Source of the DNA: Anaerolineaceae bacterium
Lineage (GTDB): Bacteria; Chloroflexota; Anaerolineae; Anaerolineales; Anaerolineaceae
Direction: 5' to 3'
Assembly: GCA_020845515.1 (NCBI GenBank)
Contig: JADLFQ010000097.1
Coordinates: forward strand, 1-64,000
Length of the DNA: 64,000 nt
The notes beneath the pieces are model-generated. The model ran no database searches and was not told the DNA's origin. It saw only the letters and a list, made by a program, of their open reading frames with translations. Position numbers and translations under genes: made by a program. Shown here piece after piece: positions 1-64,000 of this stretch. Numbering within the stretch: position 1 is the stretch's first letter; the number at the start of each line of letters is the position of its first letter.

Positions 1-185
1 ATTGAGAACCAGCATTGATACTAAGGTGGCTTTGTTATGGAAGATTGTTTAGTAACATTTTTATTTGAGGTAACGATTACTCTAAAGTAATATTTTCTAT
101 TGAGGCATTACGGAAGGTTTTTATTTTTCACCGGCGATCTGAATTTATAAGTTTAAAAAAATCCATTGATGGGGGACAAGTAAGG

Positions 186-191
186 TATACT
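186..191 (+). promoter_or_regulatory. -10 element of pstS promoter
   Basis: A TATACT hexamer ends nine bases before the pstS ATG. Transcription would therefore begin at or within about three bases of the start codon, and no Shine-Dalgarno sequence lies in between, so the mRNA is probably leaderless. No convincing -35 hexamer at 17 bp was found. The remaining 185 bases upstream are AT-rich and hold no gene that I can see; a Pho-type operator could be there but I cannot identify one. Confidence 0.4.
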
Positions 192-200
192 TCTCTATTA

Positions 201-1097
201 ATGCGCTTATTTTTCATATTTTCTTTGTGCATTCTCCTGACAAGCCTTTCCGCTTGTACGGTTGGCGGAGTTTCAGCCAATCCACAAGTAGACCCTTCAG
301 CACAATATTATCTTCAAAACAAAGGCTCGGATACGATTGTCAACCTGGCATTGGCATGGGCAGAGGCTTACCAGGATTTGCACCCGGAAGTGCGTATTTC
401 AGTGACGGGCGGGGGAAGCGGCACAGGGATTACAGCACTGATTAATAATACAGTGGATATCGCAAACGCCTCGAGAAAAATCAAAACAGAAGAGATTAAA
501 GACGCTCGAAAAAACGGGGTTGAACCGGCAGAGTTCGTGATTGCACGCGATGCAATTGCTGTCATTGTGCATCCGCAAAACCCGGTCAGCCGTTTGACCT
601 TGCAGCAGATTTCTGATATTTATAGCGGCAAGATCAATAACTGGGCCGAACTGGGAGGCGAAAACCGTCCGATCGTGCGCTTATCACGCGAAACTAATTC
701 TGGAACACATGTCTATTTTCTGGAAGCCGTGATTCGATTGGGCAATACGGCAGATAAGACCATTTTCTCCGCGGATACGCTGTTGCTGCCTTCTTCGGAG
801 GGGATTATCACAGAAGTGTCCAGTAACCCAAACGCGATTGGGTATGACGGCCTGGGATATGTTACAGAACATGTCAAGATGCTGGCAATAGCAGGGAAAG
901 AGAATACAGACTATACATTACCGTCTGAGGAGAGCGTCAATGCCGGGGCATACCCGATTTCGCGTGATCTTTATATGTACACTAACGGCCAACCAGAAGG
1001 TTTGGTTGGGGAATACCTCAATTGGATTCACTCGGCAGCAGCTCAAGAGATTGCCCGGGGGCTTGGGTTTGTTCCCATAACCGGAGTGGGCAATTAG
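201..1097 (+). CDS. pstS: Phosphate ABC transporter substrate-binding lipoprotein PstS
   Basis: This is the extracellular phosphate-binding component of the high-affinity Pst uptake system. Residues 1-18 form a lipoprotein signal peptide with lipobox LSAC, so Cys19 is the predicted lipid anchor. The mature part has PstS hallmarks: KGSDTI near the start, the phosphate-loop motif GGGSGTG around residues 71-77, and SRETNSGTH near residue 157. The length (298 aa) is typical. It is the first gene of pstSCAB, and its stop codon is one base before the pstC start. No ribosome binding site precedes the ATG, in line with a leaderless start. The family and role are secure; substrate specificity is inferred from the operon. 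Confidence 0.95.
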   Translation: MRLFFIFSLCILLTSLSACTVGGVSANPQVDPSAQYYLQNKGSDTIVNLALAWAEAYQDLHPEVRISVTGGGSGTGITALINNTVDIANASRKIKTEEIKDARKNGVEPAEFVIARDAIAVIVHPQNPVSRLTLQQISDIYSGKINNWAELGGENRPIVRLSRETNSGTHVYFLEAVIRLGNTADKTIFSADTLLLPSSEGIITEVSSNPNAIGYDGLGYVTEHVKMLAIAGKENTDYTLPSEESVNAGAYPISRDLYMYTNGQPEGLVGEYLNWIHSAAAQEIARGLGFVPITGVGN

Positions 1098-1098
1098 G

Positions 1099-1992
1099 AT
1101 GGAGACCCGACGCCCGCTGGAATTTTTTATTACCTGGTTTATCCGGCTGACCGGATATTCCAGTATCTTGTTTGTTGTCTTGATCTTGGTTTTTTTGGTT
1201 TCTGAAGGGTTGCCTGCACTCACGGAGATTTCGGTTGGAGAGCTTTTATCGACGCGCTGGTATCCGATCGAGGCTTATTACGGTATTCTGCCGTTAGTTC
1301 TTGGTTCGTTGGTGGTTACGATTGGTGCGATGTTAATTGCAGTGCCCTTCGGGATTGGTACGGCGGTTTATCTTTCGGAAGTCGCACGCCCGGTTGTGCG
1401 TGAAATCCTGAAACCGCTGGTGGAGATCCTGGCCGGGCTTCCCTCCGTCATGCTGGGCTTTTTGGGAATTCAGCTCATCTCACCTTTTTTACGAGAGTTC
1501 CTTTTACTGCCGACCGGGTTGACTGCATTCGCGGGGTCGCTCCTGCTGGGCGGAATTGCGATACCAACAATTGTCTCAATTGCAGAGGATGCGCTGAACA
1601 ATGTGCCGCAATCTTACCGGCAGGGCGCGCTGGCGCTCGGTGCAACCCGCTGGCAGACAATATGGGGCGTAACGTTTCCGGCGGCGCGCTCCGGGATCAT
1701 TACGGCCGTGATGCTGGGTTTGGGACGCTCAATTGGGGAGACGATGACGGTAATGATGGTAACTGGTAATGCACCGGTGATGCCCACCTCGTTAAAGGTG
1801 CTGTTTATGCCCATCCGCACAATGACGGCAACGATTGCATCGGAGATGGGGGAAGTGGCGACTGGCAGCGAACACTACCATGTCTTATTTTTTATTGGGA
1901 TCGTCCTGTTTCTGCTGACTTTAATCGTCAACATCACAGCTTCAATGGTCAGCAGGCAAAAGCGGACACATAGGGAACGGGTGCTCTCATAA
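1099..1992 (+). CDS. pstC: Phosphate ABC transporter permease PstC
   Basis: This is one of the two membrane-spanning subunits that form the phosphate channel in the cytoplasmic membrane. The 297-aa protein has about six hydrophobic helices. The EAA-type loop that contacts the ATPase is visible around residues 170-195 (SYRQGALALGATRWQTIW). It starts one base after pstS and ends at a TAA whose first two bases form part of a possible ATAA overlap with pstA, discussed there. It acts with PstA, PstB and PstS. Confidence 0.95.
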   Translation: METRRPLEFFITWFIRLTGYSSILFVVLILVFLVSEGLPALTEISVGELLSTRWYPIEAYYGILPLVLGSLVVTIGAMLIAVPFGIGTAVYLSEVARPVVREILKPLVEILAGLPSVMLGFLGIQLISPFLREFLLLPTGLTAFAGSLLLGGIAIPTIVSIAEDALNNVPQSYRQGALALGATRWQTIWGVTFPAARSGIITAVMLGLGRSIGETMTVMMVTGNAPVMPTSLKVLFMPIRTMTATIASEMGEVATGSEHYHVLFFIGIVLFLLTLIVNITASMVSRQKRTHRERVLS

Positions 1993-2060
1993 GCAATTTA
2001 GGGGATGTACTTAAGCGTAATAAACGATCACCGCGGCAGATTGAACGGCTGGGATTTACT

Positions 2061-2870
2061 ATGTTGGCAGTTGGCAGTGTTTTAACGATTCTCCCTATCG
2101 TTGCAGTGGTAATTTATATCCTGGTGTTGGGCGCGCCGGCGATCAACTGGGAATTTCTGACGCAAATGCCCAAAAACGGAATGCGGGATGGCGGCATTTT
2201 ACCTGCGCTTGTCGGTACAGTTTATCTCACACTGGGTACGGCGCTATTTTCTGTTCCGCTGGGAGTTGGCGCAGCGATTTACCTCTCAGAGTATTCCAGC
2301 GATAATGCCCTCACCAGGGTTATCCGTCTGGCAATTGTCAATCTGGCCGGAATTCCATCGGTGGTGTATGGCCTGTTTGGCCTTGGGTTGTTCGTTGTTT
2401 TCCTCAATTTCAGCACAAGTATTCTTTCAGCATCCTTGACGCTCTCAATTATGACGTTACCGGTGATGATCACAACTACCGAAGAGGCGCTGCGGGCAGT
2501 GCCGCAATCTTTTCGAGTGGTGGCAATCTCACTGGGTGCAACGCGTTGGCAGGCAATCCGGCGGGTGGTTTTGCCGCAGGCACTGCCCGGCATCATGACG
2601 GGCATCATTTTAGGATTGGAACGAGCAGCAGGGGAGACTGCACCGATCCTCTTTACAGGTGCAGCGTTTTTCCTTCCACGGCTGCCGCATTCTCCCATGG
2701 ATGCAACCATGGCACTGCCCTATCATTTGTTTGTTATTTCGACCCAGGTGCCAGGGATGCCTATTCGCGTCCAATATGGCACGGTGCTGGTGCTGCTGTC
2801 TTTTGTAATGGGCATGAATATCATTGCGACCGTCATCCGATCACGCGCCCGCGCGCGGCGGGTATGGTAA
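2061..2870 (+). CDS. pstA: Phosphate ABC transporter permease PstA
   Basis: This is the second membrane subunit of the Pst transporter, with six predicted helices and an EAA loop (SFRVVAISLGATRWQAIR, around residues 150-168). The start is uncertain. The first in-frame ATG is at 2061, with GGGA at a reasonable distance upstream, but then the protein begins directly with helix 1. The frame stays open upstream to 1974 and encodes a basic amphipathic stretch (RNKRSPRQIERLGFT) typical of PstA N-termini. No ATG, GTG or TTG exists there; an ATA at 1989 overlaps the pstC stop as ATAA, where ATGA would be expected. The last seven bases overlap the pstB start. Confidence 0.93.
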   Translation: MLAVGSVLTILPIVAVVIYILVLGAPAINWEFLTQMPKNGMRDGGILPALVGTVYLTLGTALFSVPLGVGAAIYLSEYSSDNALTRVIRLAIVNLAGIPSVVYGLFGLGLFVVFLNFSTSILSASLTLSIMTLPVMITTTEEALRAVPQSFRVVAISLGATRWQAIRRVVLPQALPGIMTGIILGLERAAGETAPILFTGAAFFLPRLPHSPMDATMALPYHLFVISTQVPGMPIRVQYGTVLVLLSFVMGMNIIATVIRSRARARRVW

Positions 2871-3631
2871 ATAAAATGAACAAAATTGTTGTCGAGAATT
2901 TCTCGCTGACGTATTCAGACGGAACTGAATCGCTGCAGAATATTAACCTAAAAATCAAAGCTAATGCCATTACGGCACTTATCGGACCTGCGGGGGGCGG
3001 GAAATCCACCTTTCTGCGGGCTATGAACCGGCTAAATGATCTGGCAGATGTAGCAACGCTGGCAGGGCATCTATTCATTGATGGGCAGGACGTGTTGGAC
3101 CCCAAGGTCAATATCATACAATTGCGGCGGACGGCGGGGATTGTCTTTGCCCGGCCCATGCCTCTGCCGCTGACAATTTATGAGAACATTGTGTTTGGAC
3201 TGAGGGTGGCGGGTGAACGGCGGAAGGAAGTGCTGGATGAGACGGTGGAGCAAGCGTTACGCCAGGCACAGTTGTGGGATGAGGTTTATGACCGCCTGAA
3301 CGATTCTGCTTTTGCAATATCCGGCGGGCAGCAGCAAAGGCTGTGCATCGCACGCGTGCTGGCGCTCCATCCGGAGATTATTTTACTGGACGAACCCACC
3401 TCGGCGCTGGACCCGATTTCTACGGCAAAGATTGAAACCTCCCTGTTGGAACTCAAAGAAAATTATACGATTGTGATTGCCCCGCACAGCATCCAACAAG
3501 CAGCGCGAATTGCTGATGACGTGGCTTTCTTTCTACAGGGGGAAGTGGTGGAGTTTGCGCCAGGTGAGAAGATCTTTACGAGGCCCGAGGATAAGCGCAC
3601 ACAGGATTATGTGCAGGGGCGGTTTGGGTAG
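2864..3631 (+). CDS. pstB: Phosphate ABC transporter ATPase PstB, variant Q-loop
   Basis: This cytoplasmic ATPase powers phosphate import. It has Walker A GPAGGGKST, the signature ISGGQQQRLCIAR, Walker B ILLDEPTSALDP and the switch histidine in IAPHSIQQAAR. The Q-loop, which reads VFQKP in classical PstB proteins, reads VFARP here, so the glutamine is alanine. ATG 2864 overlaps pstA by seven bases and gives 255 aa; ATG 2876 is an alternative giving 251 aa. The frame is open much further upstream (to 2546), but that part lies antiparallel to no homology and overlaps pstA, so it is not coding. No phoU follows. Confidence 0.93.
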   Translation: MVNKMNKIVVENFSLTYSDGTESLQNINLKIKANAITALIGPAGGGKSTFLRAMNRLNDLADVATLAGHLFIDGQDVLDPKVNIIQLRRTAGIVFARPMPLPLTIYENIVFGLRVAGERRKEVLDETVEQALRQAQLWDEVYDRLNDSAFAISGGQQQRLCIARVLALHPEIILLDEPTSALDPISTAKIETSLLELKENYTIVIAPHSIQQAARIADDVAFFLQGEVVEFAPGEKIFTRPEDKRTQDYVQGRFG

Positions 3632-3713
3632 GAAGAAATTCCCTCTTGATTATTAAATAACAAATAAGGTAATATAAGCATTATTAATTCGCCTGTCCAG
3701 GAGGGGATTTATT

Positions 3714-5306
3714 GTGGTCACTATCCTTGGATTTCCTGTAGAGCTTCCGCCGGAACTGGCGTTTCTTGCCAGCCCATGGACCTCTTTTGTCCTCACCTCG
3801 ATGGCTTGGGTGCTGATTGCTCTGCTTGTCAATCTGATCTTTTTTACCCTGTTCAAGACGATGTTTAGACAACTACCCGGCGAAGTGGAAGATATCGTTT
3901 TGGGGATTTTGCGCCGACCTGTGCTGCTGTTGATCTCAGTAGTAGGGGCGGCAAACTCCTTGCGTATATTAGAGCTGGGGGATCTGGCTCGTTGGATAAT
4001 CCAGCGGATGGTTTATACGATCCTGGTGTTGGTACTGCTGCACTTGTTCTCGCGCCTGGTGGGAGATCTGTTGAAGTTTTTCGGGGTAAAGTGGGCGAGC
4101 AAAACTGAAAGCCGGATGGATGATGTACTTGTCCCCGTGTTAAATATCTTCGGCTTGCCGTTTTTTGTTATTGCTGCAGCACTGATCATTCTGCCGTTAT
4201 GGGGTATTAATGTAACCTCGGTTTTACTTGGCGCAGGGGTGGTTGGGCTTGTGCTGGGGCTGGCGCTGCAAGAGACGCTCTCCAATATTTTCGGCGGGTT
4301 GAGCCTGCTTGTGGAGGCTCCTTTTAAAACCGGTGATTTGGTTGTCCTGCCGGATGGCAAGATGGTCGAAGTGCAGCAGATGGGGCTGCGTTCGACACAA
4401 TTTTACTGGCTTGAGGAGCATTCAACCGTTTTTGTGCCAAACAAAATCCTTTCAACCTCGATGTTGGTTAATATTACGCGCCCTACGGTGGAGCAGCGCG
4501 TCTCGGTGGATGTAAATGTCAGCCTGGCTTCGAACCTTGCGCACGTGGAAGAAACATTGCGCCGCATTGCAGTTGCGCATCCGGCAGTGGTGGTGGCGGA
4601 TTTGAGTCAGAAAATCCCGCAGTTGCGCGAACGGATTCTGACGACCCGTGCACGCGCCCGGGTGATGTCAGCAGACCTGTTGGCGTGCAAGATGTTGCAG
4701 GACGAAGCAGACCGCTACGAATTGGCGATTCCGCGCCTGGAACTGGAGGACAACCTCAACCGCCAGTTGCTGGCGATGGAAGAATCCTTCCGCAGCCTAA
4801 TTCGTGGAATTCTGGCACGAGAGGAGAAAGGGTTGAGTTCAGAGGAGATTACAGAAATTTTCTGCAGGTATGTCTCTCCCGCAGACGAAGAGGTTGAAAA
4901 GACGATTGCAGCAGCAAACGCCTGGTGCGAAGCGCGCGATCCGTGGTTGAACGACAAGGATTACTGGAATATTCGCAAACTATGGGTGGAGCGGAACAAA
5001 CAACTGGAAGCCCGCTGGGAAAAGCTCAAGCGTATAATCCGTCACCCGCATGAGAACATGGAGTTTTTGCTGGATGAAATGACCAAAGCTATGCTGGACT
5101 GGTTGGAAAGTGATTATAAAATTTTGCCGGTCACCTGGAAGGACCCACAGGTTAGTTTCTTAAATTTTGATGGCAGCAGCGCCAACCTGCGGTTGAGCTT
5201 CTATGTGGATAACACTCGTCTGGAGCATGACCGGCGCATCCACCGAGTCAGAAAAGAGGTTGCCCGGCAGGTGCGAGAGCAATTGAGCGAAGAAGATATC
5301 TGGTAG
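3714..5306 (+). CDS. MscS-family mechanosensitive channel with large C-terminal insertion
   Basis: This is a probable small-conductance mechanosensitive channel protecting against hypo-osmotic shock. It starts at GTG 3714 behind a strong AGGAGGGG. Three or four N-terminal helices are followed by the MscS pore helix around residues 165-195 (GAGVVGLVLGLALQETLSN) and the beta domain (PFKTGDLVVLP ... GLRSTQFYW ... VPNKILSTSMLVN). The C-terminal alpha/beta vestibule begins near residue 255 but is interrupted at about residue 295 by roughly 180 charged, helix-rich residues. It resumes near 470 and ends with a typical amphipathic helix. At 530 aa it is far longer than E. coli MscS (286 aa). Family assignment is firm; the role of the insertion is unknown. 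Confidence 0.88.
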   Translation: MVTILGFPVELPPELAFLASPWTSFVLTSMAWVLIALLVNLIFFTLFKTMFRQLPGEVEDIVLGILRRPVLLLISVVGAANSLRILELGDLARWIIQRMVYTILVLVLLHLFSRLVGDLLKFFGVKWASKTESRMDDVLVPVLNIFGLPFFVIAAALIILPLWGINVTSVLLGAGVVGLVLGLALQETLSNIFGGLSLLVEAPFKTGDLVVLPDGKMVEVQQMGLRSTQFYWLEEHSTVFVPNKILSTSMLVNITRPTVEQRVSVDVNVSLASNLAHVEETLRRIAVAHPAVVVADLSQKIPQLRERILTTRARARVMSADLLACKMLQDEADRYELAIPRLELEDNLNRQLLAMEESFRSLIRGILAREEKGLSSEEITEIFCRYVSPADEEVEKTIAAANAWCEARDPWLNDKDYWNIRKLWVERNKQLEARWEKLKRIIRHPHENMEFLLDEMTKAMLDWLESDYKILPVTWKDPQVSFLNFDGSSANLRLSFYVDNTRLEHDRRIHRVRKEVARQVREQLSEEDIW

Positions 5307-5349
5307 CACGGCTGCCGGGATGCCTGTGAAGTCTATTGTTCAGAAGTAT

Positions 5350-6765
5350 TTACCCTGAAGACCATTCGGTGTGAAAGACACCTTCCCTGTCCACCCGGCG
5401 GTAGGTATGTGCGCCGAAGAAATCACGCTGTGCCTGGGTAAGGTTGGCGGGTAAGCGCGCACTGCGGTAGGCATCGAAGTAAGCCAGGGAAGCTCCGGTA
5501 GCAAGCATGGGAATGCCGAGTTCGACGCCCATCTGGACAATCTTTCGCCATCCATCCTGACGTGAGTTTACCGCCTCGAGAAAGTACTCGTCGAGAAGCA
5601 GGTTGGGCAGAGCAGGGTCACGCTGGTAGGCTTGTGTGATTTTGTCCAACAGGGTTGCCCGAATGATGCAGCCCGCCCGCCAAATACTGGCAATTTCCCC
5701 ATACTTTAAATTGAAGGAATTGAGTTGTGACGCCATGCGGAGCAAGGAAAACCCTTGGGCATAGGAAGTGATCTTGCTGGCATACAACGCCTGGCAGGCG
5801 GCTTGGATGATCATCGAGGTATTTCCGGTGAAGTGTTGGTTTGGTCCTCGCAATAGTTTGCTGGCAGTAAAGCGCTCGGTTTTCAGGGCTGAGAGCAGGC
5901 GGCTTTCGACGGCGGCATTAATTGTTGGAATGGGGGCGCCGGTATCGAGGGCATCCTGGCTTGTCCATTTTCCAGTGCCTTTTTGTTGGGCGTCGTCGAG
6001 AATCAAGTCTACAATTGGCTGACCGGTTTCCTTGTCAATATATTTAAATATTCCTGCAGTTATTTCGATGAGGTAGGAGCGTAAGACACCCTCGTTCCAT
6101 TCAGCAAAAATAGACGCCAGTTCTGCCGGCTTGATACCGAGGCCGCGGTGCAGAAGATCGTAAATTTCAGCAATAAGCTGCATATCACCGTATTCGATAC
6201 CGTTATGCACCATTTTGACGTAATGACCGGCGCCGCCGGCACCGATGTAGGCAACGCAGGGCTCTCCATCTTCCGCACGGGCGGCTACCGCTCGCAGCAT
6301 GGGCTCCATGGCAACCCAGCCTGCAAAATGACCGCCCGGCATTAAGCTTGGACCCCAGAGAGCGCCCTCTTCTCCGCCGGAGATGCCCATACCCAGGTAG
6401 TTCAACCCCGCTTGCTCCAACTCTTGGGCGCGGCGGGTGGAATCCTGATAGAAAGAATTGCCGCCATCAATTAGAATATCCCCCTTATCCAACAAGGGGG
6501 TGAGCTGTTGGATGACTGCATCCACCGGCGCGCCAGCGGCAACCATGATCAGGATGCGCCGGGGTTTTTCCAGAGAATTGACCAATTCCGGAAGCGTTTC
6601 AAACCCTTGCAGCCGGGTTCCTTCAGGAAGTGAGGCGATCAACTCTTGCATTTTAGAAGTACTGCGGTTGTAAACGGAAACCGCAAAGCCGTTGCGTTCA
6701 AAATTTAATGCCAGGTTGCTGCCCATTACACCCAGCCCAATGACGCTAATTTGTGACTGTATCAT
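5350..6765 (-). CDS. gnd: 6-phosphogluconate dehydrogenase, decarboxylating (copy 1)
   Basis: It converts 6-phosphogluconate to ribulose-5-phosphate and CO2 while reducing NADP+. The N-terminal Rossmann motif is GLGVMGSNLA. The second strand ends in YNRSTSK, where the Asn-Arg-Ser pattern is that of NADP-binding enzymes. Catalytic signatures GGNSFYQDS, GGEEGALWGPSLMPGG, HYVKMVHNGIEY and KGTGKWTS are intact. The length of 471 aa fits the long-chain family. GGAGGAT precedes the ATG. It is the last gene of the pgl-zwf-gnd operon, 149 bp after zwf, and converges with the MscS gene 43 bp away. A second gnd lies at 27.2-28.6 kb. Confidence 0.97.
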   Translation of the reverse strand: MIQSQISVIGLGVMGSNLALNFERNGFAVSVYNRSTSKMQELIASLPEGTRLQGFETLPELVNSLEKPRRILIMVAAGAPVDAVIQQLTPLLDKGDILIDGGNSFYQDSTRRAQELEQAGLNYLGMGISGGEEGALWGPSLMPGGHFAGWVAMEPMLRAVAARAEDGEPCVAYIGAGGAGHYVKMVHNGIEYGDMQLIAEIYDLLHRGLGIKPAELASIFAEWNEGVLRSYLIEITAGIFKYIDKETGQPIVDLILDDAQQKGTGKWTSQDALDTGAPIPTINAAVESRLLSALKTERFTASKLLRGPNQHFTGNTSMIIQAACQALYASKITSYAQGFSLLRMASQLNSFNLKYGEIASIWRAGCIIRATLLDKITQAYQRDPALPNLLLDEYFLEAVNSRQDGWRKIVQMGVELGIPMLATGASLAYFDAYRSARLPANLTQAQRDFFGAHTYRRVDREGVFHTEWSSG

Positions 6766-6914
6766 GCTTTATCCTCCGCGTTATTCATGCTTTTCTGGGA
6801 TATTTTAGATCTATCGTGACAGGGTTTGTGTGAGGGTCGGAAACATATACTCCACAATTCTGACCCTCCTACTGTTGTTCTTGCGGTCACGGGAATTTTT
6901 AACGCATCAATTAT

Positions 6915-8378
6915 TTAGTCGCAACACTCGATACAGCCGCGCAGCCAGTTGCGCCCATCATACTCAATGAAACGATCTGCTTCAGCCGGCCCCATGCTGC
7001 CGGGTGTATAGATTGACAGAGGGGGGGCGTCCGGCGAATCCCAAGCGTGAATAAAGGGATCAATGATCCCCCAGGAGATCTCTGTCTGGTCGCCGCGAAT
7101 AAAGAGGGAGGCATCGCCATTGATCGAATCGAGCAATAACCGCTCGTATGCTTCGGGCAGTGTGCCGGGGCCGAAGGAGGCTTCGTAATTAAATTCCATA
7201 TTAACGGAGCGGGTATTGTAAGCCGTATCCGGAGCTTTGGCCTCGAAGCGCAGGTGAATGCTCTCGTTGGGCTGGATGCACAAGGCCAGAATGTTGGGTA
7301 CCATTTTGTACCACTCCGGCACGGGGAACATTGCCAGCGGAGGCTGCTTGAATTGGATAAGGATTTCGGAGGCTTTTTCCTTGAGGAGTTTGCCGGAGCG
7401 AAGGTAGAACGGGACTCCTTGCCAGCGCCAGTTATCTATATGCAGGCGCAGAGCGGCATACGTGGCGGTATGCGAATTGGCTGACACGCGATACTCCTGG
7501 CGGTACCCCCGGTACTGGCCGAGGACGCTGTTTTGCCAGATCCTGTCAGAAGGAATTGGACGTATGGCAGAAAGCACCTTGGCACGTTCTTCCCGCAGGG
7601 CGTTGGCTTTGAAGGAGGAAGGTGGTTCCATCGCGACCAAGGTGAGAAGCTGCAAGAGGTGATTTTGAAACATGTCCCTCAGAATACCGACTTCATCGTA
7701 ATAGCCGCCGCGATGTTCAACGCCCACCTCCTCTGCAACGGTGATTTGAACGTGGTCAATATAATTACGGTTCCAGACCGGCTCGAAGATGGTATTAGCA
7801 AAACGGAAATACAGGATGTTTTGGACGGTTTCTTTACCGAGGTAGTGATCAATACGATAAATTTGGTGCTCCCGGAGATATTCGTGCAGCGCCTGGTTAA
7901 GCTCCAGGGCGGATTTTAGGTCTGTCCCGAAGGGTTTTTCAACCACTACCCGTCTCCAACCTATCTCTTCTTTTGTCAGGCCGATGCGCCCAATCCCTTC
8001 CACGATCGTAGGGAAAAACTGAGGTGGTGTGGCCAGGTAAAAAAGGCGGTTGGCGGGGCCTTTTTCCAGCCGTTCCAATTCTCCTTTAAGGCGCTCAAAA
8101 CTTTCGGGGTCAATGGCTTTGTCCGTGTGGTAGTGAAGGTGAGGTGCAAAGGTTTGCCATTCCTCATCAGTAAATTCATAGTCGGCGTGCTCAGCCAGGT
8201 TTTCGCGCAGCATGGCGCAAAAGGTATCGTCCTTGTAAGAGGTGCCGGCGAACCCCAGGATTGAAAATTCGCTTGGCATGCGTCCTTTGCGATATAAATT
8301 GAACAGCGCTGGAATAAGTTTTCGTTTGGTGAGATCACCTGAAGCGCCAAAGATGACAATGGTTGTGCTATTTTTCAT
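6915..8378 (-). CDS. zwf: Glucose-6-phosphate 1-dehydrogenase (copy 1)
   Basis: It oxidises glucose-6-phosphate to 6-phosphogluconolactone. It has the nucleotide-binding motif FGASGDLTKRKL at the N-terminus, the substrate signature RIDHYLGKE near residue 180, and the GGYYDEVGILRDMFQNH segment with the catalytic-base histidine. The start is placed at 8378 because an AGAGGA sits just upstream and the protein then begins MKNSTTIVIFGASGD; an ATG further out would overlap pgl. This gives 487 aa, the normal size. It starts 16 bp after the pgl stop, so both are probably co-transcribed. Confidence 0.97.
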   Translation of the reverse strand: MKNSTTIVIFGASGDLTKRKLIPALFNLYRKGRMPSEFSILGFAGTSYKDDTFCAMLRENLAEHADYEFTDEEWQTFAPHLHYHTDKAIDPESFERLKGELERLEKGPANRLFYLATPPQFFPTIVEGIGRIGLTKEEIGWRRVVVEKPFGTDLKSALELNQALHEYLREHQIYRIDHYLGKETVQNILYFRFANTIFEPVWNRNYIDHVQITVAEEVGVEHRGGYYDEVGILRDMFQNHLLQLLTLVAMEPPSSFKANALREERAKVLSAIRPIPSDRIWQNSVLGQYRGYRQEYRVSANSHTATYAALRLHIDNWRWQGVPFYLRSGKLLKEKASEILIQFKQPPLAMFPVPEWYKMVPNILALCIQPNESIHLRFEAKAPDTAYNTRSVNMEFNYEASFGPGTLPEAYERLLLDSINGDASLFIRGDQTEISWGIIDPFIHAWDSPDAPPLSIYTPGSMGPAEADRFIEYDGRNWLRGCIECCD

Positions 8379-8394
8379 CGTATCCTCTTCTGAA

Positions 8395-9153
8395 TTAAAA
8401 ATGAAACGAATCTGGCAGAGCGCTGGCTGCTTCACTGTCTACCAGCCAGGTGACGCTCCCGTGAGATGGTTTAATTCTTTGTACGGGCCAATGCAGCGGG
8501 TCCTGTGGGTCAGTAAGAGAGTGCAAAAGCGCACTGGCCTTGTTTTTTCCGGTTACCAAAAAGAGGATATGAAGGGCATGGTTAAAGACCCGGGGGGTGA
8601 GTGACACACGCCCAGCAGGGCGTCCCTGGTAGTGCGCGGTAACAGCGATTACAGGGAGCGTGCTTTCCTCTGTGTCGGGGAAAATGGAGGCGATATGACC
8701 GTCTTCGCCCATACCGAGGAGGACAAGATCAAATGCCGGCCAGGGTGGAACGGCAAGCTCTGAGGGGGCGAATTCTTGTAATTGCTGGGTGTAATCTTGA
8801 ACTGCAAGTTCCGGCGCAAGCTCTCCTCGTATGCGATGGATGTTGGTTGGAGGAGTTTTAAGGGGTTTGAGCAAGGCTTGGAAAGCGGCGTTGTAGTTGC
8901 TCTCCGGATGTTCGGGTGGGACACAGCGTTCGTCTCCCCAAAAGAAGTGGACATTACGCCAGTCAATCGTATTTCTGAAAGGAGGTGCAGCCAGAGTTTC
9001 ATATAGGCGGATCGGCGTGCCGCCGCCAGCAAGGACGCAGAGAAATCTTCCCCGTTTTTCCAGCGCCTGCTGTGCCGCGCGATGGAACAAATGCGCACCG
9101 GCACTTGTGAGGGAATTGACACTGGAAAAGGTTTGAATGGCGGAATCAGGCAT
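8395..9153 (-). CDS. pgl: 6-phosphogluconolactonase
   Basis: It hydrolyses 6-phosphogluconolactone, the step between Zwf and Gnd. It shows the Pgl/glucosamine-6-phosphate isomerase fold motifs LAGGGTPIRLYETLA, FFWGDERCVPPEHPESNY and LLGMGEDGHIASIFP, with an intact Asp-Glu-Arg and the GxDGHxASxFP region. The start at ATG 9153 gives 252 aa; an upstream in-frame ATG would add 12 non-conserved residues. It is the first gene of the operon pgl-zwf-gnd, in reaction order for the first three steps of the oxidative pentose phosphate pathway except that the lactonase comes first. It is the only pgl in the window, although zwf and gnd occur twice. Confidence 0.93.
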   Translation of the reverse strand: MPDSAIQTFSSVNSLTSAGAHLFHRAAQQALEKRGRFLCVLAGGGTPIRLYETLAAPPFRNTIDWRNVHFFWGDERCVPPEHPESNYNAAFQALLKPLKTPPTNIHRIRGELAPELAVQDYTQQLQEFAPSELAVPPWPAFDLVLLGMGEDGHIASIFPDTEESTLPVIAVTAHYQGRPAGRVSLTPRVFNHALHILFLVTGKNKASALLHSLTDPQDPLHWPVQRIKPSHGSVTWLVDSEAASALPDSFHF

Positions 9154-9177
9154 AAGTAGATTTGCACCTTTCTTATG

Positions 9178-9183
9178 ATTATA
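9178..9183 (-). promoter_or_regulatory. Possible -10 element for pgl-zwf-gnd
   Basis: On the minus strand a perfect TATAAT lies 24 bases before the pgl ATG. The hexamer 17 bp further upstream matches the -35 consensus poorly. A bacterial sigma-70 type promoter is plausible. Confidence 0.35.
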
Positions 9184-9602
9184 GTACACATTTATTTAAT
9201 CTCTTCTAAATTGATATGTATTCAATCGTAAAGTTTATTTAAAAGGCGGAGTACTTTTCAGGCGCGCACGGAGAAACCTTAAAACCGTAGAAAGCCCTTC
9301 TGGAGTGTGGTTTTTAAGTTTTCGGGGAGTAAGCGCGCTTTCCATGGACGGTACAGCCATGCTGTCAGGCTCGACTTCAATAGTGATGACGGAATATTAT
9401 AAATATGCCTGCCTTCTGTAAGAGGGGTGGGAGACCTGGGCCGCAGGGCGGTTGTTGATTGCTTTTCACTTATTCTATTGCCACAGACGAGCAAAATTAC
9501 ATAGGAACAGAATACTGTTAAGAACCTGCTTGATTTTGTGAATATATCTGGTGTAATTTTATCTATCTTACAAAATTACTCATATTCATTACATCATTAA
9601 TC
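9184..9602. other. AT-rich intergenic region between divergent operons
   Basis: This stretch separates the minus-strand pgl operon from the plus-strand cytochrome operon. Short open frames in it have no recognisable features, ribosome binding sites or conserved motifs. I see no RNA gene. It probably holds control sites for both divergent operons, but none could be identified. Confidence 0.4.
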
Positions 9603-9631
9603 TTGCTTTCATAAAGCAGTTTGTATATAAT
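9603..9631 (+). promoter_or_regulatory. Sigma-70 type promoter of the multiheme cytochrome operon
   Basis: TTGCTT (9603-9608) and TATAAT (9626-9631) are separated by exactly 17 bp. Transcription would start near 9638, leaving a leader of about 100 bases before the start codon at 9741. That leader contains the hairpin listed next. Confidence 0.6.
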
Positions 9632-9657
9632 CTGTGCTAATGTGATTTTAATAATTG

Positions 9658-9700
9658 AGAAGGAGAGATTTTAATGTTTAGCACTCTCCTTTTATTTTCT
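9658..9700 (+). terminator. Attenuator-like hairpin in the cytochrome leader
   Basis: Bases 9658-9667 (AGAAGGAGAG) can pair with 9684-9693 (CTCTCCTTTT), about ten base pairs with one G-U pair. The right arm is followed by a T-rich tract (TTATTTTCT). It lies between the predicted promoter and the first gene, where an intrinsic terminator would act as an attenuator. It could instead be a read-through remnant or an RNA-stabilising hairpin. Confidence 0.45.
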
Positions 9701-9740
9701 TAAAGGTTTCCTGGTAAACAGGTCCTCACAAGGAGAACAT

Positions 9741-11906
9741 ATGACCCGGCCCTTCCTACGATACCTTTTGTTTGCAGGCTTTTTGCTTTTGGCTCTTTTT
9801 GCTCTTGCTGCTTGCAAGCCTGCGGCGCCTGTAGCGACAGAGACAGTGGCACAGCCAACAGCAGTATGCCCTGAACCGGCTGTCTGCCCTGATCTTAAGG
9901 CGGACGTACCCTTCTTTGAGGGCTGGCAAAATTCAGCGCATGCCCAAGCCGATTCACCCCCCTTTACCCATTGGAATGAGGAGAACCCTGCCGAGATTCC
10001 GACAACTTGCGCTAAATGCCATAGCTCTTATGGTTTTCTGGATTACGTCGGAGCAGATGGATCGGCGGCCGGTGTTGTGGATGCCGCAGCTAAGACTGGC
10101 TCGGTGATCACTTGTAACACGTGCCACAATGCGGCTACACAGGAATTGTCCACAGTGGTGTTCCCATCGGGCGCGGAAATTGGAGGCCTGGGTGGTGAAG
10201 CAGTGTGTATGACCTGTCACCAGGGCACTGCTTCGATGGTACAAGTGGATGAAGCCATTGCCAAATCCGGAGCGGCTGATGATGATACGATCGTGGACGA
10301 TCTTGGTTTCACCAACCTCCATTATTACGCTGCAGCAGTTTCTCGCTATGGCACGCTTGTCAAGGGCGGCTATGAATATAAAGGGAAACTGTATGATGCT
10401 TTGTGGGAACATGCCAAAGGCGTGGACACTTGTGTGGATTGCCACAATTCACACAGCCTGGAGATCAAGGTGGAAACCTGTGCGGCCTGCCACGAGGGCA
10501 TCAAGTCGGTAGAGGACGTCCGCGATATTCGCATGATCAGTTCAGCTTATGATTATGATGGCGATGAAGACGTTGAAGAGGGTATTGCCGGGGAGATTGA
10601 GGGCTTGCGCGGCTTACTGCTGGAAGCCATGCAGGCGTATGCTCAGGAAGTGGCGGGTTCACCGCTTGCGTATTCTACGGATATCTATCCCTATTTCTTC
10701 ACGGATACCAACGCTAATGGCCAGCTTGACGCGGATGAGGGTATATTCCCGAACAGTTTCAAATCCTGGACGCCCAGGCTGGGGAAAGCCGCCTATAATT
10801 ACCAAGCCTCTGTTAAGGACCCGGGTGCATATGTTCACGGCGGCAAGTACATTATTCAGCTTTTGTATGATTCAATCGAGAGCTTGAATGAAAAATTGGC
10901 CACTCCGGTTGACCTGAGCACGGCGCACAGGGATGACCCAGGTCATTTTGCGGGAGATACAGAACCATTCCGGCATTGGGATGAAGAGGGCATGGTTCCG
11001 GGAACCTGCGCCAAGTGCCATACCAGCGGAGGGTTACCCCAGTTTCTCGCGAATAATACAAATATCTCAATGCCTGTCTCTGATGGACTGTCATGCGAAA
11101 CCTGCCACAGCAACCTGCAAACGTTTGCAAGGCACGAATCCCCTGTGGTAACCTTCCCTTCTGGCGCTAAATTGAGTTTTGAGGATTCACCGGATGATAA
11201 CTTGTGCCTCAATTGTCATCAGGGGCAGCAGTCTGCTGTGAGTGTAGGCAGGCTGATTGCCGGGCTTGACCCAGATCAATCTGATGAAAAACTGCGCTTT
11301 TTAAACATACATTATTTTGCCGCTGGCGCGACATTGTTTGGTACAGAAGCAAAAGGCATGTATGAGTATCCCAACAAGAAATACGCAGGCGCTTTTTCCC
11401 ACCCTGCACCTCAAAATACTTGTTCTGGATGTCATGACGCGCATGCACTGGCGCCTGATGAGGCGGCCTGTATTGCCTGTCACCGGGTGGAAGAGCCTGA
11501 GCAAATCCGAATGAAATCCACCGGTGATTATGACGGTGACGGGAATGCTGAGGAAGGTTTGAAGGGTGAAGTGGATACGATGGCTGAGCAGCTCTATGCA
11601 GCTATGCAGACCTATGCACGGGATGCCCTGAAAGCTCCAATTGCCTATGATCCATATGCCTACCCATACTTCTTTGCCGACAGCAACGACAATGGCAAGG
11701 TGGATGCAGAAGAAATGAAACCGGACAATAGTTATAAAAATTGGACACCGCGGTTGGTAGCGGCTGCGTACAACTATCAATATGTACAAAAGGACCCCGG
11801 CGCGTATGTCCATAATGCGCCCTACATTCTGCAGGTATTGTATGATACCCTCGATGACCTTGGGAAGAAGGTACCGATAAATATGCAAGGCAAAGTGCGC
11901 CCGTAA
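9741..11906 (+). CDS. Ten-heme c-type cytochrome lipoprotein, tandem five-heme duplication
   Basis: This is a cell-surface electron carrier. The signal peptide ends in lipobox LAAC with Cys25 lipidated. Ten CxxCH heme sites begin at residues 90, 125, 156, 231, 247 and 423, 452, 489, 561, 577. The two groups of five have nearly the same spacing and similar flanks (CAKCH, CHQG, CxxCHxxH, CxACH), showing an internal duplication of about 330 residues. Each half also carries two acidic EF-hand-like loops (residues 271, 322, 596 and 647: DYDGDED, DTNANGQLD, DYDGDGN, DSNDNGKVD). Each half ends with a conserved NYQ...KDPGAYVHxxxYI element. AGGAG precedes the ATG. The electron partner and substrate are unknown; the next two genes are the likely membrane partners. 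Confidence 0.9.
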   Translation: MTRPFLRYLLFAGFLLLALFALAACKPAAPVATETVAQPTAVCPEPAVCPDLKADVPFFEGWQNSAHAQADSPPFTHWNEENPAEIPTTCAKCHSSYGFLDYVGADGSAAGVVDAAAKTGSVITCNTCHNAATQELSTVVFPSGAEIGGLGGEAVCMTCHQGTASMVQVDEAIAKSGAADDDTIVDDLGFTNLHYYAAAVSRYGTLVKGGYEYKGKLYDALWEHAKGVDTCVDCHNSHSLEIKVETCAACHEGIKSVEDVRDIRMISSAYDYDGDEDVEEGIAGEIEGLRGLLLEAMQAYAQEVAGSPLAYSTDIYPYFFTDTNANGQLDADEGIFPNSFKSWTPRLGKAAYNYQASVKDPGAYVHGGKYIIQLLYDSIESLNEKLATPVDLSTAHRDDPGHFAGDTEPFRHWDEEGMVPGTCAKCHTSGGLPQFLANNTNISMPVSDGLSCETCHSNLQTFARHESPVVTFPSGAKLSFEDSPDDNLCLNCHQGQQSAVSVGRLIAGLDPDQSDEKLRFLNIHYFAAGATLFGTEAKGMYEYPNKKYAGAFSHPAPQNTCSGCHDAHALAPDEAACIACHRVEEPEQIRMKSTGDYDGDGNAEEGLKGEVDTMAEQLYAAMQTYARDALKAPIAYDPYAYPYFFADSNDNGKVDAEEMKPDNSYKNWTPRLVAAAYNYQYVQKDPGAYVHNAPYILQVLYDTLDDLGKKVPINMQGKVRP

Positions 11907-11920
11907 GTTGTTTGAGTGTG

Positions 11921-11950
11921 ATCCCCCCGGGCAAACCGGGGGGATTTTTT
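11921..11950 (+). terminator. Intrinsic terminator after the ten-heme cytochrome
   Basis: A perfect 10-bp GC-rich stem (11921-11930 with 11936-11945), a five-base loop GCAAA and a T6 tract form a strong rho-independent terminator. It would make the ten-heme gene a separate transcript or reduce expression of the following genes. Confidence 0.9.
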
Positions 11951-12075
11951 GCATGAAAAGTTAAAGATGCTCGTTGCATTTTCTAATGTACAATTAATTT
12001 TTATAAATACTAATGTAAGATGAAAAATAGTCTCTTATTTCCCATGCAGACCTTTCATGGAGGAGATGGATTTGA

Positions 12076-13341
12076 ATGAGCGATAAAATAAAATTTTTAA
12101 AACCGGTGCTGATGGTGACTGCAGCCGCCACACTGGTGCTGACACTTTTATTCGTAGCTTCCCAGGTATTGCCAGCGGAAGGCATGAGATTGTTGCCGGA
12201 ACAAGATTTACAAACCGGCAACGCTGAATGCCTGCTGTGTCATGGCCAATCTGATCAAGTGGTGTCTTTTCCTAATGGAGACACAGTCTCTATTAGAGTG
12301 TCGCCTAGCGAATTTGGCAAGTCGGCGCATGGGTTGGAACTGATGGCATGCACAGATTGTCATACCAACATTCAGGGTTATCCACATCCAGAAGTTGTTG
12401 GCAAAAGCCAGAAGGGGTATAGTGCTTCTTATGTTGAGTTGTGCCAAGACTGCCATGAGGAGCAGGCCAGTCAACTCAGCGATAGTATTCATGGTCAGGT
12501 GCTGGCGGCAGGAAACGAGAATGCCCCGCTTTGCATGGACTGCCACGACCCTCATACGCAACAGCCTGTGCGGAACGCACAAGGCAACCTGACGCGCTCA
12601 GCGCGGCACGAGATTCCGAATACTTGCGCACGTTGCCACAGCCAGATCTTTGATCAATATGCTCTAAGTGTGCATGGGGTGGGCATTGTGGAAGAGAATA
12701 ACCCGGATGCACCAACCTGCACGGATTGTCATGGTGTGCATCAGATCACCGACCCTAAAAGTACGCACTTCCGGCTGCAATCCCCGGAATTGTGCGCAGA
12801 TTGCCATACAAATAAAGCAGTGATGGCGAAATACGGCCTTTCCACCGATGTGTTGAATACCTATGTAAGCGATTTTCACGGAACAACGGTGACCCTGTTT
12901 GAAAAGGTCACCCCTGATCAACCGACTAACACGGCGGTTTGTTTTGACTGTCATGGAGTGCATGATATCTCCAGGACGGATGACCCGGAGAAGGGCTTGC
13001 AAATAAAAGAAAACCTGTTGCTGACCTGCAAAAAATGTCATCCGGATGCGACTACTAATTTCCCCGATTCGTGGATGAGTCATTACATCCCCAGCAAGGA
13101 ACACTACCCCCTGGTTTATTATGTAAATCTCTTCTATAAATTTTTCATTCCCACAGTGCTGGGGGGCATGGCGATCTTCGTGGTAAGTGATTTTTCAAGA
13201 CGAATGATCGAACGGCGCAAGAAACCGGGGCAGGCTTCTGAGGAAGACGCGAGTGCATCACCGGCTGCGCCGGAGGCGCCAAAGGATGTTAAAGGTGAAG
13301 GAAAGGATGAAGATGCAAAACAGGAGGTGCAAGATGAGTAA
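12076..13341 (+). CDS. Nine-heme membrane-anchored c-type cytochrome
   Basis: A multiheme cytochrome with an uncleaved N-terminal anchor (about residues 10-31) and a second helix near residues 341-362, followed by a basic then acidic cytoplasmic tail. Nine CxxCH sites lie between residue 52 (CLLCH) and residue 318 (CKKCH). Several are of the CxDCHGVH or CMDCHDPH type, and SVHG/DFHG histidines nearby could be distal ligands, as in the doubled-CxxCH and NapC/NirT-like families. GGAGGAG lies nine bases before the start. Its end overlaps the cytochrome b start by eight bases, so the two are translationally coupled. It probably relays electrons between the membrane cytochrome b and outer carriers; direction is unknown. 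Confidence 0.88.
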   Translation: MSDKIKFLKPVLMVTAAATLVLTLLFVASQVLPAEGMRLLPEQDLQTGNAECLLCHGQSDQVVSFPNGDTVSIRVSPSEFGKSAHGLELMACTDCHTNIQGYPHPEVVGKSQKGYSASYVELCQDCHEEQASQLSDSIHGQVLAAGNENAPLCMDCHDPHTQQPVRNAQGNLTRSARHEIPNTCARCHSQIFDQYALSVHGVGIVEENNPDAPTCTDCHGVHQITDPKSTHFRLQSPELCADCHTNKAVMAKYGLSTDVLNTYVSDFHGTTVTLFEKVTPDQPTNTAVCFDCHGVHDISRTDDPEKGLQIKENLLLTCKKCHPDATTNFPDSWMSHYIPSKEHYPLVYYVNLFYKFFIPTVLGGMAIFVVSDFSRRMIERRKKPGQASEEDASASPAAPEAPKDVKGEGKDEDAKQEVQDE

Positions 13342-14377
13342 GAAGCCCAATACCTTCCTGCGCTTTGAAGTCATGCAGCGGATCGAACATATCCTGCTGA
13401 TTCTTTCATTCTCGACGCTGGGCCTGACGGGGTTGCCGCAGAAATTCCCCACTGCAGGTATCTCCCTTTTTATCGTGAGTCTGTTTGGCGGGATTGAAAT
13501 TGTGCGCGTCGTACACAGGGTTGCGGCGACTTTGTTTATGCTTGAGGCGATCTACCATCTTGTAGACGCGGGGTACCGGCTATATGTGCGTCGTCAGGCG
13601 GCCAGCATGCTGCCTGGTCCTGATGATGTTCGCGATGCGCTGAAGGCTTTTCTTTACAACCTGGGGATTGCCCGCAGCCGTCCTAAAATGGGACGCTTTA
13701 ATTTTGTGGAAAAAGCGGAATACTGGGCAGTTGTATGGGGATTACTCATTATGGCTGTGACCGGTTTTATGCTGTGGAATCCTGTTGCCACCTCGCTGGT
13801 CTTGCCCGGGCAAGCCATCCCGGCTGCCAAGGCGGCGCACGGCGCAGAAGCAATTTTGGCGGTGCTGGCAATCTTAATTTGGCACTTTTACCATGTCCAT
13901 TTGAAGAAGTTAAATCTGAGTATCTTCACCGGACGGGTTTCATTGGAAGAGATGGAAGAAGAGCACGCGGCTGAACTTGAGAAAATCTTGCAAGGGGAAC
14001 AACAGAAGGCCGTAGACGATGCGAAGTTGCGGAAGCGGAAGGCTATCTATCTCCCTATTGCTGCAGTTTTCTCGCTTGCTATGCTGTACGGAGTATACCG
14101 TTTTGTTACGTTAGAGCAAACTGCAATTACTACCATTCCACCGAAGGAGTCGCCGGTAGAAATTTTTGTACCACAAACCGCGACACCTGCTCCAAGCCCT
14201 ACTGCAAAAGCCGTTTCCAATGAGGCGCCGCTACAGGTTGTTTCTCAGCCTATGGACATTTCTATTATGGTGCTTACTGGTACATGGAGCGAAGGAATTG
14301 AGGGAATTGTGGCATCCTCTTGCAGCACGCGTGATGATGCCAGGAATGCGCTTGACCTGAACAACTCGTCAGGGTGA
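13334..14377 (+). CDS. Membrane cytochrome b subunit with truncated C-terminal extension
   Basis: A di-heme cytochrome b of the formate dehydrogenase gamma/thiosulfate reductase type, the quinone-side membrane subunit. Four helices carry histidines suited to bis-His heme binding: RIEHILLILSF, VRVVHRVAATLF...IYHLV, and KAAHGAEAILAVLAILIWHFYHVH. A fifth helix (near residue 245) precedes a Pro/Thr-rich linker (TPAPSPTA) and a short tail. The ATG at 13334 has an ideal AGGAGGTG and overlaps the previous gene by eight bases. The tail enters what resembles a planctomycete-type cytochrome c domain (ASSCST...LDLNN) but the CxxCH is missing and a TGA follows. The next entry holds the rest. Confidence 0.87.
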   Translation: MSKKPNTFLRFEVMQRIEHILLILSFSTLGLTGLPQKFPTAGISLFIVSLFGGIEIVRVVHRVAATLFMLEAIYHLVDAGYRLYVRRQAASMLPGPDDVRDALKAFLYNLGIARSRPKMGRFNFVEKAEYWAVVWGLLIMAVTGFMLWNPVATSLVLPGQAIPAAKAAHGAEAILAVLAILIWHFYHVHLKKLNLSIFTGRVSLEEMEEEHAAELEKILQGEQQKAVDDAKLRKRKAIYLPIAAVFSLAMLYGVYRFVTLEQTAITTIPPKESPVEIFVPQTATPAPSPTAKAVSNEAPLQVVSQPMDISIMVLTGTWSEGIEGIVASSCSTRDDARNALDLNNSSG

Positions 14378-14532
14378 TGCTGTGTAAACGGTGTGGTGGT
14401 TACAGGCGATTCAGGCGACTGCTTGCTGCAGATAAAGGTTGCAACGAAAAGTACTACGGAGAATGTACTCAGGAACAACTGGCGTTGATTGAGGCATGGA
14501 TACTGATTGACGCGCCGGAAAAAGCTCCATAA
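14378..14532 (+). pseudogene. Remnant of a C-terminal cytochrome c domain
   Basis: After the TGA that ends the cytochrome b gene, the same frame continues with CVNGVVVTGDSGDCLLQI. A frameshift later the +2 frame reads TQEQLALIEAWILIDAPEKA and then stops at 14530-14532. These two pieces match the conserved end of small cytochrome c domains (GVNG-VVxPGDPxxSLL ... LTPEELxLIxAWIxxGAPE). Together with the missing CH of the heme site at about 14322-14330 (CSTRDDA where CSTCHGDDA would be expected), they show that the gene once continued to 14532. At least three lesions are present: a small deletion, a stop codon and a frameshift. Confidence 0.75.
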
Positions 14533-14560
14533 AAGCTCCATGGAGTGTGAATGTTGCTGG

Positions 14561-14597
14561 AGAGCGCTGTCTCGAAGCCGGGATAGCGCTCTTTCGT
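14561..14597 (+). terminator. Hairpin downstream of the cytochrome operon
   Basis: Bases 14561-14568 (AGAGCGCT) pair perfectly with 14585-14592 (AGCGCTCT), and the stem can be extended inward by about five pairs with two G-U pairs. A short T-rich run follows. It is placed 28 bases after the remnant's original stop, where the operon's terminator is expected. The T tract is weak. Confidence 0.5.
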
Positions 14598-15092
14598 ATG
14601 GCGTAAAGTGAACATAAGAAGCAATTTTTGAGGCAAGATTTCTATTGTATAATCTTAATAATTCGATTGACGCACTACTTGCAGTAGATTTGGGTATTTG
14701 CTCGCATACCACTCTGTTCTGACATAAGTGAATACCCTTTATACACAACCACGATCGTTGTGCTTGTGAGCTTACCCTTACCGGCAATATCGCATGGGTC
14801 GGAAGAACCCTTGAACTTTTTAGCTGGATTAAAAAAATATAATTGCTCATTGATTCCCCGACTGTCATTCTTGGCGCCAGTACTTTAGCTTTGCGGATGT
14901 TTCCGGTTGACCAATGGTGGTTACACTGGCAGGGGAACTGACGGTGGTATGTACAGTCACTTAGTCTGGTTTGAGAGTGTTTCCAAGAAACATGCTGGCG
15001 ACATCGGGCCTGAGGTCACTTCCAGCCCTTCCGATTCAATGCACGTGAACCCCGGAAATTTGTATTGCTTTGAACCTATGGAGGAAAAAAGA
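14598..15092 (+). other. Long untranslated leader before the dehydrogenase-like gene
   Basis: A perfect TATAAT at 14648-14653 implies a transcript whose 5' leader would be about 430 bases. It contains short hairpins (for example CTACT/AGTAG at about 14676-14690 and GGTAT/ATACC at about 14693-14711). No known riboswitch core could be recognised. The frame of the next gene is open back to 14907, but that part lacks any conserved feature, and the strong GGAGGA at 15080 fixes the true start downstream. Confidence 0.4.
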
Positions 15093-16202
15093 ATGGCGAA
15101 ACTGTTGACGGTTGGTTTTCCACACATGGAGAAAGAAACCGGAGAGCGACGAGCTTTTCTGCCGGCCTTTGTTCAAAAGATTGCCCGGTATGCAGAGGTA
15201 TACCTTGCAGAGGGTTATGGCAGCCGGATGGGTTTTTCGTTTGACGATTACTGCCAGGGTAATCAGCGCATTCACAAAGTAGAGCGAGAGGAGGCGTTTG
15301 GAAAAGATGTCATCATCATTTTGCGGGCGCCGAACGAACATGAATACAAATGGTTGCGCCCGGGAAGCTGCCTGGTTTCGATGCTGCATTATGCAACACG
15401 GCCGGCGCGTGTGCAAAGATTGCGAGCCGGCGGGATTAATGCGATTTCATTGGATAGCATTATTGATGATTACAACCTGCGTTTGGTGGAGAGTATGCGC
15501 GCGGTGGCGTGGAATGGACTGGAAGTTGCCTTCAGTGTGTTGGAGAAAAGGTGGCCAGGGTTTATACGCGATTCTGATGAGCCTTACAACGTTGTTGTGC
15601 TGGGAACGGGGATGGTCGGCAAACATGCGGTTGAGGCTGGCACCAAGCTCGGGAATGTGGAATGGAATTCCAAGTACATGTCACGAAAGGGTTCGGGCGC
15701 GATGGTAATCAGTGTGGGAAGGAATCTCTCCGGGAACGCGAGGCAAATGCAGAAGATATTTCATAATGCGGATATTCTGGTGGATGCCACACAGCGGTCT
15801 GATCCGTCAAAAGTGATTATCCCTAATGAATGGATTAGCTGGTTGCCGGAGCATTGCGTGATTGCTGATCTGGCGGTTGACCCTTACTTGCTTGACCATA
15901 AACCGCCAGTTGTGCGCAGTGTTGAAGGCATCCCGCAGGGAGATTTAAATAAGTACATATTTTTCCCGGATGACCAGGATTGGAATGCAACCATTCCGCC
16001 GGAAATCCCCACAACCCATCGAAGGGCGACGGTTTCGTGCTATTCCTGGCCTGGAGTGCACCCGGAAGCCTGTATGGAGCACTACGGGCGGCAGTTGGAC
16101 CCCATGATCGAGACGCTGCTCACCCGTCCTTACCAGGACTTGAGCTTGTCGAGCAATTATTTCGAGCGGGCGTTGGCGAGGGCGAAACTTCCGGAAAACT
16201 AG
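15093..16202 (+). CDS. Alanine dehydrogenase/PNT-family NAD(P)-dependent oxidoreductase, paralog A
   Basis: A cytoplasmic dehydrogenase-like protein of the alanine dehydrogenase/pyridine nucleotide transhydrogenase alpha-subunit fold (369 aa). The N-terminal part has the substrate-side ERRAFLPAFV and PGSCLVSMLHY (the His of alanine dehydrogenase) segments. The nucleotide-binding motif VVLGTGMVGKHAV lies near residue 165, and NADILVDATQRSDPSK follows. Where alanine dehydrogenases have Lys in a VKVKEP motif, this protein has LRAP. The start at ATG 15093 is chosen because GGAGGA sits seven bases upstream. Its stop overlaps that of a convergent paralog. The true substrate is unknown; alanine, lysine or a related amino acid are possible. 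Confidence 0.75.
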   Translation: MAKLLTVGFPHMEKETGERRAFLPAFVQKIARYAEVYLAEGYGSRMGFSFDDYCQGNQRIHKVEREEAFGKDVIIILRAPNEHEYKWLRPGSCLVSMLHYATRPARVQRLRAGGINAISLDSIIDDYNLRLVESMRAVAWNGLEVAFSVLEKRWPGFIRDSDEPYNVVVLGTGMVGKHAVEAGTKLGNVEWNSKYMSRKGSGAMVISVGRNLSGNARQMQKIFHNADILVDATQRSDPSKVIIPNEWISWLPEHCVIADLAVDPYLLDHKPPVVRSVEGIPQGDLNKYIFFPDDQDWNATIPPEIPTTHRRATVSCYSWPGVHPEACMEHYGRQLDPMIETLLTRPYQDLSLSSNYFERALARAKLPEN

Positions 16203-17323
16203 CTTACCCAGCGAGAGAGCAAAGCGCGTGAAAGTGCTCGGTGAAAAAAATTTCCTTTGTGGTTGAGGATTTTGACTCCGCCGTTTGACAGGATGGTGTT
16301 AAAAACCGGTTTAAGCTGCATGCCGTAGACTTCCATGCACTCCAGCGGTTTAATGCCCGGCCAGGAATAACATGAAACAGCATAGCGCCGGTGTACGGCG
16401 TTGACCCAGGAGGGGATGGCGTTGTAAGCTGGATCGTGCGGTTCGAAGACATATTGGTCGAGATTGCCCTGTGGGATGCCTTCAATCCCCTTGGCGGAAC
16501 GAATGTTTCCGAGGCTCCCATCATACGGGTCTACTGAAAGATCGAGCAGGACGGCATGGGGGCGCATCAAGGCGATCCATTCATTCGGGATGACAGGCTT
16601 GCTTGGATCTGGTCTTTGGGTGGCATCTACCAGGATGTCGGTGTATTTGAGGATTTGGGTCATTACTTCAGTGTGGTTGGTAAGGTCATACTCCACTACG
16701 GTAACCTGGACGCCGGTTACCTCTTTGGCAGCCAGGGTTTTCCAGTAATCCACATTGCCATAGCGAACAGCTGCCTGGATGGCATACCCGCCGACAGCGC
16801 CTGCGCCCATTACCGTCACCTTAATGGGGAAACGGGCAGGGTCTTCAATGCCCGGCGGGGGGTAATGCCCGCGCAGCGTTTGAAAGGCAATATCAACCCC
16901 GTTCCAGGCGACAGCGCGCAGGTTCTCCACCAGCCGTTTGCCGAGGTCGTCTTTGATCGAATCGAGAGAAATGGCTTCTATGCCCCGAGAACGCAGAAAA
17001 TCCACCCGCAGCGGCCGGGTGGGATAATGCAGCATCGAAACCAGGCAGCTTCCGGGACGCATGCGGCGGATGGGTTCATCGCCGGGATAACGCAAGACCA
17101 GGACGATATCCTGCTGGTAGGTTTCCTCCATGGAAGCGAATTTAAGCGAGGGGTATTTCACGGGATAGTCGGATTCTTTCAAGCCCATGCCCGAACCGTA
17201 GCCATGTTCCAGAACGACCTGGGCATTGTGTAAGAGCAGATCAAGAACAAAGGCAGGAAGGAAGTCGCGCTTTTCCCCTTCCTCAAGGTGCATACGAGGC
17301 ATTCCGATTGTGATGGGTCTCAT
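16199..17323 (-). CDS. Alanine dehydrogenase/PNT-family NAD(P)-dependent oxidoreductase, paralog B
   Basis: A 374-aa paralog of the neighbouring plus-strand gene, matching it along its full length: EKRDFLPAFV, RPGSCLVSMLHYPTRP, IEAISLDSI, VAWNG, ILVDATQRPDPSKPVIPNEWI, and SCYSWPG near the end. The Rossmann motif is VMGAGAVGGYAI. As in paralog A, LRYP stands where alanine dehydrogenase has the catalytic Lys. GGAG precedes the ATG at the right distance, and a TATAAT on the minus strand (17380-17385) could be its promoter. The two genes converge tail to tail and share the palindrome CTAG as both stop codons. Function is inferred only from the fold. Confidence 0.75.
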   Translation of the reverse strand: MRPITIGMPRMHLEEGEKRDFLPAFVLDLLLHNAQVVLEHGYGSGMGLKESDYPVKYPSLKFASMEETYQQDIVLVLRYPGDEPIRRMRPGSCLVSMLHYPTRPLRVDFLRSRGIEAISLDSIKDDLGKRLVENLRAVAWNGVDIAFQTLRGHYPPPGIEDPARFPIKVTVMGAGAVGGYAIQAAVRYGNVDYWKTLAAKEVTGVQVTVVEYDLTNHTEVMTQILKYTDILVDATQRPDPSKPVIPNEWIALMRPHAVLLDLSVDPYDGSLGNIRSAKGIEGIPQGNLDQYVFEPHDPAYNAIPSWVNAVHRRYAVSCYSWPGIKPLECMEVYGMQLKPVFNTILSNGGVKILNHKGNFFHRALSRALLSRWVS

Positions 17324-17926
17324 AGATAACTCCTATTTTATAAATTTACCATAAACTGTTTTTAAAAAGTAAGATTTTTATTATATAGCGGCATCAAAGG
17401 TTACCCTGGACTTGATGCCACGCGGTTGTTGGTTGCCGGACACAAAACTGCCTCGGTATATAATGAAACTACTACACTGTTGGAGGAGTACAACCAATTA
17501 ACGAAGTTTCAGGATACATGGGATTCTTTTCAAACACGTCTGTTTAACTTCCACTATAATAAAAACTGGAATTGGAATATCAGTCGGGGTCTCCGACAGG
17601 CTTTCAGATTTTTTGTTCAATTACAGGGAATACAGGGGGCAATCTTTTTGGCAGCCCTGAACGACGGACTGCATTGAAGAGAAGATGAATTGACCGTTCG
17701 TTGATAGGAGGTAGATGTAAAAACTGTCATAGCGAGGGCTTTGGGAGAGTGTGTACATATTGCTGGCGCGATGAACTTTCTCCGGCTGGATGAGACAACT
17801 GAGCGGAGAACGCTTTTGAGGAATGGAAAATTTTCCCCGGATAGGCCGGATAAAAGGCACTCCGATTCTTTAAACGCAGGAGCCAGCAACCCTATTGTCC
17901 AATATACGATCTCAAGAAGGTAAAAA
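17324..17926. other. Intergenic region with no recognisable gene
   Basis: About 600 bases separate the divergent paralog B and the DUF2179 gene. Apart from the possible minus-strand -10 at 17380-17385, I see only short open frames on both strands that have no ribosome binding site, motif or sensible composition. A decayed gene cannot be ruled out. Confidence 0.4.
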
Positions 17927-18508
17927 ATGTCTTCAATTGGCAACTTTGATCTTTATGCGATGGTGATTTTACCGCTGATCATATTTCTGGCGCGCATTGT
18001 GGATGTAACACTGGGGACGATACGGATCATTATGGTTAGCAGGGGAAAACGAAATATCGCGCCGCTGCTGGGATTCTGCGAGGTATTTATCTGGATTGTT
18101 GCCATTAGTCAGATTATGCAGAATGTCAGAAGCATCCCGGCATTTTTCGCGTATGCCGGTGGCTTTGCGGCAGGCACGTATGCCGGTTTGTTTCTGGAAG
18201 ACAAACTGGCACTGGGGACGGTAATTGTGCGCGTGATCTTGCAAAAAGGGGGGGATGACCTGATCACCCTTCTACGCGCTGCCGGCTTTGGTGTGACCAG
18301 TGTGAACGGCGAAGGAGCCAACGGGCCAGTCAAGCTGATATACACGATTGTCAAGCGAAAAGACCTGCGCCAGGCAACCGATCTCATCCGCCAGGACCAC
18401 CCCAATGTGTTTTTTTCGGTTGAAGACATACGCTCCACTGAGGCAGGGGTGTTTCCAAATAATCAGACTGCTTTTCAGGATATTTTTGCGCTACGGAAAT
18501 CCAAGTAA
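17927..18508 (+). CDS. DUF2179/DUF5698 (UPF0316) family membrane protein
   Basis: A 193-aa protein with three hydrophobic helices in residues 10-90 (ILPLIIFLARIVDVTLGTIRIIMVSRG is the family's typical start region). A soluble C-terminal DUF2179-like domain follows, with GFGVTSVNGEGANGPVKL. Such proteins are widespread and uncharacterised; the C-terminal domain resembles ones that bind small ligands. AGAAGGT precedes the ATG at good spacing. It stands alone: the next gene is 188 bp downstream. Confidence 0.8.
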   Translation: MSSIGNFDLYAMVILPLIIFLARIVDVTLGTIRIIMVSRGKRNIAPLLGFCEVFIWIVAISQIMQNVRSIPAFFAYAGGFAAGTYAGLFLEDKLALGTVIVRVILQKGGDDLITLLRAAGFGVTSVNGEGANGPVKLIYTIVKRKDLRQATDLIRQDHPNVFFSVEDIRSTEAGVFPNNQTAFQDIFALRKSK

Positions 18509-18696
18509 GAAGGCGCGAGAAAGATGATGTTATTTGTGAGCTTTTATTGAAGACGGGATACCTTCCCTTTAACCTTTGCTCCTGGGAGAATAAGGGAAAT
18601 AGCGATATTGTTTTATCATCATCGAAGATGTTAATCTGGCATATACTATTATGCGGCGGTAATTAATAAAAATCAGCAGATAATCAGGAAGAGGCT

Positions 18697-19851
18697 ATGA
18701 AAAATTTTGATGTCATCCTTGTGGGCGGGGGGTTTTTAGGGCTTTCTACAGCATATCACCTTTCTAAAGCAGGGTCGCGCGTACTGGTGCTTGATAAGGG
18801 CGACCTGGGGGGAGGAACTTCATCGGCGTGTTCCGGGCGTGCCCAGGTTTGTGAGGGGTATCTCGACCCTTTGAATCTGATGTTGATTAAAGAAGGCATC
18901 AAGCGGCACGAGACGCTTGAGGAAGAATTAGGAATGTCGTATGACTGGAAGCGATTTGGACTTTTCCTGATCATCCGGACTGAGGAGCTGTGGAAGCGTT
19001 GGGAGGAACGGTGTGAAATTTTGACGAAAGCGGGCATTCCGACCGAGATGGTGGCGCGCGCAGAACTTGAAAAAGCGGAACCGGCGATGAACACTGCAGG
19101 GTTGCTCGGAGCGGCATATTCATTGGAAGGTTTGCTCAACCCGTTGCTATTCACCCGGGCATACGCTCAAGCGGCAGAACGCTGCGGCGCGACAATCCTC
19201 TCGCACGCGAAAGTGACGGGTATGGATGTGGAAGGCGGCCGGGTGCGGGCAGTGCGGACGGAACAAGATACTTACGGCGCGGATACGGTTGCTGTGATGG
19301 CGGGGGCATGGACGCCAACCGTCACCCGTCTGGCTGGCGTGGAAACGCCGGTACGCCACACGCATGCCGAAGCACTGGTCACCGAGCCGATTCCGGAGAT
19401 AATTCACAACACAATTGAACTGGCTGATTTTTATGAGATAATTCACGGAAAGCAACAAGCGGTTGCAATTGGGTTTGGGCCTGTACCGAACGGCACGTTG
19501 GTAATTACCGAAGCGGTGACGATGACGGATAAACTGCACGCGGGCGTTAGCCATTGGGGGCTAAGCCACCTTGCGGTGGAGATAGTCAAACTTTTCCCGT
19601 GTCTGGCAAAAACGCGCGTGATGCGCAGTTGGGGAAGGCCGACTTCGTTTACGCCGGATGAAGAACCGATTATCGGATGGATGCCCCAAGTTCAAAACCT
19701 GTTCACGGCGACCAGCATGGTTGAGACGATTACAGCCGTGCCGTTGGTAAGTGAGTGGATGGCAATGATGATACGCGGTGAGTCGCCGCCGGTTGATATG
19801 GGACGGTATTCCCCGGCGCGTTTTTCCGGCGGGTGGAGTTGGCATTCATAA
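18697..19851 (+). CDS. FAD-dependent oxidoreductase of the D-amino-acid oxidase (DAO) family
   Basis: A 384-aa flavoenzyme like sarcosine, glycine or proline oxidases. The FAD-binding motif VGGGFLGLSTAYHLSKAG is at residues 10-27, followed by VLDKGDLGGGTS. The C-terminal part holds RSWGRPTSFTPDEEPIIGW, typical of the DAO fold's flavin and substrate region. GGAAGAGG precedes the start. No small-subunit partner is adjacent, so a monomeric amine or imino-acid oxidase or dehydrogenase is the best guess. It converges with the lactate permease, with a shared terminator between them. Confidence 0.85.
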   Translation: MKNFDVILVGGGFLGLSTAYHLSKAGSRVLVLDKGDLGGGTSSACSGRAQVCEGYLDPLNLMLIKEGIKRHETLEEELGMSYDWKRFGLFLIIRTEELWKRWEERCEILTKAGIPTEMVARAELEKAEPAMNTAGLLGAAYSLEGLLNPLLFTRAYAQAAERCGATILSHAKVTGMDVEGGRVRAVRTEQDTYGADTVAVMAGAWTPTVTRLAGVETPVRHTHAEALVTEPIPEIIHNTIELADFYEIIHGKQQAVAIGFGPVPNGTLVITEAVTMTDKLHAGVSHWGLSHLAVEIVKLFPCLAKTRVMRSWGRPTSFTPDEEPIIGWMPQVQNLFTATSMVETITAVPLVSEWMAMMIRGESPPVDMGRYSPARFSGGWSWHS

Positions 19852-19865
19852 AATATATATAAAGA

Positions 19866-19900
19866 AAAAAGAGTGGTTATGAACAATAGCCGCTCTTTTT
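19866..19900. terminator. Bidirectional terminator between oxidoreductase and lactate permease genes
   Basis: A 15-bp stem (19866-19880 with 19886-19900, two G-U pairs, loop GAACA) begins with A5 and ends with T5. It can therefore end transcripts from both convergent genes. Confidence 0.85.
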
Positions 19901-19924
19901 AGTTTCCGGCTCAGGCGTGGGGAG

Positions 19925-21433
19925 TTAAAAAAATTGTACCAACGCAAACACAATTCCGCCGGTCAGCAGGCCAATTGCAAGACCGTACGGCAAGGTCTTG
20001 CGTAATGCCCGGCTGTCACAGCCTTCCGCGTGAACCGTGCTGCACCCCACAAGCATTTTAGCGGGGGAAATCATGCTGCCGAGCGCGCCGCCGGCAGTTT
20101 GCGCCGCCAGCAGCCAGTTGGGATCAAACCCCAACAGAAGGGCAACATCTTTTTGAAGGGGGGCAAAAAGCACGTTGGAATTATTGTTGCTCCCTGTGGC
20201 AAAAGCTCCCAGCATACCGATCAGCGGTGAAATAAGCGGGTAAGCCGTTTGCATGGTGATGCTCAGGCCCTGGGCAAGTAGTAATGTCATGCCGCAGTGT
20301 TCCATCAGCGAGGAAAGCCCGACAGCTGCAAGTATGCCGAGGGTGGCGTGCGCAGCAGAAGATGCAGTTTTGGCAGCAATTGCCTGCCAGCTCCGGGGGG
20401 AAAGCAGGTTTGCGGCACGGTGTATTCTGTAGGAGAGAAAAGACAGGACGATAATGGATGTGCCTGGGTGGAGGAAAAAGCGGAATGTTGTGCCGGGGGC
20501 GGCCCGGGTGAGAAACCCTTGCAGCGTCTCGACTTGAGGAAAGACAGGAATCCAAGCGATTTTAAGAAGGATAGTGTGCAGAGGCTCAAAAAGGGTGAGC
20601 AGTGCCATGAGAACAGCCAACCCGCCATAGCTAAACAGAGCACCGTGCAAAGGAGAGAATCGTCCGGTTGCCGGTAACCGCGGGCGGCCGCGATAGTTGA
20701 GCATTAACCCAACCAGTAATCCAGCCAACCCGGCGAGTATGGAGGCGAGCGCGGTGAGACCGGTAACAGCCAGAGCATACTGAACAGCGGCCATCAGTGC
20801 GGCGACTAGAAGCACTTTAGGCCAGATGCGCACTTGACCCAAGATGGCAGAGGCTGCCAGGCCACACAGCAGACAAGCGATCCCGAGGATAAAGGCGGCT
20901 GGCCCGGCCAGAAATGCAGCATCTGTTTGAGTAATGGCGGTGAGGGTGTCAAAAAGCACGCCCATACCGCCCATCGAAACTGCCCACGAATGCCCGGCGG
21001 CAACAGCCGCGATGGCGGAGACCGGCGGTACCCCGACACCGACGAGCATGGGGGCGACTACAGCAATTGGGATGCCAAAACCGGTCATGCCTTCCAGAAA
21101 TCCGCTGAAAGCCCATGCCATGAGGACGAGCAGCAGGCCGCGATCATGGATTGAGGTTTCAAACCAGGAGGCAAACGCCTGGATGCCGCCAGTCTGGTTA
21201 ACAGTATGGAAGAGAAAAAGTGCAGGCCAAAGCACCAGGAGCACATAAAAGGAAAGCAAAAACCCCTTGACCTGGGAGACCCACCAAACATCAAACGTCA
21301 ACCCAAAGAAAAAAAACGCAATGAGATTTCCGGCAAGCCATCCTGCCGCACCGGCGCGATGTCCACCCCAACGGAACACAAGCATAAGCGCAAGAATTAA
21401 AAAAATAGGAAAGAAGGCAAGAAAATAACGCAT
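19925..21433 (-). CDS. lctP: L-lactate permease (LctP family)
   Basis: A 502-aa integral membrane protein with about 12-13 helices. It carries out lactate or glycolate uptake with a proton. Family signatures are visible: FLEGMTGFGIPIAVVAPMLVG near residue 112, and GAFATGSNNNSNVLFAPLQ near residue 405. It is somewhat shorter than the E. coli enzyme (551 aa). No lactate dehydrogenase gene is adjacent. It lies 123 bp after the end of an unrecognised minus-strand gene and may or may not share its transcript. Confidence 0.9.
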   Translation of the reverse strand: MRYFLAFFPIFLILALMLVFRWGGHRAGAAGWLAGNLIAFFFFGLTFDVWWVSQVKGFLLSFYVLLVLWPALFLFHTVNQTGGIQAFASWFETSIHDRGLLLVLMAWAFSGFLEGMTGFGIPIAVVAPMLVGVGVPPVSAIAAVAAGHSWAVSMGGMGVLFDTLTAITQTDAAFLAGPAAFILGIACLLCGLAASAILGQVRIWPKVLLVAALMAAVQYALAVTGLTALASILAGLAGLLVGLMLNYRGRPRLPATGRFSPLHGALFSYGGLAVLMALLTLFEPLHTILLKIAWIPVFPQVETLQGFLTRAAPGTTFRFFLHPGTSIIVLSFLSYRIHRAANLLSPRSWQAIAAKTASSAAHATLGILAAVGLSSLMEHCGMTLLLAQGLSITMQTAYPLISPLIGMLGAFATGSNNNSNVLFAPLQKDVALLLGFDPNWLLAAQTAGGALGSMISPAKMLVGCSTVHAEGCDSRALRKTLPYGLAIGLLTGGIVFALVQFF

Positions 21434-21556
21434 GCCTGCTATTGTATCTTGCGCGGCGGGCTACAGGGAAGAGTATTAAAGGGAAAAACTGGCGCTATTC
21501 GGTTTTTGAAAATGCAATGAACAGCCCATTCTCAAGCTGTCTGTGCGAAGAGGGGG

Positions 21557-23047
21557 TCACTCTTCCTGAAGCGCCATTTTTCCGTTTTCCTGTGGGATGA
21601 AAGACAGCGGTCCCTGGGGAACACGGCTGTCAATCTCCAGCGCGCCGCCATCAATCGCTTCCCAAATCATCTGAAATGGCACCTTGCCGGCGACCCATTT
21701 TTCTACAATCACCACACCATGCCCTGGCAGGATGGTAAAAACAAGTTGGCGCGGGTCGGTTGGTTGGTTTAGGGCTTGCGACTGAGAGAAAGCCGTCATA
21801 ATGGCGCTTGCTTGTGCTTCGGTGGAGCAGGAAACGGGGAAATGATAATAGGCGGGTTCGAGAAAGACGTGCTCAACAAATTTCGGGTCATACGCGCGTA
21901 CACTGCGATGGCCATGCAGTTTGGAGCGCGCTACGGGGACTTCCCCCTGAATATTCCACTCTTTTCCCAGTTGAATAAAAGGCAGACGGCTATCCATGCC
22001 CACCATTTCCACTGCTTCAGTGGAGGGGGAGTCATTACGCTTGCCTTCTACATGCCGGACGACCGCGCCTTTTCCATCGGGACGCATTGCCAGGATAACC
22101 GCCAGTTCGTCTTCACTTAACTGTCCTTTGTCCACCGGGCGGGCGCTGCCGGTGATGGTGGTGATCATGGCGTTCAGCTCCGGATCCCACGTAGCAAAAC
22201 AGCCTTCGCTGTATTGGCTGGCGATCGCGCCATTCAATGCAGGGATGTTAACGAGGTTGCCAATTTCGACCATGCGGGTGAAAAACTCACGACGGCCGAA
22301 TTCTTGCCCGGCGATTTTCATAGCGGCGGGTGTTGACAGCATATTCCACTGCGCCAGGGGAACAGGCTCGCCCAAGACTTCGTGCTGGGTGACCTCACGG
22401 GTGCTGACCGCGGTGACCACACGCAGCGCCAGGTCTTCGTAAAACGCGGCAGGGTCGGCTGCACTGGTGCGCGGATAGGCGCCAACCAGATCGAAGGTGT
22501 AGGCCTCCTGCGGAGGGCCTTGCAAGCTTTCGCCAATGAGCAAGATCAAGCGGATGCACATCGTTTGTGATTGAATAAGGCGCACGAGCGAAAGAATCGG
22601 GCCGGCGCGCAACCCCTGTTCGTGCAAGGTGATGTAGGCGTGAGACGCGAGGCCCGAAAAACGATAATTCTCGGGGTCGGGCTTGGGGGTGGCAAGCGCT
22701 TTCCGGAAATGCGCCATCATGGCGTCAAAATCGGCACGGGTGATCGCGACCAGAGTAAAAACTGTGGGGATATGTTCCAGCGAAAAACGACGCCGGGCGG
22801 TGAACATGAGCGCCTGCCGCCATTCGATTGGTTGATTAAATTGAGCAGTCGTTATTAAAACGTTCACGCTGTTGCGGGGGTGATCGAGGACAGTGTGCCC
22901 ATCGGCTTTAAGCTGGGCGAGCAGATTGCCGGCGGCCTCATCAGCCATTGGACAGGATGGGCCGGACTGGTATGCGACGGTAATTTTTTGGAGCCAGGCA
23001 TGCGATTGGCGGGGCAGCCTGGTGGAAGGTAGTTTTTCGGTAATCAT
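21557..23047 (-). CDS. Unrecognised conserved-looking 496-aa protein
   Basis: I do not recognise this family. The protein is soluble, with no signal peptide or helix. Two similar-looking halves are possible: QALMFTARRRFSLEHIPTVFTLVAI near the N-terminus and QLVFTILPGHGVVIVEKWV near the C-terminus. Codon use and the ribosome binding site show it is real. The ATG at 23047 shares one base with the SDR stop (TAATG), and AGGAG lies nine bases upstream. Its tight coupling to an SDR reductase, and a RibD-C/DHFR-like reductase just before, suggests a role in the same small-molecule pathway. Confidence 0.75.
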   Translation of the reverse strand: MITEKLPSTRLPRQSHAWLQKITVAYQSGPSCPMADEAAGNLLAQLKADGHTVLDHPRNSVNVLITTAQFNQPIEWRQALMFTARRRFSLEHIPTVFTLVAITRADFDAMMAHFRKALATPKPDPENYRFSGLASHAYITLHEQGLRAGPILSLVRLIQSQTMCIRLILLIGESLQGPPQEAYTFDLVGAYPRTSAADPAAFYEDLALRVVTAVSTREVTQHEVLGEPVPLAQWNMLSTPAAMKIAGQEFGRREFFTRMVEIGNLVNIPALNGAIASQYSEGCFATWDPELNAMITTITGSARPVDKGQLSEDELAVILAMRPDGKGAVVRHVEGKRNDSPSTEAVEMVGMDSRLPFIQLGKEWNIQGEVPVARSKLHGHRSVRAYDPKFVEHVFLEPAYYHFPVSCSTEAQASAIMTAFSQSQALNQPTDPRQLVFTILPGHGVVIVEKWVAGKVPFQMIWEAIDGGALEIDSRVPQGPLSFIPQENGKMALQEE

Positions 23048-23841
23048 TACTTTAACTCCTTCGTCTCCCATCCTTGCAGGTGGAATTTAAGTGCAGCCCA
23101 GTCTGCGAGGGTGGGGGAGATGAGATACAACCAGTAAAGGATATTTGCCTGAAATGGCAGGATAAAGCGCGCCCGGCCGCTGCGGACAGCGCGCACAACG
23201 GCGGCGGCGACCGAGCTGGAAGGCATTTTAGCGGAAATTGCAGGAACTTTGAGTGTATCCAGCATGGGGGTGTTCACACGGCCCGGATAGATAATGGAGA
23301 CGCGGATGCCGGAGCCGTGCAGTTCCTGACGGAGTACATCAGCAAAACCGCTGAGGGCAGATTTGGCGGCGACATACGGCGCATCCAGGGCGAGCGGCGT
23401 TTTAACATCCATTGTGGAGATGACGATAATCTGCCCGCTGCCGCGCGCGCGCATTGCCGGTAAAGCGGCCAGGATGCAATGTACACCGCCATAGAAGTTG
23501 ACTGCCATAGATTCTTGAAGACTGGTCAGCGTGATGCTGTCAATGGGCGAACGAATATACTGCCCGGCATTGACAACGAGGAGATCCACCTGGCCCCAGT
23601 AATTGATGACTTGCTGGAAGAAGTGTTTCACTTGGGTGGAGTCGGTACTATCAGTTGGAGCAGCCAGCGCCTGACCCCCGAAGGTTTCGATCTCGTTTTG
23701 CAGTTCTTTCAGGGCGTTTTCCGAGCGAGCGGCCAGCGCGACACGGGCACCGCGCCGGGCGAACTCCAGCGCGATTTGGCGGCCAATTCCGCTGGATGCG
23801 CCGGTGATGACGGCTACTTTGTCTTTGAAATGACCATCCAT
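23047..23841 (-). CDS. Short-chain dehydrogenase/reductase (SDR)
   Basis: A 264-aa classical SDR with cofactor motif TGASSGIG (residues 13-20), the structural VVNAG motif, the catalytic Ser in VISTMD and the YxxxK pair in APYVAAKSALSGF. ARSE after the second strand suggests NADP(H) use. A basic C-terminal tail (FHLQGWETKEL) with a hydrophobic stretch (ILYWLYLISPTLADW) could bring it to membranes or lipid substrates. AGGA lies before the ATG. Its stop overlaps the next gene's start as TAATG. Substrate unknown. Confidence 0.9.
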   Translation of the reverse strand: MDGHFKDKVAVITGASSGIGRQIALEFARRGARVALAARSENALKELQNEIETFGGQALAAPTDSTDSTQVKHFFQQVINYWGQVDLLVVNAGQYIRSPIDSITLTSLQESMAVNFYGGVHCILAALPAMRARGSGQIIVISTMDVKTPLALDAPYVAAKSALSGFADVLRQELHGSGIRVSIIYPGRVNTPMLDTLKVPAISAKMPSSSVAAAVVRAVRSGRARFILPFQANILYWLYLISPTLADWAALKFHLQGWETKELK

Positions 23842-24003
23842 TAAGGTCCTTCTCTCCCAGCGACAAAAATGCCCAGCCTATGCCAGAGGCCAGGAGGGTA
23901 TTCATTCTTAAACCCCGATACGGCAAACTGGTTGCGCCAGAGCGGTGATTATGGGCGCCTCTTAAGTTGTCTCGCTTTTCTCGGGCGCAGTTTGTAGAAT
24001 GCT

Positions 24004-24984
24004 TCAGGCGTTCAGAGCCGCATTGTAGAGTAACTGCTGGCGGGTGAAGAGGAAGCTGTTGTTGTGGAGGGCAATGACCAGAAATCTGGCATGTGGATGG
24101 CTGGCTTCGGAAAATGATAACCCGTATCCGGGGGTAATGGGGCCACCGATGTAGAGTGGTGAATAATTGACGAAGAATTCATTCAGCAAGCCTTGTTCCA
24201 TCATCAGCCACATATAGGTCGGCGATTCGATCAGCAGATGTTTTATGCCGGCGGCACGCAGGCAGCGCATCAAGAGCGGGGCATCCGGTTCTTTCCCGCC
24301 GGTCATCAGGACAACTTTGTTGCAAGGAATCAGCTTCTCCTGGAATTGTGCACTCAGGGAAGAAGGGTCAACCTCGGCGGGGGAGAAGTAAGGGCCAATC
24401 AGCGACACTTCCGCGCCGTATTTTTCCTGAAGATACTGACCGCCGGCCTGGCTGGTAGCGATGAGAGTGCGCACTTCAGGCATCGAGAAGATGATGTGTT
24501 CAAAAGGTACGTCTGTCCCATCGAACGAGACAATAACGTTGAGCGGCACTTCCGGGTTTTTACCGAGGATCGTCTTACGCTCAGCTAACAAGTCTTCATC
24601 CTGGCAGGCAAAGATCGAATCGGGTTCAACCTGGAGTATCTTCGCGCCGGTGATAATGCCGTCTGCGTGGGCAGTGAGCAGGTTGAGTACCCAAAAATCT
24701 GTCAGTGCACCCTGCGGATTGAGGCGGTTTGCCTGTGCGACAACGGGACCTTTGGGGTTGTCGGGGAAAGCCATCTTGCCGTCAAGCGAGAGGACGATTG
24801 AGGCAAAAGTGTAGGGGCGGTTTTCAGGCGGCTCCGGGAAGTAGAGGTCGTGGTAGGCGGCGCTGACTTTGGAGAGCGGTGCGCGCGCGCCGGAAGCCTG
24901 CCGGAGTTTTTCCAACTCAGTTTCGTTTTTGTACAGAGGGGTGAGGCGGAGACTTTCGAGAGGGAAAGAGATTTTTGGGATCAT
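24004..24984 (-). CDS. RibD C-terminal/dihydrofolate reductase-like protein
   Basis: A 326-aa protein with the bacterial RibD C-terminal reductase fold: RPYTFASIVLSLDGKMA (the start motif of this family), HADGIITGAKI, and a late GIKHLLIESPTYMWLMMEQGLLNEFFVNYSPLYIGG segment. This resembles the LLVEGGPxLxxxLLxxGLVDEL motif, with ESPT in place of EGGP. It may reduce a pterin- or flavin-like substrate with NADPH. It is probably the first gene of a group with the SDR (162 bp downstream) and the 496-aa protein. AAAGGT precedes the ATG. No riboflavin genes are nearby. Confidence 0.75.
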   Translation of the reverse strand: MIPKISFPLESLRLTPLYKNETELEKLRQASGARAPLSKVSAAYHDLYFPEPPENRPYTFASIVLSLDGKMAFPDNPKGPVVAQANRLNPQGALTDFWVLNLLTAHADGIITGAKILQVEPDSIFACQDEDLLAERKTILGKNPEVPLNVIVSFDGTDVPFEHIIFSMPEVRTLIATSQAGGQYLQEKYGAEVSLIGPYFSPAEVDPSSLSAQFQEKLIPCNKVVLMTGGKEPDAPLLMRCLRAAGIKHLLIESPTYMWLMMEQGLLNEFFVNYSPLYIGGPITPGYGLSFSEASHPHARFLVIALHNNSFLFTRQQLLYNAALNA

Positions 24985-25279
24985 CGTCTACCTTTCTGTG
25001 GTTGGCTGGGAACGATCTTCTATTATTCTAACCCGGATTGGGGGAAAAGGATAAGCTTATGGCACAGAGACCTGCCACGCCGAATTTTCCCCCCGGTTTC
25101 AATTTTCGTTACCCCGTCATGCAGATCAACCTTTTACTGTTCCTGGATTGTGCAAACCTCTCCGGTCAATCAGCATACGCTTATGCATACTGCTTGCTTC
25201 ATCAGGGTTGTACCGGCAGTGAATCACCAACCTGGTATCCCTGATCACGGGAATGGAGCGGAGCGTCTGCTCCACTTCA

Positions 25280-25671
25280 ATTGTGTCCTCAGCCACAATT
25301 GCGATTGCATCTTCGTTGGAAAACTTTGCTGTCGTAGAGGATAGGGCGGTCCCAACCGTCCCCCTTATTGGTGGGAAGAGTGATCAGACAGTGATGCGGT
25401 TCTTGCCTAAAACATCCTTATGCGTGATAACCTTGTACACACCGGGCATTTTCTCGGCTTCCGAGGTGTCAATTGAAAAGATATTGGCATGGGAAACTTC
25501 AGCCTGCGCCTGCGCGAGCTGTAATGCGCCCGCGGGCATCTTTAGAGTGAGATCCTGGCTAAAGTCCAGGGTGCCAGTGACTTTTCCTACGGTCGTCGGG
25601 CGGGGATATTTTCCGCCCCAAATCTTCCAGCGCCATCTCACCGCGCATCACTTTGGCGGCTTCCCTGATTA
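25280..25671 (-). pseudogene. Remnant of a molybdenum hydroxylase (xanthine/aldehyde dehydrogenase) large subunit
   Basis: On the minus strand consecutive pieces of a xanthine/aldehyde dehydrogenase Mo-binding subunit follow one another in different frames. They are IIREAAKVMRGEMALEDLG (from about 25670), GKVTGTLDFSQDLTLKMP...AQAQAEVSHANI...MPGVYKVITHKDV.GKNRIT (25384-25620), LITLPTNKGDGWDRPIL (25314-25385) and NEDAIAIVAEDT (25280-25315). This order and content is that of the N-terminal hammerhead domain. At least three frameshifts and the absence of the catalytic part show a dead gene. Its first fragment reads into the 3' end of zwf copy 2. Sequence from 24985 to 25280 holds no recognisable gene. 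Confidence 0.82.
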
Positions 25672-27177
25672 TTAGGTTGATGTTGGCTCGGAAGGATTCC
25701 AACTCCGGCCATCCCGGGCAATCAGGGTTTCAGCAGCCTCCGGGCCCCAGGTGCCTGAGGGGTAATTGGGAAAATCGGCGGGCAAGGTCTTTTCCCATGC
25801 ATTTAGAATGGGGGTTATGGCAGCCCAGGAGCCCTCTACTTGATCGGCGCGCATGAAGAGGGTGGCATCCCCTGCCATGACATCGAGTAACAGGGTTTCA
25901 TAAGCTTCCGGCGACCTTGTTCGAAAAGTATCCTGATAGGAGAAGTCCATATTTACCGGACTGAGCTGTAAAACGGGGCCGGGGTGCTTGGCTTGAAAAC
26001 GCAACACAATTCCTTCTTCGGGCTGAATGTGGATGATTAATTGATTGGGCTGCCATGCCAAAGCTGCCGCGGCTGGAAAAGATTGATGGGGAACAGGGTG
26101 AAATTGGATGATGACTTCGGAGACCTTTTCTGCTAATCTTTTCCCTGTGCGCAAGTAGAAAGGAACATCTTGCCAGCGCCAGTTATCAACGAACAATTTT
26201 ATGGCCGCGAATGTCTCGGAAGATGAATCGGCTGCTACGTTCGGTTCTGCTCGATAAGCGGGGACTTTGTGTCTATTGATCCGGCCAGCCCCATATTGAC
26301 CACGGACGGCGAAATGCTCGACTTGGTTTTCGGGGATTAGGCGAATTGCTCGCAAGACATCCACTTTTTTGTTGCGAATTTCATCCGCTTCGAAGGAGAC
26401 CATAGGTTCCATCGCAATGAGACACAGAATCTGCATCAAGTGGTTCTGGATCATATCCCGTAAAGCCCCGGCGTGCTCATAGTATGCCCCTCGGTGCTCT
26501 ACGCCCACCTGTTCTGCAACCGTAATCTGGATATGATCAATGTAGCGGCGGTCCCAGATCGGTTCGAACAGTGCATTTGCAAAACGAAAGGCGAGAATAT
26601 TTTGAACGGTTTCTTTACCCAGGTAATGGTCAATGCGATAGATTTGAGATTCATCAAAAACAGCGGTAAGTACGCCATTTAAAGTGGTAGCAGAAGCAAG
26701 ATCGTGACCGAAAGGTTTTTCAACAACGATGCGGATATGCTGTTTGTCGTGAGCGAGGCTGGCGGCACCGATTCCTTTGACAATAGTTTCCATGATACCG
26801 GGTGGTGTAGCCAGGTAAAACACCTGATTGGCTGGGCATTCCCAGGTTTTTTCCTGAGCTTGGATTTGTTTACCTAGAGACGCGTAGAGCGCCGGGTCGG
26901 CAAAATTTCCTGAGATGAGCGACACATTGGGCGTGAAACCCTTCCACTTCTCATCATCCACACTGCCACACTGGCAGAAGTGGCTGGCTCCATCTTTCAA
27001 TCGCTGGTGGAATTTATCTTGACTCGCCTCTTTTACGTCCAATCCGATGACGGCAAATTGTTCGGGCAATTGGTTGTCGAGGAGCAGATTATATAGAGCG
27101 GGTGATAGCTTGCGCCATGTTAAATCACCCATGGCTCCGAAAATGACAAGAATGGTGGGCATTTTTTGAGGGGTCAT
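25672..27177 (-). CDS. zwf: Glucose-6-phosphate 1-dehydrogenase (copy 2)
   Basis: A second, clearly divergent glucose-6-phosphate dehydrogenase (501 aa). The nucleotide-binding motif is FGAMGDLTWRKL, with Met in place of the usual Ser. RIDHYLGKE and the RGAYYEHAGALRDMIQNH segment with the catalytic-base His are intact. The start at 27177 gives MTPQKMPTIL; the second Met at 27162 is possible. It lies 28 bp after gnd copy 2 and ends the large pgm-to-zwf operon. Its last codons (NPSEPTST) run into the Mo-hydroxylase remnant, so its natural C-terminus may have been altered by the rearrangement that placed that remnant here. Confidence 0.96.
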   Translation of the reverse strand: MTPQKMPTILVIFGAMGDLTWRKLSPALYNLLLDNQLPEQFAVIGLDVKEASQDKFHQRLKDGASHFCQCGSVDDEKWKGFTPNVSLISGNFADPALYASLGKQIQAQEKTWECPANQVFYLATPPGIMETIVKGIGAASLAHDKQHIRIVVEKPFGHDLASATTLNGVLTAVFDESQIYRIDHYLGKETVQNILAFRFANALFEPIWDRRYIDHIQITVAEQVGVEHRGAYYEHAGALRDMIQNHLMQILCLIAMEPMVSFEADEIRNKKVDVLRAIRLIPENQVEHFAVRGQYGAGRINRHKVPAYRAEPNVAADSSSETFAAIKLFVDNWRWQDVPFYLRTGKRLAEKVSEVIIQFHPVPHQSFPAAAALAWQPNQLIIHIQPEEGIVLRFQAKHPGPVLQLSPVNMDFSYQDTFRTRSPEAYETLLLDVMAGDATLFMRADQVEGSWAAITPILNAWEKTLPADFPNYPSGTWGPEAAETLIARDGRSWNPSEPTST

Positions 27178-27205
27178 TGTCTGGATGTTTTCCTATAAAG
27201 ATAGC

Positions 27206-28615
27206 TCATTCCCATTGGGTATGGAACGAGCCTTTCTCATCAATGCGCTCATAGGTATGAGCGCCAAAATCGTCCCGCTGTGCTTGAATAAGGGATGCTG
27301 GCAGCCAGGCACTACGGTAGCCATCAAAATAAGCCAGTGAAGCCATCAGGCAGGGAACGGGAAGACCAAGCTTTACGGCATGTTCAACAACCGCCCGCAA
27401 ATCATTTTGTCTGGATAAAACCGCTCCTCCCAAGCGGCTGTCTGTTAGAAAATTGTGCAAATCAGGGTGGGCATGAAACGCAGCCCGTATCTCTTCAAGC
27501 AGTGCGGCGCGGATAATACAGCCGCCGCGCCAGATACGGGCGACGTCTTCCAGGTTCAACTCGTATTGATAAACTTTAGAGGCAGTCTGAAGCAAAGCCA
27601 TTCCCTGGGCGTAAGTAAGGATCATGGCAGCATAAAGGGCATTTTTGAGTTGGTTCAGGACGATGTTTCGGTCTCCCTGTAATTGAGGCGTTTGCATGTG
27701 GAAAATCTTGCTGGCTACTTCCCGCTCACTTTTAATGGCCGATAGATTTCGCGCCACCACAGCTGCATCAATCACGGGCGTTGGCGATTGGATATCCATT
27801 GCATTTTGAGATGTCCACATGCCGGTACCTTTTTGCCGGGCTTCATCCAAGATCAGGTCAACCAATCGCTTTCCGGTTTGTTTATCCACTTGAGCGAAGA
27901 TGTGTGAGGTAATTTCTATCAGGTATGCATTAAGCTCTGTTTTATTCCAATCCTTGTAAACGCTTGATAACTCGTCGTCTGAAAGTCCCAAGCCGCGTTT
28001 CATCAAATCGTAAGACTCGGCGATCAACTGCATTAACCCATATTCGATTCCATTGTGAACCATTTTGACATAGTGGCCTGCGGAACCCGACCCTAGATAG
28101 GCGACACAGGGATCTCCGTTGACGTGCGCCGCGACCGCCTCAAGAACGGGTTTGACGCGTTCATAAGCTTCTTTTGGGCCGCCGGGCATCAGGCTGGGGC
28201 CATAACGGGCGCCGTCTTCACCGCCGGAAACGCCGATTCCCATATAAAGAATGCCCTTTACCGCCAGGGATTTTGCCCGCAGATCTGTATCTTTGAAATA
28301 GGAGTTTCCTGCATCAATGATCAGGTCGCCGCTTTCGAGGAGCGGCGCCAGATCCTGAATGACGCTGTCCACCACCCGGCCCGCCGGCACCAGCATCATG
28401 ATAACTCGGGGCGTGGAAAGCACATTGACAAACGCATCCAGACTTTGAGCGGCATAAATGGCGCGGCTTCCGGCTTCTGTTTGTAATTCCCGGACTTGTG
28501 CTTGGTCTTTGTCATACCCGCTCACTGAGAACCCATGATCTGCGATATTAAGCACCATATTGCGTCCCATTACTCCCAGGCCGACCATTCCAATTTTGTA
28601 TTTTTGCTCTGCCAT
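27206..28615 (-). CDS. gnd: 6-phosphogluconate dehydrogenase (copy 2), possible NAD preference
   Basis: Converts 6-phosphogluconate to ribulose-5-phosphate. It has GLGVMGRNMVLN, DAGNSYFKD, GGEDGARYGPSLMPGG, HYVKMVHNGIEY and KGTGMWTSQ. Two positions differ from copy 1. The second Rossmann strand ends in GYDKDQ, with an acidic residue where NADP-linked enzymes have Asn-Arg, which points to NAD+. Met replaces Lys in the KGTGKWT motif. The ATG at 28615 has AGGAGG seven bases upstream, giving 469 aa; the longer frame adds eight residues over the ribosome binding site. It lies 69 bp after the HAD gene. Confidence 0.96.
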   Translation of the reverse strand: MAEQKYKIGMVGLGVMGRNMVLNIADHGFSVSGYDKDQAQVRELQTEAGSRAIYAAQSLDAFVNVLSTPRVIMMLVPAGRVVDSVIQDLAPLLESGDLIIDAGNSYFKDTDLRAKSLAVKGILYMGIGVSGGEDGARYGPSLMPGGPKEAYERVKPVLEAVAAHVNGDPCVAYLGSGSAGHYVKMVHNGIEYGLMQLIAESYDLMKRGLGLSDDELSSVYKDWNKTELNAYLIEITSHIFAQVDKQTGKRLVDLILDEARQKGTGMWTSQNAMDIQSPTPVIDAAVVARNLSAIKSEREVASKIFHMQTPQLQGDRNIVLNQLKNALYAAMILTYAQGMALLQTASKVYQYELNLEDVARIWRGGCIIRAALLEEIRAAFHAHPDLHNFLTDSRLGGAVLSRQNDLRAVVEHAVKLGLPVPCLMASLAYFDGYRSAWLPASLIQAQRDDFGAHTYERIDEKGSFHTQWE

Positions 28616-28684
28616 CTCTTTGCCTCCTGCTGGACTCAACCTTTTATGTTCTGATTAAGAGCGAAAAGGCAAGTCAGTTAAACC

Positions 28685-29314
28685 TCAATCCGCTGGCACA
28701 AGGCCGAATCCTTCAAGGGCCTTCTGCGTTGTCTCGAGAGTGGTGTGGACAATCCCTTCAATTCCCAGGCCATGCGCCACCTCTACAAACATAGAACGAT
28801 CATCAATATAAACCACTTGTTTTGGATGCACCTGGGCGATATCCAACGCGATGCGATACATATCTTCGTCCGGTTTCCGGTAGTGAACAAAACACGAAGA
28901 AATAAAAAAATCAATGAATGCACCCAGCTTGTATTGTTGAACGCGATGAACCGTAAGCTCGCGGCCCTCATTGCTGACGGCTGCAATTTCAAGGTTGTAC
29001 TTCGCTTTAAGTTGGCGCATTAGCTTAATCATTTCCGGAAAAGGTTGCGATTGGCTGTACATAAACGCCTTGAACTCGTCGTGTGAAAATGAGCGCTCTT
29101 GAAAAAAAACAACCCGATTCAAATAAGTGTCGAGACTGATCTTTCCTTCCTCATAGGTATCAAAGGTCAGGTGATGGCGCTCGTTCATCTCTTCGTAATT
29201 CAGGTTAAATTTATCAGCAGCGCGCTTGCGAATATCTTGATCCCAGCCATTTGTAAGCAGGACGCCGCCAATATCGAGGAAAAGGGTGGTGATGGGAGTG
29301 GAAGAGGAAATCAT
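28685..29314 (-). CDS. HAD-superfamily phosphatase
   Basis: A 209-aa haloacid dehalogenase-like hydrolase. The N-terminal motif I is FLDIGGVL, where the second acidic residue of DxD is Gly; the nucleophile Asp is present. The cap domain is helical, the Lys motif is HYRKPDEDMY and the acid pair is VVYIDDRSMF. It probably dephosphorylates a sugar phosphate or related metabolite given its position between tal/pgi and gnd. Its ATG overlaps the stop of the pgi remnant as ATGA, so it was once translationally coupled to pgi. With pgi decayed, its translation may now depend on other initiation. Confidence 0.85.
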   Translation of the reverse strand: MISSSTPITTLFLDIGGVLLTNGWDQDIRKRAADKFNLNYEEMNERHHLTFDTYEEGKISLDTYLNRVVFFQERSFSHDEFKAFMYSQSQPFPEMIKLMRQLKAKYNLEIAAVSNEGRELTVHRVQQYKLGAFIDFFISSCFVHYRKPDEDMYRIALDIAQVHPKQVVYIDDRSMFVEVAHGLGIEGIVHTTLETTQKALEGFGLVPAD

Positions 29315-29595
29315 TGCTTTACTTGCTCCAATTGTAGGGCTGCATTCAGAACCGTAGTAAATGAAGCCAGCCCTTTCTTTCTATCTGTTTCAAGGGGATA
29401 GGTTCTGCCTGGTGTCCACATTTTTGTAATGCCCCCGTCTTATCCGGTGCTTGAGCTTGTTTGAAAACACCAAAGGTATGGGAGACGTCAGAGTCTGGCA
29501 GGTCTTCAATATCCTTTGCTGCTGCCTGCCATGTGCAAGTTGTGGTAAAAACCGGAGGCCTTTTGTGCACGACCAATGAACACCTGCTTTTTTAT
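29311..29595 (-). pseudogene. pgi: C-terminal remnant of glucose-6-phosphate isomerase
   Basis: Between tal and the HAD gene the minus strand encodes VHKRPPVFTTTCTWQAAAKDI, HTFGVFKQAQAPDKTGALQ and, one frameshift later, KKGLASFTTVLNAALQLEQV followed by TGA. These match, in order, the end of the isomerase domain of fused transaldolase/phosphoglucose isomerases (LHKGGPPxF...TWQ.ADDI...YTFGxLKQAQALGDLEAL...KGLxxF). The first 350-400 residues of the isomerase domain are missing, and tal now has its own stop. The remnant's stop overlaps the HAD start. This is a deletion in a former tal-pgi fusion gene. Confidence 0.83.
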
Positions 29596-30726
29596 TCACT
29601 TTTGCAACGTAGATGCTTGCTTTGCCAGTAACGAAGCCTTTAGTTGCTTGAATGCGAGACTGAATTTCTGCACCCCTTCATCCTCAAGCTGCTGCGTCAA
29701 AGCGTTCAGGTCGAGACCGGCCTGGGGCAGCGCCTCCAGGATGTGATAAGCCTCCTCAGCCCCTTCTTCCAACCGTAAAGCCGGTTTGCCATGCTCGCGA
29801 TAAGCGCTAATGGTTTCGAGTGGAAGTGTATTAATTGTCTCCCGACCGATCAAGGCCTCGACATACTTGGTGTCGCTGTACTCTGGATTCTTGGTGCTCG
29901 TGCTTGCCCAAAGCAGGCGCTGTGGTCTTGCTCCTTGGCGGGACAGTTTTTGAAATCGCTTGCTGCCAAAGATTTCCTGGTAGATTTGGTAAGCCACTTT
30001 TGCGCTGGCAATTGCAACTTGCCCGTGCAACCCAGCCACAACCTCGGCAACAGACCCGCCTCCCAGCCGCAGTTTCTCCAGTTTTGGGTCAATCAGCACA
30101 TCAATCCGGCTCAGGAAAAAACTTGCTACCGAGGTTATGCGATCGAGCAGTTTGTTTTGAGCCGCCAGGGTTTCCAAGCCATTCAAATAGGCCTCCGCCA
30201 CTTCACGGTAACGCGGCAGGCCGAAGAGGAGTGTAATATTGACGTTGATCCCCTCCCCGATTAATTGCTGGATGGCTGGCAGCCCTTCCCGGGTTGCCGG
30301 AACTTTAATCAGCAAATTAGGGCGGTTCACCGTGGCCCAAAGATGGCGCGCTTCGGCGATTGTGCCAACGGTATCATAGGCCAGCGTAGGGGAGACCTCC
30401 AGGCTGACGAACCCATCTGCTCCTTTTACCCGGTCATAAATGGGGCGGAAAAGGTCAGCGGCGCGCTGGATGTCTTCTATCGTTAGCGCTTCATATATTT
30501 CCTCGACACTTTTACCTGTCAGTGCCATGGAATGAATGGCGGTATCATAATCGCTGCTTCCTACGATGGCTTTTTCAAAGATGGAAGGATTTGAAGTCAG
30601 GCCACTGGCGCCATCTTGATCAATTAACTGCTGCATCTGGCCGTTATCCATTGCCCCGCGCTGCAGAAAGTCCAACCAAACACTTTGCCCAAAGGCTTCT
30701 AAATCTATGAGAGGATTCTTGTTCAT
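29596..30726 (-). CDS. tal: Transaldolase
   Basis: Transfers a dihydroxyacetone unit between sugar phosphates in the non-oxidative pentose phosphate pathway. It has the start motif LIDLEAFGQSVWLDFLQRGAM, TSNPSIFEKAI (substrate loop), VKVPAT-type LIKVPATREGLPAIQQL with the Schiff-base lysine, and RLLWASTSTKNPEYSDTKYV. At 376 aa it matches the transaldolase half of the fused tal-pgi enzymes. AGGAGTG precedes ATG 30726; a six-residue longer start would overlap rpiB. It follows rpiB by five bases. The isomerase half that once followed is now a remnant. Confidence 0.95.
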   Translation of the reverse strand: MNKNPLIDLEAFGQSVWLDFLQRGAMDNGQMQQLIDQDGASGLTSNPSIFEKAIVGSSDYDTAIHSMALTGKSVEEIYEALTIEDIQRAADLFRPIYDRVKGADGFVSLEVSPTLAYDTVGTIAEARHLWATVNRPNLLIKVPATREGLPAIQQLIGEGINVNITLLFGLPRYREVAEAYLNGLETLAAQNKLLDRITSVASFFLSRIDVLIDPKLEKLRLGGGSVAEVVAGLHGQVAIASAKVAYQIYQEIFGSKRFQKLSRQGARPQRLLWASTSTKNPEYSDTKYVEALIGRETINTLPLETISAYREHGKPALRLEEGAEEAYHILEALPQAGLDLNALTQQLEDEGVQKFSLAFKQLKASLLAKQASTLQK

Positions 30727-30731
30727 TATTG

Positions 30732-31181
30732 TCACTCCTTGCATTCTATTACAGCTACCTTGGCTAACCGGCGCTCAAAGCGTTCCGCTTTTACATAGTG
30801 AGCTGCCAGATAAGTTTGAATAATTTCCCAGGCCAGCGCAAAACCAATCACACGCCCACCCAGACAAAGCAAATTCATATTATCATCCTCAACGCCCTGG
30901 TGGGCGGAAAAACTTTCGTGGATCAGAGCCGAGCGCACTCCGGCAATTTTGTTCGCCGTAAAACAGGCACCTACACCGCTGCCGCAAATGGCTAAGCCGC
31001 GCTCCACCTCACCTTGTGCGACGGCGCGGGCCAGTGGAATAACAAAATCCGGATAATCATCCTCAGGGTCCAATTTGTATGCTCCGAAGTCGCGCACTTT
31101 GTGCCCTGAATTGTGCATTGCTTTCAGAAGAGGCTCTTTTAAGATGTAGCCGCCGTGATCAGTTGCAAACCCAACATACAT
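30732..31181 (-). CDS. rpiB: Ribose-5-phosphate isomerase B
   Basis: Interconverts ribulose-5-phosphate and ribose-5-phosphate. The 149-aa protein has the RpiB hallmarks ATDHGGYILKEPL, GLAICGSGVGACFTANKIAGVRSALIH, and DDNMNLLCLGGRVIG. The active-site Cys (ICGSGVG) is present. The ATG at 31181 is preceded by AAGGAG at ideal spacing. The TTG at 31199 would extend the protein by six residues but covers that ribosome binding site. It lies 19 bp after tkt and five before tal. Confidence 0.95.
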   Translation of the reverse strand: MYVGFATDHGGYILKEPLLKAMHNSGHKVRDFGAYKLDPEDDYPDFVIPLARAVAQGEVERGLAICGSGVGACFTANKIAGVRSALIHESFSAHQGVEDDNMNLLCLGGRVIGFALAWEIIQTYLAAHYVKAERFERRLAKVAVIECKE

Positions 31182-31200
31182 TTTTAACTCCTTGCTCAAA

Positions 31201-33297
31201 TTATGCGATGTTTTTGTGCCCCTTTAGCAGGGAAAGTGCACGTTGGGTGACAGGAGCAACATCAAAGCCGTATTTCTGCATGACGACCTCGCCGGGAGCA
31301 GATGCACCAAAATGATCCACCCCGACCACTTCGATGCCGGGGCCAACATACGGACGCCACCCCAGGGAAACACCGGCTTCGATTGCCAATACGGGTATCC
31401 CCGGCGGCAGGACGGCCTCTTTGTACCCGACGGGTTGTTTATCAAACAAATTCCAGCAAGGAAGGCTGACTACCCGGGCTCGAACACCTTGAGCCTCAAG
31501 CTTTTCACGCGCTGCCAGCGCCAGATGAACTTCGGAGCCTGCAGCGATCAAGATGATATCCTCAGGGGAGGTCTCATGGGTTTGAGCAAGTATATAACCA
31601 CCGGAGCGAACGCCAAGTGGGAGCTGCGGGTACTTAGCCAGATTGAGAACCGGCAATTTTTGTCGGGAAAGAACCAGGGCGACCGGCCCGTCTTGATGCT
31701 CAATGGCAGCCCGCCAGGCGGCGGCTGTTTCGTTTGCATCAGCGGGGCGTATGACCAACATATTTGGGATAGAGCGCAGACCAAGCAGTTGCTCGACCGG
31801 CTGGTGCGTGGGACCGTCTTCCCCAAGTGCGATGCTATCATGTGTAAGCACATAGATGACATGCAGCCCCATTAAAGCCGCCAGACGGATGGAAGGGCGC
31901 ATGTAGTCAGAGAAGATCAAGAAGGTCGCTCCAAAAGGAAGTATCCCTCCATGAGATGCCAGACCGTTCAGGATTGCCCCCATACCGTGTTCGCGCACGC
32001 CAAAGTGCAAGTTGCTTCCAGAATATTGCCAGCCGCCTCCAACGACACCTTGCGAATCGGTTATTGTTTCGTGGGGGCTCTCAAAGTCGCCTTTTCCAGT
32101 CAGGGCGGTGAATGTGGAAGGATTGAGATCGGCAGAGCCACCGATAAAGGTGGGCAGATGAGATACAATGGAATTCATTATTTCCCCCGAAGCCACGCGT
32201 GTGGCGATACCTTTTGCACTGGAGGAAAATTCTGGAATATCCCCATCCCAGCCTTCGGGCAATCCAGCTTGTATCACTTGATGCAGTTCCTGCGCTAGAT
32301 CCGGATAGGCTTGAGCGTACACGGAGAATCGCTTTTCCCATTCCAAGTCGGCTGACTTGCCTTGTTCAACGGCTTGCCGAAAATGAGATAAAGCTGCCTC
32401 TGGAACATGGAAGGGAGGTTCAACCGGCCAACCCAGATTTTCTTTGGCTCGTTTAACTTCTTCTACGCCCAGGGGTGAGCCATGCGCCTCAAAAGAATCT
32501 TGTTTATCGGGCGAACCGTATCCCAGGTGCGTGCGCAGCAAGATGAGTGAGGGGCGCGTCTTATTACGTTGTGCGTTTCTGATAGCGCGCTCCACTGCGG
32601 CCAAATCATTCCCATCTTCAACCGATTGGGTGTGCCAACCATAAGCCTTGAAACGACCTTTGATATCCTCTGTAAAGGTAAGATCTGTCGCCGCCGATAG
32701 GGTGATGCGGTTGTCATCATAGAGGTAGATGAGCTTGCCAAGCCGCAAATGCCCGGCAAGGGAAGCGGCTTCTGCTGCCACCCCTTCCATTAAGTCTCCA
32801 TCACTGACCAACCCATAGGTATAGTGATTGATGATGTTGTGGCCTGGCCGGTTATAACGGGCTGAAAGAAAGGCTTCTGCCATAGCCATCCCTACGCCAT
32901 TGCCAAAGCCCTGACCGAGCGGCCCCGTTGTCACTTCTACGCCCGGTGTAAGGCCGCGTTCCGGGTGGCCAGGAGCGATACTGCCCCATTGGCGAAATTG
33001 CTTGATCTGCTCAAGGGGAAGGTCATACCCTGTAAGGTATAGCAAACTGTACAGCAGCATCGAGCCATGCCCTGCGGACAAGATAAAGCGATCGCGATCG
33101 AACCAGTGAGGGTTGGAGGGGTTGTGCTTAAGGAAGCGAGTCCATAAAACGTAAGCAAAGGCGGCTGCGCCCATTGGCAAGCCGGGATGGCCACTGTTTG
33201 CTTTTTGTATGGCGTCAATTGATAAGAAACGAATGGTGTTGATGGATAAATTATCCAGATCAGGGGGTGTTAAAGTTTTTATATTCTCTTTTCGCAT
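31201..33297 (-). CDS. tkt: Transketolase
   Basis: Thiamine-diphosphate enzyme moving two-carbon units between sugar phosphates (698 aa). Visible are the substrate His in [11 protein letters not shown], the [14 protein letters not shown] loop, the ThDP motif GDGDLMEG...[21 protein letters not shown], and the pyrimidine-domain region [38 protein letters not shown] and VLSRQKLP are also typical. AGGAG lies six bases upstream. It is second in the operon, 39 bp after pgm. Confidence 0.97.
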
Positions 33298-33336
33298 ACC
33301 AGCTCTCCTGGCGCTTTTTGATTTTGGCCCTACCTT

Positions 33337-35001
33337 TTAACTGTTATCGGGTAGTTCCCCTGCGGCCAAAGCGTCATTTACAATATTCTGTGCCTCTTCC
33401 AGGATGAGGTGTAGGTGGTCAGCTCCGCGGAAGGTTTCCGCATAGATTTTGTAGATATCTTCGGTTCCGGATGGGCGTGCCGCAAACCACCCATTATCCG
33501 CGGCCACTTTTAAGCCGCCAATTGGGGCATTGTTTCCAGGCGCGCGGGTAAGGATCTTCTGGATTTTCTCGCCTGCCAGGTTTTTTGTTTTTACTTGCTC
33601 TGGAGACAACTTTGCCAGCATCTTCTTTTGTTGAGGGGTAGCCGGTGCCTCGATGCGCTCGTAAACCGGTTCGCCAAATTCATGCACCAGATCGGAGTAA
33701 ATTTCACCGGGGTCGCGGCCCATTTTGGCAGTGATCTCTGCTGCAAGCAAAGTAAGAATTATTCCATCCTTGTCGGTAGTCCAAACGCTCCCATCCAGAC
33801 GGGTGAACGATGCGCCTGCGCTTTCTTCACCGCCGAAACCAAGTGAACCGTCGAGCAGCCCTTCCACAAACCACTTGAACCCGACGGGAACTTCGTAAAG
33901 CTTGCGCCCAAGCTTCCCGGTAACCCGGTCAATCATTCGGGTGCTTACCAGTGTTTTCCCCACGGCAGCCGCCTTATTCCATTTTGGGCGATTTTGGAAG
34001 AGATAATAAACAACGACTGAAAGATAGTGGTTAGGCGGAAGTAAACCGGTGCTTTGGGTGACAATTCCATGCCGGTCATGGTCTGTATCACATGCGAAGG
34101 CGAGATCAAACTGATCTTTTAACCCAATCAGGCTTTGCATGGCATAGGGTGATGACGGATCCATGCGGATCTGACCATCCCAATCTACGGTCATGAATCG
34201 GAAGGCAGGGTCAACCACTTGGTTGACGACCTTAAGATTCAATTTATAGCGGTCGGCAATCGGCTCCCAGTAATGGATCCCTGCACCGCCGAGGGGGTCA
34301 ACTCCGAGGTTGATCCCGGCTCCGTGAATGGCGTCCATGTCTACTACCTGGGCGAGCTCCCCAACATAGGTATTAATATAATCATAGGGGTGTGTTGTGG
34401 AGGTTTGCAAGGCTTTTTCAAAAGGTATTCTCTTGATGTTCTTCAGTCGGGTGGATAAAAACTCATTGGCTTTTGCTTCTATCCAGTTTGTGATGGTACC
34501 TTCTGCCGGGCCTCCGTTGGGCGGGTTGTATTTGAAACCACCATCATGCGGCGGGTTATGAGAGGGGGTGATTACGATTCCATCGGCAAGGCCAGCCTTG
34601 CGCCCCTGGTTGTATTTGAGAATAGCGAGAGAAATGGCGGGCGTGGGCGTATATTCTCCTGCTGCCGCGATCATCACCTCGACCCCATTGGCGGCTAATA
34701 CTTCCAACGCGCTGGCATAAGCTGGGAAAGAAAGCGCATGGGTATCCATCCCAAGAAACAACGGGCCACTGATCTTCTGCTGTTTCCGGTACAAACAGAT
34801 GGCTTGACTGATGGCAAGGATATGCCATTCGTTAAAGGATTTTTCGAAAGATGTGCCGCGGTGGCCGGAGGTGCCGAACGAAACGCGCTGGCTCAAAATA
34901 GAGGGGTCTGGGGTTTCTGTGTAGTAGGCCGTGATGAGTTTTGGGGTGTTGACCAGCAGAGCCGGGTCTGCTGGTTTTCCTGCGAGGGGGCTAATATCCA
35001 T
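33337..35001 (-). CDS. pgm: Phosphoglucomutase, alpha-D-glucose-phosphate specific
   Basis: Interconverts glucose-1-phosphate and glucose-6-phosphate (554 aa, normal length). The catalytic serine loop is TPSHNPPHDGG; the metal loop appears as DTDHDRHG; the sugar-binding loop is GGEESAGAS; and the phosphate-binding end is ARPSGTEDIYKIYAE. GGGAGGAAACAG stands just before the ATG. It is the first gene of the operon that continues through tkt, rpiB, tal, HAD, gnd and zwf, and so links glycogen or galactose breakdown to the pentose phosphate pathway. Confidence 0.96.
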   Translation of the reverse strand: MDISPLAGKPADPALLVNTPKLITAYYTETPDPSILSQRVSFGTSGHRGTSFEKSFNEWHILAISQAICLYRKQQKISGPLFLGMDTHALSFPAYASALEVLAANGVEVMIAAAGEYTPTPAISLAILKYNQGRKAGLADGIVITPSHNPPHDGGFKYNPPNGGPAEGTITNWIEAKANEFLSTRLKNIKRIPFEKALQTSTTHPYDYINTYVGELAQVVDMDAIHGAGINLGVDPLGGAGIHYWEPIADRYKLNLKVVNQVVDPAFRFMTVDWDGQIRMDPSSPYAMQSLIGLKDQFDLAFACDTDHDRHGIVTQSTGLLPPNHYLSVVVYYLFQNRPKWNKAAAVGKTLVSTRMIDRVTGKLGRKLYEVPVGFKWFVEGLLDGSLGFGGEESAGASFTRLDGSVWTTDKDGIILTLLAAEITAKMGRDPGEIYSDLVHEFGEPVYERIEAPATPQQKKMLAKLSPEQVKTKNLAGEKIQKILTRAPGNNAPIGGLKVAADNGWFAARPSGTEDIYKIYAETFRGADHLHLILEEAQNIVNDALAAGELPDNS

Positions 35002-35222
35002 CTGTTTCCTCCCTTTTGAAACAAGTTTGATGAACAGCCTGCATTGCCTTTACCTCACTGCTATATTTGACTAAACCGATAAACATTATCTATAGTATAG
35101 CACACCTTGATGGCAGACCATTAAAGTGTAACAGAAAACGAGGGATTATTCTCTAAAAATTTTAGAAAATGCCGTTTGTTCTTTTTGGAAGATTTAAATA
35201 GCACGATCGTCTATTTTCATAA

Positions 35223-35250
35223 GAAAAATGGCAAGCGCTATGCTTACCAT
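35223..35250 (-). terminator. Terminator of the tRNA gene
   Basis: On the minus strand a 9-bp hairpin with one mismatch (35228-35236 with 35242-35250) is followed by five T residues. It lies 30 bases after the tRNA 3' end. Confidence 0.6.
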
Positions 35251-35280
35251 TTGTAAAGCATTCTTTGATAACAAAATTTA

Positions 35281-35352
35281 TGGGCCCGGAAGGATTTGAA
35301 CCTTCGACCAAGCGGTTATGAGCCGCGCGCTCTGCCACTGAGCTACGGGCCC
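35281..35352 (-). tRNA. tRNA with anticodon CAU (elongator Met or Ile2)
   Basis: The minus strand folds as a 72-base tRNA: acceptor GGGCCCG/CGGGCCC, D-arm GCTCAGTGGCAGAGC, anticodon loop CTCATAA, and T-arm with GGTTCAAATCC. The discriminator base is A and CCA is not encoded. The anticodon CAU fits elongator methionine or the isoleucine tRNA whose C34 becomes lysidine. The segment CCGCTTGGTCG after the loop resembles Ile2 tRNAs, but identity cannot be settled by eye. The first pair of the anticodon stem (27-43) is a C-U mismatch. Confidence 0.95.
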
Positions 35353-35554
35353 GGCAGAGACCCGATTGAACAACCGGATCGCCGTTGCATTCGAATTATA
35401 TCATATCAACAACAGGTATTTTTTTCCCTTTTCTCTCCCAACTCAATGTATTATTGCAGGATTGCAATTTAAAATGCTTGATTTTCGCAAACGAACGTGC
35501 TATAACGAGAAATATAGAAAATAAATATCGTTTTATTACCAAAAAAGAAACCAC

Positions 35555-37783
35555 ATGGCTATTATTGAGAGACATTTTTCCGCCCTGGCGGAACGAACGG
35601 TAAGGCTGGAGGGGATAAGCATAGTGGAGCTACATAATTTTCCAGGGATTGTACAGCGATTTGATCGAGAATTGCACTTCACTGTATTGCACCCGGTGTT
35701 TGAGGAATTTACTGAGGTGGAACCCGTTACTGTGCTGGATGCAGGCGAAGGGGTGGAGGCATTTCAAGATAAGTTGGCGGAGGGATTAAAAAACGCCTTG
35801 CGGGAGGTTTTTGATACAGGTCAGCCGAAGCAAGTGGAATATGCTGTTGCTTCGCCGGACGGGTTGACTTACCGCGAGACAAGCCTTGCGCCGGAACTGG
35901 CGCCAGATGGCAGTGTCAGCGCGGTTTTGGCAATTTCGCTGGATGTTACTGCCCGCAGACGCGTAGAGGAAGCTTATCAAACACTGATTGAACATTCGTT
36001 GCAAGAATTACTTATTCTGCAGGATAGTAGAATTGTATACGCCAACTCGGCTGCCATTCAGAATAGCTGCCTTGGGTTGGAAAAACTGCTCAATGCGACA
36101 GTTTCTGACATGCTTGAGTATATTCATTCTGAAGACCGGGAGATTTTTGTCAGGCTTCTTGATACAATGGCAAATTTCTCCGAGCCGGTGCGTTTCACAT
36201 ACCGGATATTAACGCCTCAGGGCAGGCTTCGGTGGATGGACGTTTTGATTAGCCAAATTGAGTACTGTGGCCGGCCCGCTTTCCAGGTTGCACAGGTGGA
36301 TATTACTGAGCAAAAAGAAGCAGAGAGATGTTTGCAGGAGACGCTCTCTGACCTTCAGCAGGTGACTACTTCCATTTCCGCGGCACTTTGGACAGGAGAA
36401 ATAACCCCGCAGGGCAAGACCCGAACGATTTATATTTCTCCAGTGATCGAGAAAATCCTCTGCCGTCCGGTGGCATATTTTATGGCGGATCCTTTAAACA
36501 GTTGGACACAGGTTATTCACCCGGATGACCGGAAGTTTGAGGAAGAAATGGCAGAGGCTGCCTGCCGCGGTGATATGCTGTTCGAGCGTGAATACCGCAT
36601 CCTTTTGCCGGATGGAGAAATTCGCTGGGTATTGGACAGCGTCAGGATAGAGCGGCTGGCGGAGGGGAAGATCATCCTCAACGGAATGGTACTCGATATT
36701 ACCAAGGCAAAAAATGCTGAAGAGGCGCTCTATCAGGCAAACGAGCAGCTCAGGTTTTCAGTGACTAAACTTTCGGAGCGAAATCACGATGCCATTTTGA
36801 TTAACGAGATGGGGGAATTGCTGCAATCTTGTCTTGATGTTGAGGAAGTCTACGAAGTTGTCCGGACATTTGGGCATAAGCTGTTGCCCGATCATTCCGG
36901 CGCACTGTATATTCTTAACGACGACGGGACCCATGCAGAAAAAGTAACGGCATGGGGCGAAACCCCGCCTGTTCTTCCGCTTTTTCAAAGCCAAATGTGC
37001 TGGGGATTGCGGCGCGGGCGGGTGCATATTTACGAAAAAGACCTGGCAATGCCGCAATGCGGCCATATTGATGAGGTAAATGCACCGGAGGTCTCGATTT
37101 GCGTGCCGTTGATTGCCCAGGGGGAGACAATGGGAGTGCTCTACAGCGCGTGTCTGCATGCGAGACCTTTTGATCGCTGCTATCAGCTTATCACGACGAT
37201 TGCGGAACGAGCGGCATTGGCAATTGCCAACCTCCGCTTGCAGGAAACGCTGCGCATGCAGGCTATTCGTGATCCGCTGACGGGTTTGTTCAATCGCCGG
37301 TATATGGATGAGAGCCTGGCGAGAGAAATGCTGCGGGCGCAGCGCCGCCAGTACAGCTTTGCAGTGGTGATGGTTGATATTGACCATTTTAAAGTCTTTA
37401 ACGACCAATACGGTCATCAGGCCGGAGATGTTTTGCTGCAAGCGTTGAGTGCGTGCCTGGTTTCGAACGTACGTGGTGAGGATATTGTTTGCCGTTACGG
37501 TGGAGAGGAATTTGTGATTATCCTGCCCGAAATTTCCCTTGAAAAAGCCTGTAACCGGATGGAGGAGATCCGCCTGGCTGCTAAGCATCTGGGGGTGGAA
37601 TATCGCGGGCAGTCTCTGGGGGGCATTACCGTTTCAATTGGAGTGGCTGCATTCCCTCAACATGGCGGCGAAACACCCTCCTTGCTGCTGGCAGCAGACC
37701 GGGCGCTTTATCAGGCGAAACAGGAAGGGCGCGATCGCGTGTGCGGCGATGCGCCCCTGGCCCCCACCTTCAAGTTATGGTAG
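35555..37783 (+). CDS. PAS-PAS-PAS-GAF-GGDEF diguanylate cyclase
   Basis: A 742-aa cytoplasmic sensor that should make cyclic di-GMP. Three PAS-like domains cover about residues 20-135, 140-265 and 275-395, each ending in a PAC motif (ISLDVTARRR, QVDITEQKEAE, VLDITKAKNAE). A GAF domain lies around 420-565, and a GGDEF domain around 575-735. The active site is GGEEF at 649-653. An allosteric inhibition site RxxD (R640, D643) is in the standard position five residues ahead, so product feedback is likely. No transmembrane segment is seen. It starts at ATG 35555 without a clear ribosome binding site. Confidence 0.92.
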   Translation: MAIIERHFSALAERTVRLEGISIVELHNFPGIVQRFDRELHFTVLHPVFEEFTEVEPVTVLDAGEGVEAFQDKLAEGLKNALREVFDTGQPKQVEYAVASPDGLTYRETSLAPELAPDGSVSAVLAISLDVTARRRVEEAYQTLIEHSLQELLILQDSRIVYANSAAIQNSCLGLEKLLNATVSDMLEYIHSEDREIFVRLLDTMANFSEPVRFTYRILTPQGRLRWMDVLISQIEYCGRPAFQVAQVDITEQKEAERCLQETLSDLQQVTTSISAALWTGEITPQGKTRTIYISPVIEKILCRPVAYFMADPLNSWTQVIHPDDRKFEEEMAEAACRGDMLFEREYRILLPDGEIRWVLDSVRIERLAEGKIILNGMVLDITKAKNAEEALYQANEQLRFSVTKLSERNHDAILINEMGELLQSCLDVEEVYEVVRTFGHKLLPDHSGALYILNDDGTHAEKVTAWGETPPVLPLFQSQMCWGLRRGRVHIYEKDLAMPQCGHIDEVNAPEVSICVPLIAQGETMGVLYSACLHARPFDRCYQLITTIAERAALAIANLRLQETLRMQAIRDPLTGLFNRRYMDESLAREMLRAQRRQYSFAVVMVDIDHFKVFNDQYGHQAGDVLLQALSACLVSNVRGEDIVCRYGGEEFVIILPEISLEKACNRMEEIRLAAKHLGVEYRGQSLGGITVSIGVAAFPQHGGETPSLLLAADRALYQAKQEGRDRVCGDAPLAPTFKLW

Positions 37784-37852
37784 ATACAACAAATTAAAAT
37801 TCCAACCAAAAGGCGCGGCAGCTGGGCAACCCCCCCGCGTCTCGAGTTGTTT

Positions 37853-39856
37853 TTATGGGCGGGATATAATATCCTCCGCTGTTTGCAATACGATATCTTC
37901 CGTGCTCAGGGCATTTTTCATGTCGATAGGAACGCGGCGGGTGGGTTTTACACCAATGCCTTCCAGAAAGATGCTGCCATTTGGCAGAGTGAAACGGCCG
38001 GTGGGCGCTTGCAAGGAGAAGCCCTCTGGCAGAAGGAACTGGCCGCGGGCGACTTCGGCTTCCACACCGGCGGTGGGGTACTGCCCTACCACTACGATGC
38101 CAGGTATCCGGCTGAAACCATAAGCTTCGATTTCACATGCACTGTAACAGTTCTGGTCTACTAATAAGACAAGTTTTTTAAATTTGTATTGGTGGATGGA
38201 GGGAAGAACTTCATCACGCGGGCCCTCCGGTTCAAATTTGCCGGTTTTTTCACTGTAATATTCAAGCTGGCCGAGAGGAATCTTCTGGTCGTAGAGGAAA
38301 CCAGCCAAACCGAGCGGCGCGCCGCCGAAGTTGAGGCGCATATCAATGATCACCCCGGTTACTCCATTGGATTCGAAAGTGCTTAGCGCCCGTTCAAAGA
38401 GGCGGATAGCAAGATTGAGGTCATCGTAGTTGGAGTTGACACGCACATAACCAGCGCCGGATTCAAGAATTTTGAAATCAACTGGCAAGGCATTTGGGTC
38501 GTAATTGCGCAGGAGTGAGGAAGCGGAAAAGCTGGCGCGTTCAGGTATCGCTGTGAGGGCTGCTGTCTGGCTGACCCCACCGGGGTTAATAAAGGTCAGC
38601 TCAGCCTTGGTGTCCGGAGCAGCACGCAGCAGATAGCGCGCCTGCTGATAGCGCCGTGTAAAATCTGTCGAGAAGGGACCGCTGAGCGCGACCACCTTGT
38701 CAATGGCAGTTTTTATGGCCTCGCCGTTAAACTTCAACACTTCTGCCCCCACCTGGATGCCTGCCTGACTGGCGGGGCCTTCAGACAGAACGTAGGTTAC
38801 AATCACTTTGCCGTTATCCAATTCCCGGATGGCCAGACCGTACCCGCCATTGGTGGCAGTATCAAAGATCTGATTACCAATGTCGCCGCCGTCCAGCCCA
38901 ACATGTCCGTCTTGAAAAGCAAAGGTGAATTCTTGCAGGGCAAGGAAGTAAGCCTGAGGGTCTTTGACTTTTTCGGCGGCCTTTACCTTTTGGCTAACGC
39001 GGTCGTACAATTGATTCCAATTGGGCTGCTTGCTCTTGATGCCATTGAAAGCGTATTCTTTCTTAAGAATTTCGAACATCTTATCGAAGGCGGCGCTGTA
39101 TGAAAGGGAAGAGAAGTCTTTGATAGCGACATCGTCCGGTTCATAAAGGGGCAGATCGTTTTCGGGAGACTGGGAGAGGGCGAAAGGATTTTTGTCCAAA
39201 TCTACGATGGAATAACCGGCTGGAATTGCGGCGGCCGGATCATCGGATGTAAAGAGCAGTCCATCTTTGCCAAAACCGGTGGGGAATGCCTGCTTGTCGT
39301 CCGGCGCCCAGACGATTAGCTTTCCGCTGATAACTTCATCATGGTTTTCTGTGTCAGTTTTTACGGAAGCCAGGTAGGTTGGCCAACCGAAAGAGGGGTC
39401 ATCCCCTTCGGAGTATGGTCCGCCGGTCAGGTTGGGGGAGTAGGTGACCGCAAAGATTTGGACGCCTGGGTCATCCTTGTCATTATTGTCCACGTCATTG
39501 AATTCACCTTCAGGCTTGACCGGAAGCAACAGGCGGTAGGAAGCTTTGTTGTTTTCCGGATCGCTTTGTAGAAAGCCAAGAACCTGTCCTGCTATGGGTA
39601 GTTCCCATTCCTTGTCGCGCTTGACAAAACCGGTCATGTCATTGAGGGCGACGGCATGTTCTACATAATATGTTTCCAGGACGAAATCATTAGAATAGGT
39701 AAATTCTCCTGTGATGACCTGGGGTCCCTCGGCGGGGCCGGCAGTCTGAGGAGATGGGGCAGCGGCAGCGGGCTGCGGGGTGAAGCCTGCGCCTGTCAGG
39801 GCTAATAGTAAAAGGATCCATAAGGTTAAAGATTTTGAAATTAAACTTTTAGGCAT
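37853..39856 (-). CDS. Secreted S41-family peptidase with PDZ domain
   Basis: A 667-aa exported protein. The signal peptide (residues 1 to about 31) ends in PAAAA. The N-terminal half (to about 250) is a domain I do not recognise, rich in Asp. It is followed by a tricorn/CTP-like module: helical bundle with DGHVGLDGG, a PDZ-like part (GLAIRELDNGKVIVTYVLSEGPASQAGIQVGAEVLKF), and an S41 core with IIDMRLNFGG and the serine motif CYSACEIEA. The lysine found in GxxTxGKG of CtpA-type enzymes is missing (GQYPTAGVEAE), so a Ser-His tricorn-like mechanism or lost activity is likely. AGGAGG precedes ATG 39856. Confidence 0.85.
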   Translation of the reverse strand: MPKSLISKSLTLWILLLLALTGAGFTPQPAAAAPSPQTAGPAEGPQVITGEFTYSNDFVLETYYVEHAVALNDMTGFVKRDKEWELPIAGQVLGFLQSDPENNKASYRLLLPVKPEGEFNDVDNNDKDDPGVQIFAVTYSPNLTGGPYSEGDDPSFGWPTYLASVKTDTENHDEVISGKLIVWAPDDKQAFPTGFGKDGLLFTSDDPAAAIPAGYSIVDLDKNPFALSQSPENDLPLYEPDDVAIKDFSSLSYSAAFDKMFEILKKEYAFNGIKSKQPNWNQLYDRVSQKVKAAEKVKDPQAYFLALQEFTFAFQDGHVGLDGGDIGNQIFDTATNGGYGLAIRELDNGKVIVTYVLSEGPASQAGIQVGAEVLKFNGEAIKTAIDKVVALSGPFSTDFTRRYQQARYLLRAAPDTKAELTFINPGGVSQTAALTAIPERASFSASSLLRNYDPNALPVDFKILESGAGYVRVNSNYDDLNLAIRLFERALSTFESNGVTGVIIDMRLNFGGAPLGLAGFLYDQKIPLGQLEYYSEKTGKFEPEGPRDEVLPSIHQYKFKKLVLLVDQNCYSACEIEAYGFSRIPGIVVVGQYPTAGVEAEVARGQFLLPEGFSLQAPTGRFTLPNGSIFLEGIGVKPTRRVPIDMKNALSTEDIVLQTAEDIISRP

Positions 39857-39984
39857 TGCACCAACCTCCTGGCCGATAGATTGTTTACCCATTCTAACCA
39901 AAAATCTCTGTTTTTGCTATGCCCGCGGGATTGGTATCAATGAGCTTTTGGATGAGGAGCAAAGAGTTTCGGAAGACGATGCAA

Positions 39985-41031
39985 TTAAGGGGCGCCGAAA
40001 TCGGCTGTAAAATAACTGCCATAAGCCGCGCCTGAATTAAACATGTATCCGATGCCGATTTCACTCAGGTTGGGGTTGAGCATATTGGTGCGATGTCCAG
40101 GGCTGTTCATCCAGCTATTAAAGGCAACTTGCGATCCACCCCCGGCGGCCCGGTTCTCGGCTGCATAACTGAAAGAATATCCCTGGGCGCGTATGCGCTG
40201 ATCGAAAGTTGAGCCGTTGGAGCCGGTATGGCTGAAAAAGTTTTTGCAAGCCATATCGGTGCTGTGCAGACGCGCTGCGGCTGCCAACTGCGATTGCCAG
40301 TTCAGGGACGATAAGCCCTGGTTGGCGCGCTCCTGATTGATCAAATTAAACAACGCTTGTTCTTCTGCTGTATTTCCCATTGCAGCGCAGGTGGCCGGCG
40401 GGCTGGTTGACGGGATGGAAGTATTGACGGGTGTAGGAGGTGGCGGAGGCGGGATAGTGGGCGGTATGTGGGTTGGTGTAGGGGGAAGGGAGGGTGGGAT
40501 GGGGGTAGCAGCAGGTGAAATGGTGGGTGGAATGAGGGAGGCGGTGGATGTGGGAGGTTGGAATGGAGTAACGCTGGGTACCATGGTAGTGGAGATTGCC
40601 ATCGGCTGCGGTGGGGAAGGAAAGAAGGTGTTGATTTTTGGTCTTGTAGGCAGAGGTGTATTCGTTTTAAAGGGAGTGGAGGAAGGAATTTTTTCATCCA
40701 ATGGAAGGGTATGGGGTGCTGGGCTGGCCTCGAGAGGCTGACTCGATAAGAGGGCTTGCGGCTGTGGCAGGGTTTCTTCGGGGAGTGGTGAGTCTGCATT
40801 GGACGGCGTTTCTGATTTGAGGCCGGGCTGTGATGTGACCGGAAGAGGTCGGAAGGGAGTGGGAGTGCCTGGTGGGAGTGTTTCTACGGGAGGGCTGACG
40901 GGTGGCGTAGGCCAGACCAGGCTGACCGTTACCGGGAGGTTGCAGGCTGCCAATAAAAACATCACAAAAACCGCACAGAGCGGTGCCGGGTTAATTTTTT
41001 TGAAAGATGAAGCGCTTTTGTTGGACGCCAT
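39985..41031 (-). CDS. CAP/SCP-domain surface lipoprotein
   Basis: A 348-aa extracytoplasmic protein. The lipobox LLAAC near residue 30 anchors it to the membrane. A Pro/Thr/Ser-rich linker of about 180 residues follows (many PTP and PPTP runs). Then comes a C-terminal CAP domain of about 125 residues (FNLINQERANQGLSSLNWQSQLAAAARLHS, FFSHTGSNG, AENRAAG, WMNSPGHRTNML). CAP cavity residues His, Glu and His are present. Such bacterial domains are found in surface and sporulation proteins; the substrate is unknown. ATG 41031 is preferred to a TTG five codons upstream because AAGGT lies just before it. Confidence 0.88.
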   Translation of the reverse strand: MASNKSASSFKKINPAPLCAVFVMFLLAACNLPVTVSLVWPTPPVSPPVETLPPGTPTPFRPLPVTSQPGLKSETPSNADSPLPEETLPQPQALLSSQPLEASPAPHTLPLDEKIPSSTPFKTNTPLPTRPKINTFFPSPPQPMAISTTMVPSVTPFQPPTSTASLIPPTISPAATPIPPSLPPTPTHIPPTIPPPPPPTPVNTSIPSTSPPATCAAMGNTAEEQALFNLINQERANQGLSSLNWQSQLAAAARLHSTDMACKNFFSHTGSNGSTFDQRIRAQGYSFSYAAENRAAGGGSQVAFNSWMNSPGHRTNMLNPNLSEIGIGYMFNSGAAYGSYFTADFGAP

Positions 41032-41173
41032 AAGTACCTTCGCCAATGAGTGAGGCTGGTATCTGCATTATAAGGATTCTCCATACCGGCAGCGTTAACA
41101 AAACTGTCAAGCCTTGGGTTGGGAAAACCCAATCAGCCGGGAGGGGAGATGAACCTGCAGGAAAGAAGAAGGA

Positions 41174-42016
41174 TTAGATGTGGATGTGGTTGGGGGCGCT
41201 GTGTATAAATTCGCGCATGGCGTCTGTTTCCAACTGGATTTCCGCTTGGCCATGTTCTCCAAGCCATTCCAATTCGAATCCGTTGCCATTGGGATGCAGA
41301 CGGTAACGTTTTCCGCATTCCGGGCAAACAACGATACCACTGCGGGTTGAAGGGGTACATGATCCGATGACGGGACCACATTCCAGGCAGCTTACTAATC
41401 GCTGACCGGTGAGCGAGTGGCCGATGATAGACTCAAATTCACCCTGAAGCGCCATACGGATAAAAACGTTTGCCAAAAAGGGGTCAAACTGGCGTCCTTT
41501 CTCGCGCCGTAAGGTATTGCAGGCCTGGATGATAGATTTGACTGCGCGATAAGAGCGCGGGCTGGTCATGGCGTCGAAGGCATCTGCGATGGCAATAACA
41601 CGCGCGTAGATGGAAATCTGATCGCCGCTGCGCCGGTAAGGGTAACCGGAGCCATCTATGCGTTCATGGTGTTCTAGAATTACTCCGTTAACAATTGTGG
41701 AAAGAGGATGATGCTGGATCAGGAGATACCCCATACGGGGGTGCTCTTTGACAAGCGCCATTTCTTCGCTCCCCAGACGACCGGGTTTTTGCAGAATGCG
41801 ATCTGGAATGCCGATTTTTCCAACGTCATGTACCAATCCTCCCAGGCCGGCGATGAAAACTTCGCCCGGAGAGAAGCCGGCTTTTTCTGCCAGCCGGCCG
41901 GCGTATTGACTTACCCGCCACATGTGACCGTAAGTGTTGCTGTCACGGGCCTGAACGACTGAAGCATAGGCCAGTAGAGATTGGAGTTGGGTTGTGTTTA
42001 TCGTAATTGTCGGCAT
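41174..42016 (-). CDS. HD-GYP phosphodiesterase with C-terminal zinc ribbon
   Basis: A 280-aa protein probably degrading cyclic di-GMP. The HD-GYP core is complete: HMWRVSQYAG, GGLVHDVGKIGIPDRIL, KEHPRMGY, HHERIDGSGYP and ADAFDAMTS. Behind it, near residue 225, come four cysteines (CLECG ... CPECG) that form a likely zinc ribbon, then a short acidic domain with a G-rich turn. There is no receiver domain in front, unlike RpfG. The ATG at 42016 has AGGATG just upstream; a longer frame would overlap gatA. It is the last gene of the operon with gatC and gatA. Confidence 0.9.
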   Translation of the reverse strand: MPTITINTTQLQSLLAYASVVQARDSNTYGHMWRVSQYAGRLAEKAGFSPGEVFIAGLGGLVHDVGKIGIPDRILQKPGRLGSEEMALVKEHPRMGYLLIQHHPLSTIVNGVILEHHERIDGSGYPYRRSGDQISIYARVIAIADAFDAMTSPRSYRAVKSIIQACNTLRREKGRQFDPFLANVFIRMALQGEFESIIGHSLTGQRLVSCLECGPVIGSCTPSTRSGIVVCPECGKRYRLHPNGNGFELEWLGEHGQAEIQLETDAMREFIHSAPNHIHI

Positions 42017-42063
42017 CCGCACATCCTGGACTACCAGCGCCGCCCCGAATCTCTGGCAATCAA

Positions 42064-43662
42064 TTATGGATTTTGTTGTACGGCCTGCGGTATTTTCTGC
42101 CGCCATCCTTCCTGTTCCGTTGCGATTTCGTAAGCCCGGCTAATCTGCAGGAGAGCCGCCTCTGAAAAGTCCGGGCCGAGGAACTGGATTCCGATGGGCA
42201 AACCGTCTTGTGCAAAGCCGGCGGGGATGGAGATGCCCGGTATTCCGGCGTGATTTGCCGGCACGGTGAGCTGATCGGCGTATTGCATCAAAACCGAATT
42301 GCCGTAAACCGCGCCTATCGGAAAGGCCGTAGTGGGCGTCGTCGGTGTGAGCAGAGCTTGCAGACGGTATTTTCCGGCTGGGTCGAAAGCCTGCTCAAAA
42401 TCCCGGCGGATCATGGTGCGGACGCGCAGTGCTTGCTGATAGTACTGAGCGCTATATTGGGCGGCGCTGACATACATGCCCATCAGAATGCGCAACTTTG
42501 GCTGGAGGCCAAAGCCTGCTGCACGGGTCTTGCGGTACATTTCCCGCAAATCTTGCACAGGTTGATCCGTCCGGTAACCGTACTTGACCCCATCATACCG
42601 ATGCAAGTTTGATGCCGCCTCGACCCTGCTGATGACAAAAAAAGCTGGAATCCCATAACGTGTGTTCGGCATGGGCACATCTTCAATGATTTCGGCGCCC
42701 ATGCTTTTCAATAAACCGGCTGCCTGTCGCACTGTGTCTTCAAATTCTGCAGGGACGGGGCGTTGTTCGTACCCCCCGGTTTCTGGATCGGGGAAGGTAA
42801 TTCGGAAATAGTCCGGCGAGAGCCCAATGCGCATACCTTTAACACCATTTTCTAACCTGTCCAGATATTCCCCGGCGGGCAAGTTGGCGGCGGTGGCATC
42901 GTGCGAGTCAGGCCCGGCCATAGCTTGCAGGGCGAGGGCGGCGTCGGTCACGGTGCGGGTGAGCGGGCCAGGGCAGTCGAGCGAGGAGCCAAAGGCAATC
43001 ATCCCATAACGGGAAACACGCCCATAGGTCGGTTTGAATCCTACCACGCCACAAAAAGCAGCCGGCTGACGGATAGAGCCTGCCGTATCGGTGCCGAGTG
43101 AGAGGGCGGACTCCCCGGCTGCAACGGATGCAGCACTGCCGCCGGAAGAGCCGCCCGGCACCCGGGTGAGGTCCCACGGATTGCGGGTGGAGGGCTGGAA
43201 GGCGGAAGATTCAGTGGAAGACCCGTGGGTAAATTCATCCAGGTTGACCTTTCCGATCATTACTGCGCCAGCGGCCTCCCAGCGCGCGACCGGTGTGGCA
43301 GTATAAGGTGCGGAGAATCCGGACAGGATGCGCGAGGCGGCCGTGGTGGGCGTGCCTGAGACGCAAAAGACGTCTTTAGCGGTGAAAGGCACGCCTGCCA
43401 GCGGCCCGGGGTCAATGCCGGCGGCCAGTTTTCGATCAACTTCCTCAGCTTTGGTGCGCGCCCTTTGGCTGGTCAAGGTGATGAAGGCATGGACACGCTG
43501 CGCATCTTCTGTGGTCTGCTCTCCGGGATTGAGCGTTCCGGGGCGTCCGTCTACCTGCGCGATGCGCTGGAGAGTGGACTCTAGAATCTCAAGGGCTGAA
43601 ATCTGGCGTTTTTTCAGGGCTGCAACCAGATCGCGGGCAGAAAGATTACAAATTTCGGTCAT
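42064..43662 (-). CDS. gatA: Aspartyl/glutamyl-tRNA amidotransferase subunit A
   Basis: Amidase subunit that releases ammonia from glutamine for GatB to convert Glu-tRNA(Gln) or Asp-tRNA(Asn). The amidase signature region is GGSSGGSAASVA, with the catalytic Lys in FTAKDVF and the cis-Ser/Ser in SSGGS and GTDTAGSIRQPAAFCG. At 532 aa it is longer than usual (about 485), mainly through insertions near residues 40-55 (DGRPGTLNPGEQT) and 275-310. It starts three bases after gatC. GatB is not in the window. Confidence 0.93.
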   Translation of the reverse strand: MTEICNLSARDLVAALKKRQISALEILESTLQRIAQVDGRPGTLNPGEQTTEDAQRVHAFITLTSQRARTKAEEVDRKLAAGIDPGPLAGVPFTAKDVFCVSGTPTTAASRILSGFSAPYTATPVARWEAAGAVMIGKVNLDEFTHGSSTESSAFQPSTRNPWDLTRVPGGSSGGSAASVAAGESALSLGTDTAGSIRQPAAFCGVVGFKPTYGRVSRYGMIAFGSSLDCPGPLTRTVTDAALALQAMAGPDSHDATAANLPAGEYLDRLENGVKGMRIGLSPDYFRITFPDPETGGYEQRPVPAEFEDTVRQAAGLLKSMGAEIIEDVPMPNTRYGIPAFFVISRVEAASNLHRYDGVKYGYRTDQPVQDLREMYRKTRAAGFGLQPKLRILMGMYVSAAQYSAQYYQQALRVRTMIRRDFEQAFDPAGKYRLQALLTPTTPTTAFPIGAVYGNSVLMQYADQLTVPANHAGIPGISIPAGFAQDGLPIGIQFLGPDFSEAALLQISRAYEIATEQEGWRQKIPQAVQQNP

Positions 43663-43665
43663 TGT

Positions 43666-43986
43666 TTATTCCAGTGTTTGGTGGGGGATGTCAGGAACGA
43701 TGATGTAACCATCCTCGAACTGTGGAACCTGGGCAAGAATATCTTCAGGGTGATCGAAGGGTATCCATTTGTCTTCTCTGGGCGTCGCGCTGACCTCAGG
43801 CGGGTAGGGTACGCCGTGCGAGGCTGGCGGAACATTTCCCTCCAGCGGGATAGCCACCAGTTCATCAATGACATTCAGTTGGTTATTCATCTCACGCTGC
43901 AAATACCGGGCTTGTTCCTCATCCAGTTCAAAAGCTGCCAAACTCACAAGGTGGTTAAAAGCATCGCGGTCAATCTGTTCGGTCAT
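43666..43986 (-). CDS. gatC: Aspartyl/glutamyl-tRNA amidotransferase subunit C
   Basis: A 106-aa subunit that stabilises GatA and GatB. It has the family pattern of an N-terminal helical part with VSLAAFELDEEQARYLQREMNNQLNVIDEL, then PPASHGV, and a C-terminal strand EDGYIIVPDI. It begins 33 bp after a low-complexity membrane protein and is immediately followed by gatA. Confidence 0.9.
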   Translation of the reverse strand: MTEQIDRDAFNHLVSLAAFELDEEQARYLQREMNNQLNVIDELVAIPLEGNVPPASHGVPYPPEVSATPREDKWIPFDHPEDILAQVPQFEDGYIIVPDIPHQTLE

Positions 43987-44019
43987 AAAAATATCTGCCT
44001 TCTTGGAAAAGGGTGGTTG

Positions 44020-44595
44020 TTATGGGCATGTGCCGCCAACTGCCTCGGTAGCGATGCAGGCATCGGTAGCGATGCGGGCATCGGTAGCCTGCTGCGCTAT
44101 TGCTGTCGCCGCGTCGCTGGTCACGGCAGCGGCCTGCTGTGTTTGTAGTGATTGCAAAGCTGAGAGCGTGTTTTGTGCGGCTACTGCGGTATTGTATGTA
44201 TTGGTAGCGGCATAGTTGATGGTCGGTGTATAGGTGACTGTGATGGTGGGAGTGCGCGTGATGGTGGCTGTATTTGTGGGTGTGGGGGTGTTGGTGGCGG
44301 TGGGGGTAAAGGAGGGCAGTACAAAGCCGGTGGGTGAGGGCCGCAAGGTTTGGGTGGGTCTGAGTTGCGGACCTTGTGGAGGGGTGAATCCATTTGTATC
44401 CGGCGTCCAAGTGGCGGGGAGGCTTTTAAGCGTGGCGGTAGAAGTCGGGATGGCAAGCGTAGGCGGCAGGGTGGGGGGCGGAAAGGGATTGATGCCGCTG
44501 TAGGGATTAATAAACAGCGTAAGGAATAGAAGACAAAGACCTGTCAGTGCCAGGAGTGTTACGATTGTCAGAACATCCCAGATCGTATCTTTCAT
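44020..44595 (-). CDS. Membrane-anchored Thr/Pro-rich low-complexity protein
   Basis: A 191-aa protein of unknown function. One N-terminal helix (residues 8-30) acts as an uncleaved anchor. Most of the rest is an extracytoplasmic linker of TPTPT, PTNTAT and PPTLP runs, ending in an Ala-rich segment with short ATDA(R/C)I repeats that come from an 18-base tandem DNA repeat. Such proteins are common in Anaerolineae. The ATG at 44595 has GAGGAG about ten bases upstream. It may be the first gene of the gatCA operon; there is only 33 bp between them. Confidence 0.65.
   Translation of the reverse strand: MKDTIWDVLTIVTLLALTGLCLLFLTLFINPYSGINPFPPPTLPPTLAIPTSTATLKSLPATWTPDTNGFTPPQGPQLRPTQTLRPSPTGFVLPSFTPTATNTPTPTNTATITRTPTITVTYTPTINYAATNTYNTAVAAQNTLSALQSLQTQQAAAVTSDAATAIAQQATDARIATDACIATEAVGGTCP
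44045..44088. repeat. 18-bp tandem repeat in the low-complexity gene
   Basis: Two units of 18 bases (44045-44062 and 44063-44080) differ at one position, and a partial third unit follows. They encode the ATDARI/ATDACI repeats at the C-terminus of the membrane protein, preserving the frame. Confidence 0.85.
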
Positions 44596-44933
44596 CCCTG
44601 CTTAACTCCTCAATTATGCTGCGAAGACTGCAAAATGACAGGCTTCAAATACCTCATTGTCAGTATAACGATGTTTTATCCGCTGTCAAGCCAGGCGGCA
44701 GCGTTATTTTAAACCGCAGAGTTCCGGATGCTTCGTGAAATATTTGAGGCTGGCGGGCGGCGGGAGGCTGTTCGCGTGGGTGACAATGGTTTTTGGGTGA
44801 GAAGAGAAGTTCCTTTTCACTGAGAAGCAGTTTGTTAAAGGAGTGGAGTTGATGCGGTTGGGTTTTGCTTTATTTTGTCTGCCCCCAACCTGGAACGGCC
44901 GCGGGGCAATACAACTCCATCGAAAGTTTGCGT
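44596..44933. other. Intergenic region
   Basis: The stretch between the low-complexity gene's start and the end of the WD40 gene contains no recognisable gene, RNA or repeat. It should hold the promoter for the low-complexity/gatCA operon, but no hexamers stand out. Confidence 0.4.
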
Positions 44934-46763
44934 TTACTGAGGCGTGGTCGTTAAACTGGGCGTTGGGGTAGGGGTGAGTCCGATCCGGCTGGCATTTGCA
45001 TACAGGCCAAGCACAATCAGGTCTTCCCCGCGCAAGCCTACAAGCGCCTGCCCTGCTGAGGAGAAGACCAGACTGCTGACCTCATTTATCTGAACCAGTT
45101 CCTCCCCTTTTTCCAAATCCCAGATGCGGGCAAGCCCCTGACTGCCACCGGCTGCCAACAGATGGCTATCCGGTGAGAAATCCAGCGAGTACAGCCGTTG
45201 TGAAAAGACTGGAAAAGCATGTACTTTCTGCCGGTTCTGTATGTCCCAGACCTGCACTTCCACACCATTTTCCGGTCCTTCAGCTTCGATCGCCAGCCAT
45301 GTTCCGTCCGGAGAAAATACGAAGGCATTGGGAGCATAGTCGGAGTTGTAGAGACCTTTGATATAGAGTATCTCCTCTCCGTTTTGCAAATCCCATAAGG
45401 CGATATATCCATTACCGGCTTCCAAAAGCAGGCTGCCATCCGGGGAAAAACGCATGCCCAGGGCGCCGGGCGCCAAAAAAGGGCGAATTTCCCGTCCGGT
45501 TTCGATTTCCTTTACCGTTATCTTGCCGATGGCGCGTACCGCGTACATTTTCCCGTCAGGAGAGAAGACAAGCTCCAGCGCAGCCTCTGTGCCTTCCAGG
45601 TTGAGCGTCTCAAGTTCGGCGGGATCGAATGTAATGGTTTGGACAGGTTTGGCAGTTTTTACATTCCAAATTGTTGCCAACCCGTAGGTAACCCCGGCGA
45701 TATACCTCCCGTCTGGTGAAAAAGAGAGGGAAACAGCCCTGGAGTAGGAGCTTTGCACCACCTCGGCGACGGCAGCCAACTGATCGGCGTCAAAGTGTAG
45801 CGTGTGTAACAATTCCCCGGAGACAGGTTCCCAAAGCTGGATGCGCTGGTCCTGATCTGCGGTTGCAACCAGGCTGTCTGTTGGCGAAAAGGTGAGATCG
45901 GTAACCATCACGGCAGATTCAACCAGTGTAAGCAAGCGCGCATGGCGTGGGAGGTCCCAGAGCTGGATGGTTTCACCATCAAAAAGCGCCAGTATTTCCC
46001 AGTCTGAGGAAAGGGAAGCCAGGAGGGGTTCAGGCCAGGAGGCTATTTCTGCCAGGCCGCCGATATTGGCGGCAGAAAGCGTGGGAAGCTGCGCGATCAG
46101 CCAGGGCGCTGGTGACAGGGTGCGTGTGGGGGTGGGAGAAGGTATGGCAGAAGCGGCAGGCGGCATGAAGGCATTTGAACCCGGGGTACCCGCTGGCAGT
46201 GTGGCAAGAGGGGTGCTGGAAAAGCCCGGAATCACCCGGCTGTCGCGCAACCATAGCCAGTAGGCAAACCCGATCACAACCAGCATCAGACCTCCACCCA
46301 GGATGCTGAAAATCACCCAGAAAGGCGTGAGTTTTCCGGGTTGGGAGGCGGGAACTGAGCCGGGCAGCGGTGTCTCCACCTCTGAAGTTAGCGCTGGTTC
46401 CGGAACAGGGGTGACTGGGGGGCGCACTTTGACCGGCTGTGTTTTTTCTTGAGCTTCGGTGTGGGAGGGCGGCGGGAGGGCAGCAGTCTGGTGGTCGGGT
46501 TTGGATTCCAATGTGTGCTGCATGTGCAGCGCACGTTGTGCGTGCAGCGCGGTGCGTGCAATCGCGCTATCCGGGTTGGCTTTTTGAAACTGTTGGAGCG
46601 CCAGTTCACGTTCTTGCGATGTATCCATCGCATAGACCAGCCAGATCCATGCGCGTTCATCGTGTGGGTTGTCTTGCAGAAAGGCAGCCAAAAGCTGTTT
46701 GCCAGTTTGGTTTTGTCCGGTTTGGATCAAATGGATGGCTTCTTCCCGCAGGTTTTTAGGCAT
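44934..46763 (-). CDS. TPR-like/WD40 repeat membrane protein
   Basis: A 609-aa protein of unknown role. The N-terminus (residues 1-75) is a TPR-like region (EEAIHLIQTGQNQTGKQLLAAFLQDNPHDERAWIWL is its typical pattern). A Pro/Thr-rich linker leads to one helix near residues 148-172, and then a second linker. The C-terminal 380 residues carry WD40 repeats with the signature LxFSPDGxxLA and IWD or LWD (for example FSPDGRYIAGVTYGLATIW, FSPDSHLLAAGGSQGLARIWD). The propeller would be outside the membrane, with the TPR inside. A role as a scaffold or sensor is plausible; partners are unknown. Confidence 0.82.
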   Translation of the reverse strand: MPKNLREEAIHLIQTGQNQTGKQLLAAFLQDNPHDERAWIWLVYAMDTSQERELALQQFQKANPDSAIARTALHAQRALHMQHTLESKPDHQTAALPPPSHTEAQEKTQPVKVRPPVTPVPEPALTSEVETPLPGSVPASQPGKLTPFWVIFSILGGGLMLVVIGFAYWLWLRDSRVIPGFSSTPLATLPAGTPGSNAFMPPAASAIPSPTPTRTLSPAPWLIAQLPTLSAANIGGLAEIASWPEPLLASLSSDWEILALFDGETIQLWDLPRHARLLTLVESAVMVTDLTFSPTDSLVATADQDQRIQLWEPVSGELLHTLHFDADQLAAVAEVVQSSYSRAVSLSFSPDGRYIAGVTYGLATIWNVKTAKPVQTITFDPAELETLNLEGTEAALELVFSPDGKMYAVRAIGKITVKEIETGREIRPFLAPGALGMRFSPDGSLLLEAGNGYIALWDLQNGEEILYIKGLYNSDYAPNAFVFSPDGTWLAIEAEGPENGVEVQVWDIQNRQKVHAFPVFSQRLYSLDFSPDSHLLAAGGSQGLARIWDLEKGEELVQINEVSSLVFSSAGQALVGLRGEDLIVLGLYANASRIGLTPTPTPSLTTTPQ

Positions 46764-47138
46764 GCTGTTTTTAAGTCCTTCCGGTTTGGGTAAAAACGTA
46801 AAGTTTTCTGTGCCTAATTATGACACAATTTATCTTGTGCTGATGGGGGCTTGCGCACATACAGAAAAGAATTGGCGACAAAATTTAAAAACTCTCCTCC
46901 AGGATACGGCAGCGACCTATGGATCTGTTGCAACTTTTCGCCCAACAGTCTGTCAAGACAAGAATTCACCCTGGACAATCGAGACGGGGATTGGATACGA
47001 TCATGACCCGGCTTTCACCACAGTGGGAAGGAAGGAGGTATGTTAAAATGATTTTATCGGGAATGTACATCGGGGGTAGGCCGCTGCTTTGTGGAATTTG
47101 CTCCGGAAGTGCAAACTGTCTCGCGGGAATAAAGAGCT
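46764..47138. other. Intergenic region before the methyltransferase gene
   Basis: Divergent promoters for the WD40 gene and the methyltransferase gene must lie here. Short open frames are present but lack any motif or ribosome binding site. No restriction endonuclease or specificity gene is hidden in it. Confidence 0.4.
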
Positions 47139-47999
47139 ATGAAACCAAATAAGATCGTACAGGGCGATAACTTGGAGGTATTGAAGTCAATTCCTACAGG
47201 ATCGGTGGATTTGATTTATGTTGACCCGCCATTTAATACCGGAAAAACACAAACGAGGATGCAGATTCGTACAGCGTTGGATGAGAACGGGGACCGTACC
47301 GGATTTGGGGGAAAGCGGTATGCGACTGTCAAAATCGGCCAAAAGGGATATATTGATCTCTTTGATGATTACCTTGCCTTCCTTGAGCCCCGGCTGGTGG
47401 AAGCACAACGCACACTTACCCCGGGGGGCAGCCTGTATTTTCATATTGACTACCGTGAGGTGCATTACTGCAAGGTACTGCTGGATGCGATCTTCGGGCG
47501 GGAGAATTTTCTGAATGAGATCATTTGGGCGTATGATTACGGCGCGCGCACCCGAAAGCGCTGGCCTGCAAAACACGATAATATCTTGTGGTATGCCAGG
47601 GATCAGTTTCGTTATACTTATAATGTAGATGCAATTGAACGCATCCCTTATATGTCGCCGGGTCTGGTTGGGGCGGAAAAGGCAGCACGCGGCAAATTGC
47701 CGACTGATACGTGGTGGCACACGATTGTGCCAACCAACAGCCGCGAGAAGACCGGCTACCCGACGCAAAAGCCGTTGGGGATTTTGCGCCGTATCATTAC
47801 GGCCTCTTCCAACCCAGGCGAAGTGGTGATGGATTTTTTTGCGGGCAGCGGAACGACGGGGGCGGCTTGCCTTGAATTGGGGCGGCAGTTCCTCTTAGTG
47901 GATAATAACCCGCAGGCACTGCAGGTAATGGCGCGGCGGTTTGCCGGGCGGGATGATATTGAATGGATTGGTTATGACCCTGCCCAAGGCGAAATCTAA
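47139..47999 (+). CDS. Solitary adenine-N6 DNA methyltransferase (beta class)
   Basis: A 286-aa site-specific DNA methyltransferase. Motif IV is DPPF at residues 29-32 in VDPPFNTGK, and the AdoMet motif I lies near residue 232 as FFAGSGTTGAA. That order (IV before I) defines the beta class, also seen in CcrM and type III Mod proteins. DPPF fits adenine-N6 rather than cytosine-N4, where SPPY is usual. Target recognition would lie between residues 110 and 195. No endonuclease gene accompanies it, so an epigenetic role or the remains of a restriction-modification system is likely. Target sequence unknown. Confidence 0.9.
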   Translation: MKPNKIVQGDNLEVLKSIPTGSVDLIYVDPPFNTGKTQTRMQIRTALDENGDRTGFGGKRYATVKIGQKGYIDLFDDYLAFLEPRLVEAQRTLTPGGSLYFHIDYREVHYCKVLLDAIFGRENFLNEIIWAYDYGARTRKRWPAKHDNILWYARDQFRYTYNVDAIERIPYMSPGLVGAEKAARGKLPTDTWWHTIVPTNSREKTGYPTQKPLGILRRIITASSNPGEVVMDFFAGSGTTGAACLELGRQFLLVDNNPQALQVMARRFAGRDDIEWIGYDPAQGEI

Positions 48000-48089
48000 A
48001 GAACCTTCGATGGCGTTCAGACCCGCGGTGCTGAAAAGGTGCGCAAGCTATAGAAGGAACTTGCTGGAAGTGCTTTAAAGGAGGAAAGA

Positions 48090-48935
48090 ATGAAAATCCA
48101 CCCGGTTTTCCCCATGCTTTTTCTGGCGGTGATGGTTTTACTGGCCGGATGTTTGCCGACCCAAAAGCAGTTGGACTCACTGAAAACTCAGATCATTGGT
48201 GAGGTATTCGAGACGCTGACTGCATCTGCCCCGACAGCTACCATGACGCCCGGCAGCACCGCGACGCCCACCGCGACTGTGGAACCCACGATTACTTCCA
48301 CCCCCTACCCTTCGGCTGAGGTGCTGGCGGGTAATTTGAACCTTCGTGAGGGGCCTGGCACGATCTACCCATCAATTACCCTGCTGCTTTTAAATACCGA
48401 ATTGAAGGTTCTTGGGCAATTCGCGAACTGCTCGTGGTGGAAGGTGCGCACAGCCGATGGTGTGGAAGGCTGGGTTAAGGGCGGCTCTGGTTTTATCCGC
48501 TATGGGGGTGCATGTGAAAATGTAGCGCATGGTTCTTTCCGGCCTCCTACCGGATCTTTCCTCTTTGACCGGCGCACGACCGTTGGACCGGGTGTTTTAA
48601 CGGTGCAAAATGGTGGAAAGCAGGATGCGGTGGTGGTGATGACCGATCAGGGAGGCGCGCCTTTTATCGCTTTATATATTCGTGAGGGGGAAAACTTCAC
48701 CCTCACCCGCATTCCGGACGGGAGTTATTTGTTTTATTTTGTACTCGGAGCGGAATGGGATGGCGATGATCTGGCCTTTTTATACCCACAAAGCTACCGG
48801 CGGCTGGATGACCTTCTGGTTTTCACCACCACAGCCGGCAGCGCAACAAACTGGTCTATTTCTCTGCAGGCGACTGCCGGCGGGGTTGGCAAATCCAGTG
48901 AGATCACGGAAAGAGAATTCCCGAAATTGAAGTAA
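48090..48935 (+). CDS. SH3b-domain lipoprotein
   Basis: A 281-aa surface lipoprotein. The signal ends at lipobox LLAGC (Cys21). A Thr/Pro-rich linker (TPTATVEPTITSTPYP) precedes a bacterial SH3 domain around residues 85-130 (GNLNLREGPGTIYPSI...WWKVRTADGVEGWVKG). The last 130 residues are a beta-rich domain I do not recognise, of which GSYLFYFVLGAEWDGDD is the clearest part. SH3b domains usually bind peptidoglycan or cell-wall ligands. AAAGGAGG precedes the ATG. Confidence 0.85.
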   Translation: MKIHPVFPMLFLAVMVLLAGCLPTQKQLDSLKTQIIGEVFETLTASAPTATMTPGSTATPTATVEPTITSTPYPSAEVLAGNLNLREGPGTIYPSITLLLLNTELKVLGQFANCSWWKVRTADGVEGWVKGGSGFIRYGGACENVAHGSFRPPTGSFLFDRRTTVGPGVLTVQNGGKQDAVVVMTDQGGAPFIALYIREGENFTLTRIPDGSYLFYFVLGAEWDGDDLAFLYPQSYRRLDDLLVFTTTAGSATNWSISLQATAGGVGKSSEITEREFPKLK

Positions 48936-49156
48936 AGCAGATTCTACGTACAGAAACAAGCAAAAGATGCCGAAACATCCAAACCCGGCGGCCTGGCATA
49001 CGGAGTTGCTGCCTGTTGTTCAATTGGCACCTTTCTTCAGTTTTTATGCACCACCTCAAAAAACATATTGAGGGTTGGTTCTTCTCGTTTAGTGTCATTA
49101 ATACCCTATGCAAATCGGAGATTTTCGAGTATCTTTGAAGCGGAGGATATTGTCAA

Positions 49157-50485
49157 ATGAACACGATGTCTTACGATGAAGCTGTTGAGAAAATTGGGTA
49201 TGGGCCGTTTCAGCGCCGGTTGATGATAGTATGCGGGTTGGGTTGGGCTGCGGATGCAATGGAGGTTCTTTTAATTTCATTTGCACTGCCGGCGATTGGG
49301 CAGGAGTGGAATCTGAGCAATGCGCAGAAGGGCTTGCTTGGAACAGCGATTTTCATTGGAATGCTGCTTGGCGCCTGGTTGTGGGGGCGTTTGAGCGACC
49401 TGGCAGGGCGCAAGATTGGATTTGTCAGCACTGTAGCAGTCGATTCGGTTTTTGGATTACTTTCAGCTTTGGCACCTTCCTTTGGCTGGCTGGTGGTGTT
49501 GCGGGCGCTAACGGGCTTTGGGGTGGGAGGAACATTACCTGTGGATTACAGTATTTTTGCTGAGTATCTGCCGGTTAAAAAACGGGGCCGGAACCTGGTA
49601 TTGTTGGAGGCTTTTTGGGCGCTGGGGTCAGTGGCCGCGGCCGGGTTGGCCTGGTTGGTGGTTCCCACATTGGGTTGGCGTTGGCTCTTAGGGATTTCAG
49701 CCATACCAGGGTTGATCATCTTTTTTATCCGGCGGTATGTGCCCGAGTCGCCGCGTTACTTGCTGGTTAATGGGCGGACGAAGGAAGCTGAAGTTGTGCT
49801 GCGCCAGGTGGCAGCCGAGAACGGTGTACAGCTACCAGCAAATTTTCAATTACGGGCGATCAAAGCCGAACCGAAAGTTCCAGTTGCCGATCTATGGAGA
49901 CCTGCTCTCCGGCGGACAACATTGTTGCTCTGGGCGTTGTGGTTTTTTGTCTCCCTGGGATACTATGGTATCTTTACATGGCTGCCAAACTACTTCAGAA
50001 GCCAGGGCATGGCGCTGCTGCCAGTTTATCAGAATACCTTTATCTTGGCGCTGGCGCAGCTTCCGGGGTATTTCTCAGCAGCTTATCTGGTGGAGCGGTG
50101 GGGGAGGCGCAAGACGCTGGCAGTTTACCTGGCGGGCAGCGGTATGTTTAGTTTTTTGTTTGCGGCGGCCAGTGGTTTGAGTGGGCTGATCCTGATGGGT
50201 GTGTGGATGTCCTTTTTTACATTAGGGGCGTGGGGAGCGTTGTACGCGGTCACACCAGAAGTTTACCCTACCAACTTGCGGGCAACAGGTATGGGAGCGG
50301 CGAGCGGGATGTCGCGCATCGCAGGGGCGATTTCTCCCAGCATGGGAGCGGCTTTGATGACCGGGACGCTGTGGGCGCCCCTGATGGTATTTGCAGGTGC
50401 ATATTTCCTGGCTTCGCTAACAGCCCTGGGGCTGCCGCGTGATACCACTGCTGTCCCTCTGGTGGATTCGCTTCCGCCATCTTGA
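49157..50485 (+). CDS. Major facilitator superfamily transporter (aromatic acid/niacin or SV2-like group)
   Basis: A 442-aa, 12-helix secondary transporter. Helix 1 has GLGWAADAMEVLLISFALPAI, and the A-loop motif GRLSDLAGRK lies between helices 2 and 3. LRALTGFGVGGTLPVDYSIFAEYLPVKKRG and YLVERWGRRKTL are also typical, as is TPEVYPTNLRATGMG. These are signatures of the family that takes up aromatic acids, niacin, shikimate and similar organic anions. The substrate is not predictable. It converges with lipA, with a terminator between. Confidence 0.88.
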   Translation: MNTMSYDEAVEKIGYGPFQRRLMIVCGLGWAADAMEVLLISFALPAIGQEWNLSNAQKGLLGTAIFIGMLLGAWLWGRLSDLAGRKIGFVSTVAVDSVFGLLSALAPSFGWLVVLRALTGFGVGGTLPVDYSIFAEYLPVKKRGRNLVLLEAFWALGSVAAAGLAWLVVPTLGWRWLLGISAIPGLIIFFIRRYVPESPRYLLVNGRTKEAEVVLRQVAAENGVQLPANFQLRAIKAEPKVPVADLWRPALRRTTLLLWALWFFVSLGYYGIFTWLPNYFRSQGMALLPVYQNTFILALAQLPGYFSAAYLVERWGRRKTLAVYLAGSGMFSFLFAAASGLSGLILMGVWMSFFTLGAWGALYAVTPEVYPTNLRATGMGAASGMSRIAGAISPSMGAALMTGTLWAPLMVFAGAYFLASLTALGLPRDTTAVPLVDSLPPS

Positions 50486-50625
50486 ATAGAGCCGGTTGAT
50501 TAGAAATCGTGGCGCTGTCGCGCGTTTTCCTCCTCTCTGCGGGGTTGGCAAACAAAACACGCCACCAGGCAAATTTAAAGAACCTTGCAGCCTCCTGCAC
50601 CTGGATTGTGCCTGGTTTAAGAAAA

Positions 50626-50662
50626 ACAGGGGTTGCCTGTTGTTTTTGCAAGCAACCCCTGT
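50626..50662. terminator. Terminator between MFS and lipA genes
   Basis: An 11-bp perfect stem (50626-50636 with 50652-50662) is preceded by AAAA and followed by a T-rich run. It separates two convergent genes and can act in both directions. Confidence 0.8.
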
Positions 50663-50684
50663 CTTGATTTTGATGGATACCTGA

Positions 50685-51629
50685 TCAGGTAGTGGCTTTG
50701 TCGTATAGTTTGCGATGGACGATGCTAAGGGCGCGCACCTGTTCAGCGGCGTGGTACGAAGACCGGACGAGGGGAGCGCTTTCCACCCACTTGAATCCGA
50801 TACTTAATCCATATGTTTTAAGTTCTGCGAATTCTTCCAGCGTGTAATATCGGGAGATACCCAAATGTTTGCGGCTTGGCTGAAGGTATTGGCCGATGGT
50901 AAGAATGTCCACATCCCATTCACGCAGGTCGCGCATCACTTCCTTGACTTCGTCAATTGTCTCCCCCAATCCAAGCATAATACCGGATTTGGTGAGTACT
51001 TCGGGGTCGAGTTTTTTGGCGTTGGTAAGGACGCTCTGGGACCACTCATAATGATCCTGAGGCTGGACGAGTTTGAAGAGGCGCGGGACAGTTTCTACGT
51101 TGTGATTGAGAATTTCAGGGCGGGCATCCATAACGATTTTGAGGGCTTCAACACTTCCCTTAAAGTCTGGGATGAGTACTTCCACCGAACACCCGGGCTG
51201 TAACTCGCGAATGCGTTTAATGAGAAGGGCAAAAATTGGAGCACCACCGTCCGGACGTTCGTCGCGATTGACGCTGGTGATGACAGCGTGTTTTAATCCC
51301 ATCGCCTTGACAGCCTGCGCCACCCGTTCGGGGTCGGTCCAATCAAGCTCGCCCGGCCGCCCGTGTTTAATATCACAGAACCGGCAGCTTCGGGTACAAA
51401 CATCTCCCAGGATGAGAAAGGTGGCGGTGCCACTGCCCCAACACTCACCGATATTCGGGCAGCCTGCTTCTTCGCAGACGGTGTGCAGGGATTTTTGGCG
51501 CATTAAATTTTGCAGCCATTCATAAGATTCGCCTCCCGGTGCGCGCACCCGGATCCAGTCCGGACGGCGCACAGGGGCGGTGTTTATTTTTTCTGGATTT
51601 ACACGATCTCGGGTAGGATTTGTCGCCAT
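50685..51629 (-). CDS. lipA: Lipoyl synthase
   Basis: Radical-SAM enzyme that inserts two sulfurs into octanoyl groups to make lipoyl cofactors. Two iron-sulfur clusters are visible. The auxiliary one is bound by [12 protein letters not shown], and the radical SAM one by CTRSCRFC. GEKxxxR is not found; instead [13 protein letters not shown] and GLGETIDEV are the usual supporting motifs. At 314 aa it is of normal size. GAGGAG precedes the ATG. It stands alone, with no lipB near. Confidence 0.96.
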
Positions 51630-51900
51630 AGTTCCTCCTCAACTGATTATAATGCCATCTTGGCTGGTAGTGAAGAACGAATTCCAAGGTAAAGGGATTT
51701 CGTTGAGGAACAAGGAAGATTGTCCTCTTTTAGCATGTTTTTCTTCATGGCATCTGATAATCAGCGGGCTTGAAGGTTTCAAGTAAGATTGACCTTTTTG
51801 TCCGTTCATTTACACCCTGTTTACCAAATCTGGAACAGTCATTTAAAAATCAGGCTGGAAAGTTATTCGTGATATACTCGATTCATCAGGACCATTTCAA

Positions 51901-52617
51901 ATGACTTCTCTCAGCCCTCCCTTGTTGTTTCTGGTTTCTACCCCAATTGGCAACTTCGGTGATATTACGCTACGTGCCCTTGAAACACTGCGGGCAGTGG
52001 ATGTGGTAGCCAGCGAGGATACGCGGAAAACCGGCATGTTGTTGAAGCATTTTGAGATCAAGAAACCGCAAATTTCTTTTCATGAACATAATGAGGAACG
52101 GGCTGCTGCCAAAATCATTGCTCTGCTCCAATCCGGAAAGACTGTGGCGCTGGTTACGAACGCTGGCAGTCCGGCAATTTCAGACCCGGGCTTCACACTG
52201 GTACGCAGTGCATTGAAGGAAGACATTCCGGTCACTGCCGTACCCGGGGCAACCGCGTTTGTACCGGCACTTGCGCTTTCTGGACTGCCAGTTCACAGCT
52301 TTACCTTCCGCGGGTTTGCGCCCCGTAAACCCGGCGCCCGGCGGCGCTTTTTATCCCTGGACCGGCAAACGCCTCATACCCTGATTTTCTATGAAAGCCC
52401 TTATCGCTTAAAGGCGTTTCTAGCCGACGCGCTGGGTGTTTACGGAGACCGCCCCGCAGCAATCGCCAACGACCTGACCAAGTTGTTTGAGACAGTGACG
52501 CGCGGCAGGCTAACCGAATTGATTCGGCTGATGGACGCAGAAGTGCTGCGCGGCGAATATACCGTCGTAATAGCCGGTGCAGCTTTTGGGATGACGGACG
52601 AAGGTGCGGAGGTGTAA
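51901..52617 (+). CDS. rsmI: 16S rRNA (cytidine-2'-O)-methyltransferase RsmI
   Basis: Methylates the ribose of C1402 of 16S rRNA. The tetrapyrrole-methylase fold is clear: [20 protein letters not shown] at the N-terminus, [29 protein letters not shown] and [16 protein letters not shown]. At 238 aa it lacks the C-terminal domain of about 45 residues found in the E. coli enzyme. AGGA precedes the ATG, and a TATACT lies about 25 bases upstream of the start. It is followed by rsmE after six bases. Confidence 0.95.
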
Positions 52618-52623
52618 AACCCC

Positions 52624-53403
52624 ATGCACCGGTTTTTTATCCCCCGCGACTGTATCAACGGAGATATTGTGCACTTTCCGGCGGAAGAAGCCCGCCAAAT
52701 ACAGCGTGTCTTGCGGCTCAAGCCCGGGCAGCCTGTCGCGGTGGTATGTCCCACACTTAATGAGAACAAGGAATACCGCGTGGAATTGGCTGAAATAACC
52801 CAAGACCGCGTAACGGGCATGATCCGCTCACTGGAGGTACTGCATAGCGAACCCGTGCTACAGGTGACGCTTTACCTGGCACTGACACAGCGTGAGAAGT
52901 TCGAGTGGATGCTGCAAAAATGCACCGAAGCTGGAGCGTCTGGGTTCGTGCCGTTTACGAGTGAGCGCAGCCTGGTTCAGGAACCATTGGCTGTCAAAAA
53001 GCTTGAGCGGTGGAAAAAGATTCTGAAAGAAGCGGCAGAACAATCCGGACGGGGGCGGATTCCAACGCTATCAACAACTGTGCATTTTGTGGAAGCAATA
53101 TCCGGCGCAGTAAAGGTAAATGACTTGGTTCTGGCGGCATGGGAAGGGGAGAAAATCGTAGGATTGCGGGAAGTGCGGAAGAAGGCTGTCTCCCGATTGG
53201 AGCGAATTGCAGTTTTTATTGGGCCGGAGGGGGGATTCGCATCTAAAGAGATGGAATTTGCGAGACGCGCTGGGGCAATAACTTTCTCTCTGGGTGAACG
53301 TATTTTGCGAATGGAAACGGCTGCGCTTGCAGCAGCATTGTTGATTCTTTATGAATTTGATATAAAAGCTCAGTCTTCGGGGGGCGGGGCGGTAGGACCA
53401 TAA
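52624..53403 (+). CDS. rsmE: 16S rRNA (uracil1498-N3)-methyltransferase RsmE
   Basis: A SPOUT-family knotted methyltransferase for U1498 in 16S rRNA. It has the N-terminal PUA-like part starting MHRFF, the knot with LTQREKFEWMLQKCTEAGASGFVPF, SGRGRIPTL, FIGPEGGFASKEMEFA and SLGERILRMETAALAAA. The last 34 bases overlap the 3' end of the convergent ftsK gene. It is coupled with rsmI, another modifier of the decoding region. Confidence 0.95.
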   Translation: MHRFFIPRDCINGDIVHFPAEEARQIQRVLRLKPGQPVAVVCPTLNENKEYRVELAEITQDRVTGMIRSLEVLHSEPVLQVTLYLALTQREKFEWMLQKCTEAGASGFVPFTSERSLVQEPLAVKKLERWKKILKEAAEQSGRGRIPTLSTTVHFVEAISGAVKVNDLVLAAWEGEKIVGLREVRKKAVSRLERIAVFIGPEGGFASKEMEFARRAGAITFSLGERILRMETAALAAALLILYEFDIKAQSSGGGAVGP

Positions 53404-55748
53404 TCTAGCACCTCGCGCGCTTGTGAGTTGGGCATCGCAGGGCTGATGATCTGCTTTTCTTCCATCATATCAATCAAACGGGCGGCGCGGGTGTAGCCAA
53501 TACGATAGTGCCTTTGCAGCATAGTGATGGAGGCGCGATCCTCACGCCTGACCAGATCAATGGCTTCTTTGAGAAGTGGATCGCCGGCCTCTTCGGTATC
53601 TTCCCAAAGCGGCGCCTGATGAAGCGGTGCGCCGGGAGGGAAGGTCTCAATAGCGGCATTTTGGTACTGCGGCTCGGCGGCGGTAAGGGCGGCGGTGCGC
53701 CAGTAGTCCACGAGGCGTTGAATCTCGCTGTCTGAGACAAATACGCCTTGTAAACGCACCGGGGCAGCCGCGTCTGGCGACTGGAAGAGCATGTCACCCC
53801 GACCAAGTAAACGTTCGGCCCCAGGCTGGTCGAGGATAACCCGGCTGTCTATTTGTGAGGCAACCGCAAATGCGATCCGGGCGGGAAAGTTTGCTTTTAT
53901 TAACCCGGTCACCACGTCTACCGAAGGGCGTTGTGTAGCAAGGATAAGATGGATGCCTGTGGCGCGGGCAAGCTGAGCCAGGCGGGCAATGCTGCGTTCA
54001 GTTTCATCGGGAGCCAACATCATCAGGTCGGCTAATTCATCAATCACGACAACCAGGTAAGGCAGACGGTCTTCGGGATGGCGGGTATTATATTCGTGAA
54101 TGTTACGCGAGCCATTTTGAGAGAACTTATGATAGCGGCTGTCCATCTCCCGCATCATCCATTGTAGCGCCCCAATCACCCGGTCCGCATCCACGACTAC
54201 TGGTGCAAGCAGGTGGGGGATTCCGTTGTAGTTGGTGAGTTCCACCCGTTTCGGATCCACCAACACCAGACGAAGATCTGCCGGACTGTTGTTGAGCAAA
54301 AAGGCACACAAAATGGAATTGACACAGACCGATTTTCCCGATCCGGTTGTGCCGGCAATTAAAAGATGCGGCATGTTGGACAGGTCAATTGCCACTCCAA
54401 CGCCGGAGACGTTTTTGCCGAGCGCCAACCGCAGGGGAGAGCGCAGGCGTTTGAACGAGTCGCCCTCGATCACCTCCCGCAATGTCACTCTGCTGATCTC
54501 CTCATTTGGTACTTCGATGCCAACATAACTACGTCCCGGTACAGGGGCCTGAATACGAATGCGCGATGCTGCGAGCGCCAGTGCCAGATCATCGGCCAGG
54601 CCGACGATTTTGCTGACGCGCACGCGTGTACGGCCTGAGCGTCCTTCTATAAAATCGGGTTCCACCCCAAATTGAGTGACAGTGGGGCCGCGGTGAATCT
54701 CAACGACGTGGGTTGGGGCGCCGAAAGACTTGAGCGTATCCTCTATAATGCGGGCGCGGTCGTGGTCACTGCTTGTTTGAATGGCTTGCGGTGTGGCGGG
54801 GTCGAGTACTTTGTCCATCGTGGGCAGAACCCATATAGATGGAGGGGAGTTCTCGGCTGGAGCATTGGGCTGTGGAATCACAGGTGGGGCTTTTATGTCT
54901 TTATCCGGCTTGGCAGGCTGCCGGGTTTTTCGGGCTGTCTCCGTGCCAGCCTGATTTATGGGGGAGAAGGGGCGAAAATCGGAAGGCAGATTAACTTCTT
55001 CCTCGCGATCCTCCAGGGGATGATTTGGCCTCTGAGAAGTTTTTGGCGGAGCGCTTCGTACGGTCTGCCTTGTATTTTTTAATAAGCTTTGCAGCCAGGA
55101 AAATATTTCGGGAATGGAGAGATCAAAAGTCATTGTTAACCCGATGAGCAGCCAAGCTGCCAGTGCTACAACAGCACCGGCAATGCCAAAACCACTCACC
55201 AACAGGCGGGTAGGTAACCCTCCCAAATAACCGCCGCCCAGTTTACCCGGGCTGAGGGGCCAACCCGCCCCACTTAAAAGGTGGATCCAAGCCAGAAAGT
55301 TGAGATACAAAAGGATAAAACCTGCTAATCGCTCTGGTGAGAGATTGGGCAGGCGTTCTATTCCTCGAAGCGCCAGCCATAGTCCAATAAGCACCAAGGT
55401 TGCGGGGAGGATATAAGCGCCCCAACCGGCGATCTGTAGTAAAAAATCCACCCAGAGCTGGGTGAGTAGTCCGCGTTGGCTGGAGAGCAGACTGAGGGTC
55501 GTGAACAGCCCTAACAGCGCCAGCCCAATTCCCAGGATATCAAGCTTACGTTCGGAGGAGAGATTGCGCCAGGCCCAAGATGGACCTGGCGAGCTTTTCT
55601 GTGTTGAGGAGCGGCGCGCGCTGGTGGAAGTTTTTGTGGCGCGGGCTGGCTTCCGCCGGATGGGCGGGGGCGGCTTGTGGTCTGATCGAGTTGATTTTGA
55701 CCGGGCAGATTTCGCGGTTTTAGCGGAAGAGCGGATGATTTTAGCCAC
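53370..55748 (-). CDS. ftsK: DNA translocase FtsK/SpoIIIE
   Basis: Septum-located ATPase that pumps DNA and resolves chromosome dimers at division (792 aa). The N-terminus is highly basic with four predicted helices (residues 70-230). A Pro-rich linker follows, then the motor with Walker A AGTTGSGKS and Walker B VVVIDELADLMML. RPSVDVVTGLIKANFPARIAFAV is also visible. The gamma winged-helix that reads KOPS is at the C-terminus (EAIDLVRREDRASITMLQRHY). The start is GTG 55748 without a clear ribosome binding site. The end overlaps rsmE by 34 bases, tail to tail. Confidence 0.95.
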   Translation of the reverse strand: MAKIIRSSAKTAKSARSKSTRSDHKPPPPIRRKPARATKTSTSARRSSTQKSSPGPSWAWRNLSSERKLDILGIGLALLGLFTTLSLLSSQRGLLTQLWVDFLLQIAGWGAYILPATLVLIGLWLALRGIERLPNLSPERLAGFILLYLNFLAWIHLLSGAGWPLSPGKLGGGYLGGLPTRLLVSGFGIAGAVVALAAWLLIGLTMTFDLSIPEIFSWLQSLLKNTRQTVRSAPPKTSQRPNHPLEDREEEVNLPSDFRPFSPINQAGTETARKTRQPAKPDKDIKAPPVIPQPNAPAENSPPSIWVLPTMDKVLDPATPQAIQTSSDHDRARIIEDTLKSFGAPTHVVEIHRGPTVTQFGVEPDFIEGRSGRTRVRVSKIVGLADDLALALAASRIRIQAPVPGRSYVGIEVPNEEISRVTLREVIEGDSFKRLRSPLRLALGKNVSGVGVAIDLSNMPHLLIAGTTGSGKSVCVNSILCAFLLNNSPADLRLVLVDPKRVELTNYNGIPHLLAPVVVDADRVIGALQWMMREMDSRYHKFSQNGSRNIHEYNTRHPEDRLPYLVVVIDELADLMMLAPDETERSIARLAQLARATGIHLILATQRPSVDVVTGLIKANFPARIAFAVASQIDSRVILDQPGAERLLGRGDMLFQSPDAAAPVRLQGVFVSDSEIQRLVDYWRTAALTAAEPQYQNAAIETFPPGAPLHQAPLWEDTEEAGDPLLKEAIDLVRREDRASITMLQRHYRIGYTRAARLIDMMEEKQIISPAMPNSQAREVLDYGPTAPPPED

Positions 55749-55832
55749 AAAAGTATTCTATCATAGGAAGCAGTCACCCTATTTTGTTATTCCCCGAGAA
55801 TTTTTGGGTGTTCTGGACAGAACTCTATTTTC

Positions 55833-56363
55833 TTATTTACCAGGGTTGCTCTTTCTCTCCGGGAATAAAATTTTTCGGGTTGTCTCGAACGCGAGTGGGG
55901 GCAGTGCATTGCGCGGAAAGAATGCCGCGCGGCTGGCGTCATCACCTGCCTGAAGTTCCCCTCCGAGAATCTGCGCCTGATATGCAATAAAGATATCCGC
56001 GCCGCGTGAGTGCTCCCGGCCGGAGAGGATGTCCAAAATATTCGTTACGCGGACAATCAGCCCTGTTTCTTCCAAACATTCCCGCTCGGCGGCGCGTTCG
56101 GGTGCTTCGTGCGCGTTCACAAAACCGGCGGGCAATGTCCACAAGCCTTGGTATGGAGGGTTTGATCGCTGGGTGAGCAAAATCTGACCGTCTTTTTCAG
56201 CCAGTACTGCCACAGCGACTTTTGGATCTTCGAAATAAGTCCATCCGCACGAAGGGCAGACGGGGCGTTCTTCCCCAAACAATTGCTTGTATTCTACCGG
56301 AGTAGCGCACAGAGGGCAGAATCGGATTGGTTGTCCTGTATTATGGTGAGAATGTGCTGTCAT
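55833..56363 (-). CDS. NUDIX hydrolase with N-terminal zinc ribbon
   Basis: A 176-aa nucleoside diphosphate-X pyrophosphatase. The NUDIX box is complete: GFVNAHEAPERAAERECLEETGL. The N-terminus carries two CxxC pairs (CPLC and CPSC) forming a rubredoxin-like zinc ribbon, as in NudC/YjhB-like proteins. Substrates might be NADH, ADP-ribose or other nucleotides. Its ATG overlaps the anti-sigma gene's stop as ATGA, so it is co-translated with an ECF sigma/anti-sigma pair, which may tie its function to a stress response. Confidence 0.9.
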   Translation of the reverse strand: MTAHSHHNTGQPIRFCPLCATPVEYKQLFGEERPVCPSCGWTYFEDPKVAVAVLAEKDGQILLTQRSNPPYQGLWTLPAGFVNAHEAPERAAERECLEETGLIVRVTNILDILSGREHSRGADIFIAYQAQILGGELQAGDDASRAAFFPRNALPPLAFETTRKILFPERKSNPGK

Positions 56364-57139
56364 GTTCTTGATTTTTTCCAGAAGAAATATGCTGCTAGAG
56401 CGCTGGCAATGGCTGCGCCCGCCAGGGCAATGGGAAGACTGCCCCGTCCTGCCAGTTGAGTTTCGGAAGATATTGTATTTTCATCTTTCGCGGAAAGGGC
56501 AGCGGGGGCAGGGAGTGGCGTGGTTTCTTGGATTCCAAGGATTGGCCCACTGCCCTCCAATGGCGCTTGCGGGGGTGGCTGTGTCGCCGCGATTTTTGGC
56601 TGGGGGGTGGTTTCGAGGGGAGGTAGTGGAATATCGGGGACAGTCTCAGGTGCTTTCGCCATTTCGGCACTAAATTGTCCCCCTCCGCCACCTCTACCCT
56701 CTATGCCCCAGAAGAAAATTAAGGGGGCCGGTTTTTCCTGTTCCCCAGACTCGGGGGGGGCAGAAAGTGCTTCTTCTTGAGCCGGCGACTGAAGAGCTGC
56801 CCTGGTTTGAGAAACTGCAGGAGATGTGAAGAAGAGTGTGATAAAGAAGAAGATGGCTGCGACGGCTGAAACGGCGCTGAAAAACGGGAAGAGAATAAAA
56901 GGAGCGCGCGATTTTGGCGCGACCATTGACGGTGTCAATGTGAAATTGCGTTGCAGAGGTTTTTGTGGCAAAGACCTGACGAGGCTGCGTGTTCGCTGCA
57001 GGGTTTCCAGTGCACGGGTAAGCTCCGGGTTGGATTTTAATTCTGAATCGAGGCGATTTTTATGCTCTACGGTGAGTTCACCATCCAAATAACTGGATAA
57101 TTGTTCCCATTGGTGTGCAGTAACAGGCTTACTCATCAT
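56360..57139 (-). CDS. Anti-sigma factor with two predicted membrane segments
   Basis: A 259-aa regulator that presumably holds the adjacent ECF sigma factor inactive. The N-terminal 60 residues (WEQLSSYLDGELTVEHKNRLDSEL) follow the anti-sigma zinc-finger-like helical pattern, though the zinc-binding His/Cys residues are missing. A helix at about residues 79-103 is followed by a 125-residue outer domain rich in Pro, with a GGGGG run, and a second hydrophobic segment near residues 232-252 ahead of a basic tail (KKSRT). ATG 57139 overlaps the sigma gene's stop as ATGA. Confidence 0.8.
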   Translation of the reverse strand: MMSKPVTAHQWEQLSSYLDGELTVEHKNRLDSELKSNPELTRALETLQRTRSLVRSLPQKPLQRNFTLTPSMVAPKSRAPFILFPFFSAVSAVAAIFFFITLFFTSPAVSQTRAALQSPAQEEALSAPPESGEQEKPAPLIFFWGIEGRGGGGGQFSAEMAKAPETVPDIPLPPLETTPQPKIAATQPPPQAPLEGSGPILGIQETTPLPAPAALSAKDENTISSETQLAGRGSLPIALAGAAIASALAAYFFWKKSRT

Positions 57140-57744
57140 GTACTCTCACTTATCAGACGCTCACCGGGTGAGATTCGTTCCAGCCTGCTATCCAGACAAT
57201 CTTTCAATCGAAGACGAGCGCGCGCCAGGCGGCTTTTTACTGTGCCAAGCGGTTTTCCGATTGTTTCGGCAGCCTCCTGGTAGTTAAAATCTTGCATGTC
57301 CACCAGGATGACAATGACGCGAAACTCATCCGGCAGTGATTGAATACAGTTTTGTACGATACGTTCCAGTTCTTTCTTTTCCAGGGCTTCTTCCGGGGTG
57401 GGAGAACTGTCTGCCAACCAGGCGGGGGAAAGGGTATCTTCTTCGCCCTCCGGGTTGACTGGTTCGAGCGGGGTGGTGGGGCGGCGTTTCTGGCGACGGA
57501 GCTCATCGTAGCAAGTATTGGTTACGGTGCGCAGTAACCAGGCTTTAAACGAACCGCCGCGATACTGCTTGATATTTTGATAAGCTTTGATGAATGCGAT
57601 CTGTGTGGCATCTTCTGCAGGGGGGGCTTCACCAAAGATACGATAAGCTGTGTTGTAGACAATTTCTTGATATGTCAGAACCAATTGATTGAATGATTCT
57701 AACTGGCCTCGCTGCGAAAGTTCGATTAATTTCTGCTCATCCAT
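57136..57744 (-). CDS. ECF-type RNA polymerase sigma factor
   Basis: A 202-aa sigma factor. Region 2 covers about residues 20-90 (YQEIVYNTAYRIFGEAPPAEDATQIAFIKAY), with the -10 recognition part, and region 4 about 130-190 (LPDEFRVIVILVDMQDFNYQEAAETIGKPLGTVKSRLARAR), with a helix-turn-helix. It lies in an operon with an anti-sigma factor and a NUDIX hydrolase, each overlapping by four bases. Such sigma factors usually regulate their own operon; the signal is unknown. Confidence 0.94.
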   Translation of the reverse strand: MDEQKLIELSQRGQLESFNQLVLTYQEIVYNTAYRIFGEAPPAEDATQIAFIKAYQNIKQYRGGSFKAWLLRTVTNTCYDELRRQKRRPTTPLEPVNPEGEEDTLSPAWLADSSPTPEEALEKKELERIVQNCIQSLPDEFRVIVILVDMQDFNYQEAAETIGKPLGTVKSRLARARLRLKDCLDSRLERISPGERLISEST

Positions 57745-58097
57745 CTTGCCTCGTTCAGGGAAGACGATAACTCAGGGCAGCCGCCAAATGACACTGCTGA
57801 AGCCTGAAAAAACTATGATGACCAGTGTAAAGAAAGGAAGAATGGTCTGGCTGTCCAACTGATGTATAAGGGGGAGCGCCCAACCGGCGGAAGTTGTCCA
57901 ACTTGCTGCTGTGATGAGCAAAGTAAAACATGGCAGCCAGAAACAGTGCGCATATATTGTCTGCCGCCCGCAGAAAGAGTCGGTGCACCGGACAAAAATT
58001 GATAAGCATGTGCGTATCTTATCCTTAAGAGAGACCAACGTCAAGCGGTGCAAAGTAACTGCGGTATGTGCGGTTTTTATAAAAGAGGCAAATGCTC
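57745..58097. other. Intergenic region before the sigma operon
   Basis: The gap between the TPR gene and the ECF sigma gene should contain the autoregulated promoter of the sigma operon. One short hydrophobic open frame (about 90 codons, minus strand) has no ribosome binding site or recognisable motif and I do not call it. No RNA gene is seen. Confidence 0.4.
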
Positions 58098-60437
58098 TTA
58101 TGAAAAGCCGGCGTCCTTGAGGGCTACTTGGATTTTTTGTAGTATTTTCTGATAATCTGTTGTATTTGGTGGTTTAAGGGAAATGATGGTTTCCAATACG
58201 CCCGCCGCTTTTTGGAGGCTGCCCAATTTCAGCAGCGCGCTGGTCATCGTTTCCAGAGTCTTCACTGCCTGTGGCGTCTTGCCTCCTCGAATATAAAGAT
58301 CAGCGAGGCGCTTTTGAATATCCAAATTATCCGGAAGTTCCTGGGAGACCAGTTGCAGAAATTCGATTGCTTTTTCCCGTTTTCCTGAATTCTCCATCAG
58401 GGCAATCGTGTTGTCCACCTCTGTCATGGCGGTGTGTTCCTGGCCGAGCCGGAAATTGAGAGAGACAAGCTGTACACGAGCGTTGATATCCTCCGGTTCG
58501 AGTGTGCGTATCTGTTCAAAAATGCGGGTAGCTTGTTTCCAATCCAGGCGCTGTGTGTCAATGTCTGCGATTTTATAAAGGATTTGCAAGTTCCATGCAG
58601 GATCAGCAGAAGACTTGTGCGCCAGGCGCAAAGCAGAGGCATAAGCTTGGCGGGCTAAATCCAATTCAGCAAGCTGATAATAAAAGCCTGCAATTTCCAG
58701 ATATTGCTGAATGGCTTCGTTTGTCTTTCCCTGGGAGACGAGCAGCTCAATTAATTTGTTTTGGATGGTGAGGTCGAGGGGGGCTATCTGAGTCACCCTG
58801 GTAAGCAAGCGCACTGCCTGGGCGGCTTCCCCCCGCAGCGTGTACAGATCTGCCGCGAGCATGAACTTGGTAACCGCCTCCTGTATGCGACCTTGTTGAA
58901 CAAGCAGCTCGGCGATTTGGATGTGCAAGGGCAGGTAGGTGGGAGAGGTCTCAAGGGCGTCATAGGCTTCGGCAGCGGCAGCGTGCACCTTTTGGGCAGC
59001 GGCAAGCTCTTTAATACGGTTCATGACTTCAAGAACATGTCCGGAGTCAGTTTCGAGCAGCATTTCTGCTAAAGGTACAGGTGCTCCTTCCTTGCCCGTT
59101 GATGTGAGTTGTTGGCGGGCAATTTGCAAGAAATGTCGCCAGTCGGGGCGTAAAAGCTGTACAGCAATACTTTCGCACAGCTTGCGCAGTTCCGATTCTT
59201 CTCGTGTGAGTTGTTCCGGGTTTTCGAGGATCGGTTCGTACAACCGCCGGAGTTCATCGGCCTGCCCGGCTGGGATGGTTTCAGCGTCTGCCAGGTGAAG
59301 CGCCTGCAGGTAATACGTTAGAGACTGGGAGTATTCCCCGGTTGACTGGTAAATTTTTGCGAGCAACAAGTATGAGGGCAGCGCATAACGAGGATGCTTG
59401 ACCGAGACGAGCAGGTGCTGGACAGCTTTTTGGTGATTTTTCTCGTAGGTAAGCAGGCTGAAAAGGTAGAGAGCTGCAGGATGGTCCAGTCCCAGTTCAA
59501 TAGCCCGCTCAATTTCCCGGGCAGACTGGTTGTGGTCTCCCTGTGTTTCTGAATCGATGGCTTGTCCGAGGTGGAGAAGCGTACGGGTCTTATCGCCCTG
59601 CTTACCTCTTAACCTGCCGGTGCCACGAGTGATGGAAGCAAGCCCGTATCGTTCGGTATCAACAACTTCTGGAGAGTCGCTTTCATCAAACAGGATCTGT
59701 GCCAGGCGTGAAAGCGCGGTGCGGCGGCCTTCTTCAATGGGGTCAAAATGCTGGGAATCTGATTTTACTGCTTCAAGTTGGGGGGATGACTCAACTGGCC
59801 GTAGAGAGCCGGATGTTTTTTTAGGCTTCCCCGGGAGGGGAAGAATTTGGTTCTTTTTGAGCATCGCCAGAGTTTGTTGGGCTTCTACATTGTCTGGCAT
59901 GAGCTTGAGGGCAATTTCTGTGGTCTCAACCGCGCGAGCGATATCGTTTTTGTGTTGGAGCAGACTTGCAAGTGCAAGATACTCAGAGACGGCTTCAATT
60001 TGGCGTCCAGTACGCTCATAAATCACCGCCAGGCGGGAGCGGGGTAAAAGGTGATTGGGTTGAAGTTGGAGGGCTTTGACCCAGTTATCAATGGATTTTT
60101 CAACGTTGCGGGTTTTGAGATATAGTTCAGCTGCTTCAATATAGCCTTTGACTGCACTGGCCGTATTCTTTTGCGCCTCGAAAATAGCTCCCATTTTTTC
60201 AAAGGGCAGCGGGTCTTCGGGCACGGAGCGGGCGGCCTGTTGATAATATGTTAATGCTTCGTCATAGGCATGCATTTCGAATAACGCCAACCCCAGGCTG
60301 TTGAGTGCGGTTGGGTCCTGAGGAATTTCCTGCAGTGCCTGGCGATAGTAGGCAGCAGCGTTTTCCCACTTCTGTTCCCATGCGGCGGAATGCCCCTGGC
60401 TCATCGCTTTGATAAAATACTCTCGGTTTTCAGTCAT
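58098..60437 (-). CDS. Large TPR-repeat protein
   Basis: A 779-aa protein made almost entirely of tetratricopeptide repeats. About 15 units with the W/A/Y/P spacing are visible (for example AAAYYRQALQEIPQDPTALNSLGLALF, AVRLLTRVTQIAPLDLTIQNKLIELLV). There is a basic linker near residues 200-215 (LPGKPKKTSG). No signal peptide or transmembrane helix is present. It would act as a cytoplasmic scaffold; partners are unknown. It begins 66 bp after polA and could be co-transcribed. A TTG at 60458 would give seven more residues. Confidence 0.85.
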   Translation of the reverse strand: MTENREYFIKAMSQGHSAAWEQKWENAAAYYRQALQEIPQDPTALNSLGLALFEMHAYDEALTYYQQAARSVPEDPLPFEKMGAIFEAQKNTASAVKGYIEAAELYLKTRNVEKSIDNWVKALQLQPNHLLPRSRLAVIYERTGRQIEAVSEYLALASLLQHKNDIARAVETTEIALKLMPDNVEAQQTLAMLKKNQILPLPGKPKKTSGSLRPVESSPQLEAVKSDSQHFDPIEEGRRTALSRLAQILFDESDSPEVVDTERYGLASITRGTGRLRGKQGDKTRTLLHLGQAIDSETQGDHNQSAREIERAIELGLDHPAALYLFSLLTYEKNHQKAVQHLLVSVKHPRYALPSYLLLAKIYQSTGEYSQSLTYYLQALHLADAETIPAGQADELRRLYEPILENPEQLTREESELRKLCESIAVQLLRPDWRHFLQIARQQLTSTGKEGAPVPLAEMLLETDSGHVLEVMNRIKELAAAQKVHAAAAEAYDALETSPTYLPLHIQIAELLVQQGRIQEAVTKFMLAADLYTLRGEAAQAVRLLTRVTQIAPLDLTIQNKLIELLVSQGKTNEAIQQYLEIAGFYYQLAELDLARQAYASALRLAHKSSADPAWNLQILYKIADIDTQRLDWKQATRIFEQIRTLEPEDINARVQLVSLNFRLGQEHTAMTEVDNTIALMENSGKREKAIEFLQLVSQELPDNLDIQKRLADLYIRGGKTPQAVKTLETMTSALLKLGSLQKAAGVLETIISLKPPNTTDYQKILQKIQVALKDAGFS

Positions 60438-60503
60438 GTGGTTGCCTGTATCTATCAATTGATTATGAGAAAATTCCCGTTTGCAAGAAGGCTATTGAAG
60501 TTT

Positions 60504-63296
60504 TTAGTCTTCCTTGCCAAAAGTGGCCAGCGGTTGCATATTGCCCCAGTTTTTTCCCCAGCGTGCATCCGTTTCCAGAGGGACCTGAAGCGGATAGGTG
60601 TTCTCCATAATGGATTGGACGACGCGAGCCGTTTCTTGAAGCTCGCCTATTGGGCATTCCAATAAAAGCTCATCATGCACTTGCAGCAGCAATCGCGCTT
60701 TCAAATCAGCTTTTTTTAGTGCCGGCGGTACTGCGATCATTGCCAGCTTCATAATATCGGCAGCACTGCCTTGCACAGGTGCGTTGATAGCCTCGCGTTC
60801 TTCCCGATTGCGAATGTTGGCGTTGGAGGGGTTTTTCAGGTTGGGGAAGTAGCGTCTTCTTCCCAGCACTGTTTCCACATACCCTAGTTCAGCAGCAGTA
60901 ATACGAAGCTTATCCAGATATTTCTTGACGCGCGGAAATTGTTCAAAGTACGCCTTCGCGAAATTTTCTGCTTCAGCAAGGGTCAAATCTGTAGTGCGGC
61001 TAAGTCCGAAGGGACTCATGCCATAGATCAGGCCGAAGTTAATCGCTTTGGCGTGGCGGCGCTGGTCTTTGGTGACATCTTTGAGCAGGATGTTGTAGAT
61101 TGCAGCAGCGGTGGCAGCATGGATATCCAACCCGGCGCGAAAAGCATCCAACATGGCTTTGTCGTCAGAGAGATGGGCGACAATTCTCAGCTCAATTTGT
61201 GAATAATCTACCGATAGTAAGCGCATTCCAGCAGCGGTGATGAAGCCATCCCGAACCCGTCTCCCCATATCGGTACGGGTGGGGATATTCTGCAAATTTG
61301 GATCAGAAGAAGCCAGCCTTCCAGTAACTGACCCAGTTTGACTGAATGAGGTATGTACGCGTCCGGTACGCGGATTAATTTGCTGGGGAAGGGAGTCGAC
61401 ATATGTGGATTTAAGCTTGGACAGCTCCCGGTATTCGAGGATGGTTTCAATAATGGGGTGCTGTTCACGCAGCTCCTCTAAGACGCCGGCAGACGTGGAA
61501 AACTTTCCACTGCTGGTTTTAAAACGAGGGTCGGGTGGTTGGAGATGAAGCGTTTCAAATAGTGCTTTGGAGAGCTGTTGGGTGGAGTTGAGGTTGAGAG
61601 AATATCCAACGACCTGATAAATTTGTTTTTCAATTTCGGCCAGGCGTTGGTTCAATTCCCCAGCCATAGCGGCAAAATGAGCGGAATCCAGCATGATGCC
61701 GGTTTCTTCCATTTCGGCGAGCACCGAAATGAGTGGAATTTCCACTTCCTCAAAGACCCGTGTGGCGTTCTGTTGGTTCATTTTTTCAATGAGGAGCGGT
61801 TTGAGGCGCAGCGGGATCTCGGCATCGGCGGCGGCGTAGGCAGCGGCGATCTCCACCGGTACATCCGCCATGCTGCGCTGATTCTTTCCTTTGCCGATCA
61901 GTTCCTCAATATGCGTCATCTCGATATTCAAGTAATACGCGGCCATATCTTTTAGGCCCAGATGGCGGGAAGCCGGGTCAGTCAACCACTCTGCCAGCAT
62001 TGTATCGAAGGTCAAGGGTTTGGGATCAAGGCCCGCTTGAGACAACATGAGGAAGTCGTATTTCAGATTTTGTCCAACTTTCCCGATGTTTGGATTTGTA
62101 AAGGACGGACGCAAGGCTTCGATCACTTGCGCGAGGGGGAGTTGTGGTTCTGTAGTTTGATGCCCGACCGGAATGTAGTAACCGCTGCCTGGCGCAGTGG
62201 AAAGGGAGATGCCGACAAGGTCGGCGCGCATTGGATCAATGGCAGTTGTCTCGGTATCAAAAGAGATTTCCAGAGCGGATTCCAGGGTTTGTTTGAGTTC
62301 CTCCAGGGTTTCCGGCGTGTTGACAATGCGCATTTCCAATTGGTAGAGAGGGATGGGTTGGGCAATCTCTACAGCCGATTCGAACAACGAGAGCTGCTGG
62401 CCGTTTGAGGCAACCAGGCCTTTCAGGTTTCTAAACCTGGTAATCAGGGTGCGGAATTCCAACTCTTGAAAGAGTTGTTCCACCGCGGGGAAGTTGATCT
62501 TGCCGGTATGCGCCAACTCGAAGTTGACAGTAAGGGGAACATCGGTGTGAATTTGTGCCAGATCGCGGCTGAGGAAAGCCAGGTCGCGATTGGCGGCCAG
62601 TTTGTTTCTTACGCTTTCTTTGATCTCATCCAGTTTGTTATAGATTTCCTGCAGGCTGAAGAACTGTTTGAGAAGGGTGACGGCGGTCTTTTCGCCAATC
62701 CCCGGGACGCCTGGAATATTATCTGATTTGTCGCCGACCAGCGCCTTATAATCCACTACCTGTTCAGGTAAAACGCCGAGGTAACCCTCAACTTCTTTGA
62801 TTGTGTAGTCTTCCGCTTCTGAAAGCTTTTTTCCGGAAAGATTGACGATAACGCGGTCCGCGACAAGCTGCAACAAATCCCGGTCTCCGGTGATGATTTT
62901 GACCCCAAACCCCTGCTCGACGGCCAGCCGGGCTACCGTACCCAGTACATCATCCGCTTCATAGCCTTCAACTTCCAGACGTGGAAAACCGAAGGCATCT
63001 ACAAGCTGGCGAATGCGCTCAATTTGTGGGCGCAAATCGTCCGGCATTTTTGCGCGCGTGGCTTTGTAATCCGGAAAGATTGTGTTGCGGAAGGTTTTCC
63101 CCGTATCGAATGCAACGGCCAGATATTCTGGTCTTTCCTGCTCCAGCAGACGGAGAAGAACGCTTGCAAAGCCAAAGATACCTGCTGTAGGCTCGCCGGA
63201 GCGGGTTTGCAGACGTTCCGAACTGCCGGCTGTGAGCGCAAAAAAGGTTCGATATGCGAGCGCGTGACCGTCAATCAAATATAGTACAGGGGGCAT
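60504..63296 (-). CDS. polA: DNA polymerase I
   Basis: Repair and Okazaki-fragment polymerase of 930 aa. The 5'-3' exonuclease domain (1-290) has LIDGHALAYRTFFAL, VAFDTGKTFR and VEGYEADDVLGT. The 3'-5' exonuclease domain appears active, with FDTETT, NLKYDFLML and the YAAADAE acidic residues near residues 340-490. The polymerase has motif A DYSQIELRIVAH, motif B RRHAKAINFGLIYGMSPFG and motif C LLLQVHDELLLE. GGAGC lies six bases before the ATG. It starts 33 bp after the transposase-like gene's end. Confidence 0.97.
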   Translation of the reverse strand: MPPVLYLIDGHALAYRTFFALTAGSSERLQTRSGEPTAGIFGFASVLLRLLEQERPEYLAVAFDTGKTFRNTIFPDYKATRAKMPDDLRPQIERIRQLVDAFGFPRLEVEGYEADDVLGTVARLAVEQGFGVKIITGDRDLLQLVADRVIVNLSGKKLSEAEDYTIKEVEGYLGVLPEQVVDYKALVGDKSDNIPGVPGIGEKTAVTLLKQFFSLQEIYNKLDEIKESVRNKLAANRDLAFLSRDLAQIHTDVPLTVNFELAHTGKINFPAVEQLFQELEFRTLITRFRNLKGLVASNGQQLSLFESAVEIAQPIPLYQLEMRIVNTPETLEELKQTLESALEISFDTETTAIDPMRADLVGISLSTAPGSGYYIPVGHQTTEPQLPLAQVIEALRPSFTNPNIGKVGQNLKYDFLMLSQAGLDPKPLTFDTMLAEWLTDPASRHLGLKDMAAYYLNIEMTHIEELIGKGKNQRSMADVPVEIAAAYAAADAEIPLRLKPLLIEKMNQQNATRVFEEVEIPLISVLAEMEETGIMLDSAHFAAMAGELNQRLAEIEKQIYQVVGYSLNLNSTQQLSKALFETLHLQPPDPRFKTSSGKFSTSAGVLEELREQHPIIETILEYRELSKLKSTYVDSLPQQINPRTGRVHTSFSQTGSVTGRLASSDPNLQNIPTRTDMGRRVRDGFITAAGMRLLSVDYSQIELRIVAHLSDDKAMLDAFRAGLDIHAATAAAIYNILLKDVTKDQRRHAKAINFGLIYGMSPFGLSRTTDLTLAEAENFAKAYFEQFPRVKKYLDKLRITAAELGYVETVLGRRRYFPNLKNPSNANIRNREEREAINAPVQGSAADIMKLAMIAVPPALKKADLKARLLLQVHDELLLECPIGELQETARVVQSIMENTYPLQVPLETDARWGKNWGNMQPLATFGKED

Positions 63297-63329
63297 TCTT
63301 GCTCCATTCAGTAAGATAGCGGGACTGAC

Positions 63330-64000
63330 TCACCCGGAGGTGTAACCCTGCCGTTTGCGGGTAAGCTGAATAAATTCAAACAAGGCTTTTTGTGTAGGCG
63401 GCTGCGTACCGCGAATAATGAGGTAACCGGGCGACCAGAAATCCTCGGAGCCGTCTACAGGCTTCGTTCCCGGATATTGACTGAAGATTTTTTCCGAAGT
63501 GTTTTGGCGAATTAACCTGACCAAGTTGGCAGGAGAGATAGCCGGAGCAAGCCGGACACTCCATTGTAAATATTCAGGCCGGACGGTGACACTGTCGAGA
63601 TTCCAGCCGAAGGCATTGCAGATTTCGGACAACCACTGTTTAAGTTGTTTGCCAAGAGTTCCCCGCAATTTGTTCCCCGGGACGCGGGTGAGCAAGAGGC
63701 AAGTATAGATCTGTTCGTTTTGCGCCAGTAGGAGGGGGAGTGGGTCGGGAGGGGAGAAAGCGTGATCTCCGTTTGAGGGACGGGTTTCATCAAGAAAGGG
63801 ATTATCATGCGCCGATGACGCCCGGGGCGGGTAGGGTGCGGAGGGGACGGTCCCGGCAGGCAGGCCAGGCTTGGCGGTAGTTTTTGCGGGCTTGGCTGGA
63901 AGGTCTTCCTGTGCTTCCCAGGGGAAAGTAACCGGGGTTTCTTCCGGTGAGGGTGGAGGTTCGAAGGAGGTGACGGTATCTTCCGGTGCGGGGCGCTGCG
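63330..64000 (-). CDS. Degenerate IS200-like (Y1 transposase-fold) protein, partial
   Basis: The open frame runs off the right edge of the window, so the N-terminus is missing. The visible upstream part is a Pro-rich linker (about 95 residues from the edge). The C-terminal 130 residues look like a Y1/REP-associated transposase: LTRVPGNKLRGTLGKQLKQWL, SVTVRPEYLQWSVRL, SPANLVRLIRQNTSEKIF, and FWSPGYLIIRG. The HUH metal histidines (HVH in active enzymes) read YLQWSV here, and the catalytic Tyr position near FIQLTRKRQ is Phe. It is thus probably a domesticated, non-transposing protein. No terminal repeats were seen, and it is followed at once by polA. Confidence 0.65.
   Translation of the reverse strand, partial: QRPAPEDTVTSFEPPPSPEETPVTFPWEAQEDLPAKPAKTTAKPGLPAGTVPSAPYPPRASSAHDNPFLDETRPSNGDHAFSPPDPLPLLLAQNEQIYTCLLLTRVPGNKLRGTLGKQLKQWLSEICNAFGWNLDSVTVRPEYLQWSVRLAPAISPANLVRLIRQNTSEKIFSQYPGTKPVDGSEDFWSPGYLIIRGTQPPTQKALFEFIQLTRKRQGYTSG

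Follow-up and report, generated by a model that had tools for sequence, protein, structure and literature searches.

Among described systems, the proteins closest to the membrane part of the locus reported here are CbcL, MtoC and MtrH. CbcL of Geobacter sulfurreducens carries nine bis-His c hemes together with a di-heme, FdnI-like membrane part and is required for extracellular electron transfer at low potential; a role in extracellular electron transfer through oxidation of quinol has been proposed for all three proteins (PMC9129911, PMC6295460). None of their carriers given in PMC6295460 is from the Chloroflexi, and the same source names Anaerolinea thermophila as a carrier of a one-TM ImcH. 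On the surface side, OcwA of Thermincola potens and OmhA of Carboxydothermus ferrireducens are exposed on single-membrane cells and are implicated in extracellular electron transfer (PMC6703420, PMC7829351). OcwA has two open (penta-coordinated) hemes with His-His distal pockets and reduces nitrite slowly (PMC6703420). Within the Chloroflexota, the isolate Ardenticatena maritima performs anodic as well as cathodic electron transfer and has a surface heme protein; since no protein of this organism is reported to have more than seven heme motifs (PMC5808234), it does not use the ten-heme protein described below. Large multiheme cytochromes without porins have been reported from Anaerolineales (PMC7399161). 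We hold, with moderate confidence, that the present locus is best explained as a route from quinol through a cytochrome b and a nine-heme relay to a surface ten-heme protein and an extracellular acceptor. A first-pass annotation of the same DNA had likewise suggested a quinone-linked module with a surface multiheme protein at its outer end, and this is retained as the best reading.

The window, that is, the whole 64,000-nucleotide stretch of Anaerolineaceae DNA that was analysed, belongs to an assembly of 2.95 Mb that is 85% complete. It contains 26 CXXCH-coding patterns, compared with 4.75 +/- 2.4 in shuffled sequences (0/100 shuffles reached 26), and 19 of the 26 lie in frame within two genes on the forward (+) strand, as do all features described here. 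The first gene (9741..11906) encodes a lipoprotein of 721 amino acids with 10 CXXCH motifs, arranged as a tandem of two pentaheme modules, and the lipobox LAAC. The second (12076..13341) encodes a nine-heme protein of 421 amino acids with nine CXXCH motifs, N- and C-terminal transmembrane helices and nine conserved non-motif His. Next to it, a third gene (13334..14377) encodes an FdnI/Ni_hydr_CYTB-like cytochrome b of 347 amino acids, in which H19, H61, H75, H169 and H184 are candidate ligands of the b hemes. Motif counts, the lipobox, the helices and the FdnI-like match bear out the annotated succession of ten-heme lipoprotein, nine-heme anchor and cytochrome b at this place. The overlap of eight bases that had been noted between the 3' end of the nine-heme gene and the start of the cytochrome b gene is also present (13334-13341). 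The end assigned to the module, 14532, has to be corrected: the cytochrome b frame stops at 14377, and 14532 is the position of an ancestral stop.

Between the ten-heme and nine-heme genes lies an intrinsic-terminator-like hairpin (11920..11946) of 11 pairs, 8 of them G-C, followed by a T-rich tail. This strong hairpin separates the ten-heme gene from the nine-heme and cytochrome b genes, and it is therefore probably a transcription unit apart from them. From translations read by eye, we take the upstream flank to hold 6-phosphogluconate and glucose-6-phosphate dehydrogenase-like genes and the downstream flank two alanine-dehydrogenase-like genes. Consistent with the first-pass annotation, the flanking genes, as read by eye, include neither a molybdenum nor a sulfur reductase gene adjoining the locus, and no NrfH-like gene is adjacent to the ten-heme gene. 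Genes for cytochrome c assembly are present in the same genome.

The ten-heme protein begins with a signal peptide and lipobox, in which C25 is nearly invariant. Its halves are 42% identical (E 6e-85). Each contains five CXXCH motifs and six conserved His outside them, namely H67, H77, H194, H224, H238 and H366 in module 1 (9888..10898) and H402, H412, H524, H554, H568 and H691 in module 2 (10899..11903), and EF-hand-like acidic loops (DYDGDG and DxNxNGxxDxxE) are repeated in both. When the modules were placed in a tree, the first halves grouped apart from the second halves, with 2 label changes each versus 23 in shuffles, which points to a single duplication before the protein spread. Judged by these comparisons of sequence, the ten-heme protein arose long ago when a pentaheme module was duplicated in tandem; in one MAG (L168), the two halves are encoded as two genes. 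The protein occurs in Chloroflexota and in MAGs labelled Actinomycetota, Trueperaceae, Planctomycetota and Myxococcales, labels that may be wrong, and close named relatives, at 61-63% identity, are from Anaerolineaceae MAGs of Thermanaerothrix, Levilinea and Bellilinea. It gave no sequence match to any characterised protein, including the close homology to a characterised soluble enzyme that the annotation had weighed against its own proposal, and single-sequence and profile searches of solved structures returned chance-level matches only. Kinship with MtrC/OmcA was considered but not adopted, as no MtrC-family Pfam entry matched the ten-heme protein at E 0.1.

An AlphaFold2 model of the ten-heme protein, a prediction without heme, was built with 66 locus sequences and reached a pLDDT of 90.7. 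Its first-ranked Foldseek match was OcwA, at a weak E of 0.02. A second aligner matched the model with NrfA (Z 12.1, rmsd 4.3, 258 aligned), OcwA (Z 12.1, rmsd 3.5, 219 aligned, 22% identity), the undecaheme protein 6qvm of the Carboxydothermus ferrireducens S-layer (Z 11.2, rmsd 3.7, 232 aligned) and other nitrite reductases (Z 10-11); Z values below about 13 may be coincidental for helical proteins, and here every top match is to a multiheme protein from a single fold group, most of these matches resting on module 1. The modules are predicted to adopt an NrfA/OcwA-like pentaheme fold with C-terminal helices, a similarity that does not in itself show function. Like OcwA and OmhA, the ten-heme protein would be a surface multiheme protein of a single-membrane cell with an NrfA-like heme domain and C-terminal helices (Z 11-12). 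OcwA, however, is a nine-heme fusion of c554-like and NrfA-like parts and OmhA has 11 hemes, whereas the present protein repeats a pentaheme module in tandem, is lipid-anchored, has EF-hand-like loops and shows no detectable sequence homology to either.

The likeness to NrfA lies in the five hemes of each module, the predicted fold and the order of motifs. Compared by eye, the order CxxC[H/K]-CxxCH-CxxCH-H-H-CxxCH-H-CxxCH-H is common to the modules and Escherichia coli NrfA, and the second lone His precedes heme 4 by 7 residues in both. When the modules were compared with NrfA by profile-profile alignment, the outcome was misaligned and non-significant, so that the correspondence relies on the predicted fold and the motif order read by eye. 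By that order, the proximal Lys of NrfA is replaced by His (all ten motifs are CXXCH, with no CXXCK), NxHY stands where NrfA has KAQH, and the Arg after heme 1 and Tyr after heme 3 are without evident counterpart. As the Lys, Arg and Tyr of NrfA are not kept, the ten-heme protein is not an NrfA-family nitrite reductase, from which it also differs in its fused pair of modules and in the lack of an NrfH-like neighbour.

The predicted fold, the retained motif order with its spacing of 7 residues before heme 4, and the slow nitrite reduction by OcwA (PMC6703420) do lend something to a different reading, according to which the ten-heme protein is itself the terminal reductase of a soluble small molecule. 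Heme 1 (CAKCH) of each module would then be open, with its distal His in the invariant NxHY motif, similar to the His-His pockets of OcwA, and the nine-heme protein and cytochrome b would only feed it. We consider this unlikely, given the His in place of the NrfA Lys, the missing Arg and Tyr counterparts and the six conserved His per module, which suffice for bis-His coordination at every heme.

For export to an extracellular acceptor, the nine-heme protein and cytochrome b would form the membrane feeder. Hydrophobic helices of the nine-heme protein span amino acids 5-37 and 352-374 (4-28 and 345-382 in its model). Its nine conserved extra His are enough, with the nine CXXCH motifs, for bis-His ligation throughout, and we infer that all its hemes are so ligated. 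In the MtrC-family search, PF22113 matched this protein with 52.7 bits (cut-off 30). Fold matches of its model, to hydroxylamine oxidoreductase at Z about 7, were not used because the model is poor (pLDDT 73). The cytochrome b matched Ni_hydr_CYTB with 45.3 bits (cut-off 30.1) and TIGR01583 with 56 bits, the latter below the cut-off of that model. In a sample of 301 genomes of the phylum, the nine-heme protein is present in 26, all 26 of which also have the cytochrome b, with adjoining coordinates in nearly all. Furthermore, a Phycisphaerae MAG that carries the ten-heme gene (L165) has the pair fused in the same order into one protein of 971 amino acids, with a nine-heme-like part (E 5e-14) and a cytochrome-b-like part (E 6e-36).

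This arrangement recalls CbcL, MtoC and MtrH, with nine c hemes, apparently bis-His, and an FdnI/HydC-like di-heme membrane cytochrome b, a likeness drawn from published descriptions rather than from the sequence of CbcL. We read the two proteins as a putative split CbcL-like quinol dehydrogenase and a near-inseparable pair, because their genes adjoin, are fused in L165, and CbcL is such a fusion. The pair is not filed as CbcL itself, since CbcL is a single polypeptide whereas here there are two overlapping genes; the nine-heme protein also differs in having a membrane helix at both ends. The partner of CbcL is the periplasmic PpcA, while the likely partner here is a surface lipoprotein.

The gene set, whose conservation in relatives had been left as a check in the first-pass annotation, is indeed conserved. 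Within the family, the pair accompanies the ten-heme gene in 35 of 36 genomes and, among the 111 others, occurs in one clear case, where a different nine-heme protein fills the ten-heme slot; p-values calculated for the co-occurrence ignore shared descent. In the phylum sample the pair occurs in 15 of 17 ten-heme genomes and in 11 without a ten-heme gene. The 11 genomes suggest that the pair predates its partnership with the ten-heme protein or is more widespread than that partnership. In many relatives, an ImcH-like 8-heme gene lies between the ten-heme and nine-heme genes. Its product resembles ImcH in having one CX3CH and seven CX2CH motifs, and the diagnostic CX3CH is found in 38 of 42 such neighbours. 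The window's own genome differs in that its assembly, 85% complete, yielded no ImcH-like gene. Other neighbours in relatives, read by eye, are presumably bc/Rieske-, NrfD/FeS- and Ccm-like genes.

In the proposed export route, cytochrome b would take electrons from membrane menaquinol and move them across its two b hemes to the nine-heme protein, an all-bis-histidine relay held at the outer face by two membrane helices. The relay would pass them, perhaps within a complex, to the lipid-anchored ten-heme protein outside the (probably single) membrane, and this protein, if exposed at the surface, would deliver them to an extracellular acceptor such as an Fe(III)/Mn(IV) mineral, a humic substance, a shuttle or a partner cell. 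In many relatives, the ImcH-like 8-heme protein and a one-heme tail of cytochrome b may serve as further relays. The hairpin at 11920-11946 suggests that the outlet is expressed on its own, and the cell could then adjust outlet and feeder independently. The reading is based on gene anatomy, duplication, predicted fold, co-inheritance, adjacency of the pair and its natural fusion, and the sequences suggest a conserved and probably functional electron-export system of Anaerolineae. Counted against it are 27 of 80 named ten-heme loci with neither the pair nor an ImcH-like gene in the fetched flank (many of these contigs are short), the probable separate termination of the ten-heme gene and the loss of a heme domain from cytochrome b.

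Genomes of the family that have only a single pentaheme protein are without the pair. At all 8 loci that were fetched, the single pentaheme gene adjoins a flavocytochrome of one family, of which the member examined has Ferric_reduct, FAD and NAD domains. As the pentaheme form adjoins this ferric-reductase-like flavocytochrome and the ten-heme form goes with the pair, one surface module appears to have two different membrane feeders. Tentatively, this may be extended to a modular electron outlet of single-membrane Chloroflexota, in which an NrfA-fold pentaheme module would act as surface terminal reductase, either singly or as a covalently joined tandem containing two substrate-binding hemes, and would be fed by a quinol-oxidising split CbcL in the ten-heme form or an NAD(P)H-oxidising ferric-reductase-like flavocytochrome in the five-heme form. 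Such alternative feeders would show the assembly of chains from exchangeable parts. The same neighbours bear on whether electrons could flow inwards, from minerals, Fe(II) or a partner cell through the ten-heme protein to the quinone pool, in uptake or interspecies exchange. Cathodic uptake by A. maritima (PMC5808234) is in keeping with inward flow, but the NAD(P)H-type flavocytochromes suggest outflow, and the ImcH-like partners of relatives have so far been tied to quinol oxidation only (PMC6295460); we regard it as quite improbable.

The first-pass annotation had ranked the locus as a candidate for an undescribed system. No earlier description of the gene set in Anaerolineae was found in the open-licence papers searched, and the combination may be new for this class. 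It is not a wholly undescribed kind, because its parts are variants of known ones: the pair resembles a split CbcL, and for the modules a fold like that of NrfA and OcwA is predicted. Little is known of electron disposal in Anaerolineae, which abound in anoxic sediments and digesters. A conserved, porin-free route from quinone to surface would offer a genetic marker by which extracellular electron transfer could be tested for in this class.

In 23 of 24 same-family relatives, the cytochrome b carries a one-heme C-terminal domain (CxxCH) with a conserved end. In the window, the corresponding region (14306..14532) is decayed: CSTRD (14321-14335) replaces CxxCH, a stop follows (14375-14377), and a remnant of the conserved tail can be read, after frameshifts, in a different frame as far as the ancestral stop (14530-14532). 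That there are several lesions speaks for genuine decay and against a single sequencing error. The first-pass annotation had missed that a c-heme domain still present in most close relatives is lost here. In the sister genome (G034, locus L052), the domain is intact, with CSMCH. Loss of the tail need not be fatal, as the cytochrome b of 15 of 31 more distant relatives is without c hemes. That the system is degenerating into an idle remnant in its own genome, as the decayed 3' end with its several lesions and the ImcH-like gene not found might indicate, is very improbable, since the assembly is only 85% complete, cytochromes b without c hemes are common in distant relatives, and none of the 19 CXXCH motifs or the b-heme His has been lost, the other parts having unbroken reading frames and 70-78% identity to the sister genome.

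Several loci fetched from other genomes carry the ten-heme gene in other surroundings. At four of them (L141, L144, L152 and L167), genes judged by reading to be of the bc/Rieske type lie near it, one of which encodes a protein with seven CXXCH motifs, likewise by reading. These genes possibly represent a third quinol-oxidising feeder. L107, L105, L112, L146 and L164 come from Chloroflexota MAGs of Caldilineaceae, Promineifilum and reactor type; here the ten-heme gene lies within larger clusters, which contain the nine-heme or the ImcH-like protein in 12- to 15-heme versions as well as additional 7- to 10-heme proteins. L168:4014-6190 contains two separate pentaheme genes side by side, each corresponding to one half of the ten-heme protein.

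One member genome of the family contains a single frame of 1203 aa (L084:4271-7882, minus strand) that joins a chemoreceptor (4HB_MCP, HAMP and MCPsignal, with three CXXCH within the sensor part) to an extra transmembrane helix and a complete pentaheme module of the ten-heme protein's module family. This frame is possibly a redox-sensing chemoreceptor, or else possibly an assembly artefact.

Two mutually related, convergent alanine-dehydrogenase-like genes adjoin the multiheme system in the window (14907-16202, plus strand; 16199-17323, minus strand), and the sister genome has the same pair beside its copy of the system (L052:11844-12953 and 12950-14113).
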